Shown here piece after piece: positions 1-32,515 of a stretch of DNA of 32,515 bases (position 1 is the first letter of the stretch; each line of letters starts with the position of its first letter). Both the position numbers and the translations under genes were made by a program. Source of the stretch: Bacteroidales bacterium. Its GTDB lineage: Bacteria > Bacteroidota > Bacteroidia > Bacteroidales > Muribaculaceae. Where the stretch lies: NCBI GenBank assembly GCA_029219425.1, contig JAQXTJ010000039.1, positions 1 to 32,515 of the forward strand. The letters run 5' to 3'. A model generated the notes under the pieces. That model was not told the DNA's origin. It was given only the letters and a program-made list of their open reading frames with translations, and ran no database searches.

Positions 1-662
1 TATCGAAGGCTCTTATGGAGAAGGTGGCCATTGCCAAGGGGCGTGAGCTGGGTGATGACGCTGCCACCACCATCTGCTGCACGCGCTATGGCAACGTGAT
101 GGCGAGCCGTGGCTCTGTGATTCCGCTGTGGGTGGACCAGATGCAGGAGGGCAAGCCCATAACTATCACCGACCCCAACATGACGCGCTTCATGATGACG
201 CTCGACGACGCTGTTGACCTGGTGGTGTATGCGTTCACACATGGGCGCAATGGCGACCTTTTTGTGCAGAAGGCTCCGGCTGCCACGCTGAGTACGCTTG
301 CCGAGGCGCTGAAGCAGACTTATGCGCAGGTTGATCCTAAATATTGCGACACTGAGGTGAGGGTGATTGGCACTCGCCATGGCGAGAAGCTATATGAGAC
401 GCTGGTGACGCGCGAGGAGATGGCCAAGGCTATCGACATGGGCGACTACTACCGCATTCCCTGCGACACGCGCGACCTTAACTACGACAAATTCTACACG
501 GAGGGGAGTGAGGATGTGTCGCGCATTGAGGACTATCACTCGCACAACACTCACCGCCTCGATGTGGAGGAGATGAAGCAGTTGCTGCTGAAGCTGCGGT
601 TTATTCGCGAGGACCTGGGGCTTCAGCCGCGTGCCAAGGCTAAGGAGATAAGGAGTGAATGA
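1..662 (+). CDS. fnlA/capE: UDP-GlcNAc 4,6-dehydratase/5-epimerase (FnlA/CapE type), 3' part
   Basis: This is the C-terminal 219 codons or so of an extended short-chain dehydrogenase of the FnlA/CapE/WbjB type. The frame is open to the left edge (first whole codon at 3, SKALMEKV), so the start and the NAD-binding Rossmann half lie outside. Family-typical stretches are CTRYGNVMASRGSVIPLW, ITDPNMTRFMMTLDDAVDLV and FVQKAPAATLSTLAEAL, followed by GTRHGEKLYETLVTREEM. The enzyme makes the first step from UDP-GlcNAc toward UDP-L-FucNAc by 4,6-dehydration and C5 epimerisation in the cytoplasm. FnlB/CapF and FnlC/CapG homologues follow in the expected order, which supports the call. It is truncated only by the window edge. 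Confidence 0.93.
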   Translation, partial: SKALMEKVAIAKGRELGDDAATTICCTRYGNVMASRGSVIPLWVDQMQEGKPITITDPNMTRFMMTLDDAVDLVVYAFTHGRNGDLFVQKAPAATLSTLAEALKQTYAQVDPKYCDTEVRVIGTRHGEKLYETLVTREEMAKAIDMGDYYRIPCDTRDLNYDKFYTEGSEDVSRIEDYHSHNTHRLDVEEMKQLLLKLRFIREDLGLQPRAKAKEIRSE

Positions 663-688
663 TTTACGCCAAATAATGGAGGACTGAT

Positions 689-1084
689 ATGAAGATAGAC
701 AATGCTTTGCTCGACAGGCTTAGCGAGGAAGCCAGGCGATCGCCACGCCTGCGCATGAACTACGACATGCGCACAACTGCGGCCGATGGCAGCCAGCGAA
801 TGCTCAATGCCCTTGAGCCGGGCACGGTGCTGCCCATTCACCGTCACCGCACCACTGCTGAGACTGTGGTGGGCATCCGCGGACGGCTGAAGGAGACGTT
901 CTATGACGATGACGGGCACTTGACGGGCACTTTCATCGTGGAGCCGTGTGGCGAGTGCCCGGTGCTTCAGGTGCCTGCCGGCGTGTGGCACTCATCGGAG
1001 AGCCTTGAAAGCGGCACGGTGATATTTGAGGCAAAGGATGGGGCATACGAGCCTTTGTCGGAAGAAGACATATTGTTGAAGTGA
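689..1084 (+). CDS. wbuC: WbuC family cupin-fold metalloprotein
   Basis: A 131-residue protein with a single cupin domain. The putative metal ligands sit in LPIHRHRTTAE and in the later VPAGVWHSSES segment, and the N-terminus (MKIDNALLDRLSEEARRSPR) matches the WbuC family. WbuC homologues are commonly encoded inside O-antigen and capsule clusters with FnlA-type genes, but their reaction is not established; a role in sugar-nucleotide or glycan tailoring is inference. The start is preceded by a good purine-rich site (GGAGGA) 9 bases upstream. It lies 26 bases after fnlA/capE and is probably cotranscribed with it. Confidence 0.85.
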   Translation: MKIDNALLDRLSEEARRSPRLRMNYDMRTTAADGSQRMLNALEPGTVLPIHRHRTTAETVVGIRGRLKETFYDDDGHLTGTFIVEPCGECPVLQVPAGVWHSSESLESGTVIFEAKDGAYEPLSEEDILLK

Positions 1085-1206
1085 GAATTTTTCCGGCTTC
1101 TTATTGAATGGTTGCACGCAGGGTTCACGAATTGAAATGTCGGTTTGGGGGATTCTGCGTGAAGTGTTTAGTACCGGATGGTTAAAAAAAAAGAAGATAA
1201 TCGACA

Positions 1207-2409
1207 ATGAGGATATTAGTGACAGGTGCGAAGGGGTTTGTCGGGAAGAACCTTTGCGCCCAACTGAAGAATATACGCGATGGGAAGGCGCGTTGCTACG
1301 GCGACTTGGCGATAGAGGAGGTGCGTGAGTATGACATCGACTCTACGGCTGAGGAACTCGACCGCTGGTGCAGCGACTGCGACTTTGTGTTTAATCTTGC
1401 CGGAGTGAACCGTCCGCAGAATCCGGAGGAGTTCATGCAGGGCAATTTTGGCTTTGCTTCCACTCTGCTCGACACATTGAAAAAGCACGGCAACCGCTGC
1501 CCGGTGATGCTGGCGTCGAGCGCACAGGCTTCTTTGGCAGGACGTTTTGGCAACTCGGAGTATGGCAGCTCGAAGAAGGCCGGTGAGGAGCTGTTTCTTG
1601 CTTATGGGGCTGAAACAGGGGCGAGTATGCTTATTTACCGATTCCCTAATCTCTATGGGAAGTGGTGCCGCCCCAACTACAACTCGGCGGTGGCTACATT
1701 TTGCAACAATATTGCCAACGACCTGCCAATCACAGTGAACGACCCGAGCGTGGAGCTGGAGCTGCTCTATATTGATGACCTTGTGGATGAGATGATTGCC
1801 GCACTCAAGGGTGAGGAACACCGCTGCGAGTTTGACGGGCTTGAGGTGCTGCCGGGTGCCGGTGGACGCTATTGCTACTGCCCGGTGACGCACAAGGCCA
1901 CTCTTGGAGAAATAGTTGACTTGCTGCACGGCTTTGCTGCGATGCCAAAGACGCTGATGATACCCGAAATTCCGGCTGACTCGCTGGCGAAACGCCTCTA
2001 CAGCACTTTTCTGAGCTATCTGCCGAAGGAGAAGACTATTTTCGACCTGAAGATGAATTGCGACGACCGTGGCTCATTCACTGAGCTGGTGCGCACGCTG
2101 AAATGCGGACAGGTGTCGGTGAACATCAGCAAGCCCGGCATCACCAAGGGGCAGCACTGGCATCACACGAAGTGGGAGCAGTTTATCGTGGTGAGCGGAC
2201 ACGGACTGATTCAGCTACGCAAGGAGGGCACCGGCGAGGTCATCAGCTATGAGGTGAGCGGCGAGCGAATACAGAGCGTGATAATGCTGCCGGGATACAC
2301 CCACAATATCATCAACCTGAGCGACACCGACGACCTGGTGACGGTGATGTACTGCAACGAGCTCTTCGATGCCACCCGTCCCGACACATACTTCGACCCT
2401 GTGGAATAA
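1207..2409 (+). CDS. fnlB/capF: UDP-2-acetamido-2,6-dideoxy-hexulose reductase (FnlB/CapF type), SDR + cupin
   Basis: A 400-residue bifunctional-type protein. The N-terminal half is an extended SDR: the nucleotide-binding loop is VTGAKGFVGKN at residues 5-15 and the catalytic YxxxK pair is about Tyr119/Lys123 (EYGSSKKAGE). The C-terminal third is a cupin with HWHHTKWEQFIVVSG and the later LPGYTHNI, as in Staphylococcus CapF. In that family the cupin epimerises at C3 and the SDR then reduces C4 with NADPH, giving UDP-2-acetamido-2,6-dideoxy-L-talose. It sits between the FnlA/CapE and FnlC/CapG homologues, completing the UDP-L-FucNAc route. The length is slightly above the roughly 370 residues of CapF. 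Confidence 0.93.
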   Translation: MRILVTGAKGFVGKNLCAQLKNIRDGKARCYGDLAIEEVREYDIDSTAEELDRWCSDCDFVFNLAGVNRPQNPEEFMQGNFGFASTLLDTLKKHGNRCPVMLASSAQASLAGRFGNSEYGSSKKAGEELFLAYGAETGASMLIYRFPNLYGKWCRPNYNSAVATFCNNIANDLPITVNDPSVELELLYIDDLVDEMIAALKGEEHRCEFDGLEVLPGAGGRYCYCPVTHKATLGEIVDLLHGFAAMPKTLMIPEIPADSLAKRLYSTFLSYLPKEKTIFDLKMNCDDRGSFTELVRTLKCGQVSVNISKPGITKGQHWHHTKWEQFIVVSGHGLIQLRKEGTGEVISYEVSGERIQSVIMLPGYTHNIINLSDTDDLVTVMYCNELFDATRPDTYFDPVE

Positions 2410-2973
2410 CCGGAAATTCGTGTAAATGTTTTGGCGTTTTCTCGCAGATGCGTTATAGAGGGGCAATTTTGGCTCTCGCAGAGGTATGGAGTACGCGAAG
2501 GCATTATTAGATGCGCAATCGATGTGCATCGCATTCCGGGAGCAGGCTTGCTTGAGTCGGTGTACCCCAGAAAGCATTGTCTTAAGAATTGAAATCGAAT
2601 GGGTATAAGGTTGAGGAAAACTCGATAAGCCTATTGGACTGTTGATTAACTTTATATTCTCCCCTTGATACCCTCTTTTGAGGACATCAATCCCGTTAGC
2701 AGACAAGGCTGGTAAGTGGTATAAGCCAAGAACGGAATTTTGAGGTGATAGCGAACGATACGCGGAGAGCTATACGAAGATTACTGAAGATTATACGGAC
2801 TTGAGTGATAGAGGTTATGATATCATTGATAAGGTAGAGATTGGTTGTGTGCTTTTTGTGGGTATCAATCCTTCTTACGATGAATCCAGGAGTGTTGCTG
2901 ATGCAAGCATTATCATGCGCTATTGGCAATAACACTTTTAATCTTGATGAGTTGCAAACTTTATTGCTTAAAA
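2410..2973. other. AT-richer stretch without an intact gene, interrupting the capF-capG unit
   Basis: No complete coding region is convincing here. Base composition and codon pattern differ from the flanking polysaccharide genes. The first part (about 2430-2600) contains a short direct repeat (CTCGCAGA at two places, about 40 bases apart) and a small dyad (GATGC...GCATC near 2510). A minus-strand frame is open from 2706 into capF, but no family is recognised in it. The last part carries the fragment annotated at 2744-2932. It is best read as decayed inserted DNA. Confidence 0.5.
2744..2932 (+). pseudogene. Fragment of a UDG-superfamily-like protein (VLFVGINPSY motif)
   Basis: A 62-codon open stretch with no start codon, bounded by an in-frame TGA at 2741 and a TAA at 2930. 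It reads GDSERYAESYTKITED, then KVEIGCVLFVGINPSYDES, then ends after MRYWQ. The LFVGINPS signature resembles the N-terminal active-site region of small uracil-DNA-glycosylase-superfamily proteins of Bacteroidota, which are normally much longer. There is no recognisable continuation downstream, so this looks like a 5'-proximal remnant. The family assignment rests on one motif and is tentative. Confidence 0.4.
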
Positions 2974-3005
2974 TTTGTTGGAGAAGTGGATTTTATCTAC
3001 TTTTG
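2974..3005 (+). promoter_or_regulatory. Bacteroidota-type promoter for the putative antitoxin/toxin pair
   Basis: TTTG at 2974-2977, a 20-base spacer, then TACTTTTG at 2998-3005, a full match to the TTTG-N19/20-TAnnTTTG pattern. Transcription would start near 3011, about 18 bases before the ATG at 3029. Confidence 0.7.
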
Positions 3006-3028
3006 CATCAAATAAATCAGTCAGGAAT

Positions 3029-3220
3029 ATGAGTATAAGGGAATATCGTTTGACCTCGACGGAGGAACCGTCAGATGAGTTTTTTCATGAGCTGATGCTC
3101 CAGGTTGCAGAATCGGCAAGGGATAGTTCGGAAAGAGCCGAGCAGGCATTGCGCAAGATGATGATGGAAACGATAGCCACCATCAATAAACAGCGAAACG
3201 TAGTGCCTAGTCAAATTTGA
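3029..3220 (+). CDS. Small helical protein, putative antitoxin of a zeta-toxin pair
   Basis: A 63-residue charged, helical protein (begins MSIREYRLTSTEEPSDEF, ends NKQRNVVPSQI). No catalytic motif is visible. The ATG at 3029 is preferred over the further-upstream start at 2975 because the promoter at 2974-3005 would place the earlier start before the transcript begins. It ends 10 bases before the ATG of a zeta-toxin-like pseudogene, and small proteins of this look precede COG4185/zeta-type kinases in Bacteroidota. The antitoxin role is inferred from this arrangement. It appears intact although its partner is broken. Confidence 0.65.
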   Translation: MSIREYRLTSTEEPSDEFFHELMLQVAESARDSSERAEQALRKMMMETIATINKQRNVVPSQI

Positions 3221-3230
3221 TTGTCGAGAT

Positions 3231-3553
3231 ATGAGTTCCGTTCAACGACCGGTACTTTGTGTGGTTGCCGGGCCAAATTCTATGTCTGCACTGAAAATCC
3301 TAATATCAATGTGCTGCGTATTGCCCAACGCTATCTGAATGGCGGACATGAAGTGCCAATTTCGAAGATTTTCAGCCGTTACTATAAGTCGCTGACATTT
3401 GCAGCACAGGCAATCAGGTTTGTTGATAGGGCATACGTCTATGACAATTCGCGTGAGAATGAGCTTCCGCAACTGCTTTATCGCACATCAGAAGGTTCGG
3501 TTTTCAAAAGATATTCCGACAATATCCCATTGTGGGCTGAATCATTGATTTGA
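3231..3553 (+). pseudogene. Zeta toxin-like kinase with internal deletion and frame change
   Basis: From the ATG at 3231 the frame reads MSSVQRPVLCVVAGPN, the usual opening of COG4185/zeta-type P-loop kinases just before the GAGKS loop. At about 3277 the similarity jumps to another frame, which continues FYVCTENPNINVLRIAQRY, then GGHEVPISKIFSRYYKSL and DRAYVYDNS, the C-terminal part of the same family, ending at the TGA at 3551-3553. Roughly 100 codons (Walker A lysine, catalytic Asp region) are missing at the junction and the two parts are out of frame. The toxin is therefore almost certainly inactive. The deletion size is estimated from family length, not measured. Confidence 0.75.
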
Positions 3554-3638
3554 TAATATTTATAACATTCTTGTCGTTCCGAGAGTCTTCTTCCGGACGA
3601 TTAACTTGCATCCAATTATTTCTGAAGAATCAATCATT

Positions 3639-4832
3639 ATGGAACAGAAACAACCGAAATACGATTACTCGGATGTGCATTTCGAGGACAATGGGAAGAT
3701 AAAGCTGATTATTGTGGTGGGGACGAGGCCGGAGATTATCAGGCTGGCTGCGGTGATTGACAAGTGCCGCCGCTACTTCGACGTGATTCTCGCCCACACC
3801 GGGCAGAACTACGACTACAACCTGAATGGAATTTTCTTCCGCGACCTGAAGCTGGCTGAGCCAGAGGTGTATATGAACGCTGTCGGCGATGACCTCGGGG
3901 CTACTTGTGGCAATATTATTAATTGCTCCTACAAGCTCTTTGCGCAGACGAAGCCCGATGCCGTTCTGGTGCTGGGCGACACAAATTCGTGCCTATCTGT
4001 GATTGGCGCGAAGAGGCTGCATATACCAATCTTCCACATGGAGGCAGGCAACCGCTGCAAGGACGAGTGCCTGCCCGAAGAGACCAACCGCCGCATAGTG
4101 GATATTATCAGCGACGTGAATATGGCTTATTCGGAGCACGCCCGCCGCTATCTCGCAGATTGTGGCTTGCCCAGGGAGCGAACCTATGTGACCGGCTCAC
4201 CTATGGCCGAGGTGCTTCACAACAACTTGGCCGAGATTGAGGCGAGCGATGTGCACAGTCGGTTAGGGCTTGAGAAGGGAAGGTACATACTTCTCAGTGC
4301 GCACCGCGAGGAGAATATCGACACTGAGAAGAATTTCCTCTCGTTATTCACAGCCATCAACAAGATGGCAGAGAAATATGATATGCCTATTCTCTACAGT
4401 TGTCATCCCCGGAGCCGCAACCGCCTTGCCGCGAGCGGGTTCAAGCTCGATGAGCGTGTGATTCGGCATGAGCCACTCGGATTTCACGACTACAATTGCC
4501 TGCAAATGAACGCGTTTGCCGTGGTGAGCGACAGTGGCACTCTTCCCGAGGAATCATCGTTCTTCACCAGCGTGGGGCATCCATTCCCGGCGATTTGCAT
4601 ACGCACATCCACCGAGCGTCCTGAGGCAATCGACAAGGCCGACTTCATCATTGCCGGAATCGACGAGAAGTCGCTGCTTCAGGCAGTGGACACGGCAGTG
4701 GAGCTGTGCCGCGACGGGCATCATGGCACGCCTGTGCCCGACTATGTGGAGGAGAACGTGAGCACTAAGGTGGTGAAAATCATACAGAGCTATGTGGGCA
4801 TAGTGAACCGCATGGTGTGGCGTAAATACTGA
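3639..4832 (+). CDS. fnlC/capG: UDP-GlcNAc 2-epimerase family, FnlC/CapG type
   Basis: A 397-residue non-hydrolysing UDP-GlcNAc 2-epimerase homologue. Family motifs appear in order: VVGTRPEIIRLAAVI, HTGQNYDYN, VLGDTNSCLSVI, HMEAGNRCKDECLPEETNRR, VTGSPMAEVL, LSAHREENID, SCHPRSRNRL and SDSGTLPEESSFF. In the FnlA-B-C set it epimerises C2 to yield UDP-L-FucNAc; used alone, the same fold would be WecB (UDP-ManNAc). Context favours FnlC/CapG. I use the ATG at 3639 rather than a TTG at 3606, because homologues begin with a short charged leader like MEQKQPKYDYSDVHFEDNGK. Unusually, it is separated from capF by 1.2 kb of gene debris. Confidence 0.92.
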   Translation: MEQKQPKYDYSDVHFEDNGKIKLIIVVGTRPEIIRLAAVIDKCRRYFDVILAHTGQNYDYNLNGIFFRDLKLAEPEVYMNAVGDDLGATCGNIINCSYKLFAQTKPDAVLVLGDTNSCLSVIGAKRLHIPIFHMEAGNRCKDECLPEETNRRIVDIISDVNMAYSEHARRYLADCGLPRERTYVTGSPMAEVLHNNLAEIEASDVHSRLGLEKGRYILLSAHREENIDTEKNFLSLFTAINKMAEKYDMPILYSCHPRSRNRLAASGFKLDERVIRHEPLGFHDYNCLQMNAFAVVSDSGTLPEESSFFTSVGHPFPAICIRTSTERPEAIDKADFIIAGIDEKSLLQAVDTAVELCRDGHHGTPVPDYVEENVSTKVVKIIQSYVGIVNRMVWRKY

Positions 4833-4867
4833 ATTTTCACGAAAAATGAAACAATGTGTGAGATAGT

Positions 4868-5245
4868 ATGAGGGTGATTGGAAATTTGCTCTGGTGGGTG
4901 TTTGGCGGTCTTGAGGCTGCTGTTGGGTATTTCACGGGCAGTCTGGCTATAGCACTGACGATAGTGGGAATACCCGTTGCGTTGCAGACGCTCAAGCTGG
5001 GACTTCTGTGCCTGTGGCCCTTCGGGGCTGAGGTGCGTGCCACTAATTGCCCCATGGGGTGCATTCGCATTCCGCTGAATGTGCTCTGGATGGTATTTGG
5101 CGGCCTGTGGTCGTGCCTGATGCACATTCTCTTTGGGGTGTTGCTGGCGATAACGCTGGTGGGCATTCCATTTGCGAAGCAGCACTTAAAGATGGCAGGG
5201 CTGTCGCTTGCACCCTTTGGCAAGGAAGTGATACTTAAATTTTGA
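4868..5245 (+). CDS. yccF: YccF domain-containing membrane protein
   Basis: A 125-residue integral membrane protein made of two similar halves, each beginning with a hydrophobic segment (LLWWVFGGLEAA; LWMVFGGLWSC) and containing a TLVGIP/TIVGIP element (ALTIVGIPVALQ; AITLVGIPFAKQ) followed by LWPFGAEV or LAPFGKEV. This duplicated pattern is the YccF family. Its function is unknown. It starts 35 bases after capG and is followed 6 bases later by the next gene, so it opens a compact run of five small genes. Confidence 0.9.
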   Translation: MRVIGNLLWWVFGGLEAAVGYFTGSLAIALTIVGIPVALQTLKLGLLCLWPFGAEVRATNCPMGCIRIPLNVLWMVFGGLWSCLMHILFGVLLAITLVGIPFAKQHLKMAGLSLAPFGKEVILKF

Positions 5246-5251
5246 CAAACT

Positions 5252-5551
5252 ATGAACCGCATAGAAGAGGAAAAGGCTGTGGTGGAGCAGATGATAAGGC
5301 TCTACTGCAGCAAGCACGAGGGCAACAAGACACTGTGCAGTGATTGTGAAGAGTTGCTGAGATATGCCACGGCGCGGCTGTCGCACTGCCGCTTTGGAAA
5401 CGACAAGCCCACTTGCAAGCAGTGTCCCTTGCACTGTTACCGACGGGAGATGAAGGAGCGTATCAGGGCTGTGATGAGGTGGTCGGGACCGCGAATGATA
5501 ATATATCACCCGGTTGCGGCAATAAAGCATCTTTGGCGTGAATTGTGGTGA
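5252..5551 (+). CDS. Nitrous oxide-stimulated promoter family protein
   Basis: A 99-residue cysteine-rich cytoplasmic protein. Cysteines fall in YCSKH, LCSDCEELL, SHCRFG, TCKQCPLHCY, followed by MKERIRAVMRWSGPRM, the pattern of the nitrous oxide-stimulated promoter family (PF11756). The spaced Cys pairs suggest a metal or Fe-S site; this is inference. The biochemical role is unknown and the family name comes from expression data elsewhere. It starts 6 bases after yccF. Confidence 0.85.
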   Translation: MNRIEEEKAVVEQMIRLYCSKHEGNKTLCSDCEELLRYATARLSHCRFGNDKPTCKQCPLHCYRREMKERIRAVMRWSGPRMIIYHPVAAIKHLWRELW

Positions 5552-5579
5552 TTTTTTATAAGCAAACAAAAAGATTGAC

Positions 5580-5984
5580 ATGGCAAACAATAAGCGTGAA
5601 TATGCAAAGGCCAACAAGGATTGGCTTGCGGCAAAGGCCAAGGAGGAGGGCGTGAAGGTACTGGAGAAGGGGGTGTGCTACCGTGTGCTCGCCGAAGGGC
5701 GCAACGATGGCCGGCATCCCACTACGCGCAGTGTGATCACGGCGCACTACACGGGCCGGACCATTGACGGCCGGGAGTTTGACAGCAGCCGGGGCGGAGT
5801 GCCGCCTGCACTGCGTGTGAACGAGGTGATTGATGGGTGGATAGTTGCGCTGCAACACATGTGTGTTGGCGACCGCTGGGAAGTGTATATCCCAGCCGAA
5901 ATGGGCTATGGCCGCTACTCTCAGCCGGGGATTCCAGCCGGGTCCACACTGATATTTGAGATAGAGCTGGTGAGTGTGAACTGA
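5580..5984 (+). CDS. FKBP-type peptidyl-prolyl cis-trans isomerase
   Basis: A 134-residue protein with a helical N-terminal arm (residues 1-30) and a single FKBP domain. Visible family elements are HYTGRTIDGREFDSS, VIDGWIVALQHMCVGDRWEV, IPAEMGYG and GIPAGSTLIFEIELV. It would catalyse prolyl isomerisation in protein folding. No signal peptide or lipobox is present, so a cytoplasmic location is likely, unlike many Bacteroidota FKBPs. It is probably cotranscribed with its neighbours (28 bases after the previous gene). Confidence 0.92.
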   Translation: MANNKREYAKANKDWLAAKAKEEGVKVLEKGVCYRVLAEGRNDGRHPTTRSVITAHYTGRTIDGREFDSSRGGVPPALRVNEVIDGWIVALQHMCVGDRWEVYIPAEMGYGRYSQPGIPAGSTLIFEIELVSVN

Positions 5985-6005
5985 AACATGCAGAGGCCTC
6001 TCGAT

Positions 6006-6314
6006 ATGAAGAAGAAAGTGAGGATTGTGGCGATGAGGCGGGTGGAGCACCGCGACCTTATGGAACGATATGAGAATCCCATAGAGCACACCTGTGATGT
6101 GCTTGAGGGGCAGGAGTGGGTGAGCGTAGGTGCGCAGCGGCCCGAGGGGTTATGCCCGGAGGCCTGGAAAACGATGCGAGAGTTTGTTGAGGCTCTGGCT
6201 CGAGGCGAGGGCAACTTCTTTGATGGGTGGATGCGGAATCCTCAGAGCGCCATGATAAGTTGCAACGACGGCTTCCGCCCAGTGAGTTTCCTCATTGAGA
6301 CGATAGAGGGATGA
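6006..6314 (+). CDS. TIGR04076 family protein
   Basis: A 102-residue protein from the ATG at 6006 (MKKKVRIVAMRRVEHRDL). Another in-frame ATG at 5988 would add six residues; the later one is preferred because the beta-strand typical of the family begins there and AGAGG lies about 9 bases upstream. The pattern of an N-terminal KVRIVAMR strand, a GQEWVSV segment, CPEAWKTM in the middle and a C-terminal CNDGFRPVSFLIE matches TIGR04076. Function unknown. Its stop overlaps the next start by 4 bases (ATGA), indicating translational coupling. Confidence 0.82.
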   Translation: MKKKVRIVAMRRVEHRDLMERYENPIEHTCDVLEGQEWVSVGAQRPEGLCPEAWKTMREFVEALARGEGNFFDGWMRNPQSAMISCNDGFRPVSFLIETIEG

Positions 6315-6856
6315 GTGCATTGAGCATACTTGGGCTTGTGCTGCCTCTGCCGGTTGCATTTATTCTGCACGATGCCGAGGAGGCGCTTTTGCAGCGAGGA
6401 TGGATGCTGCGCAATGCCGCACTGGTGAAGGAGCGCATGCCGTGGGCAGTGCCTGTGATTAGCCGCCTGTTGCGCCTCACCACCGGGGCATTTGCCATTG
6501 CCGCTATTGAGGAACTGCTGTTGATACTTGCCGCCACGGCGTGCGTGCTTGTGCAGGCCGGCTTTGCACTTGAGGTGTGGGCGGCAATGGTGATGGCTTT
6601 CGCGCTGCACTTGCTCGTGCATGTGGCTCAGGCTGTGCTGATGCGCGGATATGTGCCCGGACTCGTCACGGCGGTGCTGTTGCTTCCATATTCGGCGTGG
6701 GGAGTGTATTCGCTGTGGCTCGCCATGGGGCTTGGCACGCTGCTGCTGTACACTGTGGCAGGAGTGGCAGTTGCGGCTGTCAACCTGCGCTTTGCCCACT
6801 GGCTTGGAATTGCACTCACATCGGGGCGCAATGCGGCAAAAACAGGCTCTTTGTGA
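6311..6856 (+). CDS. HXXEE domain-containing membrane protein
   Basis: A 181-residue protein with about five to six hydrophobic segments. The defining HxxEE motif is HDAEEALLQRGWM near residue 20, and a second conserved-looking acidic pair (AAIEELLLI) follows in the second membrane region, with HLLVHVAQ in the middle. These match the HXXEE family of integral membrane proteins, for which no function is known. It is translationally coupled to the TIGR04076 gene by a 4-base overlap and closes the five-gene cluster. Confidence 0.85.
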   Translation: MSALSILGLVLPLPVAFILHDAEEALLQRGWMLRNAALVKERMPWAVPVISRLLRLTTGAFAIAAIEELLLILAATACVLVQAGFALEVWAAMVMAFALHLLVHVAQAVLMRGYVPGLVTAVLLLPYSAWGVYSLWLAMGLGTLLLYTVAGVAVAAVNLRFAHWLGIALTSGRNAAKTGSL

Positions 6857-6895
6857 AGCTCTTCATATTCAGGGTGCAAAATTTTTGGGGCATAA

Positions 6896-6927
6896 TTGGC
6901 GTAATTCGTGGAAAATAGCTAATTTTG
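6896..6927 (+). promoter_or_regulatory. Putative promoter for DUF4290-rimM
   Basis: TTG at 6896-6898, a 21-base gap and TAATTTTG at 6920-6927, close to the Bacteroidota TTTG-N-TAnnTTTG pattern. It would leave a leader of about 95 bases before the ATG at 7031. Confidence 0.5.
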
Positions 6928-7030
6928 CAGAATCGCTTGGCGGCATGTCACCGGCAAGACTGGCACTGTGTGGCTGCGTCCGCGATGATGCCAGTGTTAA
7001 TTAACAGATTATTTGGGTAATAAATCTTAG

Positions 7031-7633
7031 ATGGATCAAAAATATAATTCACAACAAAAGAAACTCGTGCTTCCCGAGTATGGAAGAAATGTGCAGCAAA
7101 TGGTGGACTATTGCGTGGCGATTCCCGACCGCGAGGAGCGCACGCGCTGTGCCTACACCATTGTGCAGATAATGGGCAACCTGCTGCCGCAGTTGCGCGA
7201 CACAGAGGACTACAAGCACAAGCTCTGGGATCATCTCGCAATAATGTCGGACTTCAAGCTCGACATCGACTATCCCTACGACAACATAGTGAAGAAGGAG
7301 AGCCTTGTGACCAAGCCAGAGAAAGTGCCCTACGAGCTTGAGCCAATAAAATATCGCCACTATGGCAAGATAATAGAACGCATGATTGACGCTGCATGTG
7401 AGTATCCCGAGGGAGAGGAGAAGGATAATCTCGTCTCGCTCATAGCCAACCACATGAAGAAACTTATTTTCTCGATCAACAAGGATGGCGTGGAGGACGA
7501 GAAGATTCTCAACGACCTCTATCACTACTCGCGCGGCCGCATCAATCTCGACCCCGCCACTTATCGCCTGCATGAGTTTAAGGAAGCTCCGGCACCAGCC
7601 CCGGCACCTTCGAAGAAGAAAAAGAAGAAGTGA
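7031..7633 (+). CDS. DUF4290 domain-containing protein
   Basis: A 200-residue cytoplasmic protein that begins KLVLPEYGRNVQQMVDYC and continues with long amphipathic helices (YKHKLWDHLAIMSDFKLD; YRHYGKIIERMIDAACEYPE), the DUF4290 signature of Bacteroidota. The C-terminus is low-complexity: a Pro-Ala run (APAPAPAP) followed by a string of lysines. Function unknown. In Bacteroides, DUF4290 typically precedes murA and rimM; here rimM follows directly, 4 bases after the stop, and no murA is present in the window. Confidence 0.9.
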   Translation: MDQKYNSQQKKLVLPEYGRNVQQMVDYCVAIPDREERTRCAYTIVQIMGNLLPQLRDTEDYKHKLWDHLAIMSDFKLDIDYPYDNIVKKESLVTKPEKVPYELEPIKYRHYGKIIERMIDAACEYPEGEEKDNLVSLIANHMKKLIFSINKDGVEDEKILNDLYHYSRGRINLDPATYRLHEFKEAPAPAPAPSKKKKKK

Positions 7634-7637
7634 CACT

Positions 7638-8183
7638 ATGATAGGCCGCGACGACTTAGTGGAGATGGGGTGCTACAACAAGCCCCATGGCGTGAATGGC
7701 GAGATTTCGGCCACGATGCTGTGCGACATAGATTTGCTTGATCGCTTCAGTTGCCTTGTGAGCGACATTGATGGCATTTTCGTGCCTTTTTTCGTGGAGG
7801 GGAAGCGACCCAAGAATGAGCAGACCGCGCTGCTGAAGATTGACGGCATCGACAGTGACGAAGACCTGCGCATGCTGGTGAACAAGCAAATATTTGTGAT
7901 GAAACGCGAATATGAGGCGCTTGCCGCCGAATATGACTGCGACGAGGAGCCAGCCGACCTCTTCATTGGCTTCGAGGTGATAGAGGTGGAGGGCGACAGG
8001 GTGATTGGCGAGATTGTGGATGTGGACGACTCCACCGAGAACGTTCTCTTTGTGGTGGAGGATGCCATGGGACGTGAGGTGCTCATCCCCATTGCAGAGG
8101 AATTTATCGACGGAATCGACCACGAGGAGCGTCGCATATATATGAACCTGCCCCTTGGACTGCTGCCCGGTGATGCCGGATAA
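7638..8183 (+). CDS. rimM: Ribosome maturation factor RimM
   Basis: A 181-residue protein. The N-terminal RimM domain begins MIGRDDLVEMGCYNKPHGVN (the family's G-xxxKPHGxxGE element), and the second half is a PRC-barrel (IGFEVIEVEGDRVIGEIVDV ... VLIPIAEEFIDGID ... INLP-like end MNLPLGLLPGD). RimM binds ribosomal protein S19 and assists 30S head maturation. The start at 7638 is chosen over in-frame upstream codons because those lie inside the DUF4290 gene and the RimM domain begins exactly here. It is coupled to DUF4290 (4-base gap). Confidence 0.92.
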   Translation: MIGRDDLVEMGCYNKPHGVNGEISATMLCDIDLLDRFSCLVSDIDGIFVPFFVEGKRPKNEQTALLKIDGIDSDEDLRMLVNKQIFVMKREYEALAAEYDCDEEPADLFIGFEVIEVEGDRVIGEIVDVDDSTENVLFVVEDAMGREVLIPIAEEFIDGIDHEERRIYMNLPLGLLPGDAG

Positions 8184-8251
8184 TCCACGATTTGAAAAAA
8201 GTGACATAATAAAAAACTATAAAAACGACTGACTGAAAAAAGAAACTGATT

Positions 8252-8575
8252 ATGGGAGCTAAAGAATTTGATGAGAACGATGCCATAGAGTATATCCGCA
8301 ACTACGTTCCGGCAAAGATTCGCGACAAATACTCCGATGATGACATACTGCTGCTTATCGACACTATGTATGACTTCTATGAGAAGGGCGACGACCAGGA
8401 AACTCTCTATGATGAGGGCGATGGCGACAGCGATGGCTACAACATAAATGAGATTGTGAACTATGTGAAGAAGAGCATCCGCAAAGACCCCGACAACCAG
8501 ATAGAAATGGACGATGTGAAGGTGCTCGTGGAAGGAGAAGTAGAATATGAAAGCACGCTCGACGACTTGTGGTAG
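8252..8575 (+). CDS. Small acidic protein of unknown function
   Basis: A 107-residue, strongly acidic protein with predicted helices (DAIEYIRNYVPAKIRDKY; ILLLIDTMYDFYEKGDD; INEIVNYVKKSIRKD) and no signal peptide or membrane segment. I recognise no family. The AT-rich gap before it (8184-8251) may carry its promoter, but no clear TAnnTTTG is visible. Its last 29 bases overlap the start of the OmpA-domain gene in another frame, implying coupled translation. Confidence 0.7.
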   Translation: MGAKEFDENDAIEYIRNYVPAKIRDKYSDDDILLLIDTMYDFYEKGDDQETLYDEGDGDSDGYNINEIVNYVKKSIRKDPDNQIEMDDVKVLVEGEVEYESTLDDLW

Positions 8576-9227
8576 CAGGCCTGCCGTGCTGCTGGCCGTG
8601 TTGCTGGCACTGTTGCTCACAGGCACAGAGGCAATAGCTGCCGGCGGCATAAAGAATATCTTCAAGGGCCGTAAGGCCGAGAAGCAAGAGCAGGTGCAGG
8701 AGGTGGATATATTCGACCTCTCTCTCGAGGACAACATATATGAGCCAAAGGTGACGAAGAACGCCAGCCAAGTGGCCGCCATGCAACTGCAAGAAGCCCG
8801 CAGCCTGAAGAAAAACGGCTATTCGGTGGAGCTGATGCGCAGCGGCGAGGTGATAGTGATTACCATTCCTGCCGGACAGCTCTTTGAGCCAAACGACACT
8901 GTGCTGAGCGAGCTGGGACGCCTCACGCTGAAGCCATTGCTGCGCTATCTGGAAACTCCCGAGATGTGGAAGATGCTGCTGGTGATGCACACCGACAACA
9001 CTGGCTCCGACGCCTATCTGCGCTCGCTGAGCCGCGCGAGGGCTGATGCCGTGTATGGCTGGATCGACGAGGTGGGCAATGCCGACTATGTGGTGCCCTA
9101 CGCACTTGGCCCGGATGAGCCACTCAAGCCCAACAACTCCATCGACAACCGCCGCCACAACCGCCGCCTTGAAATCTACCTTGTGCCGGGGCGCGTGCTG
9201 CTGAGGCGTGCGCTTGAGAGGAAGTGA
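8547..9227 (+). CDS. OmpA-domain cell envelope protein
   Basis: A 226-residue exported protein. Residues 1-32 look like a signal peptide (basic start, then AVLLAVLLALLLTGTEAIAA). After a charged linker, the C-terminal half is an OmpA-like peptidoglycan-binding domain: a strand around VIVITIPAGQLFEPND, MHTDNTGSDAYLRSLSRARA near residues 145-165, and the closing NRRHNRRLEIYLVP. The domain would bind diaminopimelate-containing peptidoglycan in the periplasm. The start codon lies within the preceding gene (29-base overlap); a later start would lose the signal peptide. Confidence 0.82.
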   Translation: MKARSTTCGSRPAVLLAVLLALLLTGTEAIAAGGIKNIFKGRKAEKQEQVQEVDIFDLSLEDNIYEPKVTKNASQVAAMQLQEARSLKKNGYSVELMRSGEVIVITIPAGQLFEPNDTVLSELGRLTLKPLLRYLETPEMWKMLLVMHTDNTGSDAYLRSLSRARADAVYGWIDEVGNADYVVPYALGPDEPLKPNNSIDNRRHNRRLEIYLVPGRVLLRRALERK

Positions 9228-9301
9228 AGATAACGGCTCTGGCGGGAGTCGATAATTAGGTCATGGATAATAAAAAAACAGAAAAAATATAGAAACAAAA
9301 A

Positions 9302-10783
9302 ATGGCAAAAGAGCTTAAAGATTTAACCAAGAGAGCCGATAACTACTCTCAGTGGTATAACGAACTTGTTGTGAAAGCCGACCTTGCAGAGCAGTCGGCA
9401 GTGAGAGGCTGCATGGTGATTAAGCCCTACGGCTACGCGATATGGGAAAAGATGCAGCGTCAGCTCGACGATATGTTTAAGGCGACAGGCCATGTGAACG
9501 CCTACTTCCCTCTGCTCATCCCCAAATCGTTCCTGAGCCGTGAGGCCGACCATGTGGAGGGCTTCGCCAAGGAGTGCGCAGTGGTGACGCACTACCGCCT
9601 GAAGACCGACCCCGACGGGCAGGGAGTGGTGGTGGATCCGGCAGCACGACTGGAGGAGGAGCTTATCATTCGTCCAACTTCGGAAACAATCATCTGGAAC
9701 ACCTACCGCAACTGGATTAAGTCGTATCGCGACCTCCCAATCCTTTGCAACCAGTGGGCCAACGTGCTCCGCTGGGAGATGCGCACACGCCTTTTCCTGC
9801 GCACCGCCGAGTTTCTGTGGCAGGAAGGACACACCGCCCATGCCACCAAGGAGGAAGCGCTCGAGGAAGCAAAGCGCATGCTCAACGTGTATGCCGACTT
9901 TGCCGAGAAGTTTATGGCAGTGCCTGTGATTAAGGGCGTGAAATCGGCCAACGAGCGTTTTGCCGGTGCCCTCGACACTTTCACCATTGAGGCAATGATG
10001 CAGGATGGCAAGGCTTTGCAGTCGGGTACGTCGCACTTCCTTGGGCAGAACTTTGCCAAAGCATTCGATGTGAAATTCATCAACAAGAACAACGAGCTGG
10101 AATATGTGTGGGCCACATCGTGGGGCGTATCGACACGCCTTATGGGTGCGCTTATCATGACTCACAGCGACGACAATGGTCTTGTGCTTCCGCCGCGTCT
10201 GGCTCCAATACAGGTGGTAATCGTGCCTGTGTATAAGAGCCTCGACCAGCTTGCCGAGATTGATGCCAAGGTGGCACCCATCGTGGAGAAACTAAAGGCA
10301 ATGGGCATCAGCGTGAAATACGACAATGCCGACAACAAGCGTCCGGGATTCAAATTTGCCGACTACGAGCTGAAGGGAGTGCCTGTGCGCCTCGTGCTCG
10401 GAGCACGCGACATTGAAAAGGGCACCATTGAGGTGATGCGCCGCGACACGCTGGAGAAGAGCGAGGCCTCGATTGAAGGCATTGAGGCACACGTTGCTGC
10501 ACTGCTCGATGAGATACAGGAGAACATCTATGCCAAGGCTCTTAAATTCCGTGAGGAGAAGACCACCACAGTGGAAACCTACGAGGAATTTAAGGAGAAG
10601 ATTGAGGAAGGCGGCTTCATACTTGCCCACTGGGACGGAACACCTGAGACCGAGGAGAAAATCAAGGATGAGACAAAGGCCACAATACGCTGCATTCCAC
10701 TTGATGGCGACAAGACGCCCGGCAAGTGCATGGTTACGGGCAAGCCTTCGGCACAGCGCGTGATTTTTGCCCGCAGCTATTAA
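9302..10783 (+). CDS. proS: Proline--tRNA ligase
   Basis: A 493-residue class II aminoacyl-tRNA synthetase of the short, eukaryote/archaeon-like ProS type, without the bacterial editing (INS) insert. Class II motifs are visible: motif 2 in [20 protein letters not shown] and motif 3 in [20 protein letters not shown], with [15 protein letters not shown] before them. An anticodon-binding domain follows (about residues 300-400, with [11 protein letters not shown]), and the characteristic C-terminal domain ends in an aromatic residue (IFARSY). It charges tRNA-Pro. This form is common in Bacteroidota. Confidence 0.97.
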
Positions 10784-10833
10784 AAAAGATAGCCACGGCG
10801 CACAACATACACACGACTAAGGTTTTTTCTGGG

Positions 10834-10874
10834 GTAGCCCGGCTGTATCGCATTGGCAGATACAGCCGGGCTAC
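10834..10874. terminator. Perfect 16-bp stem between convergent genes
   Basis: GTAGCCCGGCTGTATC at 10834-10849 is exactly complementary to GATACAGCCGGGCTAC at 10859-10874, with a 9-base loop. There is no clean T-tract on either side (ACTGCTTTG to the right; CCCAGAAAAAACC on the other strand). It lies after proS, and its right arm covers the stop codon of the opposing gene, so it may terminate both transcripts. Confidence 0.65.
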
Positions 10875-11974
10875 TGCTTTGTGATGGATTTGGCGAATCG
10901 AAGCTGGCTTGTGGCGAGAGGGAAATGAAGTGTGAGTATGAGGGCATCATCGATTGAGGCATGCACATCGCAGTCGAAGGGCTTTTTCTCCGAGTCGTAC
11001 CACAGCAGTTCGTAGCTGCCTAAGAACCGGGTAGGGGTGAGAGTCCCCTTGAGCATAAAAGGCTGCCATAGGTGGGCATCAGTGGCGGCTCCGTCAATGT
11101 AGAGGATGTCGTAGCCCGACGTTGTCTTTACCAGGGCGATGCGGTAACGGCCACCGAGCCGGAGCGACGACTCGTCGAGGCTGCGGTCGAGGTAGTCCCA
11201 GTAGCCCTCAATAGGGTCGGATGAGGTGGCAAAGTGAGAGTCGAGGGTCTCGGCGGTCCACGCAGTGGCAAGGTCGTTGATGGGGGAGTGAACCGAGTGA
11301 ATCACCATTCTCTCCACCGAGAGCAATGCCGCCTTTCCGGCGAAGACGCCGAAATGGCTGCCGGGCACCAGCAATTGGCCGGGCAGCCTTGCAATAGTGG
11401 ATAGCTTGCTGCTGCCGAGCAGGATGGTGGTGCCTGATTCGTTGAGCACGATGTGCACCCTGTTGTCGCCCTCATACAGATTGGCTCCTCGGGTGATTGA
11501 GGTGTGAAGCAGGGTTGAGGAGCGTCCGGCGCGGGTGATTGACACTTCGGCTGTCATTGAGCGCTCATCGAGAACGTCGTGCAGGCATGAGTTGGAGCAC
11601 CGCAGCGTGAGTGAGCAGAAGTTGAGGCTGTCCACATAGTTCCACACGACACCCCACTCGGGATTGTCGGTTTTGCGCTTTTTGCCCGAGTGCGAGTCGA
11701 AGAAACCATAGCGTTGTCCCTCGGAGTTGTGACGGTTGGCGAGTTGCAGCACAAAGCGGAAAGAGGCATTGCGGTCGTGTTCCATAGAGTCGATGGCGAG
11801 CAAAGGCTTGTCGGTGGTGTTGTCGATAATGAGGCGCTTACCCACGATTCGGGCTTGTTGCGGCAGGGAGAAATAGCCGAAATCGTTGAGCCAGGTGGAA
11901 TATAGAGTGGTGCATTGAGCTGCTATGGCAAGCATGAGCGCCCCGACCGAAACAATGAATCTTGAAGCCATCAT
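10871..11974 (-). CDS. Secreted protein of unknown function
   Basis: A 367-residue protein from MMASRFIVSVGALMLAIAAQ, a good signal peptide. The mature part is rich in beta strands and may contain two lectin-like (jelly-roll) halves (WNYVDSLNFCSLTLRC; GRYRIALVKTTSGYDILYID), but I do not recognise a family. The frame is open up to 12049; that start is rejected because a TAAATTTG promoter element on this strand lies between it and 11974. The orientation is opposite to both neighbours, so it is a single-gene unit. The stop codon is embedded in the hairpin shared with proS. Confidence 0.7.
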   Translation of the reverse strand: MMASRFIVSVGALMLAIAAQCTTLYSTWLNDFGYFSLPQQARIVGKRLIIDNTTDKPLLAIDSMEHDRNASFRFVLQLANRHNSEGQRYGFFDSHSGKKRKTDNPEWGVVWNYVDSLNFCSLTLRCSNSCLHDVLDERSMTAEVSITRAGRSSTLLHTSITRGANLYEGDNRVHIVLNESGTTILLGSSKLSTIARLPGQLLVPGSHFGVFAGKAALLSVERMVIHSVHSPINDLATAWTAETLDSHFATSSDPIEGYWDYLDRSLDESSLRLGGRYRIALVKTTSGYDILYIDGAATDAHLWQPFMLKGTLTPTRFLGSYELLWYDSEKKPFDCDVHASIDDALILTLHFPLATSQLRFAKSITKQ

Positions 11975-12027
11975 AGAAAGCGAGAGTGGTGATAATTGCC
12001 TAAGATAAATGCCTAAAATAATTGTCG

Positions 12028-12035
12028 CAAATTTA
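12028..12035 (-). promoter_or_regulatory. TAnnTTTG element upstream of the secreted orphan
   Basis: TAAATTTG on the minus strand, about 54 bases upstream of the start at 11974. The -33 element is not clear. Confidence 0.4.
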
Positions 12036-12078
12036 GTAAAAAAATACATAAAAATGGCGAAGATATTGAGAAAAACAC

Positions 12079-12086
12079 TATCTTTG
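12079..12086 (+). promoter_or_regulatory. TAnnTTTG element upstream of the LysE gene
   Basis: TATCTTTG on the plus strand, with a predicted transcript start about 55 bases before the ATG at 12147. It is divergent from the element at 12028-12035. The -33 element is weak. Confidence 0.5.
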
Positions 12087-12146
12087 CATATTGCTCTGCC
12101 ACAGCTATAAAAAAGATGGCAGAAAAATAGTGAAAAGTGACAGCTA

Positions 12147-12800
12147 ATGGACTTGATACTTTACCTACTGATAAGAGGACTGATAATAGGAATAATGGTG
12201 TCGGCGCCAATGGGGCCGGTGGGCGTGCTGTGCATTCAGCGCACGCTCAACAAGGGTCGTTGGGCGGGCTTCTTCACCGGCGTTGGGGCTGCGTTCTCCG
12301 ATGTGTTCTATTGTCTGCTCACAGGGCTGGGACTGTCGTTTATCATTGATTTCATCGAGACTAACCAGAGCCTGTTGCAGATGCTTGGCAGCATAGTGCT
12401 GCTGTTCTTTGGACTGTATCTGATAAAGAAAAACCCGGCAGGGACACTGAAGGCACCCAGGGACCGCAAGATGAACTACACTCAAGACTTTGTGACCGGC
12501 TTCCTGTTCACATTCTCCAATCCGCTGATATTGTTCCTGATAATAGGTTTGTTCACGCGATTTAATTTTCTCTCGCCCGACTTCGAATACTATCACTACA
12601 TATTGGGCTTCACGGCGATATTTGCGGGTGCAATATTGTGGTGGTTCCTGGTGACATTCTTTGTGAATGCGGTGCGGTCGCACTTCAATGTGAGAAGTAT
12701 GTGGCTGATTAACCGCATCATAGGTATTATCATATTGCTGATGTCGCTTTTTGGATTCGTGATGGGGCTTAAGGACTACATAGTTGCTCCCGTGGCGTGA
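12147..12800 (+). CDS. LysE/RhtB family amino-acid exporter
   Basis: A 217-residue membrane protein with about six hydrophobic segments. The N-terminus carries the family signature around MVSAPMGPVGVLCIQRTLNK, followed by GFFTGVGAAFSDVFYCLLTG and, later, FLFTFSNPLILFLIIGLF. LysE-type proteins export amino acids such as lysine, homoserine or threonine across the inner membrane; the substrate here cannot be told. It has its own promoter region and is followed 59 bases later by the CBM9-like gene. Confidence 0.92.
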   Translation: MDLILYLLIRGLIIGIMVSAPMGPVGVLCIQRTLNKGRWAGFFTGVGAAFSDVFYCLLTGLGLSFIIDFIETNQSLLQMLGSIVLLFFGLYLIKKNPAGTLKAPRDRKMNYTQDFVTGFLFTFSNPLILFLIIGLFTRFNFLSPDFEYYHYILGFTAIFAGAILWWFLVTFFVNAVRSHFNVRSMWLINRIIGIIILLMSLFGFVMGLKDYIVAPVA

Positions 12801-12859
12801 TTGTGGTGGATAAATGATAACTCTATAAAGAATATTCAGGCATAAAAATACACAAAATT

Positions 12860-13531
12860 ATGGGACAAAAGATGCTTACGGTCAGTAAACTTGATGGACT
12901 GGATGAGATGTGCATGGAGGCAGTGAGCGACTTTCTCGAGCAGGAAGCCGAGAAGCACACTATTGGCTGCCGCAACTGGGCTGAGCAATATCCATATCAC
13001 CCGGTTACGATTTTTGCAATTGCACGTTCGGATAAATATATCTATGTTGACTTTTTTGTGCGTGCCAACTATCTGCGTGCTGTGAATTACACCAACAACT
13101 CGCCGGTGGCCGACGACAGCTGTGTGGAATTTTTTCTGAGCGTGCCTGGCAGTGGCGAATACTGGAACTTTGAGTTTAATTGCATTGGCACGGTGAATGC
13201 CTCTCACCGGGCCACTCGCAGCAATCCCACTCGTCTGAGTGATGCCGAGATTGCCACTATAAAACGTTATGCCTCGTGTGGCAAGCGACCATTTGAGGAG
13301 ATAGAGGGGATGTTTGCGTGGAACCTCACCATTGCCATCCCATTCGAGCTTATTGGGCTTGATGGAGCAAATCTGCCCGACCACATCATGGGCAATTTCT
13401 ATAAATGTGCTGCAAAGACCTCGCAGCCCCACTATCTGAGCTGGAGCCCCATTGTCAGCGAGAAGCCCGATTTTCACCGCCCCGAGTTCTTCGGCCGGCT
13501 TAACTTCAGCACCGACAATCACACCGTGTAG
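12860..13531 (+). CDS. CBM9-like carbohydrate-binding domain protein
   Basis: A 223-residue single-domain protein. The segment ADDSCVEFFLSVPG, then YWNFEFNCIGTVNASH, then WNLTIAIPFELIGL and the closing FHRPEFFGRLNF match the carbohydrate-binding family 9-like fold found as stand-alone proteins in Bacteroidota. No signal peptide is visible, which is odd for a glycan-binding protein; an unclear export route or a cytoplasmic role are both possible. No glycosidase is encoded next to it. Confidence 0.8.
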   Translation: MGQKMLTVSKLDGLDEMCMEAVSDFLEQEAEKHTIGCRNWAEQYPYHPVTIFAIARSDKYIYVDFFVRANYLRAVNYTNNSPVADDSCVEFFLSVPGSGEYWNFEFNCIGTVNASHRATRSNPTRLSDAEIATIKRYASCGKRPFEEIEGMFAWNLTIAIPFELIGLDGANLPDHIMGNFYKCAAKTSQPHYLSWSPIVSEKPDFHRPEFFGRLNFSTDNHTV

Positions 13532-13577
13532 CCGGCTGAGTAATCGATGCCCCAATGAGGATGAGACTGCCAGCCGG
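13532..13577. terminator. Possible stem-loop between convergent genes
   Basis: CCGGCTG at 13532-13538 pairs with CAGCCGG at 13571-13577 across a 32-base loop, just after the stop of the CBM9-like gene and before the end of the opposing TPR gene. There is no T-tract, so the support is weak. Confidence 0.25.
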
Positions 13578-13590
13578 GTAGAGTGTGTGT

Positions 13591-15789
13591 TCAGGAGGAA
13601 TAGGCGAGGTGGTCGAGTAGGAGGTCGGTTTCCATCGCTGTGATGCCTTTGTCGTGGAGATAGGAGGCATCGGCTGTGAAAGCGTGCATGAAATCATCTT
13701 TCGAGCCGAATGCCGAGAGCGACTGCCGGTAGTAGCCGGTGGCCGTGGCAAAGTCGCGCCTGGAGAGATGCAAGTGCCCCATGTTGAGATAGTCGTGTGG
13801 CGAGGGATTGTCGGCGAGCACCTTCTCGTAGTAGTTGAGGCTCTGCTCGAAGTTGCCGAGGAGGAATGTGCACCATGCAATTGGGCGCAGGGCACGGTGC
13901 TTTGCAGAGTCGAGATAATCCACTTTGTAGTAAGCCTTCAGTGCCTCGGCCGTCTTGCCGAGGTCGAGCAGGCAGTGTCCGATGTTGAGGCACACTGCGA
14001 GATTCTCAGGTGCTATTGCCTCGGCGCGGCGGTAGCACTCCAGGGCTTGGTCGTTGAGGCGCAAAGCCCGGTAGCATGCTGCGGTGTGGGTAATGTTCCA
14101 GAGGTTGTCGGGGGAGAATAGGTCGAATTTCCGGTAGTCGTCGATTGCTTCGTGGTAGTGCTTCATGCACTGGTGGCAGAAGCCGCGCTTCTGGATGAAA
14201 GAGGCATCGACAGTGTCGCGCTCAATTTCCATTATGCGGTCGAAGCACTCAATCGCCTCCTCGTAGTGCTCGTTCTTCATAAAATAGTCGGCGATGATGC
14301 CCAGAGTGTCGGCATTGTCGAGAATTGGTGCGATTGGTGCGATTGAGCGCAGGTTGAGCGAGGTGCTGAAGGGGTCGTAGAACTCGGTGTGGTGGCGGTT
14401 GAGCTTGGCGAAGCGGAATAGATTCTGGATGAAACGGTTGGCAATCTCCTCGTGAGTCTTTTCGCGGCTTTTGGGCAAGTTGCGGCCCATCTCCTTGAGC
14501 ATAGAGTTTTGCTGGGCAAACTGGCTGCTCATCATTCGCCTCTGAGCCTCGGGCACTGAAGCCATGCTGAGGCAGAAAGAGTATTTATCGCTGTCGCAGA
14601 GGAACGGAAGGGCGAGAATCATCTCCTTGACAGCCGTGTCGCCGGGTTCCAGCGACGACAGCACAGTGGAGTGTGACGTGTGGAATGGCAGGAACCAATT
14701 GGCAAGACGCGAGAAGAACGGGAACGACTTGAGGCGCGAGAAGGTGGTCATGAACACGTCGGCTCCCGAGAGCTGAATCTCATTGAACTCCTCGATTTTC
14801 TTTTGCAGTCCCGATGACTCGAGCAGGTCGCGCCACTCGGGGTTGGCCTCGAGGTCGGTGATGTCGCGCACCGACTGTGAGTCCTTGAACTTGTTGATGA
14901 TAGTGGGGCTTATGCGCTTCAGCTCGGGCAAAAGCTCCTCGTGCATGCGCTTCGACAGCCGCTCGGTGTCGCGGCTGCGAGTGAGCAGGAAGTAGATAGT
15001 GGCGACATCGCGGTTGAAGTTGCTGCCGCTGCCATCGGATAGGGATGCTACAATCTGTGCAATGCGCTCTGAAGCAGCCACGCGGCCGGCATATTTGTGC
15101 ATGGCAATGAGTGCGCAGCACAGTGCGGCTATCGACACTTCATCGCAGGGCGAGGCATAGAGCGACAGCAGCATAGCCACAATGGACTCTTGATAGAATT
15201 GCATCACACTCTGGTGCAGGGCAGCTACCACAAGCACCTTGATGTGTGATGGCAGGGTGGAGTCGGCAAGCAGGTCTTCGAGCTGCTGTGCATCGGCGGC
15301 TGAGAGGGGGAAGCGTGTCCACACATAGTCGAAGATGGAGGCTTCGGCGCTCTCGGTGGCAACAGTGAGATTTCGCAGGGTATCGGTGTCGGCACTGCCG
15401 GCCTCCACAAAGAGGTCGAGCTCACTCTTGCGCTTGCGGTAGGTGGCAACGATGCTCTCGAGCGACGATGGGGAGAAGCGGCGCGTGAGATAATATTGCG
15501 TGCCCGACGTCTTGCCCTCGATGTGTATGGTGAGGCGGTCGGTGAGAGAGTGGAGCGAATTGATTATCTCGGCTCGTATCTGCTCACGCCTGTCGTCGGC
15601 CGAGCCGGCTATGAAATAGCCTATAAGGTATTTGTAGGAAGTCTCGATGGCCGAAAGCTCATCGGCAAGCTCCCAGGCTGCCGATAGGTCGATGGCATTG
15701 CGCAGCTCGGCAAAAGCATCGTGGAGGCTGTGAGAGTCGAGCAGCGAGTCAATGCGGTTTCTTATGGAATTAATGTCGATGTTGCTCAT
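13591..15789 (-). CDS. Large tetratricopeptide-repeat protein
   Basis: A 732-residue cytoplasmic protein (no signal peptide). The N-terminal 450 residues are helical and not assigned. From about residue 490 several TPR units are visible, such as YEEAIECFDRIMEIERD, YHEAIDDYRKFDLFSPDN, NDQALECYRRAEAIAPEN, TAEALKAYYKVDYLDSAK and FEQSLNYYEKVLADNPSP, with the final ones near the C-terminus. TPRs mediate protein contacts; the partner is unknown. It is a single-gene unit between convergent and divergent neighbours. Similar large TPR proteins occur in Bacteroidales, where I know of no defined role. Confidence 0.85.
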   Translation of the reverse strand: MSNIDINSIRNRIDSLLDSHSLHDAFAELRNAIDLSAAWELADELSAIETSYKYLIGYFIAGSADDRREQIRAEIINSLHSLTDRLTIHIEGKTSGTQYYLTRRFSPSSLESIVATYRKRKSELDLFVEAGSADTDTLRNLTVATESAEASIFDYVWTRFPLSAADAQQLEDLLADSTLPSHIKVLVVAALHQSVMQFYQESIVAMLLSLYASPCDEVSIAALCCALIAMHKYAGRVAASERIAQIVASLSDGSGSNFNRDVATIYFLLTRSRDTERLSKRMHEELLPELKRISPTIINKFKDSQSVRDITDLEANPEWRDLLESSGLQKKIEEFNEIQLSGADVFMTTFSRLKSFPFFSRLANWFLPFHTSHSTVLSSLEPGDTAVKEMILALPFLCDSDKYSFCLSMASVPEAQRRMMSSQFAQQNSMLKEMGRNLPKSREKTHEEIANRFIQNLFRFAKLNRHHTEFYDPFSTSLNLRSIAPIAPILDNADTLGIIADYFMKNEHYEEAIECFDRIMEIERDTVDASFIQKRGFCHQCMKHYHEAIDDYRKFDLFSPDNLWNITHTAACYRALRLNDQALECYRRAEAIAPENLAVCLNIGHCLLDLGKTAEALKAYYKVDYLDSAKHRALRPIAWCTFLLGNFEQSLNYYEKVLADNPSPHDYLNMGHLHLSRRDFATATGYYRQSLSAFGSKDDFMHAFTADASYLHDKGITAMETDLLLDHLAYSS

Positions 15790-15929
15790 AAGTGGAAATT
15801 TTGCACGAAGATAGCAAATTTTGGCAAATAATCGTGTGCAAGAACGAGAAAAATATCGTAGTTGCGCCCAAATGGCAAAAAGATGGGTGAGCGAAGGGTG
15901 ATGAATGATGAAAAATATTTTGGTGGTGG

Positions 15930-15962
15930 TTCGTTAATTACGACAAAAATTTCGTATCTTTG
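15930..15962 (+). promoter_or_regulatory. Promoter for the DUF4293 gene
   Basis: TTCG at 15930-15933, a 21-base spacer, then TATCTTTG at 15955-15962, a full -7 match. The leader would be about 60 bases and A-rich. Confidence 0.6.
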
Positions 15963-16027
15963 TGGTATCATTGAAAACAAATCTGAAAACAATACTAACA
16001 ACAAACTAAAAAACTCAAAAAAGAACA

Positions 16028-16450
16028 ATGGTCTTACAAAGATGGCAAAGTGTGTTTCTTCTCATTGCTGCAATAGTGATGGGATTCTACACATTCTCTA
16101 CAATCGCAACTCTCACTGTGGCAGGCGTCACAAGTGAGGTGAGCATGCTCGGCGGCTCCATGATGTGGGGCTTTATGGTGGTGTCGGTGCTTTGCGCGCT
16201 GCTTGCCGTGGTTACAATCTTCAAGTATCGCACACTCAAGCTGCAACGCCGGTTGTGCCTCATTGGCGCAGGCATCACAGCTGCCCTGCTGGCCTCGCTT
16301 TTGATAGTGGTGTGCAACATTGAGTGCGACACAATGTCGCTCGGCTGGAGCAACGTGCTGCCAGTGGTGGCAATTGTGGCCAACGTGCTTGCCTACCGTG
16401 GCATCACACACGACCTGAAGATACTGAGCAGCTACGACCGGATAAGATAG
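16028..16450 (+). CDS. DUF4293 domain-containing membrane protein
   Basis: A 140-residue protein with four hydrophobic segments (SVFLLIAAIVMGFYTF; WGFMVVSVLCALLAVVTIF; LCLIGAGITAALLASLLIVV; VLPVVAIVANVLAYRGI). The start (LQRWQSVFLLIAAIVMG) and the end (YRGITHDLKILSSYDRIR) are typical for DUF4293, a Bacteroidota inner-membrane family of unknown function. It has its own promoter. Confidence 0.88.
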   Translation: MVLQRWQSVFLLIAAIVMGFYTFSTIATLTVAGVTSEVSMLGGSMMWGFMVVSVLCALLAVVTIFKYRTLKLQRRLCLIGAGITAALLASLLIVVCNIECDTMSLGWSNVLPVVAIVANVLAYRGITHDLKILSSYDRIR

Positions 16451-16585
16451 AATTTGCCCACACTTCTCTCTTTGCTGCTGCATAAGGCGTCAATCCTCCA
16501 CCCCTCCTTTCTTTCCGCAACGAGATTTTTCCTACAATAATACTTTTTTTCACCTCTATTAGAACTTTCATTTATACCGCATACT

Positions 16586-17926
16586 ATGATAACAGCAATG
16601 ATAGCTATCTTCGTGATAGGATACATACTGATTGCTTTCGAACATAAACTGGAAATAAACAAAGCCACATTCGCGCTGATGATGTGCTCGGTGCTATGGA
16701 CCATTTATGCTGCATCGGGAATGTCGGCCGATATTTCGACGGCCATAATACACCAGCTTGGCGACACTTGTGAGATTCTAATGTTTCTCATAGGCGCGAT
16801 GACCATAGTGGAGCTTATCGACAAATACGAGGGCTTCAACTTCATCACCAAGTATGTGAAGGCTCGCCGCAAGAAGAAGCTGCTGTGCGCGCTGGTGCTA
16901 ATCACATTCTTCATGTCGGCAGTGCTCGACAACATGACCACTACCATCATCATGGTGATGCTGCTGCGCCGCATGCTGATACGCAAGGACGACCGCTGGC
17001 TGTTTGCCGGTGTGATAGTGATTGCAGCCAACAGTGGCGGTGCCTGGTCGCCTATTGGCGACGTGACAACCATAATGCTGTGGATGAAGAACAATGTGAC
17101 CACAAGCGACCTAATCATCAACCTCTTTATTCCCTGTGTAATCTCAACCTTAGTGCCGCTGTGGATGGCGTGCAGGATGATTAAGGACGATGGTATCACC
17201 CAGGCCACAGTGAAAGTGGCTTCGGCGCCCGACCCGCAGCTTGTGACCGTGAACCAGCGACTGAGCCGACTGGTGCTTATCTCGGGCGTGGCCGGCCTGC
17301 TGTTCGTGCCGGTGTTTAAGACGCTCACAGGCCTGCCTCCATTCATGGGAATGCTGCTCTCGCTTGGCGCGCTGTGGCTGCTCACCGAAATCATTGTGAG
17401 AAAATATCATCTCGACTCTTCGATTGAGGGACGCGTGTCGCAGGTGGTGAAGCACATCGACATGCCCACAATTCTCTTCTTCCTCGGCATCCTTATGGCC
17501 GTAGGCTCACTACAGGAGGCAGGAATACTGAGCAACATGGCACAGTGGCTCGACGACACCATCCATGAGCCATACCTCATCAGCTCTTCTATTGGCGTGC
17601 TGTCGTCGATTATCGATAACGTGCCGCTCGTGGCAGCGTGCATCAACATGTATCCCGTAGTGGATCCGGCCACCCTTGCCACAGCAGCCGATCCGGTCTA
17701 TGAGGCACTCTTTGTGCAGAATGGCCTCTTCTGGCACTTGCTCACGTTCTGTGCAGGAGTGGGTGGCAGCCTGCTCATCATCGGCTCGGCAGCCGGAGTG
17801 GTGGCAATGGGAATCGAGAAAATGCCATTCTGGTGGTATTGCAAGAGGATAACCCACCTTGCCTTTGCAGGCTATTTGGCCGGCATCGCCGCCATTTGGC
17901 TCCAGAGCTTCCTCCTCAGTCTGTAA
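16586..17926 (+). CDS. nhaD: NhaD-type Na+/H+ antiporter
   Basis: A 446-residue polytopic membrane protein of the ion transporter superfamily. Characteristic paired motifs are FFMSAVLDNMTTTIIMVMLL in the first half, IAANSGGAWSPIGDVTTIML after it, and SSIIDNVPLVAACI in the second half. It exchanges cytoplasmic Na+ or Li+ for protons. The start ATG at 16586 gives the expected first membrane helix. The 135-base gap before it is pyrimidine-rich, with only a weak promoter candidate. A clear hairpin follows the gene. Confidence 0.92.
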   Translation: MITAMIAIFVIGYILIAFEHKLEINKATFALMMCSVLWTIYAASGMSADISTAIIHQLGDTCEILMFLIGAMTIVELIDKYEGFNFITKYVKARRKKKLLCALVLITFFMSAVLDNMTTTIIMVMLLRRMLIRKDDRWLFAGVIVIAANSGGAWSPIGDVTTIMLWMKNNVTTSDLIINLFIPCVISTLVPLWMACRMIKDDGITQATVKVASAPDPQLVTVNQRLSRLVLISGVAGLLFVPVFKTLTGLPPFMGMLLSLGALWLLTEIIVRKYHLDSSIEGRVSQVVKHIDMPTILFFLGILMAVGSLQEAGILSNMAQWLDDTIHEPYLISSSIGVLSSIIDNVPLVAACINMYPVVDPATLATAADPVYEALFVQNGLFWHLLTFCAGVGGSLLIIGSAAGVVAMGIEKMPFWWYCKRITHLAFAGYLAGIAAIWLQSFLLSL

Positions 17927-17952
17927 GCACCTCAGTGATGTCAAGATAACGT

Positions 17953-18013
17953 AGAGGGTGTATCACGAATATCATTATTCTGAATTCGGATACACCCTCT
18001 AAAGTGTTTTTCC
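17953..18013 (+). terminator. Intrinsic terminator after nhaD
   Basis: AGAGGGTGTATC at 17953-17964 pairs perfectly with GATACACCCTCT at 17989-18000; CGAAT/ATTCG inside extends the stem. AAAGTGTTTTT follows on the plus strand. It may also act on the opposite strand, where the convergent gene ends at 18088. Confidence 0.8.
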
Positions 18014-18087
18014 CTCTTCCTCCCACGCTCATACCCGGAAGTGAAATTTTCCTATGCAGTATTGTAGGCCTGGGGCTATTGGGAGGA

Positions 18088-20169
18088 TTAGAGCCACTGG
18101 TGCCAGCGGTCGCATGATTGCTTCACGGCACGGCCGGTGGGGGTTTCGGGATAGCGAGCCACTACGGTCTTCAGGTTGAAGAGCATATATTCGGCCTCGG
18201 CACGGGCGGCGCGTGTTGTGAGCATTGCCATTGCTGCTTTCACTTCGCGGTTGAAGGCTGCTTCTGTCGCTTCATAGTCCACTGACATTTCATAGTCATA
18301 CAGTTCGGGAAATGTTCTAAGTGTGTCGGAACCTCCTGCATCGAGTGCCGGCATGAATAGTGATGTGTGGCAGCCTCGCCAGTATTGTGTGAGTGCCCAG
18401 CAATCTTCGAATGAGTTGCGGCGAGCTATGGCATATTTAAGCCGTGCCATTCCGCGCTCATCGGGCGTTTTGCCGTGCTGCATCATCTCCAGGTAGTGTA
18501 GCATGCGGCAGGCGAAGTGGTATTTTGCCCGGAGCGGTGAAGCGATGGAGTCGAAGTCGTGCCAATGACCGGGGAAGGCGCAGAATGGATTGACGTTCAG
18601 GCAGCCCTTCTTGTACACGTTGAGCGTTGACAGGTATTTGAGCGGTACTCGTGATAGATAGACGGCCGCGCGGCCGTAGCATCCATCGCGCAGAGCAAGG
18701 GTTCCAATGATTTCATCGAGATAGGAGGCATCGGTACGGGCATGAAGTCTCAGATGCCTGTAGAGTGGTGTGTCGGCTGCGATTGCGTGCTTCACGTCGA
18801 TGAGCTTCGATGATGTGAGCGAGTTCATCAGTCTGAAAGAAGCGTTGCAGTAGTCAATAGTGTTCTCATATACTCCGCTGTTTCGCATTTCTTCGAGTGT
18901 GATGCTCATCAACTGTGTCTCGGGGACAGGGCGCCAGGTGTCGTCAAACGGCCAATAGGTGTGACGCTGCTTTTCGGCAAAAAAATTGTCGGCATAGCTG
19001 CACAGGAGGATGGCTGTGGCATAATCCTGTTTATGCCACAGTGTGGGAATCCAGTTCATATAGACGATATTCTGAAGCATGCGGTTCCACTCTGTGGCAT
19101 CTTCCGATGTCACATCTATTTTTGCCTCAATCCATTGCAGGTCGGGAAGCAACGAGCCACGTTGGCCGAGAGCGGCATCCACTTTCATTCGGTAGGCACG
19201 GGCGTTGTCGCGGAAGTCGGCCGAAGAGAAGCTCGATTGCAAAGCCCTTGCTATGTGCCGCGATGCTGTGACATAGTCGGAGTGGAACTCACCGGCCTCG
19301 TATGCAAGATAGAACTCCCAGTCGCCGCGGTAATGAGTCTTGCCGCTGCGCAGCACGCTCTGTGCCACCGGCTTTATCGCGCAAAAGCGAGCGGAGTCGG
19401 TGGAACAGTGCTGGATGTGTGCCATCAGCTCGGGGCAGTCGGGATTACGCTCTGCCATATATGCCACGGCATTAGCATGGACTATGGACTTGAAATCGCC
19501 AGCTTTAGCGAAAAACTTGTTGGCCTTATCGGTATAGCCCAGTCGCGACCAGCAACCAGCCACATACTTCATTGCCATACGCTTCAACAGGTTGCTGTCG
19601 GGGAAATCGCGGAAACACTTGTCGTAGCTTTCCACGCACCCGGCATAGTCGCGTGCGGCAAACAGTGCCCTAACGAGTTGCAGTGCGTAGCGGTCCTTAA
19701 GGCGTGAACCTTTATAGGCTTTGCAGGATTCGATGATGTCGGTAAATTCTCCTGTAGTGCCATATCTCGATTCGGGATAATACCACGGCGAAGCTACCTC
19801 TTTGCGCTTGCGCTCCAACTCCTTGGCGGTGAAGAGGAACTGCTCGATCTCACAGTCGTTGGTGTTGCAAATATAGGCAATGAAAAGATTGTCGGGGTCA
19901 CTTTCGGGGTCGTAGTCCTCATAATCATAGAGAACTTTGGAGATGTCGGCAGCGGGAATTTTGGGCGATGTGAGCTGCTGCCACAGCTGCAGATTCTCGC
20001 TGCGCTCAAATGATTTCACGTCGTTGCCATCGGTCTTTGATGTGAAGAACTTTGGCGTTGGGATTACCGGGAAAAACGGGCCGCAAGCCTCAGCTGTGGG
20101 CACGGCTATGATCATAGCTGCCATGCAGCTAATTATTGCTATCGGTAGAGTATATTTTGTCGATTTCAT
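18088..20169 (-). CDS. Large exported protein with conserved ACGPFFP start, unknown function
   Basis: A 693-residue protein. MKSTKYTLPIAIISCMAAMI begins a signal peptide that ends near TAEACGPFFPV; the Cys could be a lipidated residue, but the lipobox is poor. The mature part is alpha-helical with tetratricopeptide-like stretches (YAGCVESYDKCFRDFPDSN, LGYTDKANKFFAKAGDF). The frame is open to 20250, but the ATG at 20169 gives the signal peptide and is preferred. It overlaps the upstream lipoprotein gene by 41 bases in another frame, so the two are likely cotranslated. No enzymatic motif is recognised. Confidence 0.75.
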   Translation of the reverse strand: MKSTKYTLPIAIISCMAAMIIAVPTAEACGPFFPVIPTPKFFTSKTDGNDVKSFERSENLQLWQQLTSPKIPAADISKVLYDYEDYDPESDPDNLFIAYICNTNDCEIEQFLFTAKELERKRKEVASPWYYPESRYGTTGEFTDIIESCKAYKGSRLKDRYALQLVRALFAARDYAGCVESYDKCFRDFPDSNLLKRMAMKYVAGCWSRLGYTDKANKFFAKAGDFKSIVHANAVAYMAERNPDCPELMAHIQHCSTDSARFCAIKPVAQSVLRSGKTHYRGDWEFYLAYEAGEFHSDYVTASRHIARALQSSFSSADFRDNARAYRMKVDAALGQRGSLLPDLQWIEAKIDVTSEDATEWNRMLQNIVYMNWIPTLWHKQDYATAILLCSYADNFFAEKQRHTYWPFDDTWRPVPETQLMSITLEEMRNSGVYENTIDYCNASFRLMNSLTSSKLIDVKHAIAADTPLYRHLRLHARTDASYLDEIIGTLALRDGCYGRAAVYLSRVPLKYLSTLNVYKKGCLNVNPFCAFPGHWHDFDSIASPLRAKYHFACRMLHYLEMMQHGKTPDERGMARLKYAIARRNSFEDCWALTQYWRGCHTSLFMPALDAGGSDTLRTFPELYDYEMSVDYEATEAAFNREVKAAMAMLTTRAARAEAEYMLFNLKTVVARYPETPTGRAVKQSCDRWHQWL

Positions 20170-21205
20170 TAGCAGTGTAATTTGAAAGGTTTTGTTGGTC
20201 GAAATGGAAAATAATGTTGCAGTGTTTACGTCCTGAGAGGTGACGCTCAATAGCCTCCTTCACAGCCTGCACTTCACTGGAGGTGGATTTTTCGGTGCGC
20301 ACTACGTCGCCCTTGCGGATAATCATGCCATTGTGCACCATATCGCAAAGCGCACGGTGGCTGTTTTTACCGGATTTTGCAAATCGTGTGGTGTCGGTCA
20401 CGTTCACCCCATTCATCAGTCCTAAGAATTTTATGTTTCGGAATAGCAGCTGCCACGAATAAGTGGGATAAGCCACATCGAGGTGAAGCTGATAGTCATC
20501 GAGATAGTCAAGGTATTGTTCCACGTCATCGATGTCGATGATGGAGTTTCTGACATTGGGGTCAGAGAAATTGCCGGTGTTGTACACCATGAGCACACCG
20601 TAGTCCACCGGCGGAGCCTTCCGGGAGAGCTGGTGCAGGCGTATGGTTGAGCTAAGCGACCATTTGAGGTCCTTCTGTGCTATCTGCACACGGGCTGAAT
20701 CGCACAGTGCGAAAAACGACTGCTCGGTTGCAGCTGTCCAGTCGCAGTCGAGCTGTAGCCCTTCCACATCAATAAAATCGTTGTAGTTGCACATGCGGCG
20801 CACGCGCTCCACTATATGGCTTGCCAGCTCGCCTTCCTGCCCTTTTGCAGCCTTCAAAGCATCGACAGTGATATACACCACCGGCACTACAAACATTGAA
20901 TTGAGCGAATCAATGGTGACCCGGTAGTTGTTAAGCGACATTCGCATGGATGCATTGGGCACCACGCGCTCAAATGTGCTGCTTGTGTAGCTCGACGCTT
21001 CGGCCGTCACGTCAAACATGCGCAGATAAATTCGGTAAATCTTGTGGCGGTCCATGAAGTTGTAGTCGTTGGGGCTAAGCTCCAGCACAGTCTTCCAGTA
21101 ATACACGCCATTGCACTCAATGTGATTGAAATCGGAGCCATCGTGGGGAGAGCAAGAGCACATTGCAGCAAGAAATAAAAGCAGATAGATAATCGATTGT
21201 CTCAT
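20129..21205 (-). CDS. Probable lipoprotein with TIM-barrel-like domain
   Basis: A 358-residue protein with a lipoprotein signal (MRQSIIYLLLFLAAMCSCS; Cys17 or Cys19). The rest shows alternating strands and helices in the order IYRIYLRMFDVT, VVPVVYITVDAL, VEGLQLDCDWTA, LKWSLSSTIRL, YGVLMVYNTGN, LHLDVAYPTYSW and CNIIFHFDQQN, as in glycosidase-like TIM barrels (it reminds me of DUF3142). Acidic residues in QLDCDWT and HLDVAYP are candidates for an active site, but activity is not shown. It is coupled to the downstream exported protein by a 41-base overlap. Confidence 0.7.
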   Translation of the reverse strand: MRQSIIYLLLFLAAMCSCSPHDGSDFNHIECNGVYYWKTVLELSPNDYNFMDRHKIYRIYLRMFDVTAEASSYTSSTFERVVPNASMRMSLNNYRVTIDSLNSMFVVPVVYITVDALKAAKGQEGELASHIVERVRRMCNYNDFIDVEGLQLDCDWTAATEQSFFALCDSARVQIAQKDLKWSLSSTIRLHQLSRKAPPVDYGVLMVYNTGNFSDPNVRNSIIDIDDVEQYLDYLDDYQLHLDVAYPTYSWQLLFRNIKFLGLMNGVNVTDTTRFAKSGKNSHRALCDMVHNGMIIRKGDVVRTEKSTSSEVQAVKEAIERHLSGRKHCNIIFHFDQQNLSNYTANEIDKIYSTDSNN

Positions 21206-21265
21206 ATTAGACTACAGTACAAAAAAAGGTGGAAATAAGATGTGTTTTATCACTGCAAATATCGC

Positions 21266-21301
21266 AAAAAAATAATGCCCTGCAAAGAGAATTGCCGGGC
21301 A
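21266..21301 (-). terminator. Intrinsic terminator after the LytTR-DUF2233 operon
   Basis: On the minus strand, TGCCCGGCAA (21301-21292) pairs with TTGCAGGGCA (21285-21276), with one mismatch and a 6-base loop. TTATTTTTTTGC follows (T7 at 21272-21266). Confidence 0.75.
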
Positions 21302-21338
21302 CTGTATGAAATGGTGACTATGATGTATGAAATGACGA

Positions 21339-22196
21339 TTATCGCCAGATAATATAGTTGGTGCTTACGGATGGCGATGGTGCTTCCTTGCCATATTCAG
21401 TGCGTTTGCCATTGGCATCCACTGCAAATCCGAAAGCCTCTGACCCCACCAGATAGATGGCATTCGACACTCCCATATCAACAAGCATCTGAGCGAAATC
21501 GTGGAATGAGAGCCTCTCGTGGCTAAGAATCACCACCACATTGCCATTCCACTCGGCGAGAGCCTTACGGAGCGACCGGCCTTTAGGCTTGTTCTCCACC
21601 AACTGGTTTCCCACCACAAGCGGATACTGGCGGAAGAAGTAGCCATTGGCCTCAATGGCTCGCTCTAGGAAAGGCGTGGCATCGGCCACACCTATTGTCG
21701 TTTTGCCGTCGATAATGGCGCAGAAGCCCGATTTGGCTTGCCCCTTGCTCACCAAATTTCCCTTCAAGACGTAGGCGCCCACAATGCCGCCATTATCACC
21801 TCTAATGTCGGCAGCCTGCATTGCCAGCACCACATCAGAGCTTTGCAGCGCGTCGATGCCTATGTGAAGCTGCGGCACGGCATCTCGCGGGGTGAGAATA
21901 GTGATAGGCTCACCGCCAATAATGGTGTCGGTAATTTCCACATAGCCTTTTTTCGCCACAGAGGCAGTATCAGCAGGGGCAGTGGCAACCTGTGTCGCAG
22001 CCAGTTGCTCACTCTCAGCATCATCGGCATCATCACCGCTCCATATCAGTGCAATCACCAAGGCAACAATCGCCACAGTGGCACATGCAGTGGCAATGAA
22101 AAAGAGCCGGCGCGGACGAGCATGAATGCCCCTCCCGCCGTCGGGCGAGATAACCCTAATCTCGTTGTCATCAATGTCAATATTCCTTCTGCTCAT
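21339..22196 (-). CDS. Membrane-anchored DUF2233 (NAGPA-like phosphodiester glycosidase) protein
   Basis: A 285-residue protein. Residues 1-30 are polar and cytoplasmic, a single membrane segment follows (ACATVAIVALVIALIW, about 37-52), then a periplasmic DUF2233-like domain with MQAADIRGDNGGIVGAYVLK, IEANGYFFRQYPLVVGNQLV, RSLRKALAEWNGNVVVILS and a closing STNYIIWR. NAGPA-type members remove GlcNAc from phosphodiesters. The segment that in active members reads like NAINLDGGGSS is here SNAIYLVGSEAFG, so the DGG is absent. Either a divergent or a non-catalytic member is possible. Its start overlaps the LytTR stop by 4 bases. Confidence 0.75.
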   Translation of the reverse strand: MSRRNIDIDDNEIRVISPDGGRGIHARPRRLFFIATACATVAIVALVIALIWSGDDADDAESEQLAATQVATAPADTASVAKKGYVEITDTIIGGEPITILTPRDAVPQLHIGIDALQSSDVVLAMQAADIRGDNGGIVGAYVLKGNLVSKGQAKSGFCAIIDGKTTIGVADATPFLERAIEANGYFFRQYPLVVGNQLVENKPKGRSLRKALAEWNGNVVVILSHERLSFHDFAQMLVDMGVSNAIYLVGSEAFGFAVDANGKRTEYGKEAPSPSVSTNYIIWR

Positions 22197-22558
22197 AGTC
22201 GTTCCTCCTGTTCTAAATATTCCTTCAGCGCTTTCAAGGCTTCGCGCGAAGCAGTAGCCTCATGCTTGAAGGTGCGGCAATCCGAAACAATAAGCTTCTG
22301 CCGGGCCGGGTTGATGTAGGAAATGTATTCGCGGTTGACAATCAATTTCTTGCCGATGCGAATAAACCGGTTGTCGTTGTCGGTGACAAAATCCATCAGC
22401 TTACGCTCAATCTGCCCAAGTTGCAAATTGACGACATACTCCGAGCCGTCGGCCAGTGATACGACCGAGTAGTTTCCGTCGGCAGTGATAATCACCACTG
22501 CCTCGCTCGGAACCCTTATAAGCTCACCCGAAGTGCTGAAAGTTAAACATCTGCCCAT
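22193..22558 (-). CDS. LytTR family DNA-binding regulator (stand-alone domain)
   Basis: A 121-residue protein that is almost only a LytTR domain: a strand VPSEAVVIITADGNYSVVSL, then YVVNLQLGQIERKLMD, DNRFIRIGKKLIVNREYISY and RQKLIVSDCRTFKHEATAS. No receiver or membrane domain is present, so it cannot be a normal response regulator. LytTR proteins bind direct repeats near promoters. It is the first gene of a two-gene unit and overlaps the DUF2233 gene by 4 bases, which suggests that the membrane protein senses or controls the same process. Confidence 0.85.
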   Translation of the reverse strand: MGRCLTFSTSGELIRVPSEAVVIITADGNYSVVSLADGSEYVVNLQLGQIERKLMDFVTDNDNRFIRIGKKLIVNREYISYINPARQKLIVSDCRTFKHEATASREALKALKEYLEQEERL

Positions 22559-22581
22559 TCTTCACAACGCATATTCTTGTG

Positions 22582-22589
22582 CAAAATTA
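22582..22589 (-). promoter_or_regulatory. TAnnTTTG element upstream of the LytTR gene
   Basis: TAATTTTG on the minus strand, 24 bases before the start codon at 22558. The -33 element is not clear. Confidence 0.4.
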
Positions 22590-22692
22590 GCTAAAATCCG
22601 TGAGATTCCACATCAGGAATTGCAAAATTCTGTTATGGGATGGAGCTGTGCCCTGATACATTCAGGTGGATATGGCGATGGCTCCGTTGTGG

Positions 22693-23574
22693 TCAGAAAG
22701 CGAGGATGAGACCCGCAGAGAGGGAGCGGAACTCCAGCCCGGTCGATGACCTGAGCACATGGCAGGGACTGTATTTCACATAGAAGCCCAGCCAGGAGTA
22801 GTTGATTGAGGCAAGGAAGTCGCAAGTTATCACGTTCTGACGAATGTTGTCCGATGATTGCTCGTGCTTTCCCTGGGCGTTGTGATATCGGGTGAGAAGG
22901 CTGGCGTGGGAGTTGATGCTGAGGATTGCGCCGGCATTGAGCCAGAAGTCGCGGTAGAGCCGCTGCTGGTAGATTGCAGGGACGAGCCAGGAGAACGTCT
23001 TGATGCGCGACAGCGGCTTCGACACCTCCTCGCCATAGGTGGATATGGAGATTGCGCCGTTGTCGGCCTGGGAGAAGCGCAGGTTCTCGTCGAGGCGGTA
23101 GTTGCGCCAGTCGATGCCAATGCCTATCGAGAGCCGGCTGTTGGGGGTGAAGCGGTGCTCAAAGGCAATGGCATTGAGGAGCATGATCTCCCACGAAGTG
23201 CGCATCTTGCTGCTGATGCCCGGAACCGAAACGCCGCCAAAAGCCAGACCGCCCACGATGCAGGCACTGTGGGGATATTTGGACGTGGGTTTTGCGCGGC
23301 GGCTGAATGGGAGGGTGAGTCGCCAGTTGTTGCTCTGCTGCGAGGTGTGCACGGTGGCGTCGGGGCTGAATTGCGACTGGTAGGAGTAGGAGAACCCGGG
23401 CTCGTCGTCCTTTCCGGTCACGGTTACGGTAACGCCCTGTGAGTTCTCGGTGAGGACTAAGCGGTGAGCGCCCTCAATCACCCTTATGGTGTCGGTGGGA
23501 ATAGAGTCGTAGGCCGACTCGGTTGCTGCTGCGGTGAGAGCTGTGGAAGCGAGGAGGATAAAAAGACATTTCAT
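22693..23574 (-). CDS. Outer-membrane beta-barrel-type protein, copy 2
   Basis: A 293-residue exported protein with a signal peptide (MKCLFILLASTALTAAATES). The N-terminal periplasmic segment (DTIRVIEGAHRLVLTENSQG) is followed by amphipathic strands ending in an aromatic-rich closing region (LGFYVKYSPCHVLRSSTGLE) and a terminal Phe, as in small outer-membrane beta-barrels. It is a paralogue of the gene at 23626-24504: both share the DT-V-x-HR start, the R-SYG/YA-strand region and the YVKYxPCxVL end. It is the last gene of the sigma-factor operon. Function unknown. Confidence 0.75.
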   Translation of the reverse strand: MKCLFILLASTALTAAATESAYDSIPTDTIRVIEGAHRLVLTENSQGVTVTVTGKDDEPGFSYSYQSQFSPDATVHTSQQSNNWRLTLPFSRRAKPTSKYPHSACIVGGLAFGGVSVPGISSKMRTSWEIMLLNAIAFEHRFTPNSRLSIGIGIDWRNYRLDENLRFSQADNGAISISTYGEEVSKPLSRIKTFSWLVPAIYQQRLYRDFWLNAGAILSINSHASLLTRYHNAQGKHEQSSDNIRQNVITCDFLASINYSWLGFYVKYSPCHVLRSSTGLEFRSLSAGLILAF

Positions 23575-23575
23575 T

Positions 23576-23617
23576 GAGTTAGGAGTTATTAGTTAGGAGT
23601 GAGGAGTTATTTGTTAA
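23576..23617. repeat. Heptanucleotide tandem repeat (GAGTTAG-like)
   Basis: Six 7-base units in register: GAGTTAG, GAGTTAT, TAGTTAG, GAGTGAG, GAGTTAT, TTGTTAA. They fill most of the 51-base gap between the two beta-barrel genes. Confidence 0.7.
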
Positions 23618-23625
23618 TACATTAT

Positions 23626-24504
23626 TTACAGGCCTACGGAGAACCCTATGGAGAAAGAGCGGAACTCTGGGAGGTTGCCGGCCTTGAGCACTCGGCAGGG
23701 ATTGTACTTCACATAGAGTCCTATTTCGCTGAATTGGACTGCCGCCATAAGGTCGAGGCTCACTTTGTGCTGGCCTATTCCGCCCACGCACCAGCGAATC
23801 TCTTTATCGCCCTCGCGGTAGCGGGTGAGGGCTGTGCCGTGCACATTGAAGCACAGCACCGCGCCGGCCGACAGAGAGAAGTCGCCCCAGTCCTTGCGGA
23901 GCAGCAGAGGCACGTCGAGGTAGAAGCTTTTTATGCGCGAGAGGTGGCTGTAGGTGTCGGCAGCGTAGGTGCCCAGGGTGAGCCGGCCGTCGGCATCCTT
24001 GGTGAAGCAGCGGTCGGAGTTGAGGCGGTAGTTCTTCCAGCCAAAGCCCACTCCCGAGGTGATGCGCCACGAGTGAGGGAAGAACACCGATAGCGAAACG
24101 GGGCACAGCAGTCCAAGCTCGGCCGAGCTGCCCATATTGCACACATCGCCGGCGCCGCACATGTTCATAAAGCCATAGTGCATTCCCAGTGCCGAGAACC
24201 ACTCCACGCTTGGCTTTGAGGCAGTCTTCTGCTCCTTGCCGGTGAGTGAGGAGATGAATGGAATGTTGAGGTTGTCGTCGTCGTCGCCATCGGCTTTTGG
24301 CGTCTGTTTTGCCGAGTAGCGGTAGAGGAAGCTGTCGTTGGAGCCGCTGCCCTGCACCTCCACGCCCATTGAGCCACCGGGCTGCTCGGTGATGATGATG
24401 CGGTGAGGGTGCTCCACCATCACCACGGTGTCGGCTGTTGTGCTTTGTGCAGAAGCGGCCACAGCCATAAAGCAAAGGATAAATAATGATAATTGACGTT
24501 TCAT
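23626..24504 (-). CDS. Outer-membrane beta-barrel-type protein, copy 1
   Basis: A 292-residue exported protein with a signal peptide (MKRQLSLFILCFMAVAASAQ). An N-terminal segment (DTVVMVEHPHRIIITEQPGG) precedes a set of amphipathic strands such as WFSALGMHYGFMNMCG, SWRITSGVGFGWKNYRL and LGLYVKYNPCRVLKAG-like closing strands. This is the pattern of a small outer-membrane barrel. It is related along its length to the next gene downstream, indicating tandem duplication with substantial divergence. It follows the small exported protein gene by 30 bases. Confidence 0.75.
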   Translation of the reverse strand: MKRQLSLFILCFMAVAASAQSTTADTVVMVEHPHRIIITEQPGGSMGVEVQGSGSNDSFLYRYSAKQTPKADGDDDDNLNIPFISSLTGKEQKTASKPSVEWFSALGMHYGFMNMCGAGDVCNMGSSAELGLLCPVSLSVFFPHSWRITSGVGFGWKNYRLNSDRCFTKDADGRLTLGTYAADTYSHLSRIKSFYLDVPLLLRKDWGDFSLSAGAVLCFNVHGTALTRYREGDKEIRWCVGGIGQHKVSLDLMAAVQFSEIGLYVKYNPCRVLKAGNLPEFRSFSIGFSVGL

Positions 24505-24534
24505 TTTCTTCGATAATTATGTGGGTTGGATTAT

Positions 24535-24990
24535 TCATTTCTTTTTTATGAGCTTGTTCACTTGGTCGGGCGACGCCTCGCCGGCCATATACACCACCAC
24601 AATGCGGGCCGGGCCATTGCAGCCGTTAGCGGCATCCTTGTTCACATAGAAGATGTAGCGGTTGTTGTTGTTGCGGCGAGGCAAGTTGAACGAGCCAAAG
24701 CGTAAGCGTCCACCGCGATACACTGTTTCCTTGGAGATTGCGGTGAGGCCATCCTTGAGCACCAGATGCTCAATCTCGGAGCAAGTGGCAGAGTCGGCCG
24801 ATAGGGCGAGACTGCGGTAGAGAGAGAGGTTGAATTTCTCCACTGCGTTGCCGGCGACATAGGTGGCGACGGTGCCCGGGAGCTTTGCGTAACGGCCGTC
24901 GAACACATTTGCCACGTTTAGCCCTTTCTGTGCGGCTACGGGTAGTGCTGCTGCTATAATAAGTGCTGATATTAACAAAAACTTCTTCAT
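24535..24990 (-). CDS. Small exported protein (possibly DUF6108-like)
   Basis: A 151-residue exported protein from MKKFLLISALIIAAALPVAAQ, a clear signal peptide. An in-frame start at 25014 would add eight residues before the signal peptide and is not used. The mature part has strands and helices (VATYVAGNAVEKFNLSLYRS ... RYIFYVNKD ... ARIVVVYMAG) and ends in lysines. Similar small secreted proteins accompany ECF sigma/anti-sigma pairs in Bacteroides; I think of DUF6108 or DUF4252 but cannot confirm either. The gap to the anti-sigma gene contains heptanucleotide repeats. Confidence 0.7.
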   Translation of the reverse strand: MKKFLLISALIIAAALPVAAQKGLNVANVFDGRYAKLPGTVATYVAGNAVEKFNLSLYRSLALSADSATCSEIEHLVLKDGLTAISKETVYRGGRLRFGSFNLPRRNNNNRYIFYVNKDAANGCNGPARIVVVYMAGEASPDQVNKLIKKK

Positions 24991-25021
24991 AATATTTTCT
25001 GGGCTTTGGGTCATTGGCCTT

Positions 25022-25063
25022 GAGCTGTGAGCTGTGAGCTTTGAGCCTTGAGCTGTGAGCTGT
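25022..25063. repeat. Heptanucleotide tandem repeat (GAGCTGT-like)
   Basis: Units in register: GAGCTGT, GAGCTGT, GAGCTTT, GAGCCTT, GAGCTGT, GAGCTGT. It lies between the anti-sigma gene and the small exported protein gene. Confidence 0.75.
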
Positions 25064-25116
25064 GGACCTTTGGCTTCATGTGTGATTAATAATTTTTTAT
25101 GTTACTTCGGTTTTTT

Positions 25117-25144
25117 GCTCAAAGCCCAAAGCTCAAAGCTCGTA
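25117..25144. repeat. Heptanucleotide repeat in inverse orientation (GCTCAAA)
   Basis: GCTCAAA, GCCCAAA, GCTCAAA, GCTCGTA. The unit is the complement of TTTGAGC in the array at 25022-25063, so the two arrays could fold on each other in the transcript (loop of about 53 bases). Confidence 0.65.
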
Positions 25145-25162
25145 GCCAAAAAACAAAGAGGG

Positions 25163-25618
25163 TTATTCGGAGATGAAAGGAGCGAAGTCGGAAAATTGCG
25201 ATTCGATGCCTATGCTGGCCTCGGTGGCAGCATCGCCAATGTCGCTCAGCGAACCTTGCATGAGGGCAACCACCTGTGCCTCATCGTCGATGCGCGTGCC
25301 ACCCACCATGGCATAGCAGGTGTCGTTCATCGAGTGGCTGTAGATGATGCCGATGCCCACTGAGGCTACCACCGCCACAATGGCGGCGGCAGCCACGCGT
25401 GGCCAAGGCTTTCGGTGGTGCTTCGCTGCTGCACGGCGTTTAGCCGTGGCATAACCCAGCACAGCGCGAATGGCATTGAATTGCGGCTCGGTGCGGTGAG
25501 CTACCATGCGGCGCAGCAGAGCCTCCTCCTCGAGCGAGGTCTCGGCCTCGAAGTAGCGGTCGATAATCTGCCTAAGCTGTGCGTCGGTAAGCTGAGAGTT
25601 GTTGCGGTTATTCATCAT
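25163..25618 (-). CDS. Putative anti-sigma factor (single-pass membrane protein)
   Basis: A 151-residue protein with a helical cytoplasmic N-terminus (LTDAQLRQIIDRYFEAETSL; LEEEALLRRMVAHRTEPQFN), one membrane segment at about residues 75-95 (VAAAAIVAVVASVGIGIIYS) and a short periplasmic tail. This architecture and the 11-base overlap with the ECF sigma gene upstream argue for an anti-sigma factor. No zinc-type HxxxCxxC motif is seen, so it would be of the motif-poor kind. The signal it detects is unknown. Confidence 0.75.
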   Translation of the reverse strand: MMNNRNNSQLTDAQLRQIIDRYFEAETSLEEEALLRRMVAHRTEPQFNAIRAVLGYATAKRRAAAKHHRKPWPRVAAAAIVAVVASVGIGIIYSHSMNDTCYAMVGGTRIDDEAQVVALMQGSLSDIGDAATEASIGIESQFSDFAPFISE

Positions 25619-26123
25619 CGTGAGTGTTTAAGTATATTTCTCTTATCAATTTTCGCGAGCGGCTTAGGGCCACCCTCACTGCCGTGGGCTGCATGGAGAG
25701 AGCCGAGGCAATTTCCTCGAAGCTGCGCCCCTCCACGTCGCGCATCTGCACAATGGCCTGTTGCTGAGGCGTGAGGCGGCCGGCGATGATTCGTTCCACA
25801 CTTTGCAGCAGCATTTCGCGCTGCGTGGCGTCGTCGTCGCCATCGTCGTCGGGCGGTTCGGTGATGAGGTTGTCGGTAAAGCCCACCGTGGGGGAGTGGC
25901 TGCGGCGGCGCAGCGCGTCGATGCACACATTGTGCACGGTGGCGGTGCTCAGAGCCTCGGCATTGGCATCGGGAGCGATGCGGTCGCGACGCGTCCACAG
26001 GCGGCAGAAAGCATCTTGTAGGGCGTCGTCGGCAGCGTTGCTGTCGCCGAGAATCGCTGTGGCCATGCGCCTAAGCCGCTGGCGCAGGCCCACAAACACC
26101 GATGTGAGAGCATCATCATTCAT
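25608..26123 (-). CDS. ECF-type RNA polymerase sigma factor
   Basis: A 171-residue sigma-70 family protein. Region 2 is in RLRRMATAILGDSNAADDAL and QDAFCRLWTRRD; an acidic linker (about residues 85-100, PPDDDGDDD) separates it from region 4, where LTPQQQAIVQMRDVEGRSFE and EIASALSMQPTAVRVALSRS form the -35-binding helix-turn-helix. It directs RNA polymerase to a small regulon, probably including its own operon. It is the first gene of a five-gene unit with anti-sigma, a small exported protein and two beta-barrel proteins. Confidence 0.92.
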   Translation of the reverse strand: MNDDALTSVFVGLRQRLRRMATAILGDSNAADDALQDAFCRLWTRRDRIAPDANAEALSTATVHNVCIDALRRRSHSPTVGFTDNLITEPPDDDGDDDATQREMLLQSVERIIAGRLTPQQQAIVQMRDVEGRSFEEIASALSMQPTAVRVALSRSRKLIREIYLNTHDDE

Positions 26124-26203
26124 TCCGTGGATTGGTAGTTACATAGAATAGACGCACGCCACACACAGTTTGTTACAAAAAATAAGCAAAAAATTTCACA
26201 ATG

Positions 26204-26234
26204 CAAAATTACACCTGTGAAAAAGGCTGCACAA
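26204..26234 (-). promoter_or_regulatory. Housekeeping-type promoter upstream of the ECF operon
   Basis: On the minus strand: TTG (26234-26232), 20 bases, then TAATTTTG (26211-26204). The leader to the start at 26123 would be about 75 bases. Confidence 0.55.
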
Positions 26235-26283
26235 TACCTAAAGGTTGTGAAACTGAAGTGCTCCGAAACATCAAAAACCGCCT

Positions 26284-26306
26284 TTTTGGTGAAAAAAACA
26301 CCAAAA
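26284..26306 (-). terminator. Short hairpin after uvrA
   Basis: TTTTGGTG and CACCAAAA (8-bp stem, 7-base loop of T on the minus strand), 43 bases after the uvrA stop. No T-tract follows directly, so termination is plausible but not certain. Confidence 0.4.
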
Positions 26307-26348
26307 CTTGTTAGTCGGATAAATGTGGAAGTGTGGTCAGTGGAGCTG

Positions 26349-29138
26349 TCAGCCGAGGTGGAGCTTGGGGCGGAGGTAGGTGCCGGTGATGCTGGCGGGG
26401 CATGAGGCAATCTCCTCGGGGGTGCCGGTGGCTACTACTTCGCCGCCGGCGTCGCCACCGTCGGGACCCATGTCGATGATGTGGTCGGCACACTTAATCA
26501 CGTCCATGTTGTGCTCAATGATGATTATGCTGTGGCCATTGTCGATGAGCTGGTTGAATGATTTCATGAGCGTGTTGATGTCGTGGAAGTGCAGTCCGGT
26601 GGTAGGCTCGTCGAAGATGAACAGGGAGGGGGCGTGCTTCTCACCGGTGAGGTAGTAGGCGAGCTTCACTCGCTGGTTCTCGCCGCCCGAGAGGGTAGAT
26701 GACGACTGGCCGAGCTTTATGTAGCCCAGTCCCACGTCTTGCAGTGGCTTCAGCCGGCTCACAATTTTTTTCTCAACAGAGCCTTTATGCTCACCGAAAA
26801 ACTCGATTGCCTGGTTCACGGTCATGTCGAGAATGTCGCTGATGGTTTTTCCGCGATAGAGTACTTCGAGTGCGCTCTTGGAGTATCGCTTGCCGTGGCA
26901 GCACTCACATTGCAGGGTGATGTCGGCCATAAACTGCATTTCGATGGTGATAGTGCCCTCGCCCTTGCACTCCTCGCAGCGTCCGCCGGGGGAGTTGAAG
27001 GAGAAGAAGCCGGGAGCGTAGCCCATCTGTTGCGACAGCTGCTGCTCGGAATAGAGACGGCGAATTTCGTCGAATGCCTTCAGGTAGGTGGCTGGATTGC
27101 TGCGTGTGGATTTGCCGATGGGCGACTGATCGACAAATTCCACCTTAGTGATTGAATTGAGGTCGCCGCGCATCGCCTTGTGCACGCCCGGATTGTCGGC
27201 AGCCTCGCCGAAGTGGCGCATGAGGGCACGATAGAGGGTGTCTTTCACAAGGGTGGATTTTCCCGAACCGCTCACGCCTGTGACCACTGTGAGTACACCA
27301 AGAGGGAAGCGCACGGTGACTTGCTTGAGGTTGTTGGCAGCAGCACCGACGACTTCGATATAGTTGGTCCACTTGCGGCGGAAGCGAGGCAGTGGAATCT
27401 CGCGCTCGCCATTCAGATATTGCAGGGTGTAGCTCGATGTGGCTTTAGCAAGGCTCGCCACATCGCCCTGATATATTACCTCGCCGCCGTGGCGACCCGC
27501 TTCGGGACCAATGTCGATGAGATAGTCGGCATTGCGGATAATATCCTCGTCGTGCTCCACCACGATAACGGTGTTGCCAAGGTCGCGGAGCGACTTCAGC
27601 ACGCTTATTAGTCGGAATGTGTCGCGCGAATGGAGTCCAATGCTTGGCTCATCGAGGATATACATGGAGCCTACGAGGCTGCTTCCGAGCGAAGTGGCAA
27701 GGTTGATGCGCTGGCTCTCACCGCCCGAGAGGGTGGAGGAGAGGCGGTCGAGGGTGAGATAGCCCAGTCCCACCTCGTTCATGAAGCCGAGGCGGCTGCG
27801 GATTTCCACAAGCAGACGCTTGGCAACCTTGGCTTCGGTGGCCGACAGCTCAAGGCAGTTGAACCACTCGGTGAGGTCCTTGATGGGCATTTTCACAAGG
27901 TCGGTGATAGAGCAACCGCTGATTTTCACGAATGAAGCTTCGCGCTTGAGGCGCGAGCCGCGGCACTCGGGGCATAGAGTCTTGCCGCGGTAGCGGGCAA
28001 GGAGCACGCGATACTGAATGTTGTAGGCTTTGCTCTCTATATATCGGAAGAATCCGTCGATTCCTGGGAATTGCTTGTTGCCATGCCACAGCAGCTCCTT
28101 CTGCTCGTCGGTGAGCTGGAAGTAGGGCTTGTGAATGGGGAAGTCGTTCTCGGCGGCGATGTGGATAAACTCGCGCTTCCACTCGCCCATTTTCTCGCCG
28201 CGCCAGCAATACACCGCGCCGTCGTTGATCGACAGCGACTTGTCGGGCACCACCAGGTCCTCGTCGATGCCTATCACGCGCCCGAATCCCTCGCAGCGAG
28301 GACAGGCGCCGATGGGATTATTGAAGTTGAACATCAAGTCGGTGGGTTCCTTAAACTCGATGCCATCGGCCTCGAAGCGTTTTGAAAAATGCAGTTCTTG
28401 GATTCCGTCGGGAGTCCAAAACTTTAGCAGACACTCATCGTGACCCTCGAAGAAAGCAGTTTCTATGGAGTCGAAAATGCGGCCATCGTCGTCGGGCGAG
28501 TCGCTCACGGCAAGGCGGTCGATGAGCAGGTTGTAGGAGGCTTTCAGCGCTTTCTTGTCGGCGACAACGTCGGCAATCTGAAGGAAAGAACCATCTTTTT
28601 CGAGGCGAGAGAAACCCTCCTTGGTGAGTACCTCGAGGTGCTGGGCGAGAGAGCGGCCCTCGGGCAGAACAATGCGAGTGAGGATAGCGAGGCGAGTGCC
28701 GGCGGGATAGGAGTGAATGGCTTCGATTACATCCTCGGGCGTGTGTCGCTTCACCACTTCGCCCGAAATGGGGGAATACGTCTTGCCCACGCGGGCAAAA
28801 AGCATGCGCAGGTAGTCGTAGATTTCGGTTGATGTGCCCACGGTGCTACGGGAGTTGCGTGTGTTCACCTTTTGCTCAATGGCGATTGCCGGTGGCAGAC
28901 CCTTCATGAAGTCGCACTCGGGCTTCGCCATCTTGCCGAGAAACTGGCGGGCGTAGGAGGAGAGGCTCTCCACATACCGGCGCTGGCCTTCGGCGTAGAG
29001 CGTGTCGAATGCCAAAGAGGATTTGCCCGAGCCTGAGAGTCCGGTGATTACTACAAACTTATTTCGAGGAATAGCCACGTCGATATTCTTGAGGTTATTG
29101 ACGCGGGCGCCCTTCACTATAATGTCGTTTTCAGCCAT
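26349..29138 (-). CDS. uvrA: Excinuclease ABC subunit UvrA
   Basis: A 929-residue UvrA with two ABC-ATPase modules. Module 1 has Walker [10 protein letters not shown] at residues 33-41, zinc-binding Cys pairs in CPRCEGFG and CPECRGSRL, signature [12 protein letters not shown] and Walker B MYILDEPS. Module 2 has Walker [10 protein letters not shown], zinc module Cys in CEECKGEG and CECCHGKR, signature [12 protein letters not shown] and Walker [10 protein letters not shown]. It recognises bulky DNA damage and loads UvrB in nucleotide excision repair. The length is normal (about 940) and no motif is missing. It is monocistronic and preceded by a repeated promoter. Confidence 0.97.
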
Positions 29139-29164
29139 ATCTATCGTTGCATTGTTTCAAACTG

Positions 29165-29195
29165 CAAAGATAGTGCAAATTGAAATCAAAAGCAA
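29165..29195 (-). promoter_or_regulatory. Promoter proximal to uvrA (within repeat copy 1)
   Basis: On the minus strand: TTG (29195-29193), 20 bases, TATCTTTG (29172-29165), giving a leader of about 20 bases. The same arrangement recurs 75 bases upstream (TATCTTTG at 29247-29240, TTG at 29270-29268). Confidence 0.6.
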
Positions 29196-29332
29196 CAAGC
29201 TTGCTTGATTGATTTTGATGAGATGCCGCCTGTCTTATCCAAAGATAGTGCAAATTGAAATCAAAAGCAACAAGCTTGCTTGATTGATTTTGATGAAATG
29301 CCGCCTATCTTATCTAAAGATAGTGCAAATTG
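29166..29332. repeat. 75-bp tandem repeat, 2.2 copies, upstream of uvrA
   Basis: Copy 1 at 29166-29240, copy 2 at 29241-29315, then 17 bases of a third copy (29316-29332). Copies 1 and 2 differ at three positions near their ends. Each full copy contains the 8-bp palindrome CAAGCTTG and a TATCTTTG promoter element on the minus strand; in the third copy that element is degraded to TATCTTTA. Confidence 0.9.
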
Positions 29333-29358
29333 CTGAGAAATTATAGCAATGATTGTAG

Positions 29359-31305
29359 TTATGCCCAGGCATCGAAGCGGCCGTCGTCGTCGGGAGGCTT
29401 GGGGGTGTCTTCTTCGTCATTGTCGGTGTCGCTGATGGTGAAGTCGTCGGAATCGAAGACGGGACAGTAGTATTGTTCTATCTCGGCGGCAAATTCGGTG
29501 AGGCGGCCATGGGTGTAAGCTATCACGGTTTCGGCCAGGAGCTTCTTTGAGCCAAGTCGGGCGCCATTGAGGGCGAGGTGGTCGCAGAAACTTTGGTCGG
29601 CATCGATATAGTGGTCGTGCACCATGGCGTACATTTTTTCGTAGGCTTGCTGATTATCCCAAAGCGCGGCACGGGCATACCACTTCCATGCCGTTTGGTC
29701 GTCCTCCTCCCGGTTGAGGTCGCCATAATAGTACACTTGCCCCAGAAGAAATGCTGCGGAGGAGCTGCCCCAGGAGTGAGCCTTTTCGAGCATATCGATT
29801 ATCTCCTGTGCCAGCTCATCGGTGCGCTGCTCATCGCTGAGGGCTGTGAATTCGTCTATTTCCATTGCGGCAAGCTGTGAGAAGCACTCAGGGCTGTGAT
29901 GCTTTGTGCCCTCGTAGATCACATCCCTGAACTCAGGGAGATTGGTCACGGTGCCGTCGTCGCCGAATTTGGCCTTCATCAGTGCAAGGTCGTACCAGGC
30001 ATCGGCTACTCCCATGCGGGCTGCGTGGGTGAGATAGTCGCCAGCATCGGGCCGGTTGAGGCTGTTGAGCGCAAGGCCTATGTAGTAGAGCGACAGGCCC
30101 GATGGCGTGCCGGCTTTAGCATCGCGGTCGCGAAGGCCACGGGCGGCCTCAAGAGCCGTTGTCGGGTCGGTGGAACTGCCATGATGGCCATAGAGGAGGT
30201 GATTGAGCTGCAGCACTGCGGCAAAGTCGCTCTCATGCTCCAGGGCTTCGAGGAGAAGCTGCTTCGACTTAGAGCGATCGACCATGCCCATGTCGCCAAA
30301 GTCCCACGCCAGCGAGAGGGCAGCCGTGGCATCGTAGAGCCCCTGGTCTTGGGCCATCTGAAGATACTTCAGTGATATTGTGCCTGAATTCTCGTCAACC
30401 TTCTTGATGTCATGATAGCGGCCGTAGGCAAACTGTGCATAGCGGTTGCCGGCATCGGCGGCGCGGCGAATCATCTCAATTGACTCATCGCTGAGCATAA
30501 ACACCGAGCTGCGCATATAGAACACGCGCAGGAAGTATTTTGCCGCTTTCTCGCTCATCACGGTGGAGAAAGTGAGGGCGGTGGCAACGAGTTCGTCGAA
30601 GCGCATATTCTCAAACAAATCGCCATATCGCGGCTCATCGAGGCACAGATGCACCGAGTGCAATTCACGGCCGCGGTGATAGTCGTGAGTCTCGTTGAGT
30701 CCCAGCTTGAACACATGGCCGCTGCAGTCGCAGAACAGCAGGTGCTCATCGTCGGCCACGGTGACGTAGGCATGTCCGTTGAACGAATAGCGTCCGTCAG
30801 AGCCGGCGTCGGCGATGTGCTTGGTGAAAACGTCGCTGTATTTTTCTATGGGATGCCCATAGTCGTCGTAGTCGTAAAGAGTCATTGCCCACTTCCATGG
30901 GGCGCGTTTCAGCGCGTCGGGGGCGCATGGCTCGATGAATGTGTCGTCGGCCCACCGTCCGTCGCAATCTTTAATCCACTGTTCATGATGCACGGTGCAT
31001 TTCTCGTAGTGTCCCACGCGGTCGCAGTGAATCACCCGGCCACAGGAGTCGAACTCGGCTGTAGCCATCACCTCCTCGTAGGAGCCATTTATCCACACAG
31101 ACTCCACCGCCTCCCACTTTTTGTGAGTGAGAGTGAAGCCACGGCCGTGGCGCTTGCCGTGGGCGAACTCGCCGGCATAGAAATGCAGGTCATCGCCCAG
31201 GGTGATTATACCCAAGCCATGAGGAGTGAGGGAGTCGGCGAGAGTTTCGCCTTGGTAGCGACTGCCGTCGGGCAACGCAAGCCATTTTTCGGGATATAGG
31301 TTCAT
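29359..31305 (-). CDS. MORN-repeat and Sel1-repeat protein
   Basis: A 648-residue protein from the ATG at 31305 (MNLYPEKWLALPDGSRYQGE). The frame is open to 31584, but the longer form would span a terminator and a promoter and overlap the VWA gene. The N-terminus has two MORN-like units (RYQGETLADSLTPHGLGI; YAGEFAHGKRHGRGF). From about residue 280 there are several Sel1/TPR-like units (SIEMIRRAADAGNRYAQFAY; ARMGVADAWYDLALMKAKFG; SSAAFLLGQVYYYGDL). The C-terminus is acidic. No signal peptide. Probably a scaffold; its partner is unknown. Confidence 0.8.
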   Translation of the reverse strand: MNLYPEKWLALPDGSRYQGETLADSLTPHGLGIITLGDDLHFYAGEFAHGKRHGRGFTLTHKKWEAVESVWINGSYEEVMATAEFDSCGRVIHCDRVGHYEKCTVHHEQWIKDCDGRWADDTFIEPCAPDALKRAPWKWAMTLYDYDDYGHPIEKYSDVFTKHIADAGSDGRYSFNGHAYVTVADDEHLLFCDCSGHVFKLGLNETHDYHRGRELHSVHLCLDEPRYGDLFENMRFDELVATALTFSTVMSEKAAKYFLRVFYMRSSVFMLSDESIEMIRRAADAGNRYAQFAYGRYHDIKKVDENSGTISLKYLQMAQDQGLYDATAALSLAWDFGDMGMVDRSKSKQLLLEALEHESDFAAVLQLNHLLYGHHGSSTDPTTALEAARGLRDRDAKAGTPSGLSLYYIGLALNSLNRPDAGDYLTHAARMGVADAWYDLALMKAKFGDDGTVTNLPEFRDVIYEGTKHHSPECFSQLAAMEIDEFTALSDEQRTDELAQEIIDMLEKAHSWGSSSAAFLLGQVYYYGDLNREEDDQTAWKWYARAALWDNQQAYEKMYAMVHDHYIDADQSFCDHLALNGARLGSKKLLAETVIAYTHGRLTEFAAEIEQYYCPVFDSDDFTISDTDNDEEDTPKPPDDDGRFDAWA

Positions 31306-31342
31306 AATAACAGATATTAGAGGGTTAGTTGGTATTTGTTCG

Positions 31343-31374
31343 CAAATATAACAAGAAAAAATGAGATTGACAAA
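31343..31374 (-). promoter_or_regulatory. Promoter of the MORN/Sel1 gene
   Basis: On the minus strand: TTTG (31374-31371), 20 bases, TATATTTG (31350-31343), a full match to the Bacteroidota consensus. The leader would be about 30 bases. The -33 element is the end of the T-tract of the terminator just upstream. Confidence 0.8.
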
Positions 31375-31426
31375 AAAAACGTGTGTGGTGGAGCGACGAC
31401 CGGGAAAGTTGCTCCCCCCACACACG
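31372..31426 (-). terminator. Intrinsic terminator after the VWA gene
   Basis: On the minus strand, CGTGTGTGGGGGGAGC (31426-31411) pairs with GCTCCACCACACACG (31394-31380), with one imperfection and a 16-base loop, followed by eight T (31379-31372). Confidence 0.85.
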
Positions 31427-31489
31427 GCGACAATAAAAAGCACTCGAAAAATAACAGATAATAAACTAAATAGCACCCGAAATGTTATG

Positions 31490-32218
31490 TCAAATATCGT
31501 TGAGGCTCTCCTCGTCGAAAGCCTCGTCAGCCATATTGGTGTAGGCCCTCTTGCGCTCGTAGTCGGCCATAGGGGCGGCATCACCGGTCATCTCGGCCTC
31601 TTTCACGTTCTGGAGTCGGGAGAAGAATTTCATGCGGGCTCTTGAGTCGTAATGCATGGTGCGTAGTGCGCCCTCGCTCGAGTAGTCGAAGTTGCGTGCG
31701 TTGCGAATGGATAGTGTCATAGCCACCTCAATTGAGTCCTGGTTGGCTCCCATATAGGTGAAAGTCCAGCCCTCGCCGCGCAGTTTCTCCACCAGCGCCT
31801 TGATGCTTGCGCCATTGTATTCGTGAGAGGCGTTCTCGTAGCCATCGGTGATGATAGTCACCACCACCACGGCATCGTCGATAGCCTTCACCTGTTTCTG
31901 CATAGCGGTGAGGGTGAATCCCATGGCATCGTAGAGCGGTGTGCAGCAGCAAGGCTCGAAGTCGTGCAGCCTCAATGGCTTGGCCTCGGCGGCCGGTGTC
32001 TTGTCGAAAACATATCGTGTCTCGCAGCTGCAAAAGGTTACGAGCGTCACGTAGTGGTCCTGGGTGTCGGCGAAGTGCTCCTGAGCTTTCTTGATTCCTG
32101 CAAGAGTTTCATTGAATCCATCCACGGCAGCCTTGCGAATCGACGACATAGAGCCGCTGCGGTCGAGAATAATAACATTGAATACTTGAGTCTTTTTGAA
32201 ATCTTGTTTCGTTTCCAT
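31490..32218 (-). CDS. VWA domain-containing protein
   Basis: A 242-residue cytoplasmic von Willebrand factor A domain protein. The metal-ion-dependent adhesion site is complete: DRSGSM at residues 19-24, the Thr of CCCTPLYDAMG, and Asp of IITDGYENA. Such stand-alone VWA proteins in Bacteroidota are of unknown role; the MIDAS suggests Mg-dependent binding of a protein partner. It lies upstream of, and on the same strand as, the MORN/Sel1 gene, but a terminator and a new promoter separate them. The C-terminus is charged and may be flexible. Confidence 0.88.
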   Translation of the reverse strand: METKQDFKKTQVFNVIILDRSGSMSSIRKAAVDGFNETLAGIKKAQEHFADTQDHYVTLVTFCSCETRYVFDKTPAAEAKPLRLHDFEPCCCTPLYDAMGFTLTAMQKQVKAIDDAVVVVTIITDGYENASHEYNGASIKALVEKLRGEGWTFTYMGANQDSIEVAMTLSIRNARNFDYSSEGALRTMHYDSRARMKFFSRLQNVKEAEMTGDAAPMADYERKRAYTNMADEAFDEESLNDI

Positions 32219-32423
32219 ATTTGTTGAAAATTTAATATTGCGTTGTTTCGCTATCTATGTATAGAGATAGAGAAAGGTAACCCATTCTATCAGATAAAAA
32301 TAAAAAATTTTTGATAAATGAAAGTTATTCAACTTCTACTGAGAACTTCCAAATAATAACTAACATACGGCATAAACCGAAAATAATATAGGAAAAATGC
32401 GGTTATTTTTCCGAATAATTATG

Positions 32424-32431
32424 TATCTTTG
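32424..32431 (+). promoter_or_regulatory. TAnnTTTG element of a gene leaving the window
   Basis: TATCTTTG on the plus strand, divergent from the VWA gene. The -33 element is weak. The 205 bases between the VWA start and this element are very AT-rich, with a small dyad (CTATC...GATAG, 32251-32270) but no gene. Confidence 0.5.
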
Positions 32432-32508
32432 TGCACTTTTTTAGAATCGAATAACTTAAAGAATGGAATGCAAAATCACACATTTATAAAAAACAAACAA
32501 TATTAACT

Positions 32509-32515
32509 ATGATTA
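32509..32515 (+). CDS. Possible start of a gene cut by the window edge
   Basis: ATGATTA at the very end, after an A-rich leader of about 70 bases that follows the TATCTTTG element. Only two codons are visible, so nothing can be said about the product. Confidence 0.3.

Follow-up and report, generated by a model that had tools for sequence, protein, structure and literature searches.

A receiver-less LytTR regulator and a membrane protein with a NAGPA-type fold overlap translationally and form an obligate pair, and the Bacteroidetes promoter of the adjacent envelope operon is marked, at a fixed spacing, by a direct repeat of 9 bp with a 21-bp period. Both lie in the 32,515-nucleotide stretch of DNA analyzed here, hereafter the window, and their features are listed in Table 1. 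The two proteins probably form a local membrane-gated switch of the LytTR regulatory system (LRS) type, in which the enzyme-derived partner would tether and gate the LytTR protein and thereby control a single local envelope operon.

Table 1. Features of the LytTR-partner pair and of the adjacent target operon, with positions in the window
Feature	Position	Strand	Basis
Target gene 2, secreted 720-aa protein, no family, weak TPR; start codon uncertain	18088-20250	-	neighbourhoods, 53 loci
Target gene 1, lipoprotein, GH18-type TIM barrel, DWT for DWE, 358 aa	20129-21205	-	AlphaFold, Foldseek, alignment
-7 element GATATTTG, target promoter	21256-21263	-	A..TTTG offset in 51/59 segments
Hairpin with T-run, probably terminating the LytTR-partner transcript	21266-21302	-	RNA fold z -4.5; hairpin conserved in relatives
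-33 TTTG, target promoter	21283-21286	-	fixed offset from operator in 26/59 segments
Candidate LytTR operator repeat 2, TTTCATACA, 21 bp downstream of repeat 1	21303-21311	-	
Candidate LytTR operator repeat 1, TTTCATACA	21324-21332	-	0 mismatches, 0 expected in shuffles
NAGPA/DUF2233-fold single-pass membrane partner, 285 aa, without DGG	21339-22196	-	Pfam, AlphaFold, Foldseek, linkage
Periplasmic NAGPA-fold domain, residues 85-285	21342-21944	-	AlphaFold, Foldseek
Y-L-V-G-S, residues 248-252, in place of L-D-G-G of active-type relatives	21441-21455	-	alignments
Transmembrane helix, residues 29-53	22038-22112	-	AlphaFold secondary structure and sequence
Conserved cytoplasmic segment D-I-D-D-N-E-I-R-V-I-S, residues 7-17, candidate LytTR contact	22146-22178	-	information content
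LytTR-only DNA-binding regulator, 121 aa, no receiver	22193-22558	-	PF04397 profile match; conserved in alignment
-7 element TAATTTTG, LytTR gene's own promoter	22582-22589	-	operator repeats absent upstream

The regulator matches the LytTR profile PF04397 over residues 12-115 (43.5 bits, cut-off 22.6), and a Pfam search of the 121-aa protein returned no receiver or second domain above cut-off, in agreement with the first-pass annotation of a LytTR protein without a receiver. Searching PDB sequences with the LytTR profile gave only chance matches to designed proteins. The regulator ORF overlaps that of the partner by 4 nt (ATGA). A GTDB-wide scan recovered 258 relatives of the partner, and the best 80 of these 258 loci were fetched, covering Muribaculaceae, Parabacteroides, Dysgonomonas and MAGs labelled Alistipes, Prevotella and Bacteroides; the few Bacillota-labelled MAGs among them are probably misbinned or misnamed. 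Upstream DNA was present, and the locus therefore evaluable, in 76 of the best 80. A LytTR gene lies directly upstream of the partner gene in 75 of these 76, and the same 4-nt overlap is found in 52 of the 75 linked loci. The linkage extends across the Bacteroidales, in support of the two-protein module proposed at first pass, and the count rejects the reading of an orphan LytTR gene beside an unrelated gene. The one exception is a Dysgonomonas locus (L090), in which the LytTR gene is reduced to a C-terminal remnant. At this locus (L090:5530-6030), the interrupted LytTR gene retains only ASKEALRALK, and the partner is intact with a drifted cytoplasmic motif (DDDVYFLG).

The partner scores 24.8 bits against the NAGPA family PF09992, just below the cut-off of 25, and 26.1 bits in the genome-wide scan. 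Its AlphaFold model (pLDDT 87) starts with a short N-terminal stretch that leads into one helix; a disordered linker then connects this helix to a well-predicted, beta-rich domain. Basic residues before the helix and acidic residues after it suggest an N-in topology. The sole good PDB matches found with Foldseek are DUF2233/NAGPA-fold proteins, headed by the DUF2233 protein 3ohg and vertebrate NAGPA 6pku (E ~1e-8, TM-score ~0.5), so that Pfam, the predicted helix and the structural matches all bear out a single-pass membrane protein with a NAGPA/DUF2233-like outer domain. The reported YLVGSEAFG in place of the DGG motif of active relatives is likewise confirmed, as this stretch aligns with LNLDGGSS of slr0280. 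Another NAGPA-family gene of the source genome (contig C166) keeps NRPRTAIG...LDGGGSS, and the canonical motif therefore exists in this organism but is missing from the partner. The Asp of the motif is absent from all 53 aligned partner copies (V46/L2/T2/I1/P1/C1), whereas the Gly that follows it is invariant, as are G185, F187-R189, L193 and R210. Motif loss is thus universal in the paired clade, and a degenerate pseudogene copy is rejected because the motif-less family is conserved over the Bacteroidales.

The partner copies also share a cytoplasmic segment ahead of the transmembrane helix, with the consensus D-I-x-D-D-E-I-R-I-I. Residues 6-17 carry a mean of 3.1 bits of information, compared with 2.8 bits in the folded domain, 0.9 in residues 18-29, 1.5 in the helix and 1.1 in the periplasmic linker. 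A similar I-x-I-I shape survives in G022, G104 and G205, which form a divergent clade. Unpaired paralogs lack the segment and start instead with a signal or lipoprotein peptide, and paralogs without a LytTR neighbour keep the Asp in LDMGxGWNYSW; the paired clade therefore combines motif loss with possession of the cytoplasmic segment. On a plain reading of this conservation, the segment would be a docking peptide for a cytoplasmic protein, with the LytTR product as the obvious candidate for the putative contact. Just upstream of the LytTR pair, three loci (L076:4191-5489, L053:3129-4451 and L064:3086-4438) encode a protein in which a SanA-like DUF218 domain is joined to a NAGPA-like one carrying LDMGxGWNYSWYR or a close variant, and L023 has a DUF218-only version at this position.

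In the gated switch that we favour, the partner would hold the LytTR protein at the membrane through its N-terminal DI-DDEIRII segment and would keep it inactive, as LRS membrane inhibitors do. The outer domain, which has lost DGG and retains a conserved pocket region, would bind an envelope glycan or another ligand, and ligand binding or a periplasmic signal would release the regulator. Released LytTR protein would then activate the operon of the lipoprotein and the 720-aa protein, or A2M and PBP1C in other species. Tethering, regulatory sign and ligand are our inferences; a glycan or phosphodiester is plausible from the fold, and default inhibition by the partner follows the LRS precedent, with the opposite sign possible. 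The conserved cytoplasmic motif and the existence of LytTR clades specific to one partner lend weight to the signalling link between the two proteins suggested at first pass, which stays a proposal.

The opposite sign is the strongest competing reading, although an unlikely one: the partner may activate, with the LytTR protein working only once recruited to the membrane, like a transmembrane transcription regulator split in two. Fused transmembrane transcription regulators are reported to be widespread (PMC10269533), and the LRS-like regulators of Bacteroides are themselves membrane-bound (PMC6193735), whereas the LRS precedent of Streptococcus mutans is one of inhibition. The sequence does not discriminate between inhibition and activation by the partner. 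More doubtful still is the reading of the partner as a co-transcribed effector enzyme that uses other catalytic residues, with the signal for the LytTR protein coming from elsewhere. The partner does belong to an enzyme fold with the invariant residues given above, and a 121-aa LytTR protein could answer a cytoplasmic signal. However, the motif Asp is missing from every aligned copy, and the best-conserved segment outside the fold is cytoplasmic, which an effector enzyme would not need and which the unpaired paralogs do not have. The essentially obligate LytTR pairing, together with the likewise paired sister LytTR clade with its FHA/TM partner, also argues against it.

The gated switch also has a candidate operator, TTTCATACA-N12-TTTCATACA, which lies just past the partner's stop codon (21303-21332) and had escaped the first-pass annotation. 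No such repeat pair arose in shuffles of the 32.5-kb window, and the source genome contains exactly one perfect site. Three sites with 3 mismatches in this genome overlap ORFs. A recurring TTTCATTCACCACCTCAATCATTTCATACA match in several genomes was discarded because it is coding sequence. The LytTR direct repeats envisaged at first pass thus exist, but before the next operon rather than upstream of 22558. Operator repeats were not found at the LytTR gene's own promoter in the source genome; accordingly, the positive autoregulation typical of LRS is not seen there.

Across the 76 loci (0.85 Mb), 35 perfect TTTCATACA-N(11-13)-TTTCATACA sites are present, against a random expectation of <0.001 by our own arithmetic. 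Nineteen come directly 3' of the partner gene and 4 are close to the start of the LytTR gene; of the remaining 12, the majority precede a relocated target. In most Muribaculaceae, the site is located between the partner and the next operon, which encodes either the 358- and 720-aa pair or A2M and PBP1C. The site tracks its target when the latter lies upstream (L070, L073, L077, L092), on the opposite strand in divergent orientation (L033) or several genes away (L076). Sites precede A2M genes in L032, L056, L057, L085 and L091, some with 1-2 mismatches, and sites with 0-1 mismatch occur upstream of the LytTR gene in L057, L087, L089 and L091; degenerate sites are found at at least some pair loci (e.g., L066, L079, L103). 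Among 198 genomes of the family, which as relatives are not independent, the site occurs in 30 of the 41 pair-bearing genomes vs 11 of the 157 pair-less ones (p=1.6e-17), leaving 11 pair-bearing genomes without a site at up to 1 mismatch. In one genome (G036, contig 29; L186), no LytTR pair was detected, and a perfect TTTCATACA operator precedes a GH18-fold lipoprotein gene and a 720-aa-type gene.

These sequence patterns strongly support the proposal that the LytTR protein binds the TTTCATACA repeats and controls the adjacent operon. That the repeats instead serve another regulator or a processing element, with the LytTR pair controlling something else, is the least probable reading: it would accommodate the site kept before the same target in pair-less G036, and LytTR binding is deduced from sequence, but the size and period are those of known LytTR direct repeats (9 bp, 12 bp apart; PMC6193735), pair loci of different genera carry the site, also ahead of the LytTR gene, it co-occurs with the pair across the 198 genomes, and it recurs 5' of the downstream genes of the sister LytTR module (L189).

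The target promoter is of the Bacteroidetes type, TTTG-N19-(T)AnnTTTG, and a scan for sigma-70 promoters, as anticipated in this phylum, was of no help. In the source genome, the operator repeats end 16 bp ahead of the -33 element and 39 bp ahead of the -7 element. The -7 element follows repeat 2 at ~39-41 bp in 51 of the 59 unique segments, whereas in shuffles no offset exceeded 3. A hairpin with a T-run lies between the operator and the -7 element, and its 3' arm contains the -33 TTTG. This hairpin, which a simple terminator scan did not list, corroborates the claim that the pair has its own terminator, and it is intertwined with the next operon's promoter. Loci in which the pair immediately precedes the target commonly have the hairpin, and it is mostly missing where the target has moved away, a distribution that fits a terminator which ends the transcript of the pair and is embedded in the promoter that follows. 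Rfam gave no match in the window.

For the target genes, Pfam and NCBIfam assign no function to the 358-aa lipoprotein, and Pfam assigns none to the 720-aa family. The lipoprotein model (pLDDT 90, AlphaFold) is a TIM barrel nearest to GH18 proteins, with Foldseek matches to the spore-cortex enzyme SleL (4s3j, E 2e-10) and to chitinases. The GH18 motif is DxxDxDxE, ending in DWE with the catalytic Glu. This Glu is absent from the lipoprotein, which reads LDCDWT at the corresponding position (assigned by eye); CDWT is invariant, with T157 unchanged in 31 sequences. The 720-aa protein is co-conserved with the lipoprotein in the neighbourhood analysis of 53 loci. In other species, the operator is instead ahead of a Pfam-confirmed A2M-family protein followed by a PBP1C-like gene (identified by eye). 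The GH18-fold lipoprotein, A2M and PBP1C-like targets together indicate that the outputs are envelope functions.

Within the same family, a second, related clade of LytTR regulators has a membrane FHA protein as its partner, with a caspase-like peptidase alongside. In the LytTR tree, a single branch with support 100/99 separates the NAGPA-paired from the FHA-paired regulators, indicating that partners are inherited with the regulator. The sister module of Muribaculaceae (L189:953-4151; also L230, L232-L234, L236, L238, L240-L247 and L249) consists of a LytTR-only gene, mostly followed by a gene for a membrane protein that has an FHA domain and a C-terminus resembling a zinc ribbon. Nearby genes encode an acidic repeat protein, a secreted protein of the caspase-like Peptidase_C14 family and, in some cases, a Ser/Thr kinase, and a TTTCATACA-type repeat pair precedes the downstream genes of the module in L189. 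In the window, what may be a second trans-envelope regulatory unit directly precedes the LytTR pair: an ECF sigma factor gene (25608-26123) overlaps a gene whose small product has one TM segment and the size of an anti-sigma factor (25163-25618), and behind them come DUF6108 and two genes for beta-barrels of the PorP/OMP type (22693-25014). Polysaccharide biosynthesis genes, encoding a nucleotide-sugar epimerase/Polysacc_synt_C protein (1207-2406) and a UDP-GlcNAc 2-epimerase (3606-4829), lie at the other end of the window.

We tentatively suggest, at slightly less than even confidence, that these small LytTR proteins with clade-specific partners represent an undescribed Bacteroidales signalling class. 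Its partner types could be an inactivated phosphodiester-glycosidase fold or an FHA/TM protein beside a caspase-like peptidase, an assignment that falls a little short of an even chance; with the first type of partner, an ex-enzyme would sense envelope glycans and turn on one adjacent envelope operon, for the GH18-fold lipoprotein or for A2M and PBP1C, via a TTTCATACA operator. The literature searched contained no paper naming both LytTR and phosphodiester glycosidase. Beyond S. mutans, the signals and membrane partners of LRS are largely unknown, and more LRS varieties were predicted in 2018 (PMC6193735). The present system brings together a sensor domain of solved fold, a named operator, a fixed promoter geometry and a local target, which makes the whole chain testable in culturable gut Bacteroidales. 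It also suggests that a receptor was made from an enzyme fold, and in commensals it connects the switch with genes of envelope defence (A2M, PBP1C).

The LRS of S. mutans (HdrRM, BrsRM and others) combine a soluble receiver-less LytTR regulator with a membrane protein that inhibits it, have an operator of two 9-bp direct repeats ~12 bp apart upstream of the promoter, and are characterized by positive autoregulation (PMC6193735). The pair described here shares the regulator without a receiver, the TM protein in the same operon and the 9-bp repeats ~12 bp apart before a promoter, and it shows every LRS structural feature tested except repeats at its own promoter in the source genome. Unlike in S. 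mutans, the partner is single-pass with a NAGPA/DUF2233-fold outer domain, the promoter is of the Bacteroidetes type, and the operator in the window lies at the promoter of the neighbouring operon, not of the pair. The LRS-like operons of B. thetaiotaomicron and B. ovatus also belong to Bacteroidales and combine LytTR with a membrane partner, and their direct repeats have a ~22-bp period before a -33/-7 promoter with a 19-bp spacer (PMC6193735). However, their regulator has TM segments, the partner is NfeD+DUF2154, the two genes stand in the opposite order, and the repeats read TCCGGTATTCA rather than TTTCATACA (PMC6193735). The outer domain resembles the NAGPA/DUF2233 phosphodiester glycosidases (6pku, 3ohg) in overall fold, but in contrast to these enzymes the partner lacks DGG, carries a TM helix and a cytoplasmic tail, and is almost always encoded beside LytTR. 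The proposed switch would act in the manner of ECF sigma/FecR-type anti-sigma pairs, in which the short cytoplasmic tail of a membrane protein gates a cytoplasmic transcription factor encoded just upstream; here, by contrast, the domains are unrelated and a LytTR DNA-binding protein takes the place of a sigma factor. Relative to known LRS, what is best filed as new is the type of membrane partner, together with the defined operator and target.
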